Origin: Desulfuromonadales bacterium
GTDB lineage: Bacteria; Desulfobacterota; Desulfuromonadia; Geobacterales; Pseudopelobacteraceae
NCBI GenBank assembly: GCA_016650295.1
Contig: JAENWA010000068.1
Coordinates: 1 to 64,000, forward strand
Direction of reading: 5' to 3'
Length of the DNA stretch: 64,000 bases
Part shown: piece by piece, positions 1 through 64,000 of the stretch
How positions within the stretch are numbered: position 1 is the stretch's first letter
Layout: every line of letters starts with the position of its first letter
Position numbers and translations under genes: made by a program
Notes under the pieces: model-generated
The model's input: the letters and a program-made list of their open reading frames with translations, nothing else
Database searches by the model: none
What the model was told of the DNA's origin: nothing

Positions 1-269
1 ATGGTGAACTGCACCCGCCGGTGAAACCACAGGCTCCAGACACTCTCGTTGTAGGCGGCATTGACAGCGGTCATGGTAATCAGGCCGGGCGCGATGAACA
101 GGCTGTAGGGCACACCGTCCACCAGCCCGATATAGCCTTTCATACCGACGCCGAAGGCCAGGTAGATGGTCAACGGATAGGCCACCACCGCCACCAGCTC
201 GGAGAGGATACTGCGGCGCAGGACGAGCATGTCGCGCCGCCAGATGGCCAGTGAACCGCGCAGGATCAT
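1..269 (-). CDS. ABC-2 type transporter permease, N-terminal part (truncated by window edge)
   Basis: The first 89 codons of an integral membrane permease are present; the rest lies beyond the window. The protein starts MILRGSLAIWRRDMLVLRRS, the usual cytoplasmic N-terminus of ABC-2/DrrB-type permeases, followed by a first hydrophobic segment (about residues 23-45) and the stretch PYSLFIAPGLITMTAVNAAY typical of the family. Its ATG overlaps the stop of the ATPase gene (ATGA, 266-269), so the two are translationally coupled and very likely form one exporter. The substrate cannot be read from sequence; DrrAB-like systems export drugs, lipids or polysaccharides. Confidence 0.88.
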   Translation of the reverse strand, partial: MILRGSLAIWRRDMLVLRRSILSELVAVVAYPLTIYLAFGVGMKGYIGLVDGVPYSLFIAPGLITMTAVNAAYNESVWSLWFHRRVQFT

Positions 270-1210
270 TCGCGCACCCCTGTGCCGGTCAGATCCATGA
301 AGACATCCTCCAGGGTGCGTTCCTTGAGCGAGATCCGCCGCACCGGGGCGCCGTTCAGGGCTGTGACCACTTCCGACAGGCACTCCCAGGATTCCAGGCT
401 GACACAGACCGCCTGCTCCAGGACCTCAATCTCCTTCACGCAGAACATCCCCCGCAGCAAAGCCGCATAACGCTCGGTATGCTCACTGAAATCGATCTGA
501 TAAACCGTTCCTCCCGCCAGCTTGTCCTTCAACTCCTGCGAACTGCCCAGGGCGATCAGGCGGCCGTGATCCATGATAGCGATCCGGTCGCAGAGCTGTT
601 CAGCTTCTTCCAGATAATGGGTGGTCAGGAAGATGGTCATGCTGCCGGAAATGGAGCGGACATACTCCCAGACCGCCCGGCGGGACTGGGGGTCCAGACC
701 GGTAGTCGGCTCATCCAGAAACAGCACCCGCGGCTCGTGCAGCAGGGCACGCGCCACCACCAGCCGGCGCTGCATGCCGCCCGAATAGGTGTCGGGCATA
801 TCATTCTGACGTCCCGCCAACCCCATCAGTTCCAGTAATTCATCGATCCGCCGGCGGTAATGCCCGGCCTCCATGCCGTGCAGCCGGGCATGCAGCTCCA
901 GATTCTCGCGGGCCGTAATGTAGCGGTCAAGGCTGTTTTCCTGGGACACCACCCCGATCAGGCTGCGGATCTCACGACCGTGGGTATGGGGATCAAGCCC
1001 TTCAATCAGCACCTCACCCGAGCTCTGCCGCATCAGTGTCGTCAGGATCCGGATCAGGGTGGTCTTGCCGGCGCCGTTGGGTCCCAGCAGGCCGAAGATC
1101 GAGCCCTGCTCCACCTCAAGAGTGAAGTCGTTCAGGGCGGTCAAATCGCCATAACTCTTGGTAAGAGAATGGGTCAGGATGGTTGCCGTCGAACTCCCCC
1201 GCCTGCTCAT
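266..1210 (-). CDS. ABC transporter ATP-binding protein, DrrA/NodI-like
   Basis: Cytoplasmic ATPase subunit of an ABC-2 exporter, 314 residues, the usual length for the DrrA/CcmA group. Walker A GPNGAGKT is at residues 43-50, the Q-loop glutamine near 90, signature YSGGMQ at 142-147 and Walker B VLFLDE at 162-167, followed by the D-loop TTGLD and a switch histidine in TTHYLEE. The C-terminal 90 residues form the regulatory extension seen in DrrA-type proteins, with the late motif SLKERTLEDVFMDLTG. It overlaps the gene before it (1207-1210) and the permease after it (266-269) by 4 bases each. Substrate unknown. Confidence 0.93.
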   Translation of the reverse strand: MSRRGSSTATILTHSLTKSYGDLTALNDFTLEVEQGSIFGLLGPNGAGKTTLIRILTTLMRQSSGEVLIEGLDPHTHGREIRSLIGVVSQENSLDRYITARENLELHARLHGMEAGHYRRRIDELLELMGLAGRQNDMPDTYSGGMQRRLVVARALLHEPRVLFLDEPTTGLDPQSRRAVWEYVRSISGSMTIFLTTHYLEEAEQLCDRIAIMDHGRLIALGSSQELKDKLAGGTVYQIDFSEHTERYAALLRGMFCVKEIEVLEQAVCVSLESWECLSEVVTALNGAPVRRISLKERTLEDVFMDLTGTGVRE

Positions 1211-1905
1211 ACCGAATGTACCTCTACCTTTACCTGAGCTTCGCGGGCCAATGGGAGCGTTATCCTCCGTTTACTGGCCATGGACAGGCGGTAGAGGGCT
1301 TCGAAAGCGTTGATCAGGTCGCCGACCTCGCGGCAGGTGGTCATCAGGATGTAATCAACCACGTCATCGGGTATGCGTACCTGCCGGTCAACGGCGATCT
1401 TGCGGAGAATCATCTGGCGGGAGTGGTCGTCGGACACATCCACCCGCGCCACCAGACCCCACAGCAGACGCGAAATCAGGTGGTCATCCAGATAGGGCAG
1501 CTCACGGGGCGGTAACAGGCCGGCCATGACGATCTTGCGGCCGGAAAGATGGAAGTCGTTGAAGATCTGCCACAGGGCTGCCCGCAGCCCGGCATCATCA
1601 GGCAGCAGCTGCAGGTCATCCACAATCAGGGCCTCCGCCGAAGCAAAACGGCCAAACAGACTGTCAGCAGTAAATGGTTCACGGCAGGTCAGATAGGGGC
1701 AGCCCATGACCTGTCCGATCGCTTTCAGCAGGTGCGTCTTGCCGGAACCGGACGGGCCGTAGAGATAGAGCAGGTTTTCCGAATCATCCGGATCGGCGAT
1801 GCGGCGGGAGAACTCCAGGGCGCCGGCATTACCGTCACAGGCAACGAAGCTGTCAAAGGTACACAGGGCATTAACAGGGAACTCGAAGAATTGCTGCATG
1901 TTCAA
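1207..1905 (-). CDS. DnaA/Hda-like AAA+ ATPase
   Basis: A 232-residue protein resembling the AAA+ part of DnaA and the DnaA inactivator Hda. Walker A GPSGSGKT is at residues 50-57 and a Walker B-like IVDDLQ at 94-99; the C-terminal third matches the DnaA lid region (ISRLLWGL, then helical [19 protein letters not shown]). The DNA-binding domain IV of DnaA is absent, which is why Hda rather than DnaA is proposed. Family knowledge suggests a role in controlling initiation or loading of other factors; this is inference, since the clamp-binding motif of Hda is not obvious apart from the start MNMQQFFEF, which could be one. It lies between ruvB and an exporter, sharing 4-base overlaps with both. 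Confidence 0.8.
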
Positions 1906-2924
1906 AACAGCTTCCCCTGGGGGGCCTGGGGGGCCAGGCGATTGAAATGCAGATAGGCGGCCGGAGTGGCCATGCGGCCGCGCGGGGTGCGGTTGAGAAA
2001 GCCGTTCTGGATCAGGAACGGTTCATAGACATCCTCGATGGTGTCGCTTTCCTCGCTGATCGCCGCGGCAATGGTATCCAGGCCGACCGGCCCGCCGCCG
2101 AACTTGTCGATGATCGTCAGCAGGATCATGCGGTCCATATTGTCAAAACCCATGGCATCGATTTCCAGCAGCTTGAGGGTCTCCCGAACCACCTCGCGGG
2201 TAATGACCCCATCGGCACGAACCTGGGCAAAATCACGCACCCGCCGCAGCAGGCGGTTGGCGATACGGGGCGTCCCGCGGCTGCGCAGGGCCAGTTCAGC
2301 GGCCGCTTCCGGTTCGATCTCCATCCCCAGGATCCCGGATGAGCGGGTAATGATAATGGACAATTCGGAGGGTGTATAAAAATCCAGTCGCGAGATGACC
2401 CCGAAACGGTCGCGCAGCGGCGAAGAAAGCAGGCCGGCCCGCGTGGTGGCGCCCACCAGGGTAAAGCGCGGCAGATCCAGCTTGATGCTGCGGGCGCTGG
2501 GGCCCTGTCCGATGATGATATCCAGCTGGAAATCCTCCATGGCAGGATAGAGGATCTCCTCGACCACATGGGAAAGCCGGTGAATCTCATCGATGAAGAG
2601 CACATCATGGGGCTGGAGGTTGGTCAGAATGGCGGCCAGGTCGCCGGGGCGCTCGATGACCGGCCCAGAGGTGGACTTGATGTTGACCCCCATCTCACAG
2701 GCCACGATATTTGCCAGGGTCGTCTTGCCCAGACCCGGCGGGCCGTAAAGCAGGACGTGATCAAGGGCCTCTCCCCTGCCCCGGGCGGCATCGATGAACA
2801 GACGCAGGTTGCCCTTGATCTTTTCCTGGCCGATGTAATCAGCCAGGGCCCGCGGCCGCAGGGTGGCGTCCAGCTGGATATCATCATCAAGTTTTTCAGG
2901 GGTTATGGAGAGATCTCTGCTCAT
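1902..2924 (-). CDS. ruvB: Holliday junction branch-migration ATPase RuvB
   Basis: RuvB is the hexameric motor that, with RuvA, drives branch migration of Holliday junctions during recombinational repair. The protein has 340 residues, the standard length. Walker A GPPGLGKT lies at 61-68, Walker B LFIDEIH at 109-115, sensor I GATTRAG at 158-164 and the arginine finger region LRDRFG at about 170-175; the C-terminal winged helix ends with the usual [13 protein letters not shown]. It is the first gene of the four-gene run reading to the ABC permease. Unlike many genomes, neither ruvA nor ruvC is immediately upstream: 238 bases of non-coding DNA and then a toxin-antitoxin pair are found there. Confidence 0.98.
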
Positions 2925-3162
2925 TGCAACTCCATCGAAAATAATTGCAGACTATGAACGATTCACGGATGATTGTCAAACCGGGGATAGTAGGTGATCT
3001 GTTAATACCCCGGCTACATGCGACCGCCCCTGATGGGCACAAAGAACTTGTGCAAAGCCTTAACGTAGCTGGGATTTGGCAGAATCAGCAATGGCGGCTG
3101 ATCAGACGCCATTTGAATTAAATAAACTGTCCTTGGAACTCCCGCCTCTTCATTCCAGTATA

Positions 3163-3438
3163 TCAATACACCGAATCATGGTCGCCAACGTTAACCGGAA
3201 TAATTTCCTGGTCATTAAGCAGAAACTCAAGAGTGATTCGATAGGACAGGTTTATTGAAACCGAGTGTAAACCGGAAAGCCGCCCTGACAGCGGATGCAG
3301 CCGCAATGAGGGATGAAACGGATTGACCTCCAGTAGTTGCAGGGTTTTCAGATACTGTTTTTCAAGTTCCGGATGGCGCTTCAGAAAACGCACGGCTCGT
3401 TTTTCATACTGTTCGGTAAAAACCAGAGACCAGCTCAT
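3163..3438 (-). CDS. RelE/ParE-superfamily toxin
   Basis: A small basic protein of 91 residues starting MSWSLVFTEQYEKRAVRFLK. The pattern (N-terminal strand, helices rich in Lys/Arg, then HSVSINLSYRITLEFLLND and a final strand with VGDHDSVY) fits the RelE/YafQ/ParE toxin fold; RelE-type members cleave mRNA on the ribosome, whereas ParE members poison gyrase, and the sequence alone does not decide. The start at 3438 is chosen because it overlaps the antitoxin stop by one base (TGATG); a longer reading frame upstream would run through the antitoxin gene. It is the second gene of the pair. Confidence 0.85.
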   Translation of the reverse strand: MSWSLVFTEQYEKRAVRFLKRHPELEKQYLKTLQLLEVNPFHPSLRLHPLSGRLSGLHSVSINLSYRITLEFLLNDQEIIPVNVGDHDSVY

Positions 3439-3692
3439 CACGCACCCTTCAGACGGACCAGATGATCTTCTGCACTCCCTTTGACAAAGCGCCCTTCTGC
3501 AAGGTCGGCACGGGTCTGGGCCAGAGCTGATTCCAGTTCGCATTCACGCAGGTAATGATAATGGTCCATATCCATAACTACGAAACGCTCCTTACCGCGA
3601 ACGGAAATAACCGCTTCCGGCTGTAAGGCAAGCATGGCTTCAATTACGGATACCCCTTTAATTTTCAGATCATTGGCAGATATAGACGTCAT
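3438..3692 (-). CDS. Phd/YefM-like antitoxin
   Basis: An 84-residue protein beginning MTSISANDLKIKGVSVIEAM, with a conserved-looking central strand EAVISVRGKERFVVMDMDHY, as in Phd/YefM antitoxins that bind their own operator through the N-terminal domain and wrap the toxin with the C-terminal tail. The start at 3692 is preceded by a strong GGAGGTG four bases away; an in-frame ATG 18 bases further upstream lacks such a site. It comes first in the pair, as usual for relBE/phd-doc-type modules, and probably represses the shared promoter upstream. Confidence 0.83.
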   Translation of the reverse strand: MTSISANDLKIKGVSVIEAMLALQPEAVISVRGKERFVVMDMDHYHYLRECELESALAQTRADLAEGRFVKGSAEDHLVRLKGA

Positions 3693-3793
3693 TGCGCACC
3701 TCCGGAACATTCTTTATGACACATTTAACCATGCGGTAAAGAGTGTTGTCAATAGTGTTGTAATGATCGGCATGGAGCGTGGGGTTTCAAAGG

Positions 3794-4273
3794 ATGATGA
3801 ATGAATTATGAAGTATGAGTTTCAGAATTCATAGAGATTGAACAGCTAACTATGGTGACCGCTTGTTCATGGTTTGTATTTTTCAAAGACCTCGGCAGTA
3901 GAAACAGAACCTATCTCCCCGGTCTTGTACCCTTCCCAGCGACGGGAAGATTCCTCGGCCCAAAGTTTTTCAATCTCAGCGTCAGGCATATCAAGGGATT
4001 CAAGGAGATAGTCAACAAGTTGAAGTTTGTCCAGCGAAGGAAGGCTGGTGGCCTCGCGGATGAGTGGATTGTTACGGTCAATCATGTAAGCACCTCATCT
4101 TGGTTCAATCTTGCTGAAACAGTACCACATGGGAAAAAGAGTGACAAGGGTTTGTAATATCCTGTTTTGTTTGCTAATAGGCGATTGCTCCCTATTCAGG
4201 CCCCAGTCACCAGACCAAACATGGTGGCCGGTGAAGTTCGAGTTTCATACTTCATAATTCATCCTTCATCATT
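3794..4273. repeat. Inverted heptad-type repeats flanking an orphan antitoxin gene
   Basis: Two inverted copies of a repeat built from 7-base TGAANNA-like units bracket the gene at 3867-4085. The left copy (about 3794-3819) contains TGAATTATGAAGTATGA; the right copy (about 4242-4273) contains the exact 17-base reverse complement and continues with more units. A third, hairpin-forming copy lies at 13599-13652. This is seen directly; calling the bracketed segment a mobile cassette would be inference. Confidence 0.65.
3867..4085 (-). CDS. Addiction module antitoxin (Unstab_antitox-like), without partner
   Basis: A 72-residue protein: MIDRNNPLIREATSLPSLDK, then LQLVDYLLESLDMPDAEIEKLW and a C-terminal RRWEGYKTGEIGSVS. 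This matches the short 'putative addiction module component' family (PF09720), in which the loop WEGYKTGE usually precedes an active-site mimic and which is normally encoded just before a RelE/ParE toxin. Here the 150 bases downstream (3866 to about 3711) carry no toxin reading frame, so the gene appears to be an orphan. The ATG at 4085 has a GAGGTG ribosome site six bases upstream. It could be a neutralised remnant or act on a toxin elsewhere. Confidence 0.72.
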   Translation of the reverse strand: MIDRNNPLIREATSLPSLDKLQLVDYLLESLDMPDAEIEKLWAEESSRRWEGYKTGEIGSVSTAEVFEKYKP

Positions 4274-4438
4274 GCTTTGTCGTCGCTATGATGCGGGTAG
4301 GATCGAAGGTGCAGTAGAGACAGGTTGTGGTTTCATGGGGTTGCATCGTTAACGTCTCGTTTTGAGAACGGTGATTGATGTCGAGGCTCTATTTGGATGA
4401 CGAATTAAGTTGGATGACCCGAAACTCCCCCTTCCGGC
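4086..4438. other. Intergenic stretch, no gene seen
   Basis: This 353-base gap between the orphan antitoxin and the HNH nuclease gene contains the right-hand heptad repeat (4242-4273) and otherwise no reading frame with a ribosome site or recognisable content. The first bases upstream of 4085 must include the antitoxin promoter, but no convincing -35/-10 pair was identified. Confidence 0.5.
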
Positions 4439-5425
4439 TTACAATCGCCAACGTTTTCGGTGTTCTGCCAGATACTCCCTGGCCGGCCAGATGGCCTCAT
4501 CCTGTGGTGGAAGAATCCCTCGCCCGGACAAGGTCTGCAGGGGACCGGCAAAGTTCGGAACCATGCTGATCGAGCTTGAAGTAATGACCGTGTAACTGTC
4601 GGAAACACCCAGCATTCCCCAATCAAATCCCCAGTGACAGAGCTTGCAAAGCGCCATACCGTTGCGGATGTCGTCATTCATCGATTCTCTCCACGGGATG
4701 ATATGGGCCGCATCGACAGCCGTATAACCATCCGGTGTGACAATGCGGATACCGCACATGGCGCAGCGATGGTCATAGGTATTGACGACAATCTTGCGGA
4801 AGCCTTGATCACGAGCAGCAGGACGGTAATTATCCGCCTCAAGGATTTCCTTTACCAGTGGCAGATGTGATTTTTCCTCCAACAGGCGGCTGTAGTCGAA
4901 TGCCTCACGGTTGATGACCGATTGGTCACGCAATTGAACACAGGCATCTTCGGAAAAACACGATTGCAGAAGTGTCTCCCGCAGTGCTTCACGCCCCTCG
5001 GGTATCTGCATGATGCGGAACAGGTCCTCATCCATCCTTGCGCCAAGGGCATATTTGCGGAGGAAGCTTACCGATGTGGTGTTGCCGATCAATGCCGGAG
5101 TTATGGTACATCCCGGCTGCGGTACCAGTTCCCAGAACGGTTCACTGTTCAGACGTGGAAAAGGGAAGGCAATACTGCTGGTCTGCCCCAAGGGCATGAC
5201 ACGCCGCCAGTAGAGGTTGAACAGGTCGTTCAGTTCTATCAGATCCCCGGTGACTTCGATGAATGAAGAGGTAATGACACCGCGAGCCACCAGATCCAGC
5301 ACGGCCAGCAGTAAAATCGGTTTGTGCGGGGCCTTCTTTTGCGTCGTACCGCAATAATGCCCCTGCCGTGCATTGGCCCGACGCAGATGGGCGAACTGAT
5401 GGATGTAGGTTGCAAGCTCGGTCAT
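4439..5425 (-). CDS. HNH endonuclease with phosphorothioate-reader-like (SBD/ScoMcrA-type) N-terminal domain
   Basis: A 328-residue nuclease of probable restriction function. The N-terminal half begins MTELATYIHQFAHLRRA and contains KKAPHKPILLLAVLDLV (about 31-47), a signature of the sulfur-binding-domain family that recognises phosphorothioated DNA in ScoMcrA-like enzymes. The C-terminal part is an HNH domain: CAMCG at 221-225, DAAHIIPW with His241, RNGMALCKLCH with Asn255, Cys260, Cys263 and His264; the four cysteines likely bind structural zinc. Its ATG overlaps the stop of the HIT fusion gene (ATGA, 5422-5425), so it is expressed with it. No dnd genes for making phosphorothioates are in the window, so the likely target is foreign modified DNA. 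The N-terminal assignment rests on one motif. Confidence 0.75.
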   Translation of the reverse strand: MTELATYIHQFAHLRRANARQGHYCGTTQKKAPHKPILLLAVLDLVARGVITSSFIEVTGDLIELNDLFNLYWRRVMPLGQTSSIAFPFPRLNSEPFWELVPQPGCTITPALIGNTTSVSFLRKYALGARMDEDLFRIMQIPEGREALRETLLQSCFSEDACVQLRDQSVINREAFDYSRLLEEKSHLPLVKEILEADNYRPAARDQGFRKIVVNTYDHRCAMCGIRIVTPDGYTAVDAAHIIPWRESMNDDIRNGMALCKLCHWGFDWGMLGVSDSYTVITSSSISMVPNFAGPLQTLSGRGILPPQDEAIWPAREYLAEHRKRWRL

Positions 5426-6594
5426 AGTTGTTTCCAGTATGGCGCCTTCTCGGGCTTGATCCAGCGCACCCCGCCGCGTGGGTCAGTCGTGTCACCGACA
5501 TATCGCGGGATCAGATGTATATGCAGGTGCATAACCGTCTGGCCGGCGGCCGCACCGTCATTGATGCCAATGTTGAAACCGTCGGGTACCGCTTCTACTC
5601 CCCCCTTTAAGAAAGGGGGGTTGGGGGGGATTTGACTCCTCCCTTTCGCAAAGGGAGGCTGGGAGGGATTCAGCAGTAGCAGACGCATCTCCGCCAAAAG
5701 ATCAAGCATGGCTGCCTGTTCTTCCCTGGTGGCCTCGAAGAACGAAGTGATGTGGCGTTTGGGGATGATAAGAGTGTGGCCGGGGGTGACGGGGTAGTTG
5801 TCGTACACTGCCTGAGCGTGGTCGTTGGACGCAATGATGCTGGTGGGGTTGAGGTTGCAGAATGGGCAGGTTGGCTGAATCACTACGTCCTCGTTCGAAA
5901 TGACTACAATCTGAGAATGCCACTGCTGTGCAAGTTTCTCATTGGCATCCCGAAAGTGGTCAAGATGTTCCGGTCTGGCCAGAAGAAAGAACACCACGTG
6001 AGAAGTGACATAGGCAAAGATCGTTGCGCCTGTTTCCGCCGTGGCTTTTTCGGAAATTTTCCGAATAAATTGTTTTCGCTTAACCCGCTGGAAGTGCTGG
6101 TAAATCAGAACGGAATGGCCGGACTCATACGCAGTTACCACTTCATCCCAATACAGATATTTTGAGGAGCCTTTTGTTCCTTTGCGACTGGATGACACCT
6201 CCAGGCCGTTGTCAGGATCGAAAAAGAGAAGTCCGCCGTTGCGAGGAAGGTTGTGAAATAACTCTTTGAAATATTCTGCTCGGAGTTCAGCGGCATCTTG
6301 AAGAAATTGGAAGAAGAAGCGAGTGCCGGGAAGAAGCCCGCCAAGAGTGCTTTCATTGATCACTCGGGCGTTTTGTTGAATTTCATCTTGCAGAAAGTCA
6401 AAGAGATCCGGGTCAAAGTGACGCCAGATTTTAGGGTTGGAGAGGTACGATAGTTTCTTACCGTCCGTGTTCCCAGACATGTCCGGTGTGAGCATCCAAC
6501 AGAGGTACGTTGGCAGTAATCCTACACCATTCAAGGCCCTGATAAGGCCATATTTCCGGTAGTCGTTGATATCACCGAAGTATTGATGTTTCAT
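5422..6594 (-). CDS. Fusion protein: unknown N-terminal domain plus HIT-family nucleotide hydrolase/transferase domain
   Basis: The protein has 390 residues in two parts. Residues 1-235 (start MKHQYFGDINDYRKYGLIRA) belong to a widespread unnamed family; visible conserved-looking motifs are GLLFFDPDNGLE (121-132) and GSSKYLYWDEV (142-152), suggesting a Rossmann-like enzyme fold, but no function can be named. Residues 242-390 are a HIT domain: CPFC at 243-246, HTLIIPKRH at 273-281 and the catalytic histidine triad HLHIH at 356-360, followed by GGVRWIKPEKAPYW. HIT proteins cleave or transfer nucleotide phosphates via His-AMP intermediates. Between about residues 306 and 336 lies a low-complexity insertion made by a palindromic DNA repeat. 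It overlaps the HNH gene by 4 bases and follows mcrBC. Confidence 0.8.
   Translation of the reverse strand: MKHQYFGDINDYRKYGLIRALNGVGLLPTYLCWMLTPDMSGNTDGKKLSYLSNPKIWRHFDPDLFDFLQDEIQQNARVINESTLGGLLPGTRFFFQFLQDAAELRAEYFKELFHNLPRNGGLLFFDPDNGLEVSSSRKGTKGSSKYLYWDEVVTAYESGHSVLIYQHFQRVKRKQFIRKISEKATAETGATIFAYVTSHVVFFLLARPEHLDHFRDANEKLAQQWHSQIVVISNEDVVIQPTCPFCNLNPTSIIASNDHAQAVYDNYPVTPGHTLIIPKRHITSFFEATREEQAAMLDLLAEMRLLLLNPSQPPFAKGRSQIPPNPPFLKGGVEAVPDGFNIGINDGAAAGQTVMHLHIHLIPRYVGDTTDPRGGVRWIKPEKAPYWKQL
5600..5675. repeat. Two tandem 38-base palindromic repeat units inserted in frame in the HIT domain
   Basis: Unit 1 (5600-5637) and unit 2 (5638-5675) each start with a 21-base palindrome of the form C/T-rich arm, TTT-NNN-AAA, G-rich arm, followed by a G-rich tail. 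Palindromes are at 5600-5620 and 5638-5658. In the protein they encode QPPFAKGRSQIP and NPPFLKGG, placed between the helix LLAEMRLLL and DGFNIGIN, where HIT proteins normally have only a short loop. The frame stays open. Confidence 0.85.
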
Positions 6595-6628
6595 GTTGTC
6601 ATTCTCTCAGCTGGTCATAAATCATGGG

Positions 6629-6853
6629 CTAATCACCATATTCAAAGCCTGACCCGGCAGGGGGCTTCAGGATGAGAATGCCACGTTGGGAATGTAGAAT
6701 AATAGAATCAGGATGGAGTCGGGAAGTACCGATGGGGACGTTGTACCAGCAGAGGTAGTCGTCTTCCAGCTTTGCCTCAAGCAATCGGGCAAAGCGGCGC
6801 TCGCCGGGGGTGTCGAATTTGCAGGTGGTTATGCTGGGGATGAGTGTGGACAT
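6629..6853 (-). pseudogene. Truncated N-terminus of a NERD-domain (UvrD-helicase-type) protein
   Basis: The 74 codons from the ATG at 6853 read MSTLIPSITTCKFDTPGERR and continue FARLLEAKLEDDYLCWYNVP, then LHPDSIILHSQRGILIL. This matches the opening of large helicases that carry an N-terminal nuclease-related domain (NERD), where one expects a catalytic E-V-K motif after GLLVLE. Here the frame leaves the family at KPPAGSGFEYGD and stops, so neither the nuclease core nor the helicase is present. It begins 23 bases after the mcrC stop and ends 34 bases before the HIT fusion, so the original operon probably contained a complete helicase gene. The family assignment is from memory of the motif. Confidence 0.6.
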
Positions 6854-6875
6854 TAATATGTTATCCAAATTAGCT

Positions 6876-8006
6876 TTACTGAACACAGTTAGGAATTTCA
6901 ATGGCTTTCAATAGTTGAGTACGAATAATGTCAGAACTAGCTGCAAGGTCAATAGTTGCAAATCTGATATTATGCCCTTGGATTACTACAGACTCGTCAA
7001 CCATTTCACCAATCGATGGATGCAAGAGCAATCCTGAGGCATGTTCGGCTAAAGGGTCACCATTCCCGACTTGGGATCTGAGGTAGGCATAAATTTGATA
7101 AATATACCCACTTCGCAAGGACTCTTCCCGATACCATCCTTTCGTTACAATCGAAGTAAATTTTGTGTCGATAACAATCCGCTGCCCACTTTCTTTGTGA
7201 TTCAAGATAACATCTGTACGCATCGATGGCAGAATTTTGTCAATTCCTGACGTTTTTTCTTCGATTAGCCAGTCAAGACATTTCCCCGGCTCAACACGCC
7301 AACCGTTTTGTGTCAGTGCTACATCATAAAACCCTGCTACCGCTTTTTCATAAAGACGTCTAACCCATGAAATCTCTCGATCCGGCAGAGCCAAGAGCTT
7401 GCTTCCAAGTGATTCGGTAGGTAACGCTAAATCAAATGCAAGCTTCGCCACCGTAATCATTAACTGATCATCCGAATCGTGATGACCAAATCGATCCGTA
7501 CTCATTACCGATCGACTAGGCTTTTCCCCAGTAACTCCAATCTGCTTCAGAGTGCTCGCTTGTGACAGGCAGCGGCGTGCTAATTCTGGTCGCTTGACGA
7601 TTTTAGATATAGATTCAAGAGCTACTCTAACGAAACAATTTCGAGGGGTGTTAATAGTTAAGTCTTCGAATCGGCACGCAACTCTACCGCGTTCGAGCAG
7701 TTGATGCCGTTCAGTTATAAGATGGTCAATCTTTCCTCTGACGCGGCCTAATTCAGCGGAACGAAGCCTATAACCAAAACTCAGGTTCCTCATAAGTCTG
7801 CGTTCAACAACACGAACAAGGAACTCCGCTATAAGATCTGGAATTTCGTCAGGGTTATTTTCTACATCAATTTTTGTCCTGTCTATGTGCCTAAACAGCT
7901 CAGAAGCGTACAGCATCAAAAGCCACATATTTCGGACAGGAATCCGACCAATATAGTTCACGTTGTCTTGGTCTTCAGATTTTTTCGATGCCGTTTCCAA
8001 ACCCAT
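6876..8006 (-). CDS. mcrC: McrC-type nuclease subunit of a modification-dependent restriction system
   Basis: The 376-residue partner of McrB. McrC stimulates the McrB GTPase and provides the PD-(D/E)xK cleavage site. The N-terminal part (NYIGRIPVRNMWLLMLYASE, about 17-36) is typical of the McrC family, as is GRVRGKID (88-94). The catalytic core is read as Glu220 (RLYEKAV), Asp265 in SMRTDVIL, and Asp280-Thr-Lys282 in IVIDTKF, followed by YIYQIYAYLR with the QxxxY-like element. It starts two bases after the mcrB stop, so the two are coupled. A 23-base gap then leads to the broken NERD gene. Confidence 0.93.
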   Translation of the reverse strand: MGLETASKKSEDQDNVNYIGRIPVRNMWLLMLYASELFRHIDRTKIDVENNPDEIPDLIAEFLVRVVERRLMRNLSFGYRLRSAELGRVRGKIDHLITERHQLLERGRVACRFEDLTINTPRNCFVRVALESISKIVKRPELARRCLSQASTLKQIGVTGEKPSRSVMSTDRFGHHDSDDQLMITVAKLAFDLALPTESLGSKLLALPDREISWVRRLYEKAVAGFYDVALTQNGWRVEPGKCLDWLIEEKTSGIDKILPSMRTDVILNHKESGQRIVIDTKFTSIVTKGWYREESLRSGYIYQIYAYLRSQVGNGDPLAEHASGLLLHPSIGEMVDESVVIQGHNIRFATIDLAASSDIIRTQLLKAIEIPNCVQ

Positions 8007-8008
8007 TG

Positions 8009-10438
8009 TTAGAATCCATCTATAAGACGTTGACGGGCTTTCCGTGCTTTATCGAGGGCATCAAACCAGTACTCTGCCAACAGAGGCCCTATCTCCGTCT
8101 CCACTACCTGCTTAAACCACTCTCTTCCATCTTCAATCGGATTTTCGAAGGGTGGTGTAACATAACTATGCCCTATACGGAATTGAGGGCCAAGACTAGT
8201 ATCTGCCGTTATTTCTTCGTTCAGCGACAGCATTCGTTTTTCAATTTCTTTCAATACCTCCAGATCAATTCCACACTGCTTATTAACCCAGTCCAGCCAA
8301 ATCTGCCCGAATTTTGGATCAAGATCAATGAACGCGAAGCGACGCCTTAACGCTAGATCTACGAGGGCAAGCGATCGATCAGCTATATTCATCGTACCAA
8401 TTACATAGAGATTTCCCGGAATATATACTCGTTCATTATCTGATCGGCGATAACATAATTCAATGGCTTCACTCGGAGTCCGCTTGTCGACCTCCAACAG
8501 AGTCAACATCTCACCGAATATCTGAGCTGGGTTACCTCTATTTATCTCCTCTATTACAATAACGTGAATCGCCGTATCATTTCGCGCAGAATTGATCATT
8601 TCCATAAAAGGTCCATCTACAAGGGATAGCTTTCCATCTCCGGAGGGCCGAAAGCCTCTAACAAAATCTTCGTAAGAGAGATTGGGATGAAATTGAACCG
8701 GGCGTACTTTGCTTTCACTGCGCTGTCCCATTAAAGCAAATGCAAGTCGCTTTGCAAGCCACGTTTTACCCGTGCCAGGAGGACCTTGGAGGATAATGTT
8801 CTTTTTAGTCCGAAGCCTCTCACGCATTTTTTCCAATTGCGTTCGCTCAAGGAAACATCCCTCTCTTAAGATGTCATCTATCGAATAAGTTTCTATAGGG
8901 GGTGCGATGATTTCTTCATCAGCCTCAGTGTCAACAACTACATTTTCATCTTCTCCACAAATGGTACTCGGGTGGATCAGTTCATAATTTCCTTTATTGT
9001 CTATGAAGTTGATAATTCCCTTGTCTCGAAAAATCTGTAATTGTCTTGCAAGGGTACTTTCAGGGGTGTTGTTGTTTGGAAATGCTTCGGTAAAAACAGA
9101 CAAGTATTGCAACAAGTCTTGAAACGAAAAAAATCTTGTTCCAGATTGGCTACAATGCTCATTTATGCATTTCAGGAGAAGTTCTTGCCATCCTTTTATA
9201 GGTGAGGCGGTATCCCCTTTATACATCCATGCTGCTAAGGACAGTTCTGGGAATGAGTGAACGGGGAACGCCTCCTCTCGAAAACGGGTCTCAAGCATTT
9301 CCAGAGTAGTTAAGTAATCGGATGAACTGCATCTCCCCTTGGGACCATTTTGACCAATCTGGATTCTTAGTTTTCCTTCTAAATACAAGCGAGATTGACT
9401 ATCAAGAGTCGGGAATATCCAAGGCCGTATCCAATAAAGCCCCATGGTCAAATTCCATCCTACACCATACCGTTGAGATACATCGTCATAGGCGTAAATA
9501 AAAGATGATCTTACATCGGGGTCCTCAGTTTCAGAAAACTGAATTGCGCTAGCAAAAATGCGCCATAGAGCATCAATGTCATCAGCCTTCCGGTCTTTTT
9601 CGTAACCAAAGAACCATGATTTCTGATTGTTCAGAATGGGAATTCCTTCAAATGATTCTGGAACAGACTCCACTACTCCCAGGAAAGCTGCTAACTCTTT
9701 TGCAATGCTTTTTCGGTTAGAGTCCGTAATGCCTCGATTAAATATCCCCATCGCGGTAAAAGGGCATATGTCTTTAAGCGGTCCAGTCGTGTTGTCAGAG
9801 AACTGATCTTGGAGATTTGAAAGTCCCTCTACTCGTCCAGCTATCCCGTGAATACCCGCGACAAGAGCCTCTCTATTATCTCTGAACTTCAGAAGCTTAT
9901 TTGCTATGTCTTCATAAAATCGTGCCCATTGAAAGCGGTGTTTTCCTGATGGGGCATCGCCAAAACGTTCTTTCCAGAACGGAGCATTACGAAACCTATC
10001 AATATCTTGCTGCTTATTATTAAAGGTGAAATCAATCAAAGCGTCTGTGGCCCAATCTCCAGGTACTACTCGCCAGATGGCCCTTTGATAGGTGAAAAAG
10101 TACCATTCTCGGGGTGGATCGACTTTTGTCCAATTAACCTTTACGTTACGACCATCACCAATATTTCCAGTGACCTCACCAATGGCTTTAATTGCCATAA
10201 CCGAGACAGTCTGCCCGCGATTATCAAAAGGAAGACCATGTTTTCGAGTATAGGTGGCTTTTATTGCAATCCTATCTCCGGGATTTATTGACTTCACAAC
10301 GTCAAAATATTTATCTTTAAAGCCGCTCTCCCAAATCCCATCATTCAGAAATCTTGTCACCTGGTCGTCAGTTCCACCATATGAAGCCCCAAGGAACCAG
10401 CATGCGCGAGATCCGGCACTATCTGAACTTGAACTCAT
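8009..10438 (-). CDS. mcrB: McrB-type AAA+ GTPase with N-terminal EVE-like modified-base reader domain
   Basis: The 809-residue motor subunit of a modification-dependent restriction system. Residues 11-125 (ACWFLGASYGGTDDQVTRFL, then NPGDRIAIKATYTRKHGLPF and EWYFFTYQRAIWRV) resemble EVE/YTH-type domains that flip out modified bases. A long middle region (170-420) is unassigned. Residues 430-490 look like a winged helix (LARQLQIFRDKGIINFID). The C-terminal AAA+ module has Walker A GPPGTGKT (552-559), Walker B VIVIEEINRGN (626-636), the McrB signature MNIADRS (683-689), and arginines in LALRRRF (695-701). McrB homologues use GTP. It is the first gene of the operon mcrB-mcrC-(NERD)-HIT fusion-HNH. 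Confidence 0.92.
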   Translation of the reverse strand: MSSSSDSAGSRACWFLGASYGGTDDQVTRFLNDGIWESGFKDKYFDVVKSINPGDRIAIKATYTRKHGLPFDNRGQTVSVMAIKAIGEVTGNIGDGRNVKVNWTKVDPPREWYFFTYQRAIWRVVPGDWATDALIDFTFNNKQQDIDRFRNAPFWKERFGDAPSGKHRFQWARFYEDIANKLLKFRDNREALVAGIHGIAGRVEGLSNLQDQFSDNTTGPLKDICPFTAMGIFNRGITDSNRKSIAKELAAFLGVVESVPESFEGIPILNNQKSWFFGYEKDRKADDIDALWRIFASAIQFSETEDPDVRSSFIYAYDDVSQRYGVGWNLTMGLYWIRPWIFPTLDSQSRLYLEGKLRIQIGQNGPKGRCSSSDYLTTLEMLETRFREEAFPVHSFPELSLAAWMYKGDTASPIKGWQELLLKCINEHCSQSGTRFFSFQDLLQYLSVFTEAFPNNNTPESTLARQLQIFRDKGIINFIDNKGNYELIHPSTICGEDENVVVDTEADEEIIAPPIETYSIDDILREGCFLERTQLEKMRERLRTKKNIILQGPPGTGKTWLAKRLAFALMGQRSESKVRPVQFHPNLSYEDFVRGFRPSGDGKLSLVDGPFMEMINSARNDTAIHVIVIEEINRGNPAQIFGEMLTLLEVDKRTPSEAIELCYRRSDNERVYIPGNLYVIGTMNIADRSLALVDLALRRRFAFIDLDPKFGQIWLDWVNKQCGIDLEVLKEIEKRMLSLNEEITADTSLGPQFRIGHSYVTPPFENPIEDGREWFKQVVETEIGPLLAEYWFDALDKARKARQRLIDGF

Positions 10439-10469
10439 GTATCACCTCTTTTTGAACTGCACAGCATAT

Positions 10470-10658
10470 TTAACTCCCACTCACCCCAACCCCCGCAACA
10501 ACAATCGGCATCTCGAACATAAACCCCAGATACGGCAACTTCCGCGCGGCCTTCTCGTAACTCATCATCCCCGAATAAACCGGCGGACGTTCACGCACCA
10601 CATTCACCCGCGCCCGCTGCCGCCCCAGAAAAAAGCGGAAAAAGCGAGACATCTCCAC
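10470..10658 (-). CDS. Small unrecognised reading frame
   Basis: A 62-codon frame (start MEMSRFFRFFLGRQRARVNV, end VVAGVGVSGS) lies between the YhcG-like nuclease and mcrB. It is arginine-rich at the start and hydrophobic at the end. It looks more G-rich than its neighbours by eye, and a GTGGAG precedes the ATG. I do not recognise it; it could be a genuine small gene, a leader or a fragment of a decayed gene. Confidence 0.3.
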   Translation of the reverse strand: MEMSRFFRFFLGRQRARVNVVRERPPVYSGMMSYEKAARKLPYLGFMFEMPIVVAGVGVSGS

Positions 10659-10745
10659 TATTCTTTGTTGTTATATTCTGTATCCCTACCACGAATCCGG
10701 CTCATATACCATGAACGCTAAACGGTGAACGCTAAACGGTAAACG

Positions 10746-11939
10746 TCATTTCTCATCCTGCTCGGCCAAATGAGCTTCAATCAACTTCCGTTCCCGCTCC
10801 AGTTCAATCTCTAATTCCTGTTCGGTTGGCAGGTACAGCATATACTTCGAAGCGAAAATCTGTTTGCGGTCACTCAGCACAGAATACTTTGCTACGGCTT
10901 CATTTTTTTTATCACAGAGGATTAGGCCGATAGTGGGGTTGTCGTCCGAAGCAGTGTATAAATCCTCAAACATACGGACATAGCCGTCCATCTGCCCTAC
11001 ATCCCGGTATGACAGCTCACCCATTTTAAGATCAATCAGCAGATAACACTTGAGGATACAGTTATAAAACACCAAATCAACATAGAGGTCGGTATCATCA
11101 AAGCGCATCCGTTTCTGGCGAGCGACAAAAGCGAAACCCCTGCCAAGCTCCAGAAGGAAGGTTTGCAGGTGGGTGATGATTGCGGATTCAAGCTGTTTCT
11201 CGTGCAACGTAGATACTTCCGACAACCCTAAAAACTCCAGGACATACGGATTTTTCAAGGTCTCAACGCTTTCCGTGCGTGGTACAATTTCCCGACGTGC
11301 AGTTTCAATCATTTTCTGCGGGTTCTGGCTTTTAAGAATTCGTTCGTAATACTGCGAATGTATCTGTCGTTCCAGCGACCGTTTATCCCAGCAGCATTGG
11401 ATGGCCTCCCGCTCATAGAAATCACGGGCATCCGGTTTGACAACCCGCATGAGTGCCCGATAGTGCGACCAGCTCAGGTGAGGATTGAAACAGGGAGCAG
11501 ATTCGTCACTCGCTGGGCGACCTTTTTGCGCTGTCACTGTCAATTTTCCACCCGTTGGGTGGAGAATTTGCTGATCACTCAATTTGCTACCCGTTGGGTA
11601 GCTTATTTCAGGCGGTGAAGGCAATTGGCTACCCAGTGGGTAGCTTTTCTTTTCAAGTCGGTCAGAATAGGTTGAATAAAACTGTCTAAAGTTTTTCAGG
11701 TTGGCCACTGAAAACCCCTGACTGTATTTTTGGGTCAGTTGCTTAGAAAGATTCTCAATCACCTGCTTGCCATATTCCGCCCGTTCATCGCCGCCTTGGA
11801 GTTCCTGAACAATTTCACGCCCGATCAGCCAATAGGCCGTCACCATGTTGCTGTTGACCGCTCTGACAACATTGGTGCGAGCCTGCTCCAGGATCAGGAC
11901 AACCCGATCAAGCAGGAAGTTTTCTTTTGGTTGTTTCAT
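10746..11939 (-). CDS. YhcG-like PDDEXK nuclease (DUF1016 family)
   Basis: A 397-residue protein with two modules. Residues 9-105 are the DUF1016 N-terminal domain (AYWLIGREIVQELQGGDERA, then KQLTQKYSQGFSVANLKNFR); residues about 190-370 are the nuclease domain with YVDLVFYNCILKCYLLIDLK, the last part supplying the D-x-K of the PD-(D/E)xK site. Family members are found with restriction-modification and other defence genes and in CLR/Card1-like contexts; a precise role is unproven. Unusually, the linker between modules (about 112-165) is expanded by three short repeats reading YPLGSQL, YPTGSKL and HPTGGKL, encoded by near-identical palindromes. The ATG at 11939 is the only sensible start. Confidence 0.88.
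   Translation of the reverse strand: MKQPKENFLLDRVVLILEQARTNVVRAVNSNMVTAYWLIGREIVQELQGGDERAEYGKQVIENLSKQLTQKYSQGFSVANLKNFRQFYSTYSDRLEKKSYPLGSQLPSPPEISYPTGSKLSDQQILHPTGGKLTVTAQKGRPASDESAPCFNPHLSWSHYRALMRVVKPDARDFYEREAIQCCWDKRSLERQIHSQYYERILKSQNPQKMIETARREIVPRTESVETLKNPYVLEFLGLSEVSTLHEKQLESAIITHLQTFLLELGRGFAFVARQKRMRFDDTDLYVDLVFYNCILKCYLLIDLKMGELSYRDVGQMDGYVRMFEDLYTASDDNPTIGLILCDKKNEAVAKYSVLSDRKQIFASKYMLYLPTEQELEIELERERKLIEAHLAEQDEK
11548..11644. repeat. Three short palindromes inside the YhcG-like gene
   Basis: Three near-identical palindromes with core CTACCCGTTGGGTAG lie at 11548-11562 (CCACCC variant), 11586-11602 and 11628-11644, spaced about 40 bases. Each one encodes the peptide pattern (Y/H)P(T/L)G(S/G)(K/Q)L in the same frame, so the spacing keeps the frame open. 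Confidence 0.85.
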
Positions 11940-11960
11940 GGGTTTGCCTTTTTAATGTTT

Positions 11961-12055
11961 CGTAGGGGCGACGCCAACGGCTCGCCCGCCTTTTGTTGCA
12001 ATATCCAACATTATTGCCGTTAGCACCAGGGCGACCCTCTGGGATCGCCCCTACG
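11961..12055. repeat. Inverted-repeat element with CGTAGGGGCGA ends
   Basis: A 95-base element in the 329-base gap 11940-12268 has perfect 11-base terminal inverted repeats (CGTAGGGGCGA at 11961-11971 and its complement at 12045-12055), with a second nested hairpin (GGGCGACCC...GGGATCGCCC, 12030-12051). No reading frame. It resembles small non-autonomous palindromic elements. Confidence 0.7.
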
Positions 12056-12072
12056 GAATTGGAAATATTTCA

Positions 12073-12262
12073 GGGACAATAAATATATTTAACCCCATGT
12101 CAACATTTCCTACTGAACACATCGGCTCCCATCCGTCCAATCTCTCAAACCTCAAACATCCACAACCATTCTCATACCGCAAACTCAATTTCAAGCCCAA
12201 TTTCCGGGGCATCCACCGGGGTCAGGGCATCCACCGGGGTCAGGTTTGACTTTCAGACATTC
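12073..12262. repeat. Dispersed repeat motifs shared with the pfkA region
   Basis: Two motifs here recur elsewhere in the window: GGGACAATAAATATATTT at 12073-12090 (17 of 18 bases match 49351-49368), and the CCGGGGTCAGG...TTTCAGACATTC block at 12234-12262 (also at 50990-51018). Immediately before the second, CATCCACCGGGGTCAGG occurs twice in tandem (12210-12226 and 12228-12244). Confidence 0.7.
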
Positions 12263-12268
12263 CTCATT

Positions 12269-12658
12269 CTAATCGGTTGACCACTTGGAACGCTTCGCCC
12301 GATAGGGAACTTTTCCCTCGGCAACATTCAATCCGGCTTGCGAATCAAACATCTCTTGCACACCCACATGCAACGCCCGCATAACCGCCTCCGGTTCACG
12401 GTCAATAACCTGCAGCAGAATCCGCGCCGGACCTTCAGGATGGCGGACACCCTGCTCCCAGTTGCGCACCGTTCTGGCGCTCAACCCGAACAGGGCGGCA
12501 AACCGGTCCTGTGATAATCCGAGCTTTTCGCGCAGATGCGTAATATCGACATCCGCAACGTTCACCTGATGTATCGTTCCCCGTGAAGCATCGCCATCCG
12601 CATACGCCAACGCATCTTCCATTCCTGCCATGATCTTTTCAAACGCTATCCGTACCAT
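12269..12658 (-). CDS. HigA-like helix-turn-helix antitoxin
   Basis: A 129-residue protein starting MVRIAFEKIMAGMEDALAYA with an XRE-type helix-turn-helix in the middle: ITHLREKLGLSQDRFAALFG followed by LSARTVRNWEQGVRHPEGPA. This is the C-terminal DNA-binding arrangement of the HigA/NadS group, which pairs with RelE-like HigB toxins. The start at 12658 places it four bases after the toxin stop (12663); the open frame further upstream overlaps the toxin gene and is not used. The order toxin then antitoxin is characteristic of higBA. It likely autorepresses the module. Its tail (after about residue 95) continues past the usual length and ends RAKRSKWSTD. Confidence 0.85.
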   Translation of the reverse strand: MVRIAFEKIMAGMEDALAYADGDASRGTIHQVNVADVDITHLREKLGLSQDRFAALFGLSARTVRNWEQGVRHPEGPARILLQVIDREPEAVMRALHVGVQEMFDSQAGLNVAEGKVPYRAKRSKWSTD

Positions 12659-12662
12659 ATTC

Positions 12663-13022
12663 TTACTCCCCGTACTTGCGGGCAAGCATTTTGGCTGCAT
12701 TGCCCAGCATATTCGTTTCCGCCCGTGTCAGGTTTGCCTGCTCGTTTTTGGCAAATACCGCCAAAAGGAACACTGGAACCCGTTCATTGTGAAAATAGTA
12801 GATGATCCGCACACCGCCGCTTTTCCCTCTACCACCGATGGCAAAACGCACTTTACGAATGCCTCCGCCACCGGGAACAATATCACCGCATTCCGGATTG
12901 GCAGCAATCATGTTTATTGCCCCGGTCCGCTCCTCATCGCTCATGCAGGATTTCGCATCGAGCATGAAGAAGCGGTTTCGACAACGGTTATCAACTCCGG
13001 CTTCATGAATATTATACCTCAT
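12663..13022 (-). CDS. RelE/HigB-like toxin
   Basis: A 119-residue toxin of the PF06296-like RelE family. The diagnostic run is SDEERTGAINMIAANPECGD, then IVPGGGGIRKVRFAIGGRGK, SGGVRIIYYF and AVFAKNEQANLTRAE, which lines up with toxins that pair with HTH antitoxins. Homologues normally begin with a short strand before SDEE, so the first 20 residues here (MRYNIHEAGVDNRCRNRFFM) may be partly changed; no clear ribosome site precedes the ATG at 13022. It precedes the antitoxin by four bases. Whether it is still active cannot be judged. Confidence 0.8.
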   Translation of the reverse strand: MRYNIHEAGVDNRCRNRFFMLDAKSCMSDEERTGAINMIAANPECGDIVPGGGGIRKVRFAIGGRGKSGGVRIIYYFHNERVPVFLLAVFAKNEQANLTRAETNMLGNAAKMLARKYGE

Positions 13023-13664
13023 TGAGTCATATTGACAACGAGATTCTAAACTTGGTTTGGATAACGTCCTTCACATTCAAAAAATCAACACCGCCCTGCC
13101 CTGTTTCCGGCCCCATGTTACGCTGCTGAACCAAATTTCCGGGTGCCCGGAAATTTGTGATAACTGTGTGATTTATAACACATCACATCAAAATAACGTC
13201 CAATTATTTTCCAACATCACATTATACTTTGGCACTGACTTTTCAACTCGTCCAACTCCTCAACTCATTACAAACCGCCACTTCTGCCGGCAGAATTTCG
13301 TCGTTAACCAGTTGAAATACAACAAAACACCATCAAAAATACGCCAATTTTTTTCAGCCAGTTGTAAGAAATCAGGGATACCTCCCAATTTCCTGATTCT
13401 ATAAATATCTCCAAGTTCAATCATTAACTATGAGTCCCGGTCTAAAACAAAAAAGCCGCCCAACCAGCATACTTCGCGGTTCAGCAGCTTTTTAAATACA
13501 TGCACTTTTCCCCAATCCCATCTCATCCCCTCACCTACAACATAAAAACCGCCTCATACTACCCCACCCTCACCTACCTGTCAAAGGATCATAACGGCAA
13601 TTATGAAGGATGAAATATGAATTATGAAAATAATCCTTCAGCCTTCATAATTCATACTTCCTAC
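13023..13664. other. Long AT-rich non-coding stretch with a hairpin repeat
   Basis: About 640 bases between the HigB-like toxin and the broken antidote gene contain no supported gene. Near the end is a hairpin made of the same heptad-type repeat as at 3794-4273 (arms AATTATGAAGG at 13599-13609 and its complement at 13642-13652). Frames of up to about 115 codons exist on the plus strand but have no ribosome site or recognisable content. Confidence 0.5.
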
Positions 13665-13898
13665 TTAAAATCCCCCCTGTTCCGGCGTCACACTCAGACG
13701 CAAACCAACACCATGCAGCAGATTGAACAATGTGCTGATTTCGGGATTCCCACGGTTGGACAGTGTACGGTAAAGGCTTTCCCTGTTCAGGTGCGCCTTC
13801 TCTGCCACGGCCTTCATGCCGCTGATAACGCCCAGAACGACCATGAACCCGGTCAAACACAGCACTCTGGTTCGATTGACCTCGTCGCGCTTGATCAA
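13665..13898 (-). pseudogene. C-terminal remnant of a COG3636-type addiction-module antidote
   Basis: The last 50 codons read GMKAVAEKAHLNRESLYRTL followed by SNRGNPEISTLFNLLHGVGL and RLSVTP, the helix-turn-helix half of 'probable addiction module antidote' proteins (about 100 residues). The N-terminal half of the family is replaced by MIKRDEVNRTRVLCLTGFMV, which does not fit, and no partner toxin is adjacent. It is therefore read as a decayed gene. Confidence 0.65.
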
Positions 13899-13950
13899 TC
13901 GGGTGTTCTGATCGGCAAGGGAGGTGTCACAGATTCAGGATTCATACTAA

Positions 13951-13990
13951 AGGGCGCGAGGAGGTTTGATAAAAACCTTCTCGCGCCCCT
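13951..13990 (-). terminator. Strong hairpin downstream of the OmpA-family lipoprotein gene
   Basis: Arms AGGGCGCGAGGAGGTTT and its near-perfect complement form a 16-pair stem around 13951-13990, starting about 40 bases after the stop at 14030 and followed on the minus strand by TTTAGTAT. It likely ends the lipoprotein operon. Confidence 0.75.
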
Positions 13991-14029
13991 GTTCATGTAT
14001 ATCTCACTTCCAGACTATTATCTGGCTGT

Positions 14030-15103
14030 CTATTTTTCACGTTCGATGACGATCTCGACGCGGCGGTTATTGGCGCGCCCTTCAGCTGAAGTGTTGTTGG
14101 CAATCGGGCTGCCTTCGCCCTGTCCGCGTGACTGGATGTGGTCGGCCGGGTAGCCGCTCTGTACGAGGTAATCGCGGACCGCGTCGGCCCGACGTTGCGA
14201 AAGACTCTGGTTGTATGCGTCGGAGCCCTGTGAATCGGTGTGCCCCTCGACGATAAGATTGCGTGCGCGGATCGCCAGCAGCGCCTTGGCCACCTGGTCG
14301 AGTTTTACCCGCGCCTGGGGCAGCAGGTTCGACTCGGCGGAGCGGAACAGGATGCTTCCGGAGAGCGTGAGGACCAGTCCGCGTTGCTCTTCCTTGAGCG
14401 AGGCGAGCGCGGCAAGTTCACCATACGCATCGGCCGTCCGTTTCTCGGAATCTCTCAGGTCCTGCTGCCCTTTGAGGATGTCGGCATCCGACTTGTCCTT
14501 GGCTGCCTGGAGCGCGACTTGCTTGTCAAGTTCAGCCTGTTTCTGCGCAGCCTGTTTTTCAAGTTCAGCCTGTATTCCGGCTGCCCGCCTCTCGGCATCG
14601 TTCAGGTCCATCTTGCCCTGCGCAATCGCGGCTTGCTGCATCCGGTAATCGGCATCCGATTTGTCCTTGGCTGACGTGAGCGCGGCCTGCCTGGCGTTTT
14701 CAGCCTGTGCGTCGGCTGTACGTTTCTCGGAGTCACTCAGGTCCTTCTTCCCCTGCAGTACCAACTCGGATTGTTTGGTCTGGAAATCGGTGTTCGCACT
14801 GTCTTTTCTTGCCTTTGAGGCGGCTATGGCTCCGATCGCCCCCGCCTGTTCGGACTTGCGCTGGGCAACGTACGCGAGATCCTTCGTTTTGTACGAATCC
14901 GGTTCTTTCCGGAAGGACTGCTCCGCCAGGTTGAGTGCATCATGGGCCTTATGTAATTCCGCCGGCGCGAGCTGCTGCGCCGGACCCTGACTCGCAGTCT
15001 GGTAGGCCGAACGGGCGTTGAGGAGTTCGTTGGGCGCTACGGTTGCGCAGCCTGCGAAGGCCGCAGCCATCGCGACCATGATAAAAAAGTGCATTGTTTT
15101 CAT
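14030..15103 (-). CDS. OmpA-family lipoprotein with DUF4398-like N-terminus and coiled coil
   Basis: A 357-residue outer-membrane lipoprotein anchored to peptidoglycan. The signal peptide ends with the lipobox FAGC (Cys19). Residues 25-110 resemble DUF4398 (LNARSAYQTASQGPAQQLAP, AHDALNLAEQSF). Residues 110-235 form a long Ala/Lys/Gln-rich coiled coil with repeats of KDLSDSEKRTADAQAE type. Residues 240-357 are an OmpA C-terminal domain with LTLSGSILFRSAESNL, VEGHTDSQGSDAYNQSLSQR and NNRRVEIVIE. An AGGGGAC precedes the ATG. It follows the smaller lipoprotein gene by 17 bases, so they form an operon. Confidence 0.93.
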   Translation of the reverse strand: MKTMHFFIMVAMAAAFAGCATVAPNELLNARSAYQTASQGPAQQLAPAELHKAHDALNLAEQSFRKEPDSYKTKDLAYVAQRKSEQAGAIGAIAASKARKDSANTDFQTKQSELVLQGKKDLSDSEKRTADAQAENARQAALTSAKDKSDADYRMQQAAIAQGKMDLNDAERRAAGIQAELEKQAAQKQAELDKQVALQAAKDKSDADILKGQQDLRDSEKRTADAYGELAALASLKEEQRGLVLTLSGSILFRSAESNLLPQARVKLDQVAKALLAIRARNLIVEGHTDSQGSDAYNQSLSQRRADAVRDYLVQSGYPADHIQSRGQGEGSPIANNTSAEGRANNRRVEIVIEREK

Positions 15104-15120
15104 GTAAGTCCCCTTTTGGG

Positions 15121-15486
15121 TTATCGGTTGTCTTTCCGGAGTTGGCGAGCACGCTCTACAGCTGCCATGGCTTCTGTCTTCTCGGCATCCTCGCGCGAGA
15201 GCGAGACAGCCAGCTCGGCATCGGCTTCAGACCGCATCAGCATCGAATCGGCCTTCTCTTTCTCGCCACTGGCGGCCAGCCTCTTGGCAGTTTCCAGTTC
15301 CTCCCTGGCCAGCAGCAAATGAAGCGAGGCTTGCGGCACTTTGGCCGCACCCGCCTCCTCTGCGGCACGGATACCCGATGTTGACGCCTCTGTGCGAAGC
15401 GGAACGTTAGCGCATCCTGCAACGATTCCGGTGGCCGCAATGACCACAGCGAACAGCATTATTCCTGTTTTTGATACGTGTTTCAT
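15121..15486 (-). CDS. DUF4398-type lipoprotein
   Basis: A 121-residue lipoprotein. The signal peptide ends at VAGC (Cys25). The mature part is an all-helical segment with ASLHLLLAREELETAKRLAA and AELAVSLSREDAEKTEAMAA, typical of DUF4398 proteins that occur next to OmpA-type lipoproteins. Function unknown; presumably periplasmic structural partner of the OmpA-family protein encoded 17 bases downstream. It is first in the pair. Confidence 0.85.
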   Translation of the reverse strand: MKHVSKTGIMLFAVVIAATGIVAGCANVPLRTEASTSGIRAAEEAGAAKVPQASLHLLLAREELETAKRLAASGEKEKADSMLMRSEADAELAVSLSREDAEKTEAMAAVERARQLRKDNR

Positions 15487-15654
15487 TGAATCCTCCTTTG
15501 TACCTGGTTAGTAGGCTGTCGTAATGGATCAATCCTGTTTTTTTCAACCTTGCTGTTTCTGATATGAGGTTGACGTGTGCAGCATGGCCTTCTGGATATC
15601 GCAACTAATGTGCCGGAAAATGGCTATGGCTTTCGGGATTGCAAGAGACTAATA

Positions 15655-15948
15655 TCAGGGGGAAATGGGGAGGATAACGTGTGTCATGAAGGAAAAGCCG
15701 CCAGCGGAATCCGTCATGCTTGACATAACTGCCGTATATGGTGGGCCACGTCGCGGCAAATATGTATCAAAAATAACGGCTTTCAGCTGGGCCACGAATG
15801 GGATACCTCTAAACCGGAACTCCTTTTCCAGGCATTCCTGATAGACCGGTTCAAAAAATCCGCATCCAATTACGCGGTATACCTCGAATATAGCTCCCTG
15901 AATTGCGTAGCATTCATCCTTTAAAAATAATCCGTTTTCCATTTTCAT
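15655..15948 (-). pseudogene. Truncated GxxExxY-family protein
   Basis: The first 55 codons match the GxxExxY family (PF13366): ECYAIQGAIFEVYRVIGCGF, FEPVYQECLEKEFRFRGIPF. The rest of the domain (the strand with Y-x-A-D-L-V) is missing, and after VAQLKAVIFDTYL the frame continues into unrelated sequence. The glycine of the usual GPG turn is changed to GCG. It is read as a broken gene. The family has no firm function. Confidence 0.65.
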
Positions 15949-16093
15949 GTCTTCGCCTAGAGGCGCCTACTTTTGGTCGTGGACAAGATTGGATTGTCTG
16001 GCGACACCAGTTGCAATTTGATTACATTCACCGAAGTTCCCGAATCTGTTTTTCAGTAGGGCGCTTTTTCGTGAGTGCCGGCATATATCGCAC

Positions 16094-16129
16094 AAAAAAA
16101 GGGAACTACCTGCCGGTATGTTCCCTTTT
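16094..16129 (-). terminator. Rho-independent terminator after holA
   Basis: AAAAGGGAAC and GTTCCCTTTT form a perfect 10-pair stem at about 16097-16129 with a 14-base loop; on the minus strand it is followed by a T run. It lies 34 bases after the holA stop and closes the leuS-lptE-holA operon. Confidence 0.88.
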
Positions 16130-16162
16130 CGTTAAACTGTATGCTTGAACAAGCTATTAGAA

Positions 16163-17155
16163 TCAACCACAGCAGATCCCCATCACCAGCCCGTGCATCA
16201 GCGTGTAGGGCTGCCCGCCGCCGGTCTTTGAGGCCAGGTCGCAACGGTAGAGTTCGGTGAATATGTTTCGCAGCTCTCCCCGGCCGAAATTCCTGGCCTG
16301 GGTGATCATGTCATCCAGAAAATAGGGGTTGATGCCCGCTTCCCGGCCGATATCAGGCTTGGCTGCTTTCTGGTCCAGCATCTCCCTGACCCGCCACAAT
16401 TGCCGGAAATGCCGCGCCAGGGCGCCGATCATCATGGGTGTTTCCTCGCCGTTCCGAAAAAGCGTGTCCAGACTTTTCAAGGCATTGGGTACATCCTTGA
16501 CGCACATGAAGCGGGCCAGCTCAAAAACCGTAAACGCCTTGCTGCTGCTGGCAACGGCCCGCACGTCCTCCAGTGTAATGCGGGGGTGGCTGCCGGCGAA
16601 GACCACCAGCTTTTCGATCTGGGATGATAACTCTTGAAGATTGTTGCCGATCAGAAAAGCGAGAAAATCAGCCGCCGCGCTATCGATCGGCTTCCCGTGA
16701 ACCGTGGCTTCGCTCTGGATGAATGCGGACAACTTATTGTCGTACAGGCGCTTGTATTCTATCAGCCAGCCATGCTTCTTCAACTCAAGGAAAAACTTCT
16801 TGCGCTGGTCAATCTTGGCGCCGGTAAAGATCAGGCAGGTACCGGGCGCAGGATTCAGGATGTAGGGAAGCAGCGCTTCACAGGCTGCGGCGGTGAGGCT
16901 TTCCGCCCGCTTGACCAGCACGGCCCGGCGTTCGGCAAACATCGGCAGGGTCTGGGCTGCATCGGCGATGTCGATCCCCTTGGATTCGTTGCCATAGAAG
17001 ACATTGAAGTTGAAGTCCTTGAGGGATGGATCGATCGCCCGGTCAAGCAGCAGCCGCACGGCCCGCTCAACCAGAAAGGACTCTTCTCCGTACAGATAGC
17101 AGATAGTCGGTATGGTTCCCTTTTTGAGGGCTGTTTCAAATTCCTGGGCGGTCAT
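16163..17155 (-). CDS. holA: DNA polymerase III delta subunit HolA
   Basis: The 330-residue clamp-loader subunit that opens the beta ring. The N-terminal region has IPTICYLYGEESFLVERAVR and FNFNVFYGNE; the middle has the AAA+-like RRAVLVKRAESL and FLIGNNLQELSSQIEKLVVF; the C-terminal collar includes ALARHFRQLWRVREML and ends LASKTGGGQPYTLMHGLVMG. As usual for delta, there is no functional Walker A. It starts one base after the lptE stop. The operon order leuS-lptE-holA is common in proteobacteria. Confidence 0.95.
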   Translation of the reverse strand: MTAQEFETALKKGTIPTICYLYGEESFLVERAVRLLLDRAIDPSLKDFNFNVFYGNESKGIDIADAAQTLPMFAERRAVLVKRAESLTAAACEALLPYILNPAPGTCLIFTGAKIDQRKKFFLELKKHGWLIEYKRLYDNKLSAFIQSEATVHGKPIDSAAADFLAFLIGNNLQELSSQIEKLVVFAGSHPRITLEDVRAVASSSKAFTVFELARFMCVKDVPNALKSLDTLFRNGEETPMMIGALARHFRQLWRVREMLDQKAAKPDIGREAGINPYFLDDMITQARNFGRGELRNIFTELYRCDLASKTGGGQPYTLMHGLVMGICCG

Positions 17156-17156
17156 G

Positions 17157-17708
17157 TCAGTATGACTGTTCCACTGCCATCAGGAATTTCCGGGCCAGGA
17201 TCTGTGAAGCGGCAGCCAGCGCGGCCTCTTCGGCAGAGCGCTGCAGCGACAGGTCTTTATTGGAGGGATAATCCTGGTAGCTTTGGAGGGTACCCTTCCA
17301 GAGGGGTTTTGTTTCCCCCCTGCGGTACAGTTCCAGCTCCACCTCGATCGCCAGACGGTACTCCCTGACCTGGTCGAGCGCGGTATAGGACATGGCGCGG
17401 GATGCATAGGACCTCAAGGCCCCTTTTACACGAAGATCGGCGCTTTCGGCACTGCCGGAAGGGGCCAGACCCCGCAGGGCGTGCCCCTCATCCAGCAGGG
17501 CGCGTCGCAGCACGGTCTGGGCAGAGGAAGGAGAATTGTTGGCTTCTACCCCAATAAAGGAGACCCACAGGGATTGACCCGAAGCCAGCCGGTTGCCGCC
17601 GGAACCGGCGAAACGGTAGCCGCAGGCGCTCAGTACTATCAATGCCGTCAGCACGGCCAGCAGCCGCAAAAAGCCCGCCCAACGGTTCATTCCCGCAGTT
17701 CCGGTCAT
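17157..17708 (-). CDS. lptE: LPS-assembly lipoprotein LptE
   Basis: A 183-residue outer-membrane lipoprotein that plugs LptD for lipopolysaccharide insertion. The signal peptide ends LIVLSACGYRF, the LptE hallmark; the mature protein has a phosphorylation-independent alpha/beta fold with RVKGALRSYASRAMSY and VEVELELYRRGETKPLWKGT. The start at 17708 is chosen because AGGAGAG lies just upstream; longer frames start inside leuS. It begins about 25 bases after the leuS stop and is followed one base later by holA. Confidence 0.88.
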   Translation of the reverse strand: MTGTAGMNRWAGFLRLLAVLTALIVLSACGYRFAGSGGNRLASGQSLWVSFIGVEANNSPSSAQTVLRRALLDEGHALRGLAPSGSAESADLRVKGALRSYASRAMSYTALDQVREYRLAIEVELELYRRGETKPLWKGTLQSYQDYPSNKDLSLQRSAEEAALAAASQILARKFLMAVEQSY

Positions 17709-17733
17709 GTTCTCTCCTGCTGTCATTGCCACC

Positions 17734-20205
17734 CTACCCGACCACGATATTGACCAGCTTGCCGGGCACGCAGATAACCTTGCGCACCTGAACTCCTTCA
17801 AGGAAAGGTTTAACTTTATCATCCGCCAGGGCTGCCGATTTGAGGCTTTCCTGATCCGTCCCGGCCGACACCGTGATTTTCGAGCGCAGCTTGCCGTTTA
17901 CCTGCACGACTACCAGCACCTCTTCATCCACCACCGCACCGCGGTCAAATTCAGGCCAGGCGGTTGCGGAAAGTTTTTGCCTGTGACCCAGCCGCTGCCA
18001 CAACTCCTCGCTGATATGCGGTACGAACGGGGCCAACAGGAGCACCATGCTCTCCAGCGCCTCTTTCATGACGGCGGCAAACTGCGGCGAGGCCAGTTCC
18101 GTTGACTGCAGTGTGTTGAGCAGTTCCATCACAGCCGCGATGGCGGTATTGAAGTGAAAACGCTCCTCGATATCCTCGGTCACCTTGCGGATGGTCTTGT
18201 GTACGGCACGGCGCAGGGTACGCTCTTCCGCTGTCAGGGAAGCGGTATCAACAGCGCCGGCCCGGGCCACCAGGTCGAGTCGATCATTGACCAGCTTCCA
18301 GACGCGGTTGAGGAAACGGAAAGAACCATCGACACCCTGGTCGCTCCAGTCCAGATCCTTCTCGGGAGGCGCGGCAAACAGGGAGAAGAGCCGGGCCGTA
18401 TCAGCCCCGTACTTCCTGATCAGGGAATCGGGATCGACAACGTTGCCCTTGGACTTGCTCATCTTGGCGCCGTCCTTGATGACCATACCCTGGGTCAACA
18501 GGTTGATGAACGGCTCGTCACAGGTGATGTAGCCCATGTCCCGCAGGACCTTGGTGAAGAAGCGGGCATACAGCAGATGCATGACGGCGTGTTCGATGCC
18601 GCCGATGTACTGGTTCACGGACATCCAGTAGTCAACCTTTGAGCGATCCAGCGGGCCATCCAGCAGGTCCGGACAGCAATAACGCAGGAAATACCAGGAG
18701 GACTGCACAAAGGTATCCATGGTGTCCGACTCGCGCCGAGCTGCGATCCCGCAGATCGGGCAGGTTACATTGACGAAGGAATCCAGGCGGGCCAGCGGGC
18801 TGCCCCCTTCACCGGTAAATTCGACATCCACCGGCAGGGTTACCGGCAGATCCTGTTCGGGAACCGGCACCACGCCGCACACGTCGCAGTAGATGACCGG
18901 AATCGGATTGCCCCAGTAGCGCTGGCGGGAGATGCCCCAGTCGCGCAAACGGAAGTTGACCGTCTTGGTGCCGATCCCTTTCTCCTGCAGGTAATCGGCG
19001 ATGGCCTCTTTGGCGTCATCACTGCGCAGGCCGTCAAAACTGCCCGAGTTGCAGAGGATGCCCGGCTCGGTGTAGGCTTCCGTCATTGCAGCCGTATCCA
19101 GGGTCTCCCCTTCCGGCTGTATGACAACCTGAAGCGGCAGGGAGTATTTTCCTGCAAACTCGAAGTCGCGCTGATCGTGGGTCGGAACAGCCATGACCGC
19201 ACCGGTGCCGTAGTCCATCAGCACGAAGTTGGCCAGATAGACCGGCATCCGCACACCGGTCAGCGGGTTGAGGCAGTAGGAACCGGTGAAGACCCCTTCC
19301 TTCTCCAGGTCTTCGGTCGTGCGCTTGATGCGTTCGGTTTTCCTGACTTTCTCGATAAAGGCTTCCACGTCATCCTTCCGGTCGGGGGTGGTCAGTTCCT
19401 GGGCCAGAGGGTGCTCCGGGGCCAGTGACATGAAGGTCGCGCCGAAGACGGTGTCCTGGCGGGTCGTAAAGACCTTGACGGAACCCGCGCCATCCTCTCG
19501 CGGGAAGTTGATCTCGCAGCCGAAGCTCTTGCCGATCCAGTTACGCTGCATGACCAGAACACGCTCCGGCCAGCCGGGCAGTTTATGAGTCCACTCCAGC
19601 AGCTCCTCGGCATAATCGGTGATCCTGAAAAACCACTGGTCTAGTTCTTTCTGGCGCACATCCGTGTCACAACGCCAGCAGCCGCCATCCTCCACCTGCT
19701 CGTTGGCCAGTACGGTTTCGCATTTCGGGCACCAGTTGACAAAAGAAGTTTTCTTGTAGGCCAGCCCGCGTGCGAACATCTCCAGAAAGATTTTCTGTTC
19801 CCAGCGGTAATACTCCACATCGCAGGTAGCTATTTCACGGTCCCAGTCATAGGAAAGCCCCAGCTGTTTCAGCTGTCCCCGCATGTAGGCGATGTTTTCA
19901 TAGGTCCATTTGGCCGGATGGCTCTTGTTCTGTATGGCCGCATTCTCGGCCGGCATGCCAAAGGCGTCCCACCCCATGGGATGCAGAACGTTAAATCCCC
20001 GCATGCGCTTGAATCTGCCGACGACATCACCGATGGAGTAGTTGCGCACATGCCCCATATGGATTCTTCCGGATGGGTAGGGAAACATCTCCAGCAGGTA
20101 GTATTTCTCTTTTTCGGTATCTTCGACAGCCCGGAATGTTTTTGACTCATCCCAGTAGGTCTGCCATTTCTGTTCTATGTCAGCGGGGGTGTACTTTTGA
20201 TCCAC
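17734..20205 (-). CDS. leuS: Leucyl-tRNA synthetase
   Basis: Class I aminoacyl-tRNA synthetase charging tRNA-Leu, 823 residues. The HIGH motif reads HMGHVRNYS, zinc-binding cysteines are in [20 protein letters not shown], the editing domain CP1 holds the threonine-rich [12 protein letters not shown], and the second active-site motif is [12 protein letters not shown]. The open frame extends to 20226, but a GTG at 20205 has AAGGA seven bases upstream and gives [19 protein letters not shown], matching the usual LeuRS start. First gene of its operon. Confidence 0.97.
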
Positions 20206-20281
20206 AGCCTGTTCCTTTCTTGGCACTACAGTTTGATTTATACAGCGTATCGGTTTCCAGTATGTAATATATCTTTATACT

Positions 20282-21355
20282 TCAAATAAATTCGCCCCGT
20301 ATGAGTATTTCACGGGCAACCCGATGAAGGGGAACGACCCTGTCCACCAGACCGGTTGCAACGGCCTCGCGCGGCATGCCATAGACGATTGCCGTTTCGT
20401 CGGATTCCGCTATTACAAAACCGCCTTGCTTGTGAACCGCCCGGACACCCTTGCTGCCGTCATTGCCCATGCCGGTCAGGATGGCGGAAATCATGCGCTT
20501 CCGGTAAATACCGGCGCATGATTCCAGCATCACATCCACCGATGGCACGTAGCGGTCGGCAGTAGTTGGCGGCACGATCCGGGCTGTTACCTGACCACCG
20601 CACACCTCAAAGATCATGTTCATGCCGCCCGGCGCGATCAGCACCCGTCCCGGAAGGACCGGGTCGCCATCCTCGGCTTCCTTTATATCAAAGGCGGATG
20701 AACGGTTCAAGCGATCAGCAAAGGCCCGTGTAAAACCTGCCGGCATATGCTGTGAGACAACCACTGCAAAAGGATACTTTTGTTCAAATGATGAAAAAAT
20801 ACTCTGTAGTGCCGGCGGCCCGCCTGTCGAGGAGCCGATGGCCACCAGGTCGATTGTTGCCTGGCGCGCCCCGCCTGGCGGGCGTACTCTTCGTGGAAGA
20901 GGGGTACTGATCCGGTTTTCTCCGGACGGTGGCAGACTGAAACGGCGGAAGTCTTTTGGTATATGGTTGATAATCTGAAGAACTTTCTGCTCCAGGTCAT
21001 CCCTGATCTGCAACAAATCCGTTGAGGCACTGCTGGACGGTTTCGCAACGAAATCCAGCGCTCCCAACTCCAGTGCCTTAAAGACCTTGTCTGCTTCGCT
21101 CAAGGCACTGATTACAATCACCGGAACCGAAAAACGGGTCGTCAGAATTCGCAGCAGGGTAAAACCATCCATTTTCGGCATTTCCAGATCAAGCGTCACA
21201 AGATCCGGCTTAAGGGCGATAATCTTTTGAATGCCCTCTTCACCATTGGCGGCAAACCCTACCACTTCGATGTCGCTGATCCCTTCCAGTATCTTTGTAA
21301 TGGTACGGCGACTGAAGGCCGAATCGTCTACCACCACCACCCTGGCCTTGCTCAT
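20282..21355 (-). CDS. cheB: Chemotaxis response regulator protein-glutamate methylesterase CheB
   Basis: Removes methyl groups from (or deamidates) chemoreceptors when phosphorylated. 357 residues: receiver domain 1-115 with Asp56 in [13 protein letters not shown] and the conserved Lys105, a linker of about 45 residues, then the methylesterase domain with the catalytic triad Ser176 (IGSSTGG), His203 (SQHMP) and Asp299 (GMGNDG). Last gene of the chemotaxis operon; its ATG overlaps the cheR stop (21352-21355). The partner receptors must be encoded elsewhere. Confidence 0.97.
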
Positions 21356-22227
21356 GGCCGCACCCCGTTCGTGCGTTCCGGTTTCTGGTAAATCATATCG
21401 TTTTTGAAATGGCGCAGGGTAAATTGAGTCGTTACATTCATGAGCGACTCCGAGTGTCCCAGAAGCAGATAGCCGCCGTCATTCAAGGAATTGAAAAAGG
21501 ATTCGACCACCCGTTTTTTGGCCGCCAGATCAAAATAGATAATGACATTGCGGCAGAATATCAGATCCATCCTGCCCAGCATGAACATGCGGTTTACATC
21601 AAAGAGATTGAGATGACTGATGGTGACAAGGTCGCGGATCTCATCGCACACCTTAAAGCCGTCATCCTGTTCAATAAAGAAATGCTTGATGTATTCTTCA
21701 TCGGTTGCCCGGAAAGACGATTTCCCATACACCGCCCGACGGGCGTGATGAAGCACCCGTTGACTGATATCGGTTCCGATGATCTCGATCTTCCAGCCGC
21801 GCAACTCCGTGGTTCCGTGCAGCAGCATGGCAATCGTGTAGGCTTCCTCTCCGGTGGAGCATCCCGCGCTCCATATGCGAAGGGTGCGCAGGCCGCTCTC
21901 TGATTTTTTCGCAATCAATTCGGGGATGATTTCATCGGTGAAGGCCTTCAACTGGAATGATTCCCGAAAAAAGTAGGTCTCATTGGTCGTGAGGATATCC
22001 ATGATATCCATCAGTTCCTGGTCCTTCTTGCGATTGTATTTCAGGTAATGATAATAATCGCGGAAAGAAGGCAGGTTGAGGGCAGTCAAACGTCTGGCAA
22101 GGCGTTTTTCCAGAAGATATTTGGAATCATTGTCAAAAAAAATACCACAGTGACTGTAGACGCAGTCCCTCAGCAGATGGAAATCTTCATCGTTCATACT
22201 ATGTTCCGCATACGGTGCGAAGGTCAT
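21352..22227 (-). CDS. cheR: Chemotaxis protein methyltransferase CheR
   Basis: S-adenosylmethionine-dependent methyltransferase acting on receptor glutamates, 291 residues. The N-terminal helical domain includes [20 protein letters not shown] and the catalytic domain [11 protein letters not shown] and [19 protein letters not shown] (SAM site), then [12 protein letters not shown]. The ATG at 22227 overlaps the stop of the HEAT-repeat gene; an internal ATG 30 bases on (MNDEDFHLL) would also give a full domain, but stop-start coupling favours the first. It overlaps cheB by 4 bases. Confidence 0.95.
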
Positions 22228-24230
22228 GTAAGGCCTTTCAGCAGTTCCTGCAGTTGTAATCGAACGAGATCATTTGTTTCATGTTCCAGTGCCTGAACCA
22301 GTAAGGTACCGGCTTGTGATGCAGGCAGTAGTGAAACGGTTCTGGCACAAGCCATGCGCACTTCCCGGTTCTGGTGAGCCAAAAGGCGACCTGCATACGG
22401 TACAATACGATCATGAGATCGGCGGCCGATGATTGACAGAGCCAGGTTTACGACCTCTTCATCGCTGTTGTCGAGGGACTGTTCGACAAGCTCCATCGCC
22501 ATATCGCAATCCAGTTCCTCAAGCAGTTTCAGACAGGTGATCAGCAAAAAACCGTCAGCACGGGGGAAAACCGATTGTACGGCATCCAGTGTGCCTCCCG
22601 GATAAATTCGGGCCAGGCTCTTCAGAACGGCGCACTGAACCCAGGCATCTTCATCGTTGAGGGCATGGGTCAAGGCCATTACGCCCCCTGCATCCCCAAC
22701 CTCCGCCAGTGCTTCTGCCGCGGCGATACGTACATCGGGCTCTTCGTCAGCCAGGGCAATCATCAGGATTCCGTCGGCCGATGCAAGCCGAAGCTTGCCG
22801 ATAGAGAAAACGGCCGCCTGCCGAACCATGGCTTCTTCGTCTTTTACCAGCAGTGAAAGCCGGTCACCATCTCCAAGAGCCGCAAACAGGGCAGCAGCGC
22901 TGCATCGTTGTTCAGGTCGGCCCGAATCGCCAAGCTGGTTTGCCACAGCCTGTACGCTGTTCCAGTCGATCAGCGCCAATGACTTGAGAGACGCGACTGC
23001 AGTGTTTCTGACTTCCTGATCGCTTTCATCAAGCAGTCGGACTATTCCGGGAATACAATCGGCCAGGCCAAGTTTGCCGACCGCCTCGGCCGCCGCCCTG
23101 CGGACGATTGCCGACTGATCACACAGTGCATCATGTAAAATAACTCCGCCATTTTGATAGGCACACTCACCGATCAGCATGCAGATCGCAGAACGTGAAG
23201 CTGCGTCGGCAGCAGAGAAACGTGAGATCAAGGCTTCAACACCGGCCGGTCCAAGATTTCTGAGCGCCCTGATGGCTGCTCCGGAAAGTCTTTCGTTACC
23301 AAAAGCCTGCAGAAGAATCTCGATACAGCGATTGTCTCCAATAACGTCCAGGAGAGCAACAAGCGCTTCTCCAAGTACCGGGTCCCCCGGATCAAAGATC
23401 TCAACCAGAGTTGACACAAGATTGCTGCCCTTAAGACACTTCAAGGCTGATTCCATGACGAGGCGGGATTCTGCGCCGGATCGGGAATAGATCCGGAACA
23501 GCGCCATGACAGCCGCCTTGCGACTGCTTTTCTGATGGGTTCCCAGCCCTTCCAGAAGCAATGAAACGGCGGATTCGTCCGCAATGCTTCCCAGACATTC
23601 ATAGACAGCCTTGCGAAGCAGGTCCTTTCCGGCAAGCTGCCTGATCTCGTCCGGTACGGGGGCGGGAACAGCCAGTTTGCCGATAGCGGCCAATGCAATA
23701 AAACGGAACATGTCATCTTCGTTGGATACAATGGCCTTGATCAGCTCGGGTACCGTACTCGCGTCTCCGAGATTACCAAGATGTTCGGCCGCCGATGCCG
23801 CTACATTAACATCATCATCCCGGAGAGCGGACAGAAGAGCCGGAACAAAATCGAGGGAATTGATACTGCCCATGATATCCAGTACGAGTTTCCGCACATC
23901 GGCGTCGGCGTCAGTCACAAGGTTGATCAAGGCGTCCGCCGCCGGTTCTCCAATCCGTGAAACCGCTTCGGCAGCGGAGTTTCTCAGACCGGCATTATCC
24001 TCGTTGCGGAGCAGTTCAAGCAGCTCGACAACCATATTTTTTCCCGGCTCTGAAGAGACAAAGATTTCGACCGCTTCTTTGCGGACCCGCCAGCTTTCAT
24101 CGCCCATGGCACTGAAGAACAACATGCAGGTGTCCTGCAAAGGTCTGCCTCTGAGATCCTGAATAGCCCTGCGGCGTACTTCTTCATCCGAGGATTGAAG
24201 GGCAACCTGAATGTCCTGCAAAATATTCAC
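22224..24230 (-). CDS. HEAT-repeat protein of the chemotaxis operon
   Basis: A 668-residue protein made almost entirely of HEAT/PBS-lyase-type repeats of about 31 residues, for example DADVRKLVLDIMGSINSLDF, DDDVNVAASAAEHLGNLGDA, EEPDVRIAAAEALAEVGDAG and NREVRMACARTVSLLP. No catalytic motif, signal peptide or membrane segment is visible. Such scaffolds bind proteins; here the position directly before cheR and the 4-base overlap with it suggest a role in organising the signalling complex. The start is a GTG with AGGAG ten bases upstream. Confidence 0.9.
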   Translation of the reverse strand: MNILQDIQVALQSSDEEVRRRAIQDLRGRPLQDTCMLFFSAMGDESWRVRKEAVEIFVSSEPGKNMVVELLELLRNEDNAGLRNSAAEAVSRIGEPAADALINLVTDADADVRKLVLDIMGSINSLDFVPALLSALRDDDVNVAASAAEHLGNLGDASTVPELIKAIVSNEDDMFRFIALAAIGKLAVPAPVPDEIRQLAGKDLLRKAVYECLGSIADESAVSLLLEGLGTHQKSSRKAAVMALFRIYSRSGAESRLVMESALKCLKGSNLVSTLVEIFDPGDPVLGEALVALLDVIGDNRCIEILLQAFGNERLSGAAIRALRNLGPAGVEALISRFSAADAASRSAICMLIGECAYQNGGVILHDALCDQSAIVRRAAAEAVGKLGLADCIPGIVRLLDESDQEVRNTAVASLKSLALIDWNSVQAVANQLGDSGRPEQRCSAAALFAALGDGDRLSLLVKDEEAMVRQAAVFSIGKLRLASADGILMIALADEEPDVRIAAAEALAEVGDAGGVMALTHALNDEDAWVQCAVLKSLARIYPGGTLDAVQSVFPRADGFLLITCLKLLEELDCDMAMELVEQSLDNSDEEVVNLALSIIGRRSHDRIVPYAGRLLAHQNREVRMACARTVSLLPASQAGTLLVQALEHETNDLVRLQLQELLKGLT

Positions 24231-24312
24231 CGGATCTGTTCTCCTGAAATGTTAGTGTTTGGCAATAAAATCAACACGGCAGCAGGCTTATGAATCACGT
24301 TTATTATGATGG

Positions 24313-24789
24313 TTAACCCTGTTCGGCTTGAGAGTTCATACTGACTGGATGCCCGGAATTTCCAAGAAGAGAATCAATATCAAGTATCATGAAAACTCGA
24401 TCATCGGAAAGGCATACGCCCAGCAGATGTTCTAAGCCGAATCCTGCGATGATATCCCGCGGCGGCTTAATATCCACGGCCGGTACCGTAATGACCTCCA
24501 TAACGTTATCGACGGCCAGTGCAAGTTTCTGACGGGCAAGGGATACGATCAGCAGTTTGCCTGTCCTGTAGTCAGGTGCGGCTGATATGCCGAAGCGCTT
24601 GCGCATATCCATAACCGGGATTACGGCTCCGCGCAGGTTAATGACACCCTCCAGTAACTGCGAGGTTCCGGGAAGAGCAGAGAGTTTCTGCGGGAGAATG
24701 ATCTCCCTGATTCGCATGATGTCGACGGCAAAGAGGGTTTCACCCAGATTGAAACATGCCAGCTGGATATACCGGTTATCTCTGTCCAT
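24313..24789 (-). CDS. cheW: CheW-like coupling protein (first copy)
   Basis: A 158-residue CheW domain protein: YIQLACFNLGETLFAVDIMR, IREIILPQ, then the conserved LLEGVINLRGAVIPVMDMRK and LIVSLARQKLALAVDNVMEV. CheW links CheA to receptors. It follows the response regulator by a few bases. The operon has a second, longer CheW (25192-25950), so two distinct couplers are present, perhaps for different receptor sets. Confidence 0.93.
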   Translation of the reverse strand: MDRDNRYIQLACFNLGETLFAVDIMRIREIILPQKLSALPGTSQLLEGVINLRGAVIPVMDMRKRFGISAAPDYRTGKLLIVSLARQKLALAVDNVMEVITVPAVDIKPPRDIIAGFGLEHLLGVCLSDDRVFMILDIDSLLGNSGHPVSMNSQAEQG

Positions 24790-24792
24790 GGT

Positions 24793-25179
24793 CTAGGGCT
24801 TCACTCCGCTGCCACGCAGCAGCCCCTCTATGACCTCGATAATCATGGCCGACTTGAACGGCTTTGTCAGATAGGCATCCGCGCCGCATGAAGTGCCACG
24901 TTCCTGATCATCCAAGCCTTTCCTGGCTGTCAGTATGATTACCGGAACCTGAGCTGTACGGGGATTCTGTTTGATGAAGCGGCACAGCTCAAATCCGTCA
25001 ATATCAGGCAGCATGAGGTCCAGCAGAATAAGATTGAACATTTTATCGGCAAGTTTCACCATGGCATCTTTACCGGTAGATGCACCGGAAACCGCATAGC
25101 CTTTGACTGTTAACAGAATGGTTTCCAGTTTGAGAAGACTCTCTTCATCCTCAATAATGAGTATCCGCTTCTTGTGCAT
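24793..25179 (-). CDS. Stand-alone response regulator receiver (CheY-like)
   Basis: A 128-residue receiver domain: acidic pocket in ILIIEDEESL, phosphoacceptor Asp54 in LILLDLMLPDIDG, a Thr in ILTARKG and Lys in TKPFKS. No output domain. The ATG at 25179 has GGAGCAGG upstream. It sits between the two cheW genes and is the second single-domain receiver of the operon, so it may act as a phosphate sink or have its own target. Confidence 0.93.
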   Translation of the reverse strand: MHKKRILIIEDEESLLKLETILLTVKGYAVSGASTGKDAMVKLADKMFNLILLDLMLPDIDGFELCRFIKQNPRTAQVPVIILTARKGLDDQERGTSCGADAYLTKPFKSAMIIEVIEGLLRGSGVKP

Positions 25180-25191
25180 ACCTGCTCCTGT

Positions 25192-25950
25192 TCAATACAA
25201 TTGTATGTCAGTTATATTTTCAAGATTGAGGAGGATGATCATCCGGCCGCCGGTCCGGCCTATTCCTGTAACAAAATCACGGTCTATTCCTTCAAGAACA
25301 GTTGGAGCCGCCTCGATGGAGCCCGCTGCTATACGGACTACCTGGATGATTTCATCTACCAGAAGACCGCTGAATGACTCATCGTGCCTGACAACAATTA
25401 CCCGTTCACGCCCTGTAACAGTCTTTCGCGCAAGGCCAAGGCGGTCCGGCATGTCGATAATCGGTATGATGATGCCGCGTAGAGAGATGACTCCGGACAC
25501 AAAGGAAGGCACCCGGGGAACTTCAGTAACCTCCCGTGGCTTGATGAGCTCCTTTATGTCCATGATATTGATGCCATACACTTCATCGGATACCCGGAAA
25601 CAGAGACACTCCTGATACTCCTCCGCACGGGCATCAGACTGTGCCTCCTCTGTCTCCGTCTGATATTCGTCACACCCGGAAGCCTCCCGACCGGCCAGGA
25701 TAACCTCGACAGGGTCTCTGGGAATGTAACCGGATGGAAGCACGTTCAGCAGAACAGCAGGGGATGGTGTGGTGACAGGTGCCGGTTCGACACGTTCAAT
25801 ACTGTCATTCCCATCTGATACGTGTTGAGGCGGCGCGACATCACACAGCGGAGCGGACACCTGAAGTGCATCCGTCAAAGGCGGAGTCTCTTCCAGGTGA
25901 CGGTTTTCCCGCTCCTGACAGGCTTTTTGTCTTATTTTAGCCAGGTCCAT
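25192..25950 (-). CDS. CheW-domain protein with N-terminal extension (second copy)
   Basis: A 252-residue protein. The first 110 residues are acidic, Pro-rich and probably disordered (start MDLAKIRQKACQERENRHLE). Residues 115-252 are a CheW domain: CLCFRVSDEVYGINIMDIKE, VPSFVSGVISLRGIIIPIID, and RVIVVRHDESFSGLLVDEII. The long tail could tether the coupler to other parts of the array. It lies between the receiver gene and the ExeA-like ATPase gene. Confidence 0.9.
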   Translation of the reverse strand: MDLAKIRQKACQERENRHLEETPPLTDALQVSAPLCDVAPPQHVSDGNDSIERVEPAPVTTPSPAVLLNVLPSGYIPRDPVEVILAGREASGCDEYQTETEEAQSDARAEEYQECLCFRVSDEVYGINIMDIKELIKPREVTEVPRVPSFVSGVISLRGIIIPIIDMPDRLGLARKTVTGRERVIVVRHDESFSGLLVDEIIQVVRIAAGSIEAAPTVLEGIDRDFVTGIGRTGGRMIILLNLENITDIQLY

Positions 25951-25959
25951 TGGTCACAC

Positions 25960-26760
25960 CTACATCATCAATTCGTCTTTGATCTCGTTGATAATCGCCG
26001 AATCGATCAATGCGGCATCACACCCGTATGCCACCAGCAAGGCATTGGTAGCCATGGAATTGATCTTTCGGGGGACCCCGCCGGTGAGTTCGAATATGCG
26101 TTGAACAGCATCAGGTGTGAAGAGGCCCGCTGTGCCGCCCGCTGTTTCCAGCCTGAAATCGAGGTACTCCATAGTTTCTTCCAGCGACAGCGCTTGCAGG
26201 TGATAGTTCAATGCAACCCTCTGGCGTAACGGCTCGAAACGGGATGAGGAGAGCATCACACGCAACTCCGGTTGTCCCAGGATAAGGATTGACATAAGGT
26301 TTTGATGATCAAGCTGAAAATTCGTCAGCAGGCGAATCTCGTCAAAAACCTCATCATTATCAATAACCTGACCTTCATCGATGACCAAAACCGGACAGAT
26401 CCCGTTCTGACAGCTCCGATAGACCGCGGCATTGATCTGTCCGAGCAGGCCGTCTTTTGTTGCGGCCGGTACTTCTATATCAAGCAATCTGGCGGTTGTG
26501 CGCAAAAAATCGATGGTGGTCAGACGGGGATTGACAATGAAACAGAAACGATAACCATCACCGAGCCTGTCCATAAGCGCTCGTGAAAGAGTTGTCTTGC
26601 CGCACCCTATTTCACCGGTCAAAACCGCAATCTCACGTTCCTCGACAACAAATTCGAGCCTGGCAAGCGCCTCTTCATGCCCTCTGCTCAAAAAAAGAAA
26701 TCGTGGGTCAGGGGTCTTGCTGAACGGTTTTTCCCTGAAACCGAAATAATCCTTGTACAT
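25960..26760 (-). CDS. ExeA/GspA-like AAA ATPase in the chemotaxis operon
   Basis: A 266-residue AAA ATPase starting MYKDYFGFREKPFSKTPDPR, the typical opening of the ExeA/GspA family. Walker A GEIGCGKT is at 49-56, Walker B ICPVLVIDEGQ follows, and the C-terminal lid has LTGGVPRKINSMATNALLVA. No peptidoglycan-binding domain or membrane segment follows, unlike ExeA of type II secretion, so a cytosolic role is likely. It lies six bases after cheA in an otherwise chemotaxis-type operon; a role in positioning or assembling a surface machine is inference. Confidence 0.88.
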   Translation of the reverse strand: MYKDYFGFREKPFSKTPDPRFLFLSRGHEEALARLEFVVEEREIAVLTGEIGCGKTTLSRALMDRLGDGYRFCFIVNPRLTTIDFLRTTARLLDIEVPAATKDGLLGQINAAVYRSCQNGICPVLVIDEGQVIDNDEVFDEIRLLTNFQLDHQNLMSILILGQPELRVMLSSSRFEPLRQRVALNYHLQALSLEETMEYLDFRLETAGGTAGLFTPDAVQRIFELTGGVPRKINSMATNALLVAYGCDAALIDSAIINEIKDELMM

Positions 26761-26765
26761 ACCTT

Positions 26766-28865
26766 TCAGTTACCGGCTCTCATGGTTTCATTGATCATGC
26801 TGCCCACGTCAAGCACCAGGATAGTGCGCTGGTCTCCGAGATCTGCTGCCCCGGAAATGCCCCTGAAACGCCTGAACGACTCTCCCAGCGATTTGATGAC
26901 GATATCCTGCTGCCCCAGAAGATCATCCACGACAATCCCCAAACGTTTTTCCGCAACTCCGACCACCACCACATAGAACTCAGCGAGCCGCTCCGTTGAG
27001 CGATGTATGCCAAAGAAACTTTCGAGTCTGAGCAGAGGCAGAGTCTGCTCACGCAGTTGGATGACTTCCTTGCGCTCAACAGTCTTGATGTCGGCATCCG
27101 TCAAAAGCAGCGATTCCAGTATGGAGGTTATGGGAAGTGCGTACGTTCTGCCGGCGCAGGTGATAATCAAGGCCTTGATGATTGCCAGTGTGATCGGCAG
27201 AGTGATAATGAAGCGCGATCCGACTCCTTTGCTGGTTTCGACATCGACTATCCCGGAAACGGCCGCGATGTTGTTTCTGACCACATCCATCCCGACACCG
27301 CGCCCCGAGGCCTCGCTGACCTTGTCATTGGTTGAAAAACCGGGCATGAAAATGAAATCAATCGCCTCCCGGTCAGAAATCGCGGTTACATCCGTTATCA
27401 GACCAGCCTGAAGGGCTTTTGCCTTGACCTTGTCCAGGTCGATGCCGCTGCCGTCGTCCTCCACTTCGATAACGACATGGTTACCCTTCTGATATGAAGC
27501 GATGCGAATGGTACCTTTTTCATCCTTGCCCAGAGTTGCCCGTTTTTCAGGCGTTTCAATGCCATGGTCAATTGCGTTGCGAATGATGTGCATCATCGGG
27601 TCGGAGATGTCTTCAACAATCAGCTTGTCAAGTTCCGTATCAGCCCCGAAAAACCTGAGTTCGACCTTCTTACCCTGTTCGCGGGACATCTTCCTGATAA
27701 TACGGGACATCTTTTCATACAGCTGTCCAACCGGGATCATGCGAATCTCCATGACCCCTTTCTGCAGATCGGTCAACTTCCGTTCAAGACCTTTGGCGGC
27801 CTTGTTCAAGTCAATGGCCATGCGTGAAAAACCTTCATTACGCATACGGACAGCCACACCGGAAATGGCGGAATGAGCCAGGACGAGCTCGCCAACAATG
27901 TTCATCAGATCGTCGAGCTTGCCGATGTCGACACGCACGGTACGGCTCATGCTTTTTGCCGAGACAGTAGCGTCATCCGCGGCTAAAGAAGATGTCTCGA
28001 CAGACATTGCGGACGGTTGTTGCTGTGCTGTAACGTGCAAAGAGACATCGGTGCTGTGTACCGGCTGCAATGGAGGCGGATGAATGCCTGTTTCCGGATT
28101 GCCCCTCGCTTCCAATTGGATTACGTAAATGGCATTATTTTCGAACAGATTCTTCACGTCATCCAAAGACCTGCCTGAACCAAAAAGAATTTCAAAATCT
28201 ATATGCGTTTCCTGATTATTCCCCATGCTGGGGAGCGTACTGATTACTTCGCCACACGTTTTAAGGATGTCTGAAACCTGGCCCAAATCCTGATCAAAGG
28301 TTGTCAGCTCAAAGGAGGTGTGTACGCTGAAGATAGTATTACCTCTGTTCAGGTTATACAACAGACGATGTTCCTCATATTCAGTCAAAGCTCCCAGGAC
28401 ACGTCCGTCAAGACCAAGCTGCAAGATCGGCGATACATCGGTCGGTGTTTCCGGGTGATCCGACAGACAGGCGTTAATCCTGGAGATGCAGGCGGAAATT
28501 TCACTTGTTCGAGCAGCCGAAGGACCGGCTTCAACAGATCGCACCAGCGATGTCAAGAGTTCATGGGAACCGAAGAGCACCTCCATCAGGTTCGGGTTCA
28601 GCTTGATTTTGCCGAGCCTCAGGATGTCCAGCAGATTCTCCATATTGTGGGACAGCTCGGTAATATCGGTATAGCCAAACATTCCCGCCAATCCCTTCAG
28701 GGAGTGCGCCCCCCTGAAAATGCTATTCAGCAGGTCGGGATTCAGTTCACCTCTGTCGGCCATGTCCGCCAGATCGGCCAACTGCGAACCGAGCTGTTCA
28801 ACAATCTCTTCGGTCTCTGCCAGGAATTCCTTAACCGCTTTGTGTGATACACTTTGTTGGCTCAT
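26766..28865 (-). CDS. cheA: Chemotaxis histidine kinase CheA
   Basis: A 699-residue hybrid-type CheA. The Hpt domain carries the phosphorylated His54 (FRGAHSLKGLAG). A weakly conserved region follows (about 130-310), then the dimerisation domain (VRVDIGKLDDLMNIVGELVL), the ATPase with MHIIRNAIDHGIETPEKRA (N box), EVEDDGSGIDLDKV (G1) and ASGRGVGMDVV (G2), and the C-terminal CheW-like domain. The ATG at 28865, 17 bases after the cheY stop, is used; an upstream TTG is in frame but unlikely. Kinase of the two receivers, CheB and the DUF4388 protein is inferred. Confidence 0.96.
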   Translation of the reverse strand: MSQQSVSHKAVKEFLAETEEIVEQLGSQLADLADMADRGELNPDLLNSIFRGAHSLKGLAGMFGYTDITELSHNMENLLDILRLGKIKLNPNLMEVLFGSHELLTSLVRSVEAGPSAARTSEISACISRINACLSDHPETPTDVSPILQLGLDGRVLGALTEYEEHRLLYNLNRGNTIFSVHTSFELTTFDQDLGQVSDILKTCGEVISTLPSMGNNQETHIDFEILFGSGRSLDDVKNLFENNAIYVIQLEARGNPETGIHPPPLQPVHSTDVSLHVTAQQQPSAMSVETSSLAADDATVSAKSMSRTVRVDIGKLDDLMNIVGELVLAHSAISGVAVRMRNEGFSRMAIDLNKAAKGLERKLTDLQKGVMEIRMIPVGQLYEKMSRIIRKMSREQGKKVELRFFGADTELDKLIVEDISDPMMHIIRNAIDHGIETPEKRATLGKDEKGTIRIASYQKGNHVVIEVEDDGSGIDLDKVKAKALQAGLITDVTAISDREAIDFIFMPGFSTNDKVSEASGRGVGMDVVRNNIAAVSGIVDVETSKGVGSRFIITLPITLAIIKALIITCAGRTYALPITSILESLLLTDADIKTVERKEVIQLREQTLPLLRLESFFGIHRSTERLAEFYVVVVGVAEKRLGIVVDDLLGQQDIVIKSLGESFRRFRGISGAADLGDQRTILVLDVGSMINETMRAGN

Positions 28866-28882
28866 AATTCGGGCTGGGTTGA

Positions 28883-29266
28883 TTAAGGACAGATACAAAG
28901 ATAGGAGGAGATGAGAGCCTGAAGCCTGTCCGGATTGAACGGCTTGATCAGATATTCATTAGCCCCGAGACGTTTACCTTTTTCGATATCTTTCAGGCTG
29001 CCTTCGGTAGAGATAATGATCACCGGGACAGTGAGGTAATTGGAGTTATTTCGAAGATAGCTGATCAGTTCAAGTCCGTTAATGTCCGGCATGTTGATGT
29101 CGGTAAGGATCAAATCAACATGTTCCCTCGGAAGAAGGCGAAGTGCCTCAAAGCCGCTGGAGGCCTCAACAATTCGATAGTCGCCAAGGACCTCGATCGT
29201 GGATACCAGCAGGGCACGCATGGCTGGCGAGTCGTCGGCAATCAGGATGGTTTTCTTTGTGCTCAC
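28883..29266 (-). CDS. CheY-like response regulator
   Basis: A 127-residue receiver domain with ILIADDSPAMRALL, phosphoacceptor Asp56 in LILTDINMPDINGLELI, IISTEGS and LIKPFNPD. No output domain. It starts with a GTG whose GTGA overlaps the stop of the DUF4388 gene (29263-29266), and is followed 17 bases later by cheA. Probably the main phosphoryl acceptor from CheA. Confidence 0.93.
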   Translation of the reverse strand: MSTKKTILIADDSPAMRALLVSTIEVLGDYRIVEASSGFEALRLLPREHVDLILTDINMPDINGLELISYLRNNSNYLTVPVIIISTEGSLKDIEKGKRLGANEYLIKPFNPDRLQALISSYLCICP

Positions 29267-30942
29267 TGTGTGACCTTTTCATGAAGCAGTCTTTCAAGAT
29301 TACTTTTTTCCATGGCAACACCGGCCTGGGAAAGGAAGATCGAGAGTGATTCGGTGTCTCCAACCGGTCGTTTATCCGGGAGATTGTCTCCATACAGGAA
29401 GCCGATCACACGCGATTGACTGACAAGCGGGCCGATATATGCTTCTTCCGGCACCCCTCCGCCAAGTTGTTCAAATATATGGGCATCAAGCGCGCTTGGA
29501 TGCGGTACAAAAGAAACCGGCTGATACGTCCGGGACGGTTTAGTAAACATTGAATCGGTTTCCAGCGGAAAGTGGATGGCACGAACCATCTCATCGCCGC
29601 AGGTCTTGCCTTCCGAAATGCCGAATTGTCCGGCTCCGCACACAACCTTGTCCTGCACCAGAAATACGATCGCCCGATTGAGGAATTCAGAGGCAAAACG
29701 CAAAACAAGCAGCAGAACTCCCCCTTGCAGGTCGGGATTGTTCAGTTCCTCCAACATGCCTCGCAACAGCGACAAGCTGCTGCTGTTTTCCTGTTCTGAT
29801 ACTACCGGTGCGTGATCGACATCGCCCATCTCAATTCGCATTTCATCGCCAAGATTAAAGCTTTTCTGCCGTTCAGGCAATTCGCCGCCAGACTCGACTC
29901 GGCAGACTTCGTCGTATAACAGCCCGAGAAAATTCTGAAAAACGTCCTCATTATCGATTTCAACCCGCCGAGGTTTCACTATAAAATTGTAGCCCATGTC
30001 CAGCACCTTTTCCTCGGCATCGGCATGGCGGTAATCAGTCATAATAATAATATGGTTATCATCGAAATTATTGTGGAGAAGGTCAAGCAGCTCAAGGCCG
30101 CCCAAAACACCGGACCCATCCATTTTAGGCATGATAAGATCGACCAGAATAGTTGGATGCTCACCTCCACGGCATAAGGCATCAACCTTGATCAATGTAT
30201 CCTCACTACGCGTCATGGCATACACATCATAGCCCAGCTGGCGCATGCCTTCTGAAACAGCCTTTAGCGTCGGTTCGTCATCATCAACTATAATCAGCGG
30301 CATTTTGATGTTCAATGGAAGGCTGGGAGCGTAGCTGTTTCCGGCAGAAGTAACGTCAAGATCGAAATCTGCTTCAGCCCCGCTGCGGTTGATCCCTTCG
30401 CCGGGCGCATATCCCGTCTCGGCCGCATGAGCACTTTCATCGAGCAGGCGGGCACACTCCATCGCCAAAATTTGGGAATTCAGCCCCTGACTAAGCATAA
30501 ATTGAAGCGGATCCAAGCGAGTACCATCGATCGTATCGATGTGATGGGAAGTCACAAATTCGAATGTTCCTTCCTGCCATGAAAACAGGGTAAATACTAC
30601 GTATTCAATCTGCTCCCGTATAATATCCTCGACAACCTCGCTGGAGATCCCGAAGTTTTTAATAAATATGGTCCCCAGACGCTCACGAAATCCTTCTTCC
30701 TGCTGGAACGCAAGGGCTTTGCGGAGGACGGCAAGATCGATTACACCCTTTTGGATCAGCACTTCTCCCAGGCTTTCCTGGAACGTGGACGAGGTGGCCC
30801 TGACCACCTGTCCCTGACGAAAAACTATGGAGCCCTCCCTGCCCTCGCAATGGAGAAAGAGGACACCGGTCTTTCTGCTGAGGCCCACGATCTGAAGGAT
30901 TTCGCCAAGCCCAAGTTCTTCAAGGTTTCCGACGAGGCTCAT
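29263..30942 (-). CDS. DUF4388 (PATAN)-receiver-GAF-like signalling protein
   Basis: A 559-residue protein and first gene of the operon. Residues 1-150 are a DUF4388 domain (SLVGNLEELGLGEILQIVGL, SRKTGVLFLHCEGREGSIVF), a module common in Geobacter-type and myxobacterial regulators. Residues about 213-345 are a receiver with LIIVDDDEPTLK, the Asp in ILVDLIMPKMDG and a VKP lysine. The C-terminal 170 residues look like a GAF domain (ATLLVLRFASEFLNRAIVFL-type segment, SRVIGFLYGDNLP, FLSQAGVAMEKSNLERLLHE). No DNA-binding or cyclase domain is visible, so the output is probably protein-protein contact. Confidence 0.85.
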   Translation of the reverse strand: MSLVGNLEELGLGEILQIVGLSRKTGVLFLHCEGREGSIVFRQGQVVRATSSTFQESLGEVLIQKGVIDLAVLRKALAFQQEEGFRERLGTIFIKNFGISSEVVEDIIREQIEYVVFTLFSWQEGTFEFVTSHHIDTIDGTRLDPLQFMLSQGLNSQILAMECARLLDESAHAAETGYAPGEGINRSGAEADFDLDVTSAGNSYAPSLPLNIKMPLIIVDDDEPTLKAVSEGMRQLGYDVYAMTRSEDTLIKVDALCRGGEHPTILVDLIMPKMDGSGVLGGLELLDLLHNNFDDNHIIIMTDYRHADAEEKVLDMGYNFIVKPRRVEIDNEDVFQNFLGLLYDEVCRVESGGELPERQKSFNLGDEMRIEMGDVDHAPVVSEQENSSSLSLLRGMLEELNNPDLQGGVLLLVLRFASEFLNRAIVFLVQDKVVCGAGQFGISEGKTCGDEMVRAIHFPLETDSMFTKPSRTYQPVSFVPHPSALDAHIFEQLGGGVPEEAYIGPLVSQSRVIGFLYGDNLPDKRPVGDTESLSIFLSQAGVAMEKSNLERLLHEKVTQ

Positions 30943-31112
30943 GCGCTCATGTCCTGTGTGTTGAGTAGGTTGGAAATGTATGCTGCATGTGTGGTGGAAA
31001 ATTATGCAACTGCCTGCTGCAGATGTTGTTTATAGGTACAAACGGACTAATAATAGACCATTGTTACGCTCAAAGTAAAGCCTTTAGCTTCGTTGCCCGG
31101 TACCTGGAAGGG

Positions 31113-32441
31113 TTAGCCTGAGGCTGTTTTTTTGTCTCTTCCCCGGAACATGAGCCGCAGAGGAACTCCGCCGAAACCGAACGCTTCGCGGAAGCGGTTC
31201 ACGATGTAACGTTCGTATGAAAAATGGATGTTTTCCGGCTGATTGGTGAAGATTACAAATGCTGGAGGTCGAATGGCTACCTGGGTAGCAAAGTAGAATT
31301 TGACCCGTCTGCCATGGGATAGCGGCGCATGATGGGTCTCGATGGCCTCGGAAAAAACACGGTTCAGATCGGAGGTCGATACGCGGCGGATATACTGTTC
31401 CATAACCTCATCGACGGTAGCCATGATCTTACCGGTACGCTGGCCGGTCAAAGCCGAGACAAAGACGATCGGGGCATAGGCAAGATATTTGAAGCCGTAG
31501 CGGATTTTTTCAGTATACGCACCAAAGGTGGCGTTGTCTTTTGGCAGGGCATCCCACTTGTTGATGACAAAGATACAGCCGCGCCCGGCCTCGTGAATAT
31601 ACCCGGCGATGCGCTCGTCCTGTTCGGTGACCCCCTCTTCGGCATCAATAACCATCAGAACTACATCGGCCCGTTCAATACTGCGCAGTGAATCCACGAC
31701 ACTGTACTTTTCGAGTTTTTCGGTGGTTTTTCCCTTGCGGCGAATCCCGGCGGTATCGATCAGCAGATATGGTTTCTTGTTGCACAGAAAGAGCGTATCT
31801 ACAGAATCACGGGTCGTTCCGGGAGTCGGGTTTGCTACCACCCGTTCAAAACCCAGCAACCGGTTGACAAGTGAAGATTTACCTACGTTGGGCCGGCCGA
31901 CCACAGCTATTTTTGTCAGTTCGGTATCGGAATCATGGGGATCAGCCGGCGGAAACACATCCAGAAGGTTTTCAATCAGGTCGTTCACACCCCGGTTATG
32001 TTCGGCAGAGATCGTATAGAGCTGTTCAACACCCAGAGAGTAAAACTCGGCCGATTCATTTTCCAGTTTGTCGCCGTCAACCTTGTTGATAACGTAAAAA
32101 ACCGGTTTTTTTACCCGACGCAGCATCTGCGCCACCTCGACGTCTGCTGGAGTGAGTCCGGTCCGGGCGTCCATCATGAAGAGGATCACATCCGCCTCTT
32201 CCATCGCCAGACTCGACTGTTCACGCATCTGCTGCAGCATGCGATCAGAGGTAACCGGTTCAAATCCGCCGGTATCAATCAGGATAAATGGCTTGTCAAA
32301 ACGGTTGATGTTTGCGTAGTTGCGGTCACGTGTCACACCGGGGGTGTCGTCAACCATGGCCCGGCGATGACCGAGCAGACGGTTAAACAGAGTTGATTTG
32401 CCCACATTCGGGCGTCCGACAATTGCTACAATTGGTTTCAT
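31113..32441 (-). CDS. der: Ribosome-assembly GTPase Der (EngA)
   Basis: Essential tandem-GTPase protein needed for 50S ribosome maturation. 442 residues. G domain 1: [33 protein letters not shown] domain 2: [38 protein letters not shown]. The C-terminal KH-like domain ends with [18 protein letters not shown]. Its ATG overlaps the era stop (32438-32441). Confidence 0.98.
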
Positions 32442-33328
32442 TCGTATCCATACTCTCTAAGCTTTGAAGGACGCTCACTCCAGTTTTCTTCCACTTTCAC
32501 AAACAACTCCAGAAATACCCGCGTATCCAGCAGGCGCTCGATATCATGCCGGGCCTGGGATCCGATCTTTTTAAGCATCTCGCCCTGTTTTCCAATGACG
32601 ATCCCCTTCTGGGTGGGCCGTTCCAGGATAATTGCCGCGGCAATGGCGATGACTCCGTTTGCGCGCTCCACAAAACTTTCTACTTCCACGGCGGTTGAAT
32701 AGGGTACTTCGTCGCGAGTCAAGCGGAAGACCTTCTCACGGATCATTTCGGCCACAATAAATTTTTCCGGCATATCGGTCAGAATGTCATCGGGAAACAG
32801 CTGATGTCCTTCGGGAAGATACCGGCTGATGGCCTCAACCAGAACTTCTATGCCGTCACCGCCGTCTGCTGAAACCGGTACAATTTCACGAAAAGGATGC
32901 AAGGCAGACCAGGCGGTAATTTTCTCAAGGAGGAGACCTTTTCCCGGCAACAGATCGATTTTATTAATCACCAGTATGACCGGAGTGGTAATGCCGGTCA
33001 GAACTTCGCTGACGATGCCGGCATCAACGGCAGTACCGGCCTCGACAACCAGCAGCAGCAGATCAACCCCGCTGACCGCTGACATGGCAACATCCACCAT
33101 GCCTTTGTTCAATCGGGAATGACAGGCATGAATTCCCGGCGTATCGATAAATATAATCTGGCCGTCAGTGATATTGTGAATGCCTTGAATACGGTTACGG
33201 GTGGTCTGCGGCTTATTCGAGGTAATAACGATCTTCTCGCCGATTATGGCGTTAAGGAGGGTCGATTTACCGACATTGGGCCGGCCAAGAATTGAAACAA
33301 ATCCTGATTTAAATGCTTTTTTATTCAT
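32438..33328 (-). CDS. era: GTPase Era
   Basis: GTPase that binds 16S rRNA 3' end and aids 30S assembly. 296 residues. GTPase motifs [39 protein letters not shown]; the C-terminal KH domain contains [16 protein letters not shown] and the end [20 protein letters not shown] is characteristic. Located between glnS and der, overlapping der by 4 bases. Gap to glnS stop is 26 bases, so the operon miaB-glnS-era-der is likely. Confidence 0.98.
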
Positions 33329-33354
33329 TTAGTTAACCGCATATCTTTCATGTA

Positions 33355-35025
33355 TTACTTCTTGTTCCAAGCATCTTTGAGTGTTACGATCCGGTTAAAA
33401 ACCGGCCTGCCGGGCAACGAATCCTGTGTATCCGGACGGAAGTAGCCCTGCCGCTCAAACTGAAAGCGGGTCTCAGCATCTGCCAAAGCCAGGCTTGCCT
33501 CCAGTTTTGCAGTGGTGAGAATCTCCACGGAATCCGGATTGAGGAATTGCTTGTAATCGGCCCCTCCCCTGTCCGGATTCGGGTCCGTAAACAGCCGGTC
33601 AAACAGCCGAATCTCTGCATCACAGGCATGGGCCGCCGAGACCCAGTGAATGGTGCCTTTGATCTTGCGGCCATCGGCTGCCGAACCGCCCCGTGAAGCC
33701 GGATCATACTCGCAATGCACCTCAATCACAGAACCGTACTCATCCTTGACCACTCCGGTGCACCGCACAATATAGGCATAACGCAGCCGCACCTCACTGC
33801 CGGGGGTCATACGGAAGAATCCTTTGGGTGGGTTTTCAGCAAAATCATCCTGTTCTATGTATAATTCACGCGAAAACGTGATCATGCGGCTGCCCATTTC
33901 AGGCTGTTGGGGATGATTGGAAGCCTCGAATTCTTCTGCCTGATCCACCGGATAGTTGTCGATGACAACCTTGAGCGGCCGCAACACAGCCAGGGCGCGC
34001 GGAGCCCGTTCGTTCAGGTCCTCACGGACACACTCTTCCAGGACTGACAGATCAATCCATGAATCGCCCCGGCCGACTCCGATCCGTTCACAGAAGGCTC
34101 GAACCGCCTCCGGTGTATAGCCGCGCCGGCGGATTCCGGACAACGTCGGCATGCGCGGGTCATCCCAACCATTAACGATGCCCTGATGTACCAGCTCATG
34201 CAGCTTGCGCTTGCTCATCACCGCATAGGTCAGGTTAAGTCTGGCAAACTCATACTGACGCGGATGACCCGGAACCGGGAGATTGTCAAGGAACCACTCG
34301 TAGAGCGGCTTGTGATCCTCAAACTCAAGGGTGCAGATCGAATGGGTGATGCCCTCGATAGCATCCGATTGACCATGGGCAAAGTCATACATGGGATAGA
34401 TGCGCCAGGCATCCCCGACGTGAGGATGGGGGGTATGGAGGATACGATACAAGACCGGATCGCGCAGGTTCATGTTGGGGGCAGCCATATCAATCCTGGC
34501 CCGGAGCACCTTGGCGCCATCCGGGAATTCCCCGGCCCGCATGCGACGGAACAGATCAAGGTTCTCTTCGACCGGGCGGTTCCGGAACGGACTCTCCTTG
34601 CCCGGATCGGTCAGTGTCCCGCGATACTGGCGGATCTCGTCAACTGAAAGCTCCTCAACATATGCCTTGCCCTGCTGGATCAGATATTCGGCCCACTGAT
34701 AGAGCTGCTCAAAGTTGTCCGAGGCATAATACAGATGATCCCCCCACTCAAAACCGAGCCAACGGACGTTCTCCTTGATAGACTCGATATATTCAAGTTC
34801 TTCCTTGGCCGGATTCGTGTCATCAAAACGCAGGTGGCAACGGCCGCCAAATTGCTTGGCCAGACCGAAGTTCAGACATATGGATTTGGCATGACCGATG
34901 TGAAGATAGCCGTTTGGCTCGGGAGGAAAACGGGTGACGATAGTCTCATGTTTGCCGCTTGCCAGATCATCTTCGATAATGGCCCGCAGAAAGTTACTGG
35001 AGACAGGGGTGGATTCGGTGGTCAT
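33355..35025 (-). CDS. glnS: Glutaminyl-tRNA synthetase
   Basis: Class I synthetase charging tRNA-Gln directly, 556 residues. HIGH motif region: [20 protein letters not shown]; the substrate pocket [17 protein letters not shown] counterpart VMSKRKL. The C-terminal half has the two beta-barrel anticodon-binding domains ([20 protein letters not shown]-type segment). The start at 35025 has GAGAGG four bases upstream, whereas the ATG at 35037 has none. Presence implies that the organism need not rely on the Gat amidotransferase for Gln-tRNA. Confidence 0.97.
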
Positions 35026-35049
35026 GAAACCTCTCATGCAATGCCTAAA

Positions 35050-36366
35050 TTAAATTATCTCTCCTGCGAGAGAATTCTGGTATGCCGCAACTATCCTGAC
35101 ATCCACAAAGCTACCGATCAGATCAGGAGATCCGATAAAATTTACCGTCTTGCCGCTATCGGCTCGACCGGAAACCTGTCCGGGCCGTTTCCCCAAGCCT
35201 TCCACCAGTATCGATTGGATTGTGCCGGTGAATGAGGAATTAATTTCAAGGGTTATGCGTCTCACCACTTTCAGCAGACGCTCCAGGCGCTCCTGTTTCT
35301 GCTCTCGGGTGATCTCTTCCGGAAACTCGGCAGCCCGGGTGCCTGGGCGGGGCGAATATACAAAGGAGTACACATCGGCATAACGCACCTCTTCAATCAG
35401 CGCCATGGTCTGCTCAAAATCCTCTTCGGTTTCACCCGGAAAACCGACAATCATATCTCCGGTGATAACGATACCGGGGCGGGCCGATTTAAGCGCCCTG
35501 ATTCTATCCAGGTAGCTTTCCCGGGTATAGCCGCGGTTCATACGTTTCAGAACGGCATTGCTGCCGGATTGGGCCGGCAATTGAATCTGGCCGCAGACCT
35601 TCGGGATATCACTAAAGCAGGCGATCAATTCATCAGACATATCCTTGGGGTGCGAGGTGGTGAAACGGATGCGCCGGATCCCCTCAATTTCAGCAAGCTG
35701 CCGGATCAGTCCGGCAAAAGAAGGCTGATCCGGAGTATTCAATCCGTAGGAGTTCACATTCTGCCCAAGCAGAACGATTTCCTTGACTCCGCTTTCCGCC
35801 AGCAGCCTGACCTCTTCCCGGATCTCATCCGAACGGCGGCTGACCTCACGGCCCCTTACGAAGGGTACGATACAGTAGGAGCAGAAATTGTCGCAGCCCT
35901 GCATGATCGTAACAAACCGGCTGACGCGTGAACTCTCCTGAACGGCCGGAAACAGCTCCAGACGTTGATCGTTATCGATAAAAGAGGTCTCACTGCGTCG
36001 CTGACCCTGTTCCGCCGCTTTGACCATATCCGGCAGAAGATGCAGATTATGCGTCCCGAACACCAGATCAACCCAGGGAAACTTTTCCAGCAGAAGCTCG
36101 CCCTCATGCTGGGCAACGCAGCCACCGACACCTATCACCAGACGCCTGTTGGCTTTTTTTAGAACCCGCAGATTTTCGAGCCGGTTATAGACCCGCTCTT
36201 CGGCTCCTCCGCGCACACTGCAGGTATTAAGCAGTATCATATCCGCTTTTTTCAGCACCGGGTCCGGAGAATACCCCGCATCGGCCAGCATGGAAACAAT
36301 CCGTTCTGAATCGTTGACATTCATCTGGCAGCCGAAGGTTTCAATGTAAAGGTTCTTCGATTTCAT
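35050..36366 (-). CDS. miaB: tRNA-2-methylthio-N6-dimethylallyladenosine synthase MiaB
   Basis: Radical-SAM methylthiotransferase modifying A37 of tRNAs. 438 residues. N-terminal UPF0004 domain with NLYIETFGCQMNVNDSERI and further cysteines in LLNTCSVR and GVGGCVAQ that hold the auxiliary iron-sulfur cluster; radical-SAM motif CDNFCSYCIVPFVRGRE; then VLLGQNVNSYG. The C-terminal TRAM domain is present. First gene of the miaB-glnS-era-der run; a gap of about 110 bases separates it from the gene before. Confidence 0.97.
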   Translation of the reverse strand: MKSKNLYIETFGCQMNVNDSERIVSMLADAGYSPDPVLKKADMILLNTCSVRGGAEERVYNRLENLRVLKKANRRLVIGVGGCVAQHEGELLLEKFPWVDLVFGTHNLHLLPDMVKAAEQGQRRSETSFIDNDQRLELFPAVQESSRVSRFVTIMQGCDNFCSYCIVPFVRGREVSRRSDEIREEVRLLAESGVKEIVLLGQNVNSYGLNTPDQPSFAGLIRQLAEIEGIRRIRFTTSHPKDMSDELIACFSDIPKVCGQIQLPAQSGSNAVLKRMNRGYTRESYLDRIRALKSARPGIVITGDMIVGFPGETEEDFEQTMALIEEVRYADVYSFVYSPRPGTRAAEFPEEITREQKQERLERLLKVVRRITLEINSSFTGTIQSILVEGLGKRPGQVSGRADSGKTVNFIGSPDLIGSFVDVRIVAAYQNSLAGEII

Positions 36367-36475
36367 AGAACTATAAATTATACGCTTAAATACCGGTTCA
36401 AGTCAACAAACGCGGCGGACTTCAATATTGGGGGGTAATCGAACGGAGCGTACTACTGCAACAGAGAGATTTCGA

Positions 36476-37543
36476 TCAGCATGGGGACGATAACTCATTA
36501 TAATCGCGCAGCCGGAAATACGGCGCAAGAATCCCCATAAACCAGATAAAGCACAACAAACCGGTAATGGAGTTGAATACTCGAAAGTTTGTCAGCGGTC
36601 CGAAAACCCTGTCATGAAATCTCAGAAATGGATATCGTTTCGGCCCGAGAACAGGCCGCGCCAGAATATCTATAAAATAAAACATCTGCCACGAGTTCTG
36701 TCGAATGTAGCGCCCAAGCCGGTAAAATACATCGATGGTCCCCCTGATTCCCCAATCATTTTGCATCATATCCCTGATGATGCCAAAAAACGGCGAGAGC
36801 AGGAGTCTGCCCGTCTCGTGCTGCGTCTGATACACCCCCGGCGCACGAGTGAAAAAAGTATGCTCACCGGTATTATACAGCCCCATCATCATGCTCATCA
36901 GGATATAGCGACGGTGGAAACCTTCTTTTTCAAAGCGCCGTGCGGATGTTTTCAGGTATCCGGGAAGGGTGATCCATGCACCCTGAGAACGGATCTTTTC
37001 AGCCATTCGTTGATCTTCGAGAAAGGGAAGACTTTCATCAAAGCCGCCAAGACGGTTGAAATAATCTCTTGTCAGCAACATCCCTTGATCACCATTGGTC
37101 GTTCCGGAACGGTTGAAAGCGCTCTTTTCCTCGGCGTAGCGGTAGGACATGGCGTTTGATCTGTTTGAACGCATAAATTGCAGACAAAAATGTCCGGCTA
37201 TTTCATCGCTCCCCGCCAGGTCTATTTTCCGGATCAATGCATTAACTGCATTATAGAGAAGTCTCTCGTCATCAATACCCGAATCCGCGTGCAGAAACAG
37301 GAGGTAGTCGCCGACAGCTAATCGGCTTGCGTCATTCATTTGCGCGCCGCGACCCCGCTCACTGCTCACAAAATTAGCTTTGAATGAATTTACAATAGAC
37401 TGTGTGGCATCCGTGGAACCTCCGTCAGCGACAAGAATCTCAAGAGTTATATCTTTTTGAGCTAACAGCTTTTCCAGCAGCGCCGACAGATGAGCATCTT
37501 CATTGAGGGTGGGTATAATGACGGAAAGCATCGGTAACGTCAT
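36476..37543 (-). CDS. Family 2 glycosyltransferase with C-terminal membrane segment
   Basis: A 355-residue protein with a GT-A fold of the type found in the 'transferase 2, rSAM/selenodomain-associated' group: SVIIPTLNEDAHLSALLEKL, VADGGSTDATQSIV (nucleotide-sugar site), SSERGRGAQMNDASR, LLFLHADSGI (DxD-like), GGFDESLPFLEDQRMAEKIR. A hydrophobic stretch near the C-terminus (FNSITGLLCFIWFMGILAPY) suggests a membrane anchor. The start at 37543 lies four bases after the DUF3047 stop (37548); a longer frame overlaps that gene. Substrate unknown. Confidence 0.85.
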   Translation of the reverse strand: MTLPMLSVIIPTLNEDAHLSALLEKLLAQKDITLEILVADGGSTDATQSIVNSFKANFVSSERGRGAQMNDASRLAVGDYLLFLHADSGIDDERLLYNAVNALIRKIDLAGSDEIAGHFCLQFMRSNRSNAMSYRYAEEKSAFNRSGTTNGDQGMLLTRDYFNRLGGFDESLPFLEDQRMAEKIRSQGAWITLPGYLKTSARRFEKEGFHRRYILMSMMMGLYNTGEHTFFTRAPGVYQTQHETGRLLLSPFFGIIRDMMQNDWGIRGTIDVFYRLGRYIRQNSWQMFYFIDILARPVLGPKRYPFLRFHDRVFGPLTNFRVFNSITGLLCFIWFMGILAPYFRLRDYNELSSPC

Positions 37544-37547
37544 CCCG

Positions 37548-38195
37548 TTACCGATTGGTTGAAAGGGTAATATCATCGTACCAGGTCGTGGCATCGCTAC
37601 CGGTGTTGTCGGTGTCAGTCATGATGGCGATAGCGCTGGCCTGACCGGGATCAGAGCCGAATAAGCGCCTGTAATCTGAAAAGATATCCCTCTCCTCAAC
37701 AAGCCATTGTCCGGCTTTATCGTTTCCTGATTCAACCGCAACCATGATCGCGTTGGATGTATAGGCATTGGGAATAGAATCTCCTGTTTTCAGATGATTC
37801 GCCCAGATATAATTGATCGCCTTTGTCTGCCAGAAATAGCGACCGCTGAAAACTACATATAGCCGTGCAGCGTAGTCATCACCGGTTTTTGTTTTTTCAT
37901 CACCTTCGGGTATCGTATGGACTATCCGCCATGACCAATGCAGATAACGGAATTTTTGCGGATCAAAACTGATTTTCCTGACCAGGCCGGAGGCAGCTGC
38001 ATGACTGGTGGCCTTGATAACCATTTTGTCGTTTTCCCGGACCAGACGGTAGTCCGTGAGCCCTTTGAAACTCTTGGTTTCCCAGCCACGTAACCCGTCG
38101 GCACTGAAGCGGCCAACCGCAAGTTCGTCTGCCACAGCTGACGAAGCGAAAGACAGCCAGACAGTTGTGATTATGATGATAAAACTTTTGATCAT
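37548..38195 (-). CDS. DUF3047 family exported protein
   Basis: A 215-residue protein with a signal peptide (MIKSFIIIITTVWLSFASSA, cut after AVADE). The mature part has the family's aromatic and acidic motifs: LHWSWRIVHTIPEGDEKTKT, GDDYAARLYVVFSGRYFW, INYIWANHL, and DTDNTGSDATTWYDDI near the end. DUF3047 has a jelly-roll-like prediction and no known activity; proximity to a glycosyltransferase hints at cell-envelope glycan work. First gene of the pair. Confidence 0.85.
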   Translation of the reverse strand: MIKSFIIIITTVWLSFASSAVADELAVGRFSADGLRGWETKSFKGLTDYRLVRENDKMVIKATSHAAASGLVRKISFDPQKFRYLHWSWRIVHTIPEGDEKTKTGDDYAARLYVVFSGRYFWQTKAINYIWANHLKTGDSIPNAYTSNAIMVAVESGNDKAGQWLVEERDIFSDYRRLFGSDPGQASAIAIMTDTDNTGSDATTWYDDITLSTNR

Positions 38196-38513
38196 ATTGA
38201 TATCTATATCGGAGAGTTTATATACGGGTCAACATGAAATATAATGCCGGCGAGTTGATTTCTTATCACTTTTCAGTCAGTCGCACAACCTTGTCGGGAT
38301 CGCATTCCGCCGAGACATGTTCGTCGCGTTCAGCCGAATTTTCGCTACGATTTCCTAAGTCCGACAGACTCCTAGAGAATTGTCTAATACATGTAAGTGT
38401 ACTAAACAAGTAGCGGCTGTCATCATGGCAACGCTAATAAACGTGGCCGGCACCCGCCAAAAAAAACCCGCATAAGCGAGTTTTTTTTGATAAATTATAA
38501 AACTATCATGATA
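38196..38513. other. Intergenic region with a repeat half-site and a terminator
   Basis: This 318-base gap holds one half of the REP-like palindrome described at 44602 (CCTAAGTCCGACAGACTCCTAG, 38354-38375) and a terminator at 38459-38488. No supported gene was seen; the open frame running on the minus strand beside the repeat (ending with VVRLTEK) has no start signal. Confidence 0.55.
38459..38488 (-). terminator. Terminator after the solute-binding protein gene
   Basis: On the minus strand ACTCGC-TTAT-GCGGGT forms a six-pair stem flanked by A8 and T8 runs, 26 bases after the stop at 38514. Because both flanks are A/T runs, it may work in both directions. Confidence 0.82.
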
Positions 38514-39797
38514 TCATTTTTTTTCTGAAAACTCATCCAACTCATGCTTCATACCGACCATTTCCCTGATTTCGTTCCACTCTTTTCTGTCAACGGCAGC
38601 TTCTTCACCCTTCATAACATTGATAATGTCGAAATAATCCTGCTGATATTTGCTTTTTTTGACCTCTGCGGCCGGTTTGCACTTAACGGCGTAGACCGTT
38701 TGAAGCGACTGATGATCCCATGCCCGCCACTGCTGTTCATCCTTCAGTCCGATGTAGGAATGTCCTTCCAGGGTTTTGATTACCGCCTTGGTTTCGAATG
38801 TTTTCGCGCGCTCTACCGCCTCTTTGTACTCCTGCATAATAACATACGCCGAAGCACCTGAAGTGGTTGGATAACGCTGATACTTCGCTTCGAATTTTTT
38901 TACGAAGGCAATGCCTTTGGGATAATTATAGGTAAACGGTACACTCCAGATCCAGGGAAGAGTTCCAATAACACCTTCCATCGCCTCCGGTCCGGCTCCC
39001 TGGGCCATATCATCATTCAGACTTGGAACAATGATCTGCATCTGGTTTTTCAGTCCCATTTCATAAGCCTGATGGACTGCAATCTCCATGTCGCGCCCGA
39101 AAAGTGACAACACAAGCACAGTGGCCTTGCTCTCCTTGGCCTCCTTGAGAGCCTCTTTGAAATCCTTGGCCCCTAACTCGGTCAGGACTTCGGGATGGGC
39201 CGTGATGTCCTTGGTGTTGGTAAAGTTGCGAAGTACCGATTCGGTCGTCCAGCCCCAGGTATAATTCGCCGTGATATAGAAGTATTTTTTACCGGAAAAG
39301 TTTTTCTTCAGATACTCGGACAGGACCTTCCCGGTTGCATACGCATCATAACATTCACGAAAGATGTGACGATGACCGTATTCGCCGGTGGTTTCCGTAG
39401 AATACGTAAGTGTTCCGAAAAACAGCCGGTTTTTCTGCAGTGCCACCTCCCCCGTGGCAATCGCCACCGCGCTGGAAGACCCTCCGAAGATCATCGGTAC
39501 ACCTTCATTGTCATAGAGTTCGGTTGCGTTAGCCCTGGCAATCTTGGCATTGGATTTGGTGTCCCGATATACCAGTTGGACCTTTTTGCCAAGAATCCCT
39601 CCTGCCGCATTGATATCTTCCACCGCAAGATCGGCAGCCCGGCGCTGATCAAGACCCTGCTTGGCATAGGGCCCAGTTTCCGGGTAATTCAGGCCGATCT
39701 TTACAACTTCCTGGGCAGGTACGGCAGCGACTGCCGGCTGAGCCAGAAGAGCGGTAATGGATAAGACTAAACACATACAAAATAATGCTTTTCCCAT
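38514..39797 (-). CDS. Branched-chain-amino-acid-type ABC transporter substrate-binding protein
   Basis: A 427-residue periplasmic binding protein of the LivK/Peripla_BP_6 class. The signal peptide ends near QPAVAAVPA; the mature part begins VVKIGLNYPETGPYAKQGLD and has DINAAGGILGKKVQLVYRDT and FGGSSSAVAIATGEVALQKN, all typical. The start at 39797 has AAAGGGGG nearby; a TTG at 39818 is in frame but unlikely. No permease or ATPase genes are adjacent, so it is an orphan binding protein; ligands of this class include amino acids, amides and aromatic acids. A terminator follows. Confidence 0.9.
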   Translation of the reverse strand: MGKALFCMCLVLSITALLAQPAVAAVPAQEVVKIGLNYPETGPYAKQGLDQRRAADLAVEDINAAGGILGKKVQLVYRDTKSNAKIARANATELYDNEGVPMIFGGSSSAVAIATGEVALQKNRLFFGTLTYSTETTGEYGHRHIFRECYDAYATGKVLSEYLKKNFSGKKYFYITANYTWGWTTESVLRNFTNTKDITAHPEVLTELGAKDFKEALKEAKESKATVLVLSLFGRDMEIAVHQAYEMGLKNQMQIIVPSLNDDMAQGAGPEAMEGVIGTLPWIWSVPFTYNYPKGIAFVKKFEAKYQRYPTTSGASAYVIMQEYKEAVERAKTFETKAVIKTLEGHSYIGLKDEQQWRAWDHQSLQTVYAVKCKPAAEVKKSKYQQDYFDIINVMKGEEAAVDRKEWNEIREMVGMKHELDEFSEKK

Positions 39798-39933
39798 TCT
39801 AATACCCCCTTTATTCAAACATAAATATGGTTTATTTATACTTTAAAGTTGGAAATTATAAAACCATTTTTTATGAATGTTTATGCTCTTATTACAAATC
39901 GGGCGAAAAAATAAACACAAGCAGAATTGGTTG

Positions 39934-40914
39934 CTACAAATACTGTGTATTGACAACATTGGCAGGTGCACCGGATAGATATGACGAAACATTTGCAGCA
40001 ACAATGGTCATCAATCGTTTGCGGGCCGCCAGCGAAGCCCAGGCAATGTGCGGGGTAAAGATACAGTTGGGAGCCGTTAGAAGCGGATTGTCCGCCCGCA
40101 TCGGCTCATAGGCCACAACATCCAGACCGGCTCCGGCAATAATCTTGTTTTGAAGCGCCCGAGCCAGATCAGCTTCGTTCACCAACCCTCCCCTGGCCAC
40201 ATTAATCAAGAAAGCCGACGGTTTCATGGCCTCCAACAGTCTTAAATCCACAAAGCCTTCGTTATCAGCTGTCTGGGGGCAGTTGAGCGTCACGACGTCG
40301 GCGGTAGCGAACAGCTCCTCACGTGAGACAAAACGGACGTTCGTCGGTCCAGGATCCAGCGGGATACGCGGGCTGTAGGCGATAATCCGCATTCCGAAAG
40401 CAGCACCGACCCGCGCCACGGCGCGACCGATAGTACCGTAGCCGACGATGCCTAATGTCAGTCCGTCCAACTCAAGGATAGAGGTCTTCCAAAAGGCATG
40501 ATCCGGACAGCGCACCCACTCTCCGGCCTTGACTGCAGCATCGTGAATACCCACGGCAGTGGCCAGCTCCAGAAGCAGGGCAAAAGTTGTTTGAACAACT
40601 GATTCCGTTGAGTAGGCCGGGACATTGGACACCGGAATTCCCCGCTTACCGGCAGCTGCAACATCCACATTATTGTAGCCGGTGGCCAGCATCGAGATAT
40701 ATTTCAGTTTCGGTAGCGCCTCCAGTGTTGCTGCGTCCAGCTTGCATTTGCTGGTCAGTATGATGTCCGCTTCCCGTGCGCGTTCAAGCTTCAGCTCAGG
40801 CGGGGTCCGGTCATGAATTATGCAGGTGCCAAGAACCTCAACCGGGCTCCATGGATTATCACCGGGGTTTATGGTATAGCCGTCCAGAATAACAATGGTG
40901 GGAGTGATGGACAT
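39934..40914 (-). CDS. D-isomer-specific 2-hydroxyacid dehydrogenase (glycerate dehydrogenase-like)
   Basis: A 326-residue NAD-dependent reductase. The Rossmann motif is LGIVGYGTIGRAVARVGAAF; the catalytic residues are Arg in NVARGGLVNE, Glu in YEPMRADNP and His in FTPHIAWAS. The order and the short length fit hydroxypyruvate/glycerate dehydrogenase (HprA-like) or related D-2-hydroxyacid enzymes; the substrate is not settled by sequence. The stop lies 137 bases upstream of the binding-protein start, so the two may be transcribed separately. Confidence 0.88.
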   Translation of the reverse strand: MSITPTIVILDGYTINPGDNPWSPVEVLGTCIIHDRTPPELKLERAREADIILTSKCKLDAATLEALPKLKYISMLATGYNNVDVAAAGKRGIPVSNVPAYSTESVVQTTFALLLELATAVGIHDAAVKAGEWVRCPDHAFWKTSILELDGLTLGIVGYGTIGRAVARVGAAFGMRIIAYSPRIPLDPGPTNVRFVSREELFATADVVTLNCPQTADNEGFVDLRLLEAMKPSAFLINVARGGLVNEADLARALQNKIIAGAGLDVVAYEPMRADNPLLTAPNCIFTPHIAWASLAARKRLMTIVAANVSSYLSGAPANVVNTQYL

Positions 40915-41068
40915 AACTGCGCTCCTTGTGGAAGATTTGAACAGCGAAATTATCAGGTAAGACCGGATTCAGTCAAGCGTATGCTGCAGCAATCGAAAAA
41001 CAGTGGACGTTCGGCAATGGCCTGACGTATGTTAGAAAGAAGGCTGAATACAAAAACGGAGGTTAAAC

Positions 41069-41332
41069 ATGTTTCCGCAGAATGATTTTGGCGCTTCACT
41101 TTACAAAACCTGGAACGACACGCAAAAGCGCGAGGAGATAGAACGGCTTGTGGAGGGATACCGTAAAGGTCTGCCGGTCGGCATCCTCTGCAAGATGGTA
41201 GAAACCGTGGCCGGTAGCCAGCAGCGCGCCCGCAAGCACCTGCATGCGCTCATGACACCGACTGAACGTCAGTCCGCCATTGAGAAGGAATCCGGCGGTA
41301 TACAGCTGGTCGTCAAAAAGTTAATGCAATAA
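41069..41332 (+). CDS. Small protein of unknown function
   Basis: An 87-residue soluble protein, start MFPQNDFGASLYKTWNDTQK, helical and charged. A GGAGG six bases before the ATG supports translation. Its stop TAA overlaps the next start (TAATG, 41330-41334). I recognise no family. It is the first plus-strand gene of the window. Confidence 0.7.
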   Translation: MFPQNDFGASLYKTWNDTQKREEIERLVEGYRKGLPVGILCKMVETVAGSQQRARKHLHALMTPTERQSAIEKESGGIQLVVKKLMQ

Positions 41333-41511
41333 TGGAAGGGGATACTTCCAACATAATGAAAAAAATACCACTTTTACTGCTTTTTGTATTTGTACTCTTT
41401 CTGGTGGCTTTTGGAACATGGCAACTATTCCACGGCAACCTGGAGGCTGCCTTTTCGACACTCCCCTTCCTGCTGATTGTATATCTCTTCGTGATGAGAC
41501 GGCACTCGTAG
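41332..41511 (+). CDS. 59-residue membrane protein
   Basis: This short gene starts at the TAATG overlap with the previous stop. The protein begins MEGDTSNIMKKIPLLLLFVF and ends LLIVYLFVMRRHS; two hydrophobic segments (about 12-28 and 42-54) suggest a small double-spanning membrane protein. Translational coupling to the gene before is the main support. Function unknown. Confidence 0.6.
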   Translation: MEGDTSNIMKKIPLLLLFVFVLFLVAFGTWQLFHGNLEAAFSTLPFLLIVYLFVMRRHS

Positions 41512-41713
41512 CGTGCACGGAGGTTGCCATATAGTGCCCATCACATCAATCGGCACGTCAGCATTTCCCAACGGGCCGATCGATGTGATGGACGCCCAGA
41601 GTTTCTTCAGGTCGTTGAGCGTCAGGTGACGATAATATCCATTGATGTTTCCCAGTAGAGTCTCCTTTCGATGATGATCAAATTTCAGCACGATACTGAC
41701 CGGCAAAACCTGA

Positions 41714-42043
41714 TCACTTGAAGGTTTTGATAATGTACTCCGCTATCGCTTTGGCATCGTTGTCGGTGATTGTTTTCTTATCGAAGGTAGTCATCCCCTC
41801 CCCTGGTTTCCTCATCAGCTTGATAATGTCGTTGGCATTCTTGACGCCGTGCTTTTCACGGTCCTTGCGGGAAAGGGTCTTGTCCGGCTTGATGATATTC
41901 CCCCCGTCGGCATGGCAGGCCGTACAATGCTCCTTGAACTTTATTTCGCCCATCGATTGCGCAGCCTGTCCCGGCGAGGCTGCCAGGATAACGGCACCCG
42001 ATACAATCATAACGCCAACAACCAGTTTCAAATGCTGTTTCAT
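41714..42043 (-). CDS. Monoheme c-type cytochrome
   Basis: A 109-residue periplasmic cytochrome. The signal peptide (MKQHLKLVVGVMIVSGAVIL...) ends near GQAAQ; the heme site CTACH is at residues 40-44, in FKEHCTACHADGGNIIKPDK. A C-terminal helix ITDNDAKAIAEYIIKTF completes the class I fold; the methionine in GEGMTTF is the probable sixth ligand. The fold resembles small electron carriers (PpcA-unlike) of c551/c552 type. No coupled neighbour. Confidence 0.92.
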   Translation of the reverse strand: MKQHLKLVVGVMIVSGAVILAASPGQAAQSMGEIKFKEHCTACHADGGNIIKPDKTLSRKDREKHGVKNANDIIKLMRKPGEGMTTFDKKTITDNDAKAIAEYIIKTFK

Positions 42044-42294
42044 AATCTCCCCCTAAATGTGATTTTGTACATGACTGCGGAACATCCGCGAAGTCACTGA
42101 ACCTGTTCAAACTTCTTCACAATATAAACTGTTTGTTTGATTTTATCAGACTATCAATGCTCTGCAAGATTTTAAATTTGTCGTGGCGTTATTTTGTTGC
42201 GCTTGACCCAATACGGACTTGGGCCTACATTGAATCTTCTAAAATGTACAGGCAATTTCTGAATCAGTTGTAACAATTCATTCGACAGAAAGAA

Positions 42295-42627
42295 ATGGCT
42301 ATGAAGAAGTGCCCTTTCTGTGCTGAAGAGATTCAAGACGCGGCAATAAAATGCAAGCACTGCCGCGAGTTTCTTCACGCCTCATCTCTCCCGCGCCCTG
42401 GAGAAAACAGCGTCAAATGGTATTTCCGAAAATCATTTGTGATCTTCGCTGTCTGCAGTATTGGACCTTTGGCTTTGCCGCTCGTCTGGCTGAATCCGAA
42501 GACCACACGAGGCTGGAAAATTGGACTCACACTAGTGATAGTTGTGCTCAGTTGGATTCTGTTCCAAATAACCCTGGAATCCGTCCGGAATCTGACCGAG
42601 TATTACAAGCTCATTAATTCGATATAA
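42295..42627 (+). CDS. Zinc-ribbon membrane protein
   Basis: A 110-residue protein. The N-terminal zinc ribbon has two CxxC pairs (KKCPFCAEEIQDAAIKCKHC). Two hydrophobic segments follow (about 47-67 with FVIFAVCSIGPLALPLVWLN and 74-92 with IGLTLVIVVLSWILFQI). Many bacteria carry such short 'zinc-ribbon plus membrane' proteins without known function. The start codon may be the ATG at 42295 or the next one six bases later. Confidence 0.78.
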   Translation: MAMKKCPFCAEEIQDAAIKCKHCREFLHASSLPRPGENSVKWYFRKSFVIFAVCSIGPLALPLVWLNPKTTRGWKIGLTLVIVVLSWILFQITLESVRNLTEYYKLINSI

Positions 42628-42759
42628 GAAAAGTATCCAGGGGTTTGTCGTTCTGAGGAAAAAATTGGTGGCAGGACAACATGTACAATGCTGATGTTTT
42701 TCTGTCCCATCAACGAAAAATGTGCTTCTTACCGAAACAGGACATGGGCGGTGGAAAGA

Positions 42760-43902
42760 TTAATTAACGGGTAAGGCCGTCTCCAGGGCTTTCCGGTATG
42801 CCTCTGAAGCTTCCTTCAGTTTTTTCTGCTCTTCATAGACCCGGCCTTTGAAGAAATAAATATTATAGTCCATGGGATTAATCCTGGCCGCTTCGTCAAA
42901 CATCTTCAGGGCCTCATCCATCCTCCCCTGTTTACCATAGGCAAAGCCGGAATAATAAAAACATGGAGTATAATACTCATCAATTTTAAGAGCTCCCTCC
43001 AGAACAGAGCGCCCTTCGTCAAACTTTCCGTCATTGAACATCAGCAGCGCCGATTCACACAGGGCGATGACATTTTCCGGTTCTTTGGCCAGAGCCTCCT
43101 TGAATTGGGTTTTGGCCGCCGCGGTATCCCCTTTCCCCATATAAAAGATACCCAGACTAATGTGCGGCAGAACAAATTTGGGATCAGCCTCGATAGCTTT
43201 CACGAACCACATTTCGGCGGTATCCGCCATGCGCCCGGACTTTAACGTGTTCCTGCCCATATTGAAGAGCCGAAGCGCGTTCTTGTTTGGCTGATATCCT
43301 TTTTTGGCGACTACGGCCAGCTTCTTCCCCTCAAGCGAGTCTGTAATGAAATCCGCCATCTCTTCCGACCCCACCAGAGGGTAACCGGACATCTCATATT
43401 TGATAAGCCGATCCTTGTCGACGATTATCGTCGTGGGAAGTGCAATAACCCCGACATCGTGGAAATAACCGAGCCCCTGGTCGATAAGAATCGGAAACGA
43501 GAGCTTTAGCCTGTCAGCTGTCGCACGTATCTGCAACAGTTCCGCATCCGAAATGTTTTGTCCGTTCGCATTGATGGCGACAACCGAAAAACCCTGTTCA
43601 CGATACATCTGGAAGAGTTTCTGCATCCTTGCCAGCGCTTTTTCCGACTTGGTGTCCCAGGTTGACCAGAAGATCAGAACCGTAAGTTTTTCACCTTTCA
43701 GGTCGGCAAAAGTTTTTGATTCACCGGAAATCTGCTTCAACGAAAAGTCCGGCGCTTCCATCCCAGCGTGCAATTGCTGGAGCGTGGCCGCGGCAGGTGT
43801 GAACATGAAGAGCGCGTTCAACGTAAAAAGTGCGGAAAGCAGCAAGGTTTTTTTGAGGGTGCCGAAACGGGATGCGTGGATGGTCCTGATTAATTTTGTC
43901 AT
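42760..43902 (-). CDS. Thioredoxin-fold/TPR lipo- or exported protein lacking redox cysteines
   Basis: A 380-residue protein with an N-terminal signal (about 20-39: LLSALFTLNALFMFTPAAA). Residues 45-195 have a TlpA/AhpC-type fold (AGMEAPDFSLKQISGESKTF, LTVLIFWSTWDTKSEKALAR, GVIALPTTIIVDKDRLIKYE). The CxxC that should follow FWSTW is absent (WDTKS), so it is not a thiol oxidoreductase. Residues 210-380 carry three to four TPR repeats. Encoded last in the cytochrome-TPR operon. A binding or assembly role for cytochrome maturation is plausible but unproven. Confidence 0.85.
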   Translation of the reverse strand: MTKLIRTIHASRFGTLKKTLLLSALFTLNALFMFTPAAATLQQLHAGMEAPDFSLKQISGESKTFADLKGEKLTVLIFWSTWDTKSEKALARMQKLFQMYREQGFSVVAINANGQNISDAELLQIRATADRLKLSFPILIDQGLGYFHDVGVIALPTTIIVDKDRLIKYEMSGYPLVGSEEMADFITDSLEGKKLAVVAKKGYQPNKNALRLFNMGRNTLKSGRMADTAEMWFVKAIEADPKFVLPHISLGIFYMGKGDTAAAKTQFKEALAKEPENVIALCESALLMFNDGKFDEGRSVLEGALKIDEYYTPCFYYSGFAYGKQGRMDEALKMFDEAARINPMDYNIYFFKGRVYEEQKKLKEASEAYRKALETALPVN

Positions 43903-44023
43903 CTGGGTAAACAGATTGTCCGCACAGTTATCATAAAGGTCTGCCTATTCTGGTTAACGTGGTTGACTTCGCCTGAAGAGACCGGATACCGGTAGACTTA
44001 AGGGCTGAATTGAGAAAAATCGC

Positions 44024-44578
44024 TTATTTTCGTCCTTGCTGATATTTATTAATACCTTCTTTGTATTCCGCAATTGCCTTTTCAAAATTGCCGGTCTTTT
44101 CGTAAATCCGTCCCAACTCATAATGCGCTCTGACCGGATTGGGGTTCTGCACAAGAGCGCTCTTGAGCGTCTGCTCGGCTTCCTTGATATTACCTCTGCG
44201 CGACATGACAATACCCAGCCCGGTCATGGCGGCAGGGGAGTGGGAATTGAGTTTCAAAGCCTCGTCAAACGAATGCTGGGCTTCATCCAGTGAATCCTTT
44301 TTTAAAAAGAGGTACCCCAATCGGGCATGAAGGACTGAATCGGCGGGTTTTGCTGCAATCTGCTCCTTCAGGCCGCGTATCTCCCCGTCGAGAAGGTTTC
44401 CCACAGGGGATACGGCCGACTGTTTTGCCGGGGTATCAGCAACAAGCGCCTTTTCCGGGCCGGCAGCCGGCACCTGCGTGACCGTCAGCACAAGCAGAAG
44501 GACGCAGGCGCATGACAGGCAGACACCAGAATTTGACTTACGTTGCTGAAACAGCTGTGATGTATTTGAGAGGTCCAT
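44024..44578 (-). CDS. TPR-repeat exported protein
   Basis: A 184-residue protein with a hydrophobic N-terminal segment (VCLSCACVLLLVLTVTQVPA) and four TPR units (LHARLGYLFLKKDSLDEAQH, AAMTGLGIVMSRRGNIKEAE, AHYELGRIYEKTGNFEKAIA). No enzymatic domain. It lies between the multiheme cytochrome gene and the thioredoxin-fold gene, with gaps of 79 and 121 bases. Confidence 0.85.
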   Translation of the reverse strand: MDLSNTSQLFQQRKSNSGVCLSCACVLLLVLTVTQVPAAGPEKALVADTPAKQSAVSPVGNLLDGEIRGLKEQIAAKPADSVLHARLGYLFLKKDSLDEAQHSFDEALKLNSHSPAAMTGLGIVMSRRGNIKEAEQTLKSALVQNPNPVRAHYELGRIYEKTGNFEKAIAEYKEGINKYQQGRK

Positions 44579-44601
44579 TGCGCAACCAGGTGCCAGGTGC
44601 C

Positions 44602-44659
44602 AGGAGACTGTCGGGCTTAGGAAATCGCAATAGATTTACCCTAAGCCCGACTGACTCCT
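44602..44659. repeat. REP-like palindrome at the 3' end of the multiheme cytochrome gene
   Basis: Arms AGGAGACTGTCGGGCTTAGG (44602-44621) and its near-perfect complement (44640-44659) form a 20-pair stem with two mismatches and an 18-base loop. The cytochrome stop codon lies at the outer edge of the stem. A half copy lies at 38354-38375. It may protect or terminate the cytochrome mRNA. Confidence 0.85.
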
Positions 44660-46034
44660 AGATATTTTTTGCAGCCTGCTTTCTGTCATATATATACATC
44701 TTGTGGCAACCGGGGAGACATTGGCCGCCGTTTTCAGTCTTCTCGAAACCAACCGGCAGATTCCAGGTATTGAAAGGAACTGAATTCCTGATATGGCGCG
44801 GATTGTTAGTGGCGTGCGCATCATGACATGCCCGGCAGGTGCGCCCCTTAACCGATTTATTGACATGGATAAAATGCAGGTTTTTGTCGCCGTTTCTGAA
44901 TGCGGTCACTTTCGTAGTTTTTTCATCGCTGGCAAGTGTTTTTTCGTGGCACATGTAACAGAGCTTGTAGTTCTCCGGGTCATATCCCGAATAAAAGACC
45001 GGCGGGAAATTCTCGCGCAACATCCTGAAGTTTTTGGAGCCATGGGTATTATGACAACCTGAACAGTCTTTCTGCTTTATCGGGCCATGATGCACGGTAT
45101 TTTCACTGAGCATCTCTTTCATGTTTGCCACCTTCCCGGCCGCGGATGAAAAAGCCTTATCGTGGCAGCTCATGCACAGATCAGCCGGCTGCATGGTCAG
45201 CTGCTTGACGTAATCGGAAAAATGCGGATCATGACAGGCAAGGCATTTTTTTTCGGTTACCAGTCCCTTGTGCTTGACAGTTGCCGTACTGATATTCATC
45301 TGCTTGTCTTTATGGCAGGTAAAACAGAGATCCTGTGAGCCGTCAGCTATGAAATTATATTTGAACTCTCCACTATGGGGATTGTGGCACTGCATACATG
45401 ATTTCCGGACCGGAGCATGTGCAAATTTCTTTTTTTTGAATGCCTCAGCCTTGTCGGTATGGCACTCAAAACAGACTGCGTTGGCGCTGGCTCTCAGAAG
45501 TTTGGGAAAATCCCCCTGATGCACGGCGTGGCAGGTTGTGCAGCTTCCAACGGCAACCGGACCGTGGACGAATTTTCTTTTTATAATGGATCGGTCATGG
45601 CATTTGAAGCAGAGTTCGGCACCGGCGGCGCGAAGCTGAAATTTGTTGGGAGACTGGTGGGAATCATGGCAGGAGAAGCATTTACCTTCTTTGACCGGAG
45701 CGTGCACGAATTTTTGCGTATCGAGGCGCTCGTGGCACTCCGCACACAGCTTGCCGGTATTCTGAATCTTTTCGAAGGAGTGTTTCTGCTTGAACATACT
45801 CTTGGCCGATTTGTGACAGGCGCTACATTCTCCGGTGGCCACCGGACCATGAACATACTTTTCTTTCACCATTTTGTCGTGGCATTCCGTGGCCGTGCAC
45901 GAATCTTTCGGAACACTCGATTTATCAGCAGCCGCACATGTTTTACCACCCGGGCTGGAAAGCAAGAATACCAGCAACATCAGTGCAGCTACGATAAAAT
46001 AAATACTGCACGACTGTTTCCTGTTCGTGGTCAT
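44658..46034 (-). CDS. Multiheme c-type cytochrome, about 15 hemes
   Basis: A 458-residue exported cytochrome. After a signal peptide (to about residue 36, AAADK) there are 13 CxxCH sites (CSACH, CAECH, CFSCH, CFKCH, CTTCH, CFECH, CMQCH, CFTCH, CLACH, CMSCH, CSGCH, CYMCH, CRACH) plus one CX4CH (CTATECH) first and one CX3CH (CLPGCH) last. The repeated unit H-(A/G)-P-V...C-x-x-C-H is the doubled-CXXCH type found in extracellular and periplasmic electron-transfer chains of metal-reducing bacteria. No membrane anchor is seen after the signal. First gene of its operon; expression may be controlled by the palindromic site at 46083. Confidence 0.95.
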   Translation of the reverse strand: MTTNRKQSCSIYFIVAALMLLVFLLSSPGGKTCAAADKSSVPKDSCTATECHDKMVKEKYVHGPVATGECSACHKSAKSMFKQKHSFEKIQNTGKLCAECHERLDTQKFVHAPVKEGKCFSCHDSHQSPNKFQLRAAGAELCFKCHDRSIIKRKFVHGPVAVGSCTTCHAVHQGDFPKLLRASANAVCFECHTDKAEAFKKKKFAHAPVRKSCMQCHNPHSGEFKYNFIADGSQDLCFTCHKDKQMNISTATVKHKGLVTEKKCLACHDPHFSDYVKQLTMQPADLCMSCHDKAFSSAAGKVANMKEMLSENTVHHGPIKQKDCSGCHNTHGSKNFRMLRENFPPVFYSGYDPENYKLCYMCHEKTLASDEKTTKVTAFRNGDKNLHFIHVNKSVKGRTCRACHDAHATNNPRHIRNSVPFNTWNLPVGFEKTENGGQCLPGCHKMYIYDRKQAAKNI

Positions 46035-46082
46035 GATCTACATCCCCCTCTTTATATCATTTCATTTCAAAGTATGATTTTG

Positions 46083-46098
46083 TGTATACTGCATACAA
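46083..46098. promoter_or_regulatory. Candidate operator, near-identical to the acnB site
   Basis: TGTATACTGCATACAA lies about 50 bases upstream of the multiheme cytochrome start. It is a near palindrome (7-1-7) and differs at two positions from the site overlapping the acnB promoter. The same regulator could act at both; none is identified. Confidence 0.5.
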
Positions 46099-46201
46099 AA
46101 TAGCACACATGTTTCAGCATGTTGCCGACTGGTTGTCAAGTTATTTATTTGCTTCCGTCCATTATCAGGATACTGATAAAAAATTTCATTTCCTGCTCCG
46201 G

Positions 46202-46864
46202 TCATGGGCTAAGCGGCTCCCCCAGCAACAGGCGATTTTTCGGCGTGATGTCGCCCGGAATCTGCTGCGTATATACGCGGTAACCCCTCTCACGCAGACG
46301 GGTGGATCTGAGCACATCCTGGGCCAGCGGCCCATCCAGCCATCCCTGCAGGCCGCCCATGTCGCCGGTATCCAGATCATGACAACAGGGCAGTACCGCT
46401 ACCCGCGCCCTGACCATCATGGCCCGTTCCAAGACCAGATCGGTCAGTCCGCCGCAGGCATGCACCGAAACGACCAGATCGTCAGGCTGCAACGCCACCT
46501 GGATCAGATCCCGCTCCACGAACTCCACCCGACCGGCCAGACGTGGCCAGCATTCCTCCAGGCAAACGGCCAGTTTCGCGGCCTGTTTCGGGATACGCCG
46601 ATCCACGGCCAAGGCTGTTGAAGAGCTGTCGTCCAGCAGAAGCAGGATGTACGCCAGCAGCCCGTGTCCACAAGCCATGTCAACCACTCTGCCCCCCCGG
46701 AAGCGGCGCCGTATCCGTCTGGCCACCTCCCAGGCCTCATATAGTTCCTTGCGGGGCAGGCAGCCGGCCCGACAGACGCTTCGGGCCAAGCGTTCGAAAA
46801 GTGTCTCGCCGGGGAACTGAGGCAAGAGCCGTTCGGTAAGTCTGTTGCGGGATGAACGATCCAT
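46202..46864 (-). CDS. Class I SAM-dependent methyltransferase-like protein
   Basis: A 220-residue protein with Rossmann methyltransferase motif I VVDMACGHGLLAYILLL and a downstream acidic residue in LAVDRR; motif post-I to IV reads VEFVERDL and DLVVSVHACGGLTDLVLERA. The run AVLPCCHDLDTGDMGGL resembles the 'CCHD' signature of a set of uncharacterised methyltransferases. Substrate unknown. It lies just downstream of the L-2-hydroxyglutarate oxidase gene (gap 43 bases). Confidence 0.75.
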   Translation of the reverse strand: MDRSSRNRLTERLLPQFPGETLFERLARSVCRAGCLPRKELYEAWEVARRIRRRFRGGRVVDMACGHGLLAYILLLLDDSSSTALAVDRRIPKQAAKLAVCLEECWPRLAGRVEFVERDLIQVALQPDDLVVSVHACGGLTDLVLERAMMVRARVAVLPCCHDLDTGDMGGLQGWLDGPLAQDVLRSTRLRERGYRVYTQQIPGDITPKNRLLLGEPLSP

Positions 46865-46907
46865 TATTATTCCTTACTCTATTTCGCAGTCTGCAACAGA
46901 TAGGAAC

Positions 46908-48122
46908 TCAGCGTGCCTCCAGTGCGAAAATTTTTGCTGCGTGATCGACAATGGTTCGTCCGATGCTGATGGAGGCCGTCGCGGCCGGCGACGGTGCATT
47001 CAGGACATGGATCATACCGTCGCCATCCAGCAGGCAGAAATCGTCCAGCAGTCGCCCCTCACAGTCCACGGCCTGGGCCCTGACCCCCGCCCCGCCCGGC
47101 CTGACGTCTGCTCCGCACAGTTCCGGCACCAGTCGTTTCAAATCACGGACAAACCGCGCTTTGCTGAATGAACGGCGGTATTCCTGCATGCCCACCCGCC
47201 AGTAGCGTCGGGCCAGGTTACGAAATCCCGCAAACATGATCATTTCCAGTGTATCCCGCAGGGAAAAACTGAAGCGCCCGTACCCCTCCCGCTTGAATGC
47301 CAAAACTGCATTGGGCCCGGCCTCCAGTTTCCCGTCAATCATACGTGTGAAATGCACGCCCAGAAAGGGAAAGGCCGGGTCCGGAACCGGATAGATCAGG
47401 TTTCTGACCAGATCGCGTCGGTGCTGATCAACAACGTAATACTCTCCCCGGAAAGGAATTATCCGTACATCCGTGGCACTACCGCACAGGCGGGCTATGA
47501 TATCGCTCTGCAGGCCGGCGCAATTGATAATACAGCGACAAGGAAGATCGCCCTGTGCAGTTGCGAGTACAAAGCCCCGCTGCTGGCGGGTGACCAGCTC
47601 CACCCGGCACTTGGTCTGCACCCGGCCGCCATGACTGCGGATGACATCCGCATAGGCTTCGGTCACCGCAGTGTAATCCACGATGCCGGTCTGCGGCACG
47701 AACAGCCCCGCAATACCTGCCACATGGGGTTCGCAGTTGCGCAGTCCCTGCCCGTCCAGCCGTTCCAGCCCCTCCAGACCATTCTCACGCCCCCGTAGTT
47801 CCAGCGAGTCCAGGGCCGGAATTTCATTTTCGCTGGTGGCGACGACAATCTTGCCGCAACGTTCATGGGCAATGCCGTGCTCCTCACAAAAACTGTACAG
47901 AGCATCACGTCCGCTGGCACAGGTACGCGCCTTGAGCGAACCCGGACGGTAGTAAAGACCGGAATGGATGACTCCGCTGTTATGGCCGGTCTGGTGGGCT
48001 GCCAGTCGGTTTTCCTTCTCAAGGACTATCACCTCCAGGCCGGGATATCTTTCCAACAGGGCCATTGCCGTGGCTGTTCCGACCACCCCGCCTCCAATAA
48101 CGGCCACATCCACAGCTTGCAT
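46908..48122 (-). CDS. lhgO: L-2-hydroxyglutarate oxidase
   Basis: A 404-residue FAD enzyme oxidising L-2-hydroxyglutarate to 2-oxoglutarate. The FAD motif is VDVAVIGGGVVGTATAMALL at the start; typical later elements are AHQTGHNSGVIHSGLYY, PQTGIVDYTAV, INCAGLQSD and FRGEYYVV. The start at 48122 has GGAGGTG four bases upstream; the frame reaches further but without signals. In Escherichia coli LhgO feeds electrons to the quinone pool. Divergent from the next plus-strand gene. Confidence 0.92.
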   Translation of the reverse strand: MQAVDVAVIGGGVVGTATAMALLERYPGLEVIVLEKENRLAAHQTGHNSGVIHSGLYYRPGSLKARTCASGRDALYSFCEEHGIAHERCGKIVVATSENEIPALDSLELRGRENGLEGLERLDGQGLRNCEPHVAGIAGLFVPQTGIVDYTAVTEAYADVIRSHGGRVQTKCRVELVTRQQRGFVLATAQGDLPCRCIINCAGLQSDIIARLCGSATDVRIIPFRGEYYVVDQHRRDLVRNLIYPVPDPAFPFLGVHFTRMIDGKLEAGPNAVLAFKREGYGRFSFSLRDTLEMIMFAGFRNLARRYWRVGMQEYRRSFSKARFVRDLKRLVPELCGADVRPGGAGVRAQAVDCEGRLLDDFCLLDGDGMIHVLNAPSPAATASISIGRTIVDHAAKIFALEAR

Positions 48123-48308
48123 GGCACCTCCGAACGAGCTTGAAGTAACGTGTACCCAACTGTTTTCATCGCATGATTTTTTTATATTACTATGGTAAAC
48201 TTTGTCCATGGCAAGCAGATGCAGCAATGAAGTAATGCAATGAGCCTGGACACGGTAAATGAAGCATCTGAAGTTCAGATCCTTCCCATCCGTAATTGGA
48301 GGTGTCCC

Positions 48309-48746
48309 ATGACGACAAACACTATTGATGATGCCATAGAACGATATGTGAGCGAGCGCAAAAAAAGTGAACGAAAAATAGCTGAATCAAAGTTTCTGAA
48401 CTATACCTATCTTGTCAGCGGTGAAAGTGATACAGCGGCGTTCATGCGCCGGGTCCGCAGCCTGATCCGCTATTATATCGACTATCTGACAGTCCTGGAA
48501 AATCCGCTGCGCGGGCCGCAGACCGCCTGGCTGGGCCTTATGGCACTCGTGTTTTCGTTCGGGATCTATATGCTGACGGATGATGAGTTGCGTGTGGCAG
48601 GGATTTTCATCACATCCGGGACCTTGGTCAACGGAATTTCCCTGGGGCGCTCCGTAATTGACAAATGGGTGGATATCGCTGTTACAATCGCCCTGTACCG
48701 TGAGATTATCGAGATCATAGACAACACATTGCCGGCCGAATGCTGA
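48309..48746 (+). CDS. Hypothetical membrane protein
   Basis: A 145-residue protein (start MTTNTIDDAIERYVSERKKS) with a basic N-terminal half and two hydrophobic segments (AWLGLMALVFSFGIYML and AGIFITSGTLVNGISLG). A GGAGGTG lies four bases before the ATG at 48309, making this start preferable to the longer frame from 48240. No family recognised; it looks like an inner-membrane protein with a cytosolic N-terminal domain. Located divergent from lhgO. Confidence 0.7.
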   Translation: MTTNTIDDAIERYVSERKKSERKIAESKFLNYTYLVSGESDTAAFMRRVRSLIRYYIDYLTVLENPLRGPQTAWLGLMALVFSFGIYMLTDDELRVAGIFITSGTLVNGISLGRSVIDKWVDIAVTIALYREIIEIIDNTLPAEC

Positions 48747-48780
48747 CGGCCGTACAGACGAGTTACCTGGGCTTCATGCC

Positions 48781-49200
48781 TCACAGGTGAAGCTCAGGTT
48801 TGAGGTTGTCAGATCTGAAACTTAATGCTATGCGCCAACCCTTCCTGCTGTTCAGAACCGGCTCCAGCCGCGATTCGATGTAGCCGATAAGACTGGCGTC
48901 TTCCGGCAGTTCCGTTGCAAATCTGACAATGCGGAAGGCCACCAGATCACCAACCTCCGGGTGTCCTGGCGCTTCGGGCAGAGTCGGCCCCCAGATATCG
49001 AGAACCCCCTCCTGACAGGCCAGGCGCAGACGATACCAATGTTCCCCCTCCGCTCCGCGGCGCCCCTCCCCCACCACCAAGGCTGGTATCCGTGCATTCA
49101 GCAATAGCGGATAATGCAACGTACAGGCATGGGCAAAGGCGGCCTCACTATTCTGAAACTCCGTCAACGTATCTTCTTTATCGTGAAACCAGTCGAACAT
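48781..49200 (-). CDS. Hypothetical protein
   Basis: A 139-residue protein with start MFDWFHDKEDTLTEFQNSEA; the body has HYPLLLNARIPALVVGEGRR and VGDLVAFRIVRFATELPEDA. No signal peptide or membrane segment. The ATG at 49200 has GGAAGG nine bases upstream; a TTG at 49227 would add nine residues. I do not recognise the family. Confidence 0.65.
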   Translation of the reverse strand: MFDWFHDKEDTLTEFQNSEAAFAHACTLHYPLLLNARIPALVVGEGRRGAEGEHWYRLRLACQEGVLDIWGPTLPEAPGHPEVGDLVAFRIVRFATELPEDASLIGYIESRLEPVLNSRKGWRIALSFRSDNLKPELHL

Positions 49201-49502
49201 GCCGGTCAACCTTCCTTGGGAATTCAAGACTGCTCAGAGGGATTACAGAACGCTTCAAGCAGAATGTATCATCTGTCCAGAACGAGTCAATAGATAATAG
49301 CCTGCATGGGTTCCTGATTTAGCCCTTTGGGGATAAACCAGGTGTATCTTGGGACAATAAATACATTTCCAAGGAGTCCCCCCATGTCCTCGCAGATTGT
49401 CGAATCAGGACGTTACTATTACTTCAGAACTGGAAGTTCATCAGGTATACTTGTGTCGTAAAGGTCGCAGGTATAAATTGGCAGATGAAAGGATAACCAG
49501 CC
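49201..49502. other. Intergenic region between divergent genes
   Basis: About 300 bases including the promoter region of pfkA. A possible 25-residue peptide starts at 49384 (MSSQIVESGRYYYFRTGSSS...) behind AAGGAG and ends at 49461; it may be the leftover start of a larger gene. The dispersed motif GGGACAATAAATACATTT is at 49351-49368. Confidence 0.5.
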
Positions 49503-50612
49503 ATGAGTAAAATGATCGGCATATTGACGTCCGGTGGTGACAGCCCGGGATTGAATGCGGCCATCCGGGGCATCGGCAAGGCCCTTCTGGGGCGCTATGG
49601 AATGAAGGTGATCGGGTTCCGTGACGGTTTTCGCGGCATGATGGAAAACCGGACACAACTGCTGGATTCGGATGCTCTCTCAGGCATTCTCACATTGGGA
49701 GGCACCATTCTGGGCACGAGCCGTGACAAACCCTATGCCATGCCGGTGGCCGGCAAGCTGATGGACATGACCGATGTCATTGTAGACAACTACCGCAAGC
49801 ACCACCTGGACGCGTTAGTCTGCCTGGGTGGTGGAGGTACGCAAAAAAACGCCTACCACCTTATGAAACAGGGCCTTAACGTGATTACGCTGCCCAAGAC
49901 CATCGACAATGACGTGGTCCTGACCGACGTATCCTTTGGTTACGATACCGCTCTCGGGATCGCTACGGAGGCCATCGACCGGCTGCACAGCACGGCCCAC
50001 AGCCATCATCGCATTCTCGTTCTGGAACTGATGGGAAACAAAGCCGGCTGGCTGGCCTTGGGGGCCGGAATCGCCGGCGGGGCCGATGTGATCCTGATTC
50101 CTGAAATACCGTATGATGTAAAGAATGTGGCTTCGGCAATTCTGCGGCGCAGTCACAGTGGACAGGGCTTCAGCATTGTTGCCGTGGCCGAAGGGGCCGT
50201 TTCCCGCCAAGTCGCCGCCAAACGGGATGAGGCGGGCAAGAGCAAAGACAGCAAGAAGAAAGAACAGAAACAGCAGGCCCAGGAGCGGGTTGCCAATAAC
50301 AAGCCGGGCAACAGCCTGCATCTGGCCCAACAGCTGGAAGAACTCACCGGACTGGAATCACGCCTCACGATCCTGGGTTACCTGCAACGGGGGGGAACAC
50401 CTTCGGCGGGGGATCGCCTGCTGGCCACACGCCTGGGTACGACCTGTGCCGACCTGATCAATAAAGGCGTCTTCGGCGTGATGGTGGCGGCACGGGGAGA
50501 TGGTGTCGAACCGGTAGAACTCAAGGACATCGTCGGTAAACGCAAGACAGTGCCTCTCGATCATGACTGGATCGAGAGCGCGCGCAGTGTGCATACCAGT
50601 TTTGGAGATTGA
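49503..50612 (+). CDS. pfkA: 6-phosphofructokinase, mixed ATP/PPi type
   Basis: A 369-residue glycolytic enzyme phosphorylating fructose 6-phosphate. The start has [20 protein letters not shown]; the donor-binding loop reads LGGGGTQKN and the catalytic loop PKTIDNDV. In classical ATP enzymes these are GGDGS and PGTIDND; in PPi enzymes GGDD(T) and PKTIDND. Gly at the 104-equivalent with Lys at the 124-equivalent marks the mixed (TIGR02483-like) group, several members of which use ATP. A Lys/Gln-rich insertion (about 245-265, [20 protein letters not shown]) is unusual. Later [16 protein letters not shown] is conserved. An AAAGGAT lies nine bases before the ATG. Confidence 0.93.
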
Positions 50613-50663
50613 CCAGAGATATGTGGCCTTGTAGAAATTGCCTGTTTAATACCGGATGGTTCA

Positions 50664-50972
50664 TTAAATAAGCTGCATCTCACTGACCCGTATGATCAGA
50701 ACTTCCTGGCGGAAGCGGACAGCAAGCTCTTCGCGGTAGGTCAGCCACCACTCTCGATTGAAGGGCTCGGTCATTACCTCATAGGTGACGATATCGTCAT
50801 GAACCGTCAGCGTACTACTTTCCTTCCATAAACCTTTGGCAGGAGACCGAACATAGGTGGTTATGCCGCCAAACATCTCAGTTAACTCATCACGCACCTG
50901 TTCATATTCATTCTGCGGAAAGGGCTGGCCGTCATTATCGTAAAGCGGCAACAGAATTTGTACGAGATACAT
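50664..50972 (-). CDS. Small conserved-looking hypothetical protein
   Basis: A 102-residue protein starting MYLVQILLPLYDNDGQPFPQ, with a compact alpha/beta pattern (QVRDELTEMFGGITTYVRSP, then REWWLTYREELAVRFRQEVL and LIIRVSEMQLI). Similar short proteins are common in proteobacteria without assigned role. Encoded convergent to pfkA, whose stop is 52 bases away. No signal peptide. Confidence 0.7.
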   Translation of the reverse strand: MYLVQILLPLYDNDGQPFPQNEYEQVRDELTEMFGGITTYVRSPAKGLWKESSTLTVHDDIVTYEVMTEPFNREWWLTYREELAVRFRQEVLIIRVSEMQLI

Positions 50973-50989
50973 AGCTTCCTTTCACGATG

Positions 50990-51018
50990 CCGGGGTCAGG
51001 TTGGAGTTTCAGACATTC
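50990..51018. repeat. Dispersed repeat CCGGGGTCAGG...TTTCAGACATTC
   Basis: The same block as at 12234-12262, with three differences in the middle. Such GGGGTCAGG-type motifs accompany REP-associated transposases in related genomes (from memory), but no transposase gene is present here. Confidence 0.6.
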
Positions 51019-51044
51019 ATAGACAAAAGCAACTAGAAAACAGA

Positions 51045-51075
51045 AACCCCCGCCCAGGCAAAGCCGGACGGGGGT
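51045..51075 (-). terminator. Terminator after acnB
   Basis: On the minus strand ACCCCCGTCC...GGGCGGGGGT forms a GC-rich stem followed by TTTCTG, 49 bases after the acnB stop. Confidence 0.78.
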
Positions 51076-51123
51076 CATAGTATGCCTTCAGCCTCTCAGC
51101 CTCAAGCTTTTCTTCATGATACC

Positions 51124-53655
51124 TTACTTATATTCCGGCATCTCATCGAACTGCAGATACTTGTAGATGGTATCCATGTTCGGCTCGATCTTTTCCTTGT
51201 ACATTGCAAGGAATTCAGCCGGTTCGGGCAGCTTGCCCAGCAGGGCCGTTACCGCGCCCAGTTCGGCGGAACCGAGATAAACCTTGGCGCCATTGCCGAT
51301 ACGGTCGTCGAAGTTACGGGTCGAGGTGGAGTACATATTGACTCCATCGGGCACGCGGGCCTGGTTGCCCATGCAGAGCGAGCAGCCGGCGATTTCGATG
51401 CGGGCTCCGAAGGCACTGTAGATCGCAAAGTAGGCCTCATCCTTCAGCTTCTGCTGATCCATGCGGGTCGGCGGGCAGATCCAGGTACGGACCGCCGGAT
51501 TGAACTTGCTGCCGCGCCAGATCTCGGCTGCTGCACGGAAATGACCGATGTTGGTCATGCAGGAACCGAGGAACACGTCCTGGATCTCTGTACCGGCAAC
51601 ATCGGAAAGCAGCTTGACATCATCCGGGTCATTCGGGCAGGCCAGAATCGGCTCGGTGATCTCGGCCAGGTCTATCTCGATAACTGCGGCATACTCAGCA
51701 TCTGCGTCGGCTTCAAGCAGCTTGGGTGCTTTCAGCCATTCATTGACGGCATCGATACGGTTCTGGAGCGTCTTCGCGTCCTGGTAGCCGTCCTCAATCA
51801 TCTTCTTCATCAACGCCACGTTGGAACGGAGATAGGTCGCCACCGAAGCCTCGGAAAGCTTGATGCAGCCTGCGGCAGCGGAACGTTCCGCGGCGGCGTC
51901 GGTCAACTCGAAGGCCTGCTCAACGGACAGGTCGGGCAGACCTTCCATTTCCAGGATGCGGCCGTTGAAGATATTGACCTTGTTCTTCTTCGGAACTGTC
52001 AGCAGGCCCTGCTTGATGGCCCAGTACGGAATGGCGTTGACCGCATCGCGTAGAGTGATGCCGGAGTTAAGTTTGCCCTTGAAGCGGACCAGAACGGATT
52101 CCGGCATGTCAAGCGGCATGAATCCCATGGCGCCGGCAAAAGCCACCAGGCCGGAACCGGCCGGAAAGGAGATACCGATCGGGAAACGGGTATGGGAATC
52201 GCCGCCGGTACCGACGGTGTCGGGAAGCAGCAGTCGGTTCAGCCAGGAGTGGATAACGCCGTCGCCCGGCTTGAGCGGAACGCCGCCACGTTCGGTGATG
52301 AACTGCGGCAGGTTCTTGTGCATCTTGACATCAGCCGGTTTCGGATAGGCTGCGGTGTGGCAGAAGGACTGCATGAACATCGGCGACAGGAACTTGAGAC
52401 AGGCCAGCTCTTTCAGTTCGTCGGCGGTCATTGGACCGGTGGTATCCTGTGATCCGACCGTGGTCATCTTGGGTTCGCAGGCGGTGCCCGGAAGGATGCC
52501 TTCTACTCCGCAGGCCTGGCCAACCATCTTCTGCGCCTGGGAATACCCCTGCCCTGCCTTGGGAACCGGGTTGACCGGCAAGGTAAAGATATCGGTAGCG
52601 CCCAGGCCCAGCGCCGCACGGGCGCGGTCGGTAACTGCGCGTCCGATGATCAGCGGGATACGTCCTCCGGCGCGGAATTCGTCGGCCAGGGTGTTGGGAG
52701 CGATCTGGAAGGTGGAGAGCAGTTCGCCGGCTTCGGTGGAGATCTCCCCTTTTTTGGTGTTGATGACAATCACGTCACCGGTATTCATGTTGGTAACATC
52801 CGCTTTCAGGGGCAGGGCGCCGGAATCCTGGGCCGTGTTGAAGAAGATCGGGGCGATAACGCTGCCGATGATGACGCCGGCGGTCTTCTTGTTAGGAACG
52901 CAGGGAATTTCCTGACCGATATACCAGAGAACCGAGTTGCAAGCGGATTTGCGGGAGGAACCGGTACCGACGACATCGCCGACAAAAGCAACCTGATAAC
53001 CGTCTTCACGGAACTTGGCGATATTTGCCAGACCGTCCGGGAAACGGGTTTTACCCATAGCCAGGGCGTGCAGCGGGATGTCGGGACGGCTCCAGGCGTC
53101 GCCGGCAGGTGAGAAGTCATCGGTATTGATTTCGCCTTCCACCTTGTAGACCTTGACCTTGATGATCTCGGCCAGACCCGGTTTATTGGTGAACCAGTCG
53201 GCGGCGGCCCAGGATTCAAGGACTTTCTTGGCAACAGCATTAGTAGCCGAGAGCTTGACAACTTTTTCGAAACCGTCGTAGACCAGGGTCATGCCGGACA
53301 GGGCGCAGGCGGCTTCGTCGGCCAGTTCGGCGTTTTCCAGAGCAGCAACCAGCGGCGCCACGTTGTAGCCGCCCAGCATGGTGCCCAACAGCTTGATGGC
53401 GGCAACAGGCGTAATCAACGGAGAGGTGGCTGCCCCGGAAACGATCCCGGCCAGGAACTCGGCCTTGACCTTGGCGGCCGGATCAACACCGGGGGAAACA
53501 CGGTCGGTAATAAGGCCAAGCAGGAACTCCTCTTTTCCCGCGGGTGGTGCCGACAGCAATGTACACAGCTCCGTGGTCTGCTCGGGTGTCAGCGGCAGTG
53601 CCGGGATTCCCTGTTTTGAACGCTCAATTTCATGCTGCAGATAAGCTTCGATCAT
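51124..53655 (-). CDS. acnB: Aconitate hydratase B (bifunctional aconitase/2-methylisocitrate dehydratase)
   Basis: TCA-cycle enzyme isomerising citrate to isocitrate, 843 residues, the AcnB length. N-terminal HEAT-like domain (MIEAYLQHEIERSKQGIPAL, and ALENAELADEAACALSGMTL); swivelling domain 4 with FSPAGDAWSRPDIPLHALAM and GSSRKSACNSVL; core domains with the iron-sulfur cysteines in DVFLGSCMTNIGHFRAAAEI and CSLCMGNQARV. The start at 53655 has AGGAGG upstream; a longer frame to 53748 would run through the promoter. A sigma70 promoter with an overlapping operator lies at 53713-53748, and a terminator follows the stop. Confidence 0.97.
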   Translation of the reverse strand: MIEAYLQHEIERSKQGIPALPLTPEQTTELCTLLSAPPAGKEEFLLGLITDRVSPGVDPAAKVKAEFLAGIVSGAATSPLITPVAAIKLLGTMLGGYNVAPLVAALENAELADEAACALSGMTLVYDGFEKVVKLSATNAVAKKVLESWAAADWFTNKPGLAEIIKVKVYKVEGEINTDDFSPAGDAWSRPDIPLHALAMGKTRFPDGLANIAKFREDGYQVAFVGDVVGTGSSRKSACNSVLWYIGQEIPCVPNKKTAGVIIGSVIAPIFFNTAQDSGALPLKADVTNMNTGDVIVINTKKGEISTEAGELLSTFQIAPNTLADEFRAGGRIPLIIGRAVTDRARAALGLGATDIFTLPVNPVPKAGQGYSQAQKMVGQACGVEGILPGTACEPKMTTVGSQDTTGPMTADELKELACLKFLSPMFMQSFCHTAAYPKPADVKMHKNLPQFITERGGVPLKPGDGVIHSWLNRLLLPDTVGTGGDSHTRFPIGISFPAGSGLVAFAGAMGFMPLDMPESVLVRFKGKLNSGITLRDAVNAIPYWAIKQGLLTVPKKNKVNIFNGRILEMEGLPDLSVEQAFELTDAAAERSAAAGCIKLSEASVATYLRSNVALMKKMIEDGYQDAKTLQNRIDAVNEWLKAPKLLEADADAEYAAVIEIDLAEITEPILACPNDPDDVKLLSDVAGTEIQDVFLGSCMTNIGHFRAAAEIWRGSKFNPAVRTWICPPTRMDQQKLKDEAYFAIYSAFGARIEIAGCSLCMGNQARVPDGVNMYSTSTRNFDDRIGNGAKVYLGSAELGAVTALLGKLPEPAEFLAMYKEKIEPNMDTIYKYLQFDEMPEYK

Positions 53656-53712
53656 CGATGTTCCTCCTCGTTGGTATGGTGTATCCGTCCGGATGTACTG
53701 ACAGGGTAAAAA

Positions 53713-53748
53713 TGCATACTGTATACAATTTATAATTCGGATTGTCAA
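53713..53748 (-). promoter_or_regulatory. acnB promoter with overlapping operator
   Basis: On the minus strand TTGACA (53748-53743), a 17-base spacer and TATACA (53725-53720) form a near-consensus sigma70 promoter. The -10 box is inside a 16-base near-palindrome (53713-53728, TGCATACTGTATACAA as written on the plus strand), nearly identical to the site upstream of the multiheme cytochrome gene. A repressor binding there would block the promoter. Confidence 0.75.
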
Positions 53749-53773
53749 TCTGTTCGATACTGGACAGCGCTAT

Positions 53774-53810
53774 AAAAAACGGCCTTCACGCCGCATGGCA
53801 GAAAGGCCGT
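53774..53810 (-). terminator. Terminator after the memo gene
   Basis: On the minus strand ACGGCCTTT...AAGGCCGT forms an eight-pair stem followed by TTTTTTATAG. It lies 80 bases after the stop at 53890 and separates the M50-trpS-scpAB-memo operon from acnB. Confidence 0.8.
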
Positions 53811-53889
53811 AGCTACCCTTGTCATATCAGGTGCAGATGGCTTGTTATTTGAATTTACTTCAGGGCGATAGCGAGGTTAGGCGGGGAGG

Positions 53890-54693
53890 CTACCAGACCG
53901 AAACTGACGCGTACCCGACAACCTGACGATTGTCTCCGGTTACGTCGCCGCTGGTCCCGTAGGCAATCAGTTCGGCACGGGTAGCGCCCAACTCACCGGC
54001 AGCCACCAGCATGACGGCGGTCGGCACAACACCGCACATGGTGATATGCTCTTGCCGGCAGACTCGCAGCAGACCTTCCGGATCAAAGCCCAGAACCTTT
54101 TCCAGTGCCAGGTCATCCTTGCGGCGGGCTGATTCGGCCGATTCATAGTGAGTCATGTCGGAACTGGCCACGATCAGCACATCACCGTCGTATGCCCGAA
54201 TCGCAGCGGCGATCCCCTCCCCTATCCGGCGGACAGCGGCATGGTCGCCATGACCGATACACAAGGCGCAGATGGTCGCATCCGGCCGCAGGTACTGGAT
54301 AAAGGGCGCCTGGACCTCCAGCGAGTGTTCCGACTGATGGGCCAGCGAATCCGGTTGTACAAAGGGGACATGCTCTTGAAGCAGGGCGTTGAAGCGAGGA
54401 TTAATGGAAACCGTGCCGAGCGGCGTAAGCCATGCGCCGTCGGGATAGAGCGCCGCAGCAGCACCGTCTCCGTGGTGATTGGGGCCGATGATCAGCACCG
54501 TGGCGGGGATTTCTATGGCTGCATAGACCTGGCCTGCAATAGCGCCGGAATAGATGTAGCCGGCATGCGGTGCAACGATGCCGATCACTGAACGTTTGAT
54601 GGATATTTCGGGGATAAGCCTTGTCAGATCCTCCCGAAGCTGCCGGCTGTTTCCCGCATAGAACTGACCTGCCACAACCGCTTGACGCTGCAT
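53890..54693 (-). CDS. AmmeMemoRadiSam system protein B (MEMO1 family)
   Basis: A 267-residue protein of the MEMO family, structurally related to extradiol dioxygenases: MQRQAVVAGQFYAGNSRQLR, IGIVAPHAGYIYSGAIAGQV, IGPNHHGDGAAAALYPDGAW and HQSEHSLEVQAPFI, then SSDMTHYE. The histidines in APHAGY, PNHHG and SEHSLE are the family's metal-site positions. Partner genes of the AmmeMemoRadiSam trio (AMMECR1 domain, radical SAM) are not in the window. The start at 54693 has AGGAGGTG upstream. It is last in the M50-trpS-scpA-scpB-memo operon, 19 bases after scpB. Confidence 0.9.
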   Translation of the reverse strand: MQRQAVVAGQFYAGNSRQLREDLTRLIPEISIKRSVIGIVAPHAGYIYSGAIAGQVYAAIEIPATVLIIGPNHHGDGAAAALYPDGAWLTPLGTVSINPRFNALLQEHVPFVQPDSLAHQSEHSLEVQAPFIQYLRPDATICALCIGHGDHAAVRRIGEGIAAAIRAYDGDVLIVASSDMTHYESAESARRKDDLALEKVLGFDPEGLLRVCRQEHITMCGVVPTAVMLVAAGELGATRAELIAYGTSGDVTGDNRQVVGYASVSVW

Positions 54694-54712
54694 GGGGGCA
54701 CCTCCTGCCTGT

Positions 54713-55318
54713 TCAGGTCTCGAAAAGCGACGGATCCTCTTCAACAAGTATACTGTCATTTTGCCCCAGCGGCAACTCTTCCTGCTTCTCATATCGAGGC
54801 ACGTCATCGAGAGCCTGTATTTCACGGAGAGTCGGCAGGCTTTTCAAGTCCTTAAGCCCGAATACTTCAAGAAACTCTTTCGATGTTCCGTAGATCAGCG
54901 GCCGACCGGGAATATCCTTCTTGCCCAGGATCCGCACCAATCGTTTTTCCAGAAGCGTCTTTAATACCCCGCCGCAATCCACTCCGCGCAGGTGTTCCAC
55001 TTCGGCGCGGGTTATTGGTTGACGATAGGCGATAATCGCCAGTGTCTCCAGAGAGGATTGGGAAAATTTGGCCGATTTGGCCTTGATGTGGCGGATAACG
55101 TACTGCTGAAAAAGCGGCCGCGTACGGAACTGCCAGCCTCCGGCCACCTCAGCCAGATGCACCCCCCCTGCCCGGCCCTCGTGAAAAGCGGCCAGTTCGA
55201 ACAGAGCGGATTTGATCTCGACCCGCTCGAATTCGGGCAGCAGATCACAGAGCCGGTCCAGCGAAAGGGCCGTTTCCGCGGTAAAGACAAGACATTCCAG
55301 GATGGCTGATAACGACAT
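54713..55318 (-). CDS. scpB: Segregation and condensation protein B (ScpB)
   Basis: A 201-residue kleisin-associated winged-helix protein that binds ScpA and Smc in the chromosome condensin complex. Motifs: SLSAILECLVFTAETALSLD, LEVAGGWQFRTRP-like segment (HLAEVAGGWQFRTRPLFQQY), SSLETLAIIAYRQPITRAEV, then RLVRILGKKDIPGRPLIYGT. It follows scpA by 34 bases and precedes memo. Confidence 0.95.
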   Translation of the reverse strand: MSLSAILECLVFTAETALSLDRLCDLLPEFERVEIKSALFELAAFHEGRAGGVHLAEVAGGWQFRTRPLFQQYVIRHIKAKSAKFSQSSLETLAIIAYRQPITRAEVEHLRGVDCGGVLKTLLEKRLVRILGKKDIPGRPLIYGTSKEFLEVFGLKDLKSLPTLREIQALDDVPRYEKQEELPLGQNDSILVEEDPSLFET

Positions 55319-55352
55319 GCTTATTCCTTTGATTTGCTAACGGCAGCGCAGG

Positions 55353-56138
55353 TCATTGTTCCGCTGCTGACTGTTCAAGAGGTTCATCGGCAGGTTCCTG
55401 AGCCACGGAAGGAACAAACCAGATGCTGCCCTGATGCTCGTTCTGGAATATACGTATCAATTTGAGGCGGCAGAGTTCCAAGAGGGCCAGAAAGGCCACA
55501 ATCACCCGTTCGCGGGTGAAGTCATCCCGGACCAGATCATCGAACTGCAGCGTGTCACGCTCCTGAAGCAACGACAGGATCTCGTTGATGCAATCGGCAA
55601 TACTGAAGGTTTCAGCAGCGTCCACATCATGGAAATGTTCGGCCGGGATGCGCAACAGCAGGACACGGAAGGCATCCACCAGATCGAACAGGCTGACCTC
55701 CAGCGGGCCTTCCTCGCTGCGGGCCGCCGTCAACAGCGGATCCGGGCATGTCCGGACAAAGACCTCGCGCCCCAAGAGCGCCCGGGCCCCGATCACCATG
55801 CCGGCTTCCTTGTACTGCTGATACTCCATCAACCGCCGGATCAGTTCGGCTCGCGGATCGCCCTCTTCCTCTTCACCCTCTTCCGGCTCATCAACCGGCA
55901 GCAGCATCCGGGACTTGATCTGCAGCAGGGTCGCCGCCATGACCAGGAAATCTCCGGCCACCTCCAGGTTGAGGTCTTTCATCAGCTTGATATAGTCCAG
56001 ATACTGGTGGGTGATGACCGCAATCGGGATGTCACAGACATCCAGCTCGTTCTTGCGGATCAGGTGCAGCAGCAGGTCCAGCGGCCCATCGAACTTGTCC
56101 AGATGCACGCTGTAGCCGTCATGAAAGCCGTCCAGCAT
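55353..56138 (-). CDS. scpA: Segregation and condensation protein A (ScpA)
   Basis: The kleisin subunit of Smc-ScpAB. Start MLDGFHDGYSVHLDKFDGPL leads into DLLLHLIRKNELDVCDIPIA, the characteristic N-terminal Smc-neck-binding part; the acidic middle EPEEGEEEEGDPRAELIRRL and a C-terminal winged helix (RERVIVAFLALLELCRLKLI) follow. 261 residues from the ATG at 56138, which has GAGG upstream; an in-frame ATG at 56192, directly after the trpS stop, is an alternative adding 18 residues. Confidence 0.94.
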   Translation of the reverse strand: MLDGFHDGYSVHLDKFDGPLDLLLHLIRKNELDVCDIPIAVITHQYLDYIKLMKDLNLEVAGDFLVMAATLLQIKSRMLLPVDEPEEGEEEEGDPRAELIRRLMEYQQYKEAGMVIGARALLGREVFVRTCPDPLLTAARSEEGPLEVSLFDLVDAFRVLLLRIPAEHFHDVDAAETFSIADCINEILSLLQERDTLQFDDLVRDDFTRERVIVAFLALLELCRLKLIRIFQNEHQGSIWFVPSVAQEPADEPLEQSAAEQ

Positions 56139-56193
56139 GGTCGCTGATTCCTCGCGCCCCTTGTATGCAGAAGCCTCGCGACCGGAGATCATC

Positions 56194-57174
56194 CTAGAAC
56201 TTCAGCGCCGAGCGGACTTCGGCCATGACCGAGTCGGAGATCTGCGAGGCCCGCTGGCTGCCGTCCGCCAGCAGGTCGTCTACAAACTGCGGCTTCAGGG
56301 ACAGTTCCACGCGTTTGGCCCTGAATGGGGCCAGTCGTTCGTTCATGCAGCCGGCCAAAATCTTCTTGCACTCCACGCAGCCGATGGTGGCGTTGCGGCA
56401 GGCGGGGATAATCTCGTCCAGCTTCTCCTGAGGGACATAGATACGATGCAGGTTGAAGGCCACACAGACATCCGGCTCACCCGGATCAGCACGGCGCACC
56501 CTGGCCGGATCGGTCATCATGGACAGAACCTTTTTAGTGGTATCCTCGGCCGTGTCGGACAGATAGATGGAGTTGCCGTAGGACTTGCTCATCTTGCGTC
56601 CGTCCAGCCCCAGCAGCTTGGGGGTTTGCGTCAACAGGGCCTCTGGTTCGGGAAAAACGTTGCCGTAGAGGTAGTTGAAGCGCCGGGTAATCTCGCGGGT
56701 AACCTCCAGATGCGGCAGCTGGTCATGTCCCACCGGCACCCTGGTGGCCTTGTAGAGGATGATATCGGCCGCCATCAGCACCGGGTAGCCCAGAAATCCG
56801 AAGGTAGAGAGGTCCTTGGTCTCCAGGTTGTCCTGCATCTCCTTGTAGGTCGGACAGCGTTCCAGCCAGGAAACCGGCGTGATCATCGAGAGCACCAGGT
56901 TCAGCTCCGAGTGATGCGGCACCATGCTCTGGCGGAAGACAACGCTTTTGTCCGGGTTGAGGCCGAAGGCCACCCAGTCCAGCACCATCTCGCGGATACT
57001 GTCGCGGATGCCCGAGGTATCCGCATATTCGGTGGTCAGGGAATGCCAGTCGGCCACAAAGAAGAAACAGTCAAAATCATCCTGGATTCGGACCCAGTTT
57101 TCGAGGACACCGTGATAATGGCCGATGTGCAGTTTTCCGGTCGGTCGCATGCCGCTGACTACGCGTTGTTTCAT
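56194..57174 (-). CDS. trpS: Tryptophanyl-tRNA synthetase
   Basis: Class I synthetase for tRNA-Trp, 326 residues. HIGH motif KLHIGHYHGVLEN, the tryptophan pocket in FFFVADWHSLTTEY, and the KMSKS loop DGRKMSKSYGNSIYLSD. Located between the M50 protease gene and scpA, two bases before a possible scpA start. Gene order M50-trpS-scpA-scpB is shared with other Geobacter-type genomes (from memory). Confidence 0.97.
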   Translation of the reverse strand: MKQRVVSGMRPTGKLHIGHYHGVLENWVRIQDDFDCFFFVADWHSLTTEYADTSGIRDSIREMVLDWVAFGLNPDKSVVFRQSMVPHHSELNLVLSMITPVSWLERCPTYKEMQDNLETKDLSTFGFLGYPVLMAADIILYKATRVPVGHDQLPHLEVTREITRRFNYLYGNVFPEPEALLTQTPKLLGLDGRKMSKSYGNSIYLSDTAEDTTKKVLSMMTDPARVRRADPGEPDVCVAFNLHRIYVPQEKLDEIIPACRNATIGCVECKKILAGCMNERLAPFRAKRVELSLKPQFVDDLLADGSQRASQISDSVMAEVRSALKF

Positions 57175-57195
57175 TTCAGGTAAACTCCTTTGGGG

Positions 57196-57876
57196 TTATC
57201 GCATCATCAGCCGGGTTACGCCCATCACCAGCCCGCTCTGGGGGCCGGCCAACAGGTTGACGCCGATCTGGAGAAGCGGAGAGATGACATACGAAAAAAT
57301 ATTGGTAAAGAAGACCAGGACAATGATGATGATCATGCCGTAGGGCTCGATGCGGGCCAGGGCATTGGCCTGACGGTAGGGCAGCAGACCGGTCATGACC
57401 CGACCCCCGTCCAGCGGCGGTAACGGGATCATGTTGAAGATGGCCAGCAGCAGGTTGATATACACCGAGAACGCCAGCATCAGCACCAGCGGCTCTACGA
57501 TCATGGCCAGCGGCGTTCCCGGCGACACAGGGCTGCCGAATGCCACAATGCCCCGCAGGAGCAGGGCCGATATGGTTGCCAGCAGGATATTGGTAATCGG
57601 TCCGGCCGCTGCCACCCAGATCATGTCGCGCTTGGGATTGTGCAGGTTTTCATACACCACCGGAACCGGTTTGGCCCAGCCGATGCCGACAAAAAAGATC
57701 ATCAGGGTTCCGACGATATCGATATGCTTGATGGGATTGAGGGTCAGGCGCCCCATCATGCGGGCCGTCGGGTCACCGAAACGCCAGGCGATATAACCAT
57801 GGGAGACTTCGTGGCAGACGATGGCCAGCATGCCCGGCACCAGCATGATGGATAGTTTGAAGAGAAAATTGTCCAT
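57196..57876 (-). CDS. Site-2 protease-like M50 membrane metalloprotease
   Basis: A 226-residue multi-spanning membrane protein. The zinc motif HEVSH is near residue 22 (LAIVCHEVSHGYIAWRFGDP), the second motif FNMIPLPPLDGGRVMTGL supplies the third ligand Asp, and several hydrophobic segments surround them. No PDZ domain. Substrates of this short M50 subgroup are unknown; other members cut transmembrane regulators. First gene of the operon with trpS, which begins 21 bases after its stop. Confidence 0.9.
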   Translation of the reverse strand: MDNFLFKLSIMLVPGMLAIVCHEVSHGYIAWRFGDPTARMMGRLTLNPIKHIDIVGTLMIFFVGIGWAKPVPVVYENLHNPKRDMIWVAAAGPITNILLATISALLLRGIVAFGSPVSPGTPLAMIVEPLVLMLAFSVYINLLLAIFNMIPLPPLDGGRVMTGLLPYRQANALARIEPYGMIIIIVLVFFTNIFSYVISPLLQIGVNLLAGPQSGLVMGVTRLMMR

Positions 57877-57952
57877 GGGGTTCCTTGAGATAAAACGGAT
57901 GTATCTTTCTAGCAGAACGGCAGGGGCAAGTCAATCAGGCCGCCTGCGCGGA

Positions 57953-58765
57953 TTACGTCCTGCGGCCGGATTGATTGTGTACATACCAGTAGGCGCAGGC
58001 CACGAACACCACGCCCCCCACGATATTGCCCAAGGTCACCGGCAGCAGGTTGTTGACAAAGAAAGCCTGCCAGGTAAGTGCCGGATTGGAAAGACCCTGC
58101 CGGGCGGAGATCATCAGTCCGGTGGGGATGAAGTACATGTTGGCGATGTTGTGCTCAAAGCCGCTGGCCACAAAGGTCATGATCGGGATGTAGCAGGCCA
58201 GCAGCTTGCCCGGTATATCGCGGGCAGCGGTGGCCATAAAGACCGCCAGGCAGACCAGCCAGTTACAGAGGAGACCGCGGATAAAAGCCACCGGAAAGGA
58301 GAGCGAACTCTTGATCGTGGCAATCCTGACAGCCTGTTCGGCAACGCTGCCCGACTCCCACAGATGCGACTCGAACATCAGCCAGGCGAAGAAGATCGAA
58401 CCGATAAAATTGCCCGCCAACACCACCAGCCAGTTCTCGGCCAGTTTGATCCAGGAAATCTCGCCGTGCAGCGCCGCGCTGGTCAGCAGGCTGTTGCCGG
58501 TGAACAGCTCCGCCCCGCAGACCACCACCAGCATCAGGCCGATGGAGAAGACGCTCCCGGCCAGCAGACGGGCGATACCCTGTCCGCAGAACTGGGCGGT
58601 ATCCTGACTGACAACGGTGGACAGCTGGGCCCCGAAGGCGATGTAGAATCCGGCCAGCAGACTGAGGACAAAGGTGCGGCCGAAGGTCTGGTTCAGCACC
58701 CGGCGACCGCTGGTGATGATCGCCGAAATGGTTTCAGACGGGTTCAAGAATCGCTTGTTGTCCAT
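57953..58765 (-). CDS. Formate/nitrite transporter family channel
   Basis: A 270-residue inner-membrane protein with six predicted spans and the FNT fold, e.g. FYIAFGAQLSTVVSQDTAQF, VVVCGAELFTGNSLL (family signature A-G-A-E-L-F-T-G-N), FASGFEHNIANMYFIPTGLM and NIVGGVVFVACAYWYV. FNT channels move formate, nitrite, hydrosulfide or lactate as weak acids; the sequence does not tell which. The start at 58765 has AGGAG about eight bases upstream. A terminator lies between it and glyA, so it is a single gene. Confidence 0.93.
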   Translation of the reverse strand: MDNKRFLNPSETISAIITSGRRVLNQTFGRTFVLSLLAGFYIAFGAQLSTVVSQDTAQFCGQGIARLLAGSVFSIGLMLVVVCGAELFTGNSLLTSAALHGEISWIKLAENWLVVLAGNFIGSIFFAWLMFESHLWESGSVAEQAVRIATIKSSLSFPVAFIRGLLCNWLVCLAVFMATAARDIPGKLLACYIPIMTFVASGFEHNIANMYFIPTGLMISARQGLSNPALTWQAFFVNNLLPVTLGNIVGGVVFVACAYWYVHNQSGRRT

Positions 58766-58790
58766 CCCCTCGACTCCTTTTCCATACACA

Positions 58791-58820
58791 TAAAAAAACC
58801 CACCGGTATCTCCGGTGGGT
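58791..58820 (-). terminator. Rho-independent terminator after glyA
   Basis: ACCCACCGG-AGATA-CCGGTGGGT followed by TTTTTTT on the minus strand, 26 bases after the glyA stop. It ends the fab-rpiB-glyA operon. Confidence 0.95.
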
Positions 58821-58845
58821 TCCGTAACTACCAGAAAAAGTTAAA

Positions 58846-60093
58846 TTAGGCAAGCCGTTGGGCGTAGAGCGGGAACTTCTTCATCATTTCGTTGACCTGG
58901 ACCTTAATCCCGGCCAGCTTCCCGTCATTACCGATATTGGCAACGGCATCGGCGATGAAACCGGCCACCAGCTCCATCTCGGCTTCTTTCAGGCCGTGGG
59001 TTGTTGCAGCCGGTGTGCCGACACGGATACCGGAGGTGACAAAAGGGGAACGGGTTTCAAAGGGCACGGTGTTCTTGTTGACGGTAATGCCGGCCTTGTC
59101 CAGCGCCTCTTCAGCGGCCTTGCCGGTGATCTCGGTGCCGGAGAAGTTGATCAGCATCAAGTGATTGTCGGTGCCTCCGCTGGTCAGCTTGAAGCCTCTC
59201 TTTGTCAGAGCGGCAGCCAGTGCCTTGGCGTTGTCGACAATCTGCTGCTGATAAACCTTGAACTCGGGCTGCTGAGCCTCCTTGAAGGCCACCGCCTTGG
59301 CCGCGATGACGTGCATCAGCGGGCCGCCCTGGATGCCGGGGAAGATCTGCGAATTAACCGTCTTGGCGAATTCCTCGCGACAGAGGATCATGCCGCCGCG
59401 CGGTCCGCGCAGGGTCTTGTGGGTGGTGGTGGTGACGAACTCGGCATAGGGGACCGGGCTGGGATGGACACCTGCGGCCACCAGGCCGGCAAAATGGGCC
59501 ATATCCACCATCACGACCGCACCGACCTTGTCGGCAATAGCGCGGAAGGCCGGGAAGTCGATGATGCGCGGATAGGCGCTGGCGCCGACCACGATCATTT
59601 TAGGCTTGTTCTCGACCGCCAGGCGCTCAACCTCTTCATAATCGATGGTCTCGGTCTCGGGAGAAACGCCGTAGGGTACGATCTTGAACAGTTTCCCCGA
59701 AAAGTTGACCGGGCTGCCGTGCGTCAGGTGTCCGCCGTGGGACAGGTTCATGCCCAGGATGGTGTCGCCCGGCTTGCAGGCCGCAAAGTAGACCGCCATG
59801 TTGGCCTGGGAACCGGAATGGGGCTGGACATTGGCATGCTCGGCGCCGAACAGCTCTTTGGCGCGGTCAATGGCCAGCTGTTCGACCACATCAACGTGTT
59901 CGCAACCGCCGTAATAGCGTTTGCCGGGATAACCTTCGGCGTATTTGTTGGTCATGATCGACCCTTGTGCTTCCAGTACCGCTTCCGAGACAAAGTTTTC
60001 GGACGCAATCAGCTCCAGGTTGTGTTCCTGGCGTTCAGTCTCATGTTGAATGGCCTCGGCAACTTGCGGGTCAAACTGCGATAGAATTGACAT
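58846..60093 (-). CDS. glyA: Serine hydroxymethyltransferase
   Basis: PLP enzyme interconverting serine and glycine with one-carbon transfer to tetrahydrofolate. 415 residues. PLP lysine in [38 protein letters not shown], and [20 protein letters not shown] with active-site Asp and His. The start at 60093 has AAGGAG close upstream. It ends the operon fabD-fabZ-fabG-acpP-fabF-rpiB-glyA and is followed by a strong terminator. Confidence 0.97.
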
Positions 60094-60131
60094 GTGCAGC
60101 TCCTTCAAAATGGTGTGCAAAGTAGAAATAC

Positions 60132-60160
60132 GAAGCGGGACCTGCCTACAGTCCCGCTTC
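60132..60160 (-). terminator. Hairpin between rpiB and glyA
   Basis: GAAGCGGGAC and GTCCCGCTTC form a perfect 10-pair stem with a nine-base loop. It lies about 25 bases after the rpiB stop and upstream of the glyA ribosome site. Only TATTTCT follows, so it may attenuate rather than fully terminate. Confidence 0.65.
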
Positions 60161-60185
60161 CTGAAACTACAGCAATCTAACTGGA

Positions 60186-60632
60186 TTACCTGTACTTTAT
60201 TTCAATTTCAGTGATCTTGTCTAGACGACCCTGGTGTCGCCCGCCTTCAAAGGTCGCATCCAGCCAGGCACCCACCAAGTCGCAGGCCTTCTGCTCGTCC
60301 AGCACCCGTCCACCCAACACGAGGACATTGGCGTTGTTGTGCTCTTTAGCCATGCGGGCCATGAAGGTATCCGTCACAAGTGCGGCACGGATGCCGGGGA
60401 CCTTGTTGGCGGCAATTGAAATCCCGATGCCGGTCCCGCACACCAGGATGCCCGCATCCGCCTCGCCTTGAGTAACCAGCAGCGCAACCCGTTCAGCGAA
60501 ATCGGGGTAATCGACCGAAGCTTCAGAGTTGGTGCCGGCATCGGCCACTTCTATATCCCGCTGCTGCAGAAAAGGAACCAGGGACTGTTTGAGACTGTAG
60601 CCGCCGTGATCACTGCCTAATGCGATCTTCAT
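60186..60632 (-). CDS. rpiB: Ribose-5-phosphate isomerase B
   Basis: A 148-residue sugar isomerase of the RpiB/LacAB family: [34 protein letters not shown], active-site Cys in [20 protein letters not shown], and [17 protein letters not shown]. The start at 60632 lies just after the fabF stop. It converts ribose 5-phosphate and ribulose 5-phosphate. Its place between fabF and glyA is usual in Geobacter-type genomes. Confidence 0.96.
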
Positions 60633-60633
60633 C

Positions 60634-61869
60634 TCAGACCTTTTTGAACAGCAGGGTAGCGTTGGTTCCGCCAAATCCGAAGGTGTTGCTCATGGAGTAT
60701 TCCAGCACCGCATCACGGGCAGTATTAGGGACATAATCCAGATCGAGCTCGGGGTCCGGCTCCTCGTAGTTGATGGTCGGCGGCACGACGCCCTTTTCCA
60801 TGGCAAGACAGCAGAACACCGCTTCAAGTCCGCCGGCAGCACCCAGCAGGTGGCCGGTCATGGATTTTGTGGACGAAACCATCAGCTTGTGGGCGTGATC
60901 GCCGAAGGCCGATTTGATAGCCAGCGATTCATTCAGGTCGTTAAAGGGGGTCGAGGTGCCATGGGCATTGATGTAGGTAACCTGTTCCGGATTGACGCCG
61001 GCATTCTTCATGGCCATCTTCATGCAGCGGGCGGCACCTTCGCCGCCGGGGGCCGGTGCGGTCATGTGATAGGCGTCGGCGGTCATACCGTAGCCGACCA
61101 CCTCGGCATAGATCTTGGCGCCGCGCTTCTTGGCGGCCTCGTATTCTTCCATCACAACAATTCCGGCGCCTTCGGCCAGGACAAAACCGTCACGGGTCTT
61201 GTCGAAGGGGCGTGATGCGCGGGTTGGATCATCGTTGCGGCTGTCGGTCAGCGCCTTCATGACGGCAAATCCGCCGATCCCCAGCGGGGTCACGACAGAC
61301 TCCGTACCACCGGCGATCATGGCATCCGCGTCTCCGCGCTTGATGATGTGATAGGCATCACCGATGGAGTGGGTTCCGGTGGCACAGGCCGAGACCGAAG
61401 AAATATTGGGCCCCTTCGCGCCGTACTTGATGGAGATATGGCCGGGAGCCAGATTGATGATCAGCATGGGGATGAAGAACGGGGTGATCTTGCGGTAGCC
61501 CCCCTCTTTCAGCACGTCATGATATTTTTCGATAGTCGGAAGACCGCCCAGTCCGGCGCCCACAAGAACGCCGACGCGCTCGGCGTTTTCTTCATTTATG
61601 ACAAGACCGGAATCTTCCATGGCAAAATGGGCGGCGCCCATGGCGTACTGGATGAAAAGATCCATTTTTTTGATTTCTTTTTTTTCAATGAAATCTTCGG
61701 CATTGAAGCCTTTGACCTCACCGGCAATCTTGACCGGCATATCCGAAGCGTCGAAACGGGTGATCAGACCGATGCCTGACTGACCTTTGACAAGTGCATC
61801 CCAGTTGGCGGCGTTACCGGTACCAAGCGGGGAAACCGCGCCGACTCCTGTTATAACAACTCTTCTCAT
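60634..61869 (-). CDS. fabF: 3-oxoacyl-ACP synthase II (FabF)
   Basis: Condensing enzyme elongating acyl-ACP with malonyl-ACP, 411 residues. Start [20 protein letters not shown]; catalytic Cys in [20 protein letters not shown], His in [16 protein letters not shown], and His in [19 protein letters not shown]; final [14 protein letters not shown]. The start at 61869 is that of the conserved protein; the frame continues upstream without signal. A hairpin separates it from acpP. Confidence 0.98.
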
Positions 61870-61921
61870 GTGTATGACTCCCTGGGTATTACTGATGTTT
61901 TTACTGCGGGCAGAAATGAAA

Positions 61922-61942
61922 AGAGGGGAGCATCTCCCCTCT
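61922..61942 (-). terminator. Hairpin between acpP and fabF
   Basis: AGAGGGGAG-ATG-CTCCCCTCT is a perfect nine-pair stem followed on the minus strand by TTTTCATTTC, 14 bases after the acpP stop. It likely reduces read-through into fabF or stabilises the acpP mRNA end. Confidence 0.7.
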
Positions 61943-61955
61943 CCCGTTCTCATTT

Positions 61956-62189
61956 TCAGCTGTGTTCGGTGATGTATTCGATGGCATCGTTGACCGTCTG
62001 GATCTTCTCTGCATCCTCATCGGGGATTTCCAGGTCGAATTCTTCTTCAAGGGCCATTACCAGCTCGACCGTATCAAGAGAGTCTGCACCAAGATCATCC
62101 ATGAATGAAGCCTCTGTCACGACCTGTGACTCTTCAACACCCAGCTGTTCAGCAACAATTTCCTTAACGCGTTTTGCAATGTCAGACAT
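61956..62189 (-). CDS. acpP: Acyl carrier protein
   Basis: A 77-residue acidic carrier with the phosphopantetheine serine in [20 protein letters not shown]. Start [20 protein letters not shown]; a GGAGGTGAAAC leads into the ATG, a very strong ribosome site suited to this abundant protein. Between fabG (238 bases upstream) and fabF. Confidence 0.99.
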
Positions 62190-62324
62190 GTTTCACCTCC
62201 GTGTGATAGTAACCCTGTTCAGGTTTTTCGTTTTAGCCAGATTTGTTTAAATAGCATGAACGCTCTAAATGTCAATTTTTATTTTCTTGCCGTCCGGCTT
62301 ATTCACGATTCAAAATCAAGGATG

Positions 62325-62417
62325 AAATCAAGGCGGCGAGGATTGAGGCGACGAAGGCGTACAAAATAGTACGTTGAGGAGCCTGAATACGAGCCAACGA
62401 AGATAGCGCCTTGATTT
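62325..62417. repeat. 93-base palindromic element between fabG and acpP
   Basis: Terminal inverted repeats AAATCAAGGCG (62325-62335) and CGCCTTGATTT (62407-62417) enclose a central hairpin CGTAC-AAAATA-GTACG (62358-62373) and partly paired flanks. No gene. It may be a small interspersed element or a structured leader of acpP. Confidence 0.75.
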
Positions 62418-62427
62418 AGAATTGGAA

Positions 62428-63165
62428 TTACATGTACATGCCGCCATTGACGGATAGCACATGTCCGGTGATATACCCGGACTGCTCGCCGGCCAGAAAG
62501 ACCACGGCATTGGCAATATCATCGGCGCTCCCCAACCGCTCCAGGGGAATCTGGGCTGTAAGCTCCTCACGAACCTTTTCGGAAAGGGCGTCGGTCATGG
62601 CGGTTGCGATAAAGCCGGGTGCAACGGCGTTAACCGTGATGCTGCGTTTGGCCAGTTCACGGGCGTTCGACTTGGTAAGGCCGATCAGACCGGCCTTGCT
62701 GGCGCAGTAATTAGCCTGGCCGGCATTGCCCATCTGCCCGACAACCGACGCAATATTGATAATGCGGCCGTAACGCTGTTTGCTCATAACCTTGAAGGCA
62801 GCCCGGGTGCACAGGAAGGCGCCTTTCAGGTTCACATTCAGGACAGCGTCCCAATCTTCATCTTTCATGCGCATCAGCAGCCCGTCACGAGTGATCCCGG
62901 CGTTATTAACCAGGATATCGACGCGACCGAAGGCCTCCATAGCGACGTCAATCATACGCTCGACATCCGCGGGTGCCGTCACATTGCCGACAACCGCCAG
63001 CGCCTTCGTGCCGGCAGCCTGCAGCTCGGCCACTACTGCTTCGGTTGCCTCCTGATCCATGTCAACAGCCACAATTGTAGCGCCTTTCGCAGCCAGGGCC
63101 AATGCGATGCTCCGGCCTATTCCACGGGAAGCTCCGGTAATAACCGCTACTCTGTCTTTCGGCAT
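62428..63165 (-). CDS. fabG: 3-oxoacyl-ACP reductase (FabG)
   Basis: NADPH-dependent reductase of the fatty acid cycle, 245 residues. Cofactor motif VAVITGASRGIGRSIALALA, NNAGITRDGLLMRMKDEDWD, catalytic Ser in NIASVVGQMGN, Tyr and Lys in NYCASKAGLIGLTKS; ends YITGHVLSVNGGMYM. An AGGAG lies upstream. Between fabZ and acpP. Confidence 0.98.
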   Translation of the reverse strand: MPKDRVAVITGASRGIGRSIALALAAKGATIVAVDMDQEATEAVVAELQAAGTKALAVVGNVTAPADVERMIDVAMEAFGRVDILVNNAGITRDGLLMRMKDEDWDAVLNVNLKGAFLCTRAAFKVMSKQRYGRIINIASVVGQMGNAGQANYCASKAGLIGLTKSNARELAKRSITVNAVAPGFIATAMTDALSEKVREELTAQIPLERLGSADDIANAVVFLAGEQSGYITGHVLSVNGGMYM

Positions 63166-63205
63166 AATCAGCTCCTTTTTGTTTAACTAGCTAACCAACT
63201 GTAAT

Positions 63206-63643
63206 TCATATTTTATCAGCAAAGGTCGCCCTGAGTTCAGCTTCCGTCACCAGCTTGTCGTCAACGCGCGCATAGGCCTTGAACGTCCAGATGCCACGCC
63301 GGCACGAAACTGCTTCTACTTCCAGATTGAGCTGGTCACCGGGGAATACCGGCTTACGGAACTTCGCATTTTCGATCCCTACAAAATAGGTGACCTTTGA
63401 GCGGACACTTTCGTCGGACGACACTATCGCAAGTATGCAGGCCGCCTGTGCCAGTGCCTCGACAATCAGCACCCCCGGCATAACCGGATGCCCCGGAAAG
63501 TGTCCGGTAAAGAAGGGCTCGTTCATGGTCACGTTCTTGAAGGCCAGAATCCGCTTGCCGTTTTCGATCTCGGTTACACGGTCCACCAGAAGAAAGGGAG
63601 GACGATGGGGAAGTATCTTCATGATCTCATTGATATCAAGCAT
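63206..63643 (-). CDS. fabZ: 3-hydroxyacyl-ACP dehydratase (FabZ)
   Basis: A 145-residue hot-dog dehydratase: [20 protein letters not shown], catalytic His in [20 protein letters not shown], and [15 protein letters not shown]. The ATG at 63643 has AGGAGGTG upstream; a GTG six bases earlier is less likely. It lies between fabD and fabG, 40 bases before fabG, an arrangement different from the lpx cluster where fabZ often resides. Confidence 0.95.
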
Positions 63644-63669
63644 ATACACCTCCTGCTTTTGATGTTGGA

Positions 63670-64000
63670 TTATCCCTGATGAGCCTTTAATCCGTCCAGA
63701 TCCCCAATGTTGGCGGTCTCAACCTCTTTGCTGATGCGTTTGACCAGACCGCTCAACACCTTGCCGGGTCCGATCTCCATGAATCGTGTGACCCCACGTT
63801 CTTTCATTTCTGAAACAGACTGTTCCCACAAGACCGGAGCGCAGACCTGAGTTACCAGGAGCGGCTTGACCTGACCACTGTCGGAGTTCGGTGCGGCGGT
63901 GGCGTTGGCAACGACCGGCAATCTCATCTCGGCCATTTGCAGCGCATCAAGCACCGTGGCAAGCCTGTCAGCAGCCGGCTTCATCAGGGCGCAGTGGAAG
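63670..64000 (-). CDS. fabD: Malonyl-CoA:ACP transacylase (FabD), C-terminal part (truncated by window edge)
   Basis: The last 109 codons of Fab[21 protein letters not shown] carries the catalytic histidine, then [33 protein letters not shown] and [18 protein letters not shown]. The start and the nucleophile serine lie outside. It transfers malonyl groups from CoA to ACP. Followed 21 bases later by fabZ. Confidence 0.95.

Follow-up and report, generated by a model that had tools for sequence, protein, structure and literature searches.

A tandem palindromic repeat coding in frame within the HIT domain of a Geobacterales protein

REPINs and BIMEs are inverted pairs of REPs whose movement is attributed to RAYT transposases. 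Intragenic REPs, palindromes of 20-40 bp, lie singly or as dimers inside the ORFs of several species (Di Nocera, De Gregorio, Rocco 2013, PMC3733652). Dimers and groups of REPs often encode 20-30 residues, with uvr genes among the targets, and sometimes the same REP site is found in related genes, as in recB of two Xanthomonas (PMC3733652). The same paper recalls the RPEs of Rickettsia, palindromic repeats that sit in frame in genes likely encoding functional proteins; of these, RPE-4 and RPE-6 are described as REP-like and RPE-1 as longer than both. A repeat family of Geobacter bemidjiensis also sits in genes without frameshifts (PMC2996986).

We analysed a 64-kb stretch of DNA, here called the window, in which a repeat dimer interrupts a gene for a HIT domain protein. 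Like the intragenic REPs, the dimer consists of short palindromes that code inside an ORF, and UvrB is also hit by the window family. With the Rickettsia RPEs it shares insertion in frame, in a different phylum, and this likeness, which the original prediction had pointed out, holds up as an analogy, which is as far as the claim goes: the repeat is dispersed, is absent from most orthologues and lies in frame elsewhere. The multicopy sequences of G. bemidjiensis and G. metallireducens (PMC2996986, PMC2700814) belong to related bacteria; compared by description, they may or may not be the window element, and the intragenic G. metallireducens family, with the consensus GGACCGG, is not. The case clearly exemplifies a phenomenon that is known, though little noticed, and is not a new system.

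A repeat dimer inside a HIT domain

The features of the locus are as follows.

5422-6594, minus strand: gene carrying the insert, a 390-aa ORF of the ORF list in which a HIT domain is fused to an unassigned N-terminal domain (residues 1-233)
5425-5889, minus strand: HIT domain, residues 236-390 (Pfam PF01230, E 1.4e-20)
5515-5529, minus strand: histidine triad HLHIH, residues 356-360, intact (invariant columns H121, H123 and H125 of the HIT alignment)
5587-5670, minus strand: codons of the inserted peptide NPSQPPFAKGRSQIPPNPPFLKGGVEAV, delimited by alignments and turn-length comparison with orthologues
5600-5637, plus strand: repeat unit 1, palindrome CCCCCCTTT-AAG-AAAGGGGGG (5600-5620) followed by the tail TTGGGGGGGATTTG
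5638-5675, plus strand: repeat unit 2, head-to-tail with unit 1, palindrome CCTCCCTTT-CGC-AAAGGGAGG (5638-5658) followed by the tail CTGGGAGGGATT

The two tandem 38-base units with 21-base palindromes that had been predicted at 5600-5675 were confirmed. Each palindrome (CCCCCCTTTAAGAAAGGGGGG at 5600-5620 and CCTCCCTTTCGCAAAGGGAGG at 5638-5658) spans 21 nt with a perfect 9-bp stem and a 3-nt loop, and the two are set in a 38-nt register. TRF, which is independent of the palindrome calls, reported 5597-5670 with a period of 38, 1.9 copies and 80% matches; the pair escaped find_repeats at its default settings. The whole window contains only three perfect hairpins with a 9-bp stem and a 3-nt loop, two of them in the HIT gene; dinucleotide shuffles of the window gave a mean of 0.17 and a maximum of 1. 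Chance palindromes were ruled out by these shuffles together with the family search described below. At 3790-3818, 4244-4273 and 10712-10745 the window has short arrays whose 7- or 14-bp units recall the heptanucleotide repeat families described for Geobacter.

The insert was also expected to lie in frame in the HIT domain, before the triad strand, with the HIT motifs intact, and both expectations were borne out. The 390-aa ORF is open, the Pfam HIT match (residues 249-365, E 1.4e-20) flanks the insert on either side, and in the alignment with relatives HLHIHLIPRY and the remaining invariant positions are unaltered; the protein thus combines a Pfam HIT match with an HxHxH triad. Its HIT part is 63-73% identical to standalone orthologues. 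The inserted residues (about 309-336) occupy the turn between a helix ending in LLAEMRLLLL and the strand PDGFNIGIND. Relative to the usual turn of 8 codons the net gain is 72 nt, or 24 codons. Two 38-nt units make 76 nt, which is not a multiple of three, and the frame depends also on the junction bases. The source genome is a 123-contig draft, and an indel in a homopolymer run of the C-rich insert is possible.

For the N-terminal domain (~233 residues) a Pfam search gave no match; it occurs as a standalone protein at three loci (L023, L024 and L031), and relatives have a standalone HIT domain too. At the junction of the two domains a GTG is preceded by a GAGGA stretch, and the HIT part may also be translated separately. 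The neighbourhood (4439-8006) is of restriction type, with an HNH endonuclease gene on one side and a weak NERD match and a McrBC-component gene on the other. PADLOC reported a weak match to ThsC2, a HIT family member.

A dispersed repeat family and its other target genes

The two units are members of a REP-like family whose copies are scattered over genomes of the order, a group of soil and sediment bacteria, and beyond. The strict core CCCCCTTTNNNAAAGGGGG was found in 85 of the 138 genomes of the order, at up to 99 copies per genome, and the reversed-pattern control gave zero everywhere except in the source genome (1). Across a sample of the phylum the core was present in 100 of 395 genomes, with as many as 202 copies; in this sample the reversed pattern appears instead in a few genomes belonging to one family. 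The distribution across genomes is patchy. In the source genome itself the strict palindrome has just three exact matches. With a covariance model derived from 15 copies, 12 distinct sites were identified there at E<1e-7, plus further decayed ones, these copy numbers being search results; the absence of any other copy in the genome, which would have counted against the original prediction, was therefore not what we found.

The 140 distinct copies from relatives fell into two subtypes. The consensus of type A is tCCCCCCTTTnnnAAAGGGGGG-nnn-GGGGG(G)ATTTG and that of type B is aagTCCCCCTTTnnnAAAGGGGG-ATTTA-GGGGGATTTG. Unit 1 fits the type A consensus drawn from 64 oriented copies of relatives, and both window units are of type A and lie on its consensus, unit 2 with a CTCCC stem variant. 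After the stem, type A has a variable sequence and type B has ATTTA, with GTAG in single copies (e.g., L003). A GTAG or CGTC tag defines the intragenic REP families of PMC3733652, whereas the window units carry neither; beside the stem, in place of GTAG, both have other bases (TTGG and CTGG). In the broad sense of a 20-40 bp palindrome present in many copies per genome, the family is REP-like.

Copies of types A and B often face each other in inverted orientation with about 66 bp between them. In this the family resembles REPINs and BIMEs, and Y1 transposase genes are present in the source genome and in relatives. Unlike a REPIN, whose unit is an inverted REP pair, the window dimer is head-to-tail, and the family showed no clear tie to a RAYT gene: the repeat lay near none of the nine Y1 loci of the source genome and near 3 of 30 in relatives, all three in two copy-rich genomes. 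Head-to-tail dimers of the window spacing are very rare, with only one or two comparable cases elsewhere in the 138 genomes. One locus of the source genome, L015 (G000:C82, ~1703-1781), holds an inverted repeat pair flanked by longer inverted repeats (TTAATTCTACTTTGTC...GACAAAGTAGAATTAA) and is MITE-like. A search for plasmid carriage gave no match, and literature on the encoded peptide or the core sequence yielded nothing relevant.

The element lies in frame in several unrelated conserved genes and most orthologues lack it, which makes it a protein-coding palindromic element as a phenomenon, as in Rickettsia. It occurs in MurG of three genomes (L064, L065 and L174), at one interdomain site with differing inserted peptides, in UvrB of two genomes, in NuoL of two genomes, in LexA at a point between its DNA-binding domain and its peptidase domain, and in an MsbA-like exporter between the membrane and nucleotide-binding domains. 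The insert-bearing MurG, UvrB, LexA and NuoL proteins tested still exceed the curated NCBIfam cut-offs. The MurG interdomain site is a further candidate for a recurrent site. Most in-frame copies in other genes sit between domains; the HIT copy sits in a catalytic domain and not in a linker, and so does a copy of the source genome (L005, G000:C43:44266-44303, KLEKQIPPSPPLQSGEHNQ), which lies in a large acyltransferase/synthetase-like protein, in its AMP-binding domain. These genes offer natural insertion sites (MurG, UvrB, LexA, NuoL and HIT) at which the acceptance of new sequence by loops could be tested. The case also carries a warning for annotation: where these bacteria have PPFxKGG-type segments, a repeat is their likely source.

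Not every copy keeps the frame. A near-consensus copy in the source genome (L004, G000:C19:18199-18237) splits cbiD into two reading frames, and the N-terminal part of cbiD, used as a query, had a single match in that genome. The broken cbiD is a contrast, within one genome, to the tolerated HIT insert. Since this copy breaks the frame and others are in frame, insertion is not frame-preserving by itself, and selection is most likely the filter. Copies of the repeat are open in 4.4 of six frames, compared with 3.9 in composition shuffles and 4.1 in random window segments, and the case for a special pre-adaptation of the repeat to coding is correspondingly weak. The split cbiD also contains other repeat-like coding segments (TPLRSG and LIPHPSSL).

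Orthologues, reading frames and the origin of the insert

We compared the turn among 93 bacterial and archaeal HIT relatives. Its length is nearly constant, being longer in eight distinct Geobacterales proteins and in L206, and solved HIT structures align through it without insertion. Most orthologous HIT domains lack the insert, and none was found that encodes the same peptide by non-repetitive DNA, the other outcome that would have refuted the original prediction. In two relatives, L022 (identical to L179) and L025, the site of the insert is occupied by the same tandem dimer, starting AAATCCCTCCCAACCTCCCTTTCTGAAAGGGAGGAG, in another reading frame, so that their peptide is KSLPTSLSEREE where the window has NPSQPPFAKGRS. 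In alignment, the window differs from these two by 2 nt at the 5' border and by 1 nt at the 3' border, and the two differences jointly restore the frame. The second palindrome has decayed in L022. In a further protein, L029, there is one decayed unit; this protein is sister to one with a short turn, and its unit seems to have been inserted independently.

A clade of the window protein with L022 and L025 was neither supported nor rejected by the tree (p-AU 0.073). Because head-to-tail dimers of such spacing are very rare, the shared dimer points to a single insertion, after which indels compensated each other; given the lack of support for the clade, the dimer may instead have been inserted independently at one hot spot. 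A single clade of all long-turn proteins was rejected (p-AU 0.002), and longer turns therefore arose more than once. Within the HIT core, dN/dS between the window and L022 and L025 was 0.09-0.11 (NG86, with dS near or at saturation in several pairs), which shows purifying selection on the core. Taken together, the orthologue, frame and dN/dS comparisons say that the HIT enzyme is maintained, but not the sequence of the peptide.

We consider it probable, at about 0.85, that the insert is a tolerated dimer of a REP-like, presumably non-autonomous repeat, filtered for frame and situated in a surface turn, with a peptide that is not a functional module. A head-to-tail dimer would have landed in the turn between the helix and the beta strand ahead of the histidine triad, mobilised perhaps by a Y1 (RAYT-type) transposase or by some other activity. 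It would have survived because its net 72 nt, a multiple of three, keep the frame, because that frame has no stops and because the turn is on the surface. The protein would then be made, the peptide would fold as a loop without a specific role, and the enzyme would stay active.

Four other explanations were weighed. The palindromes may act on RNA or DNA, through mRNA stability, transcription attenuation or protein binding, with the coding effect incidental. The transcript strand of the insert folds at -30.6 kcal/mol, REPs are thought to work as RNA elements (PMC3733652), and multicopy repeats of Geobacter have been proposed as regulator sites (PMC2700814). Against shuffles, however, the folding z-score is a modest -1.9, the Rfam search of the insert found no family at threshold, and palindromes have decayed in L022 (the second unit) and in L029; we regard such a role as unlikely. 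That the peptide is a selected functional module, such as a docking segment rich in proline or a part that regulates HIT dimerisation or substrate access, would suit the repeated origin of extra turn residues in several Geobacterales lineages, many of them proline-rich. This explanation is distinctly unlikely, as the window and L022/L025 read the same DNA in different frames to give unrelated peptides, the insert is missing from most orthologues, the same element occurs in unrelated proteins, and L022 does without its second palindrome. We find it highly unlikely that the gene is a decaying pseudogene whose frame is open by chance: the assembly is a draft, a family copy has broken cbiD in the same genome and the element tends to be open in most frames in any case, but the gene retains 390 open codons with intact HIT motifs, and its core evolves at a dN/dS of ~0.1 relative to the two insert-bearing relatives. 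A chance local expansion of a C/G-rich proline- and glycine-coding turn, with no mobile repeat involved, would accord with the low-complexity composition and the scarcity of exact matches in the source genome, but was refuted by the family search, in which sequence, tail and loop matched a dispersed family with zero or near-zero controls and both units fell on its consensus.

The tolerated dimer offers a comparative example of a mobile non-coding repeat that becomes protein, in two frames among relatives and within a catalytic domain. A more far-reaching reading, which we hold only tentatively and think somewhat doubtful, is that in Geobacterales the turn of this HIT family serves as a recurrent landing site, where a mobile palindromic repeat has time and again become coding sequence and where compensating indels can switch the frame of the insert. 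If so, one repeat could yield several unrelated new peptides at one position of a protein.
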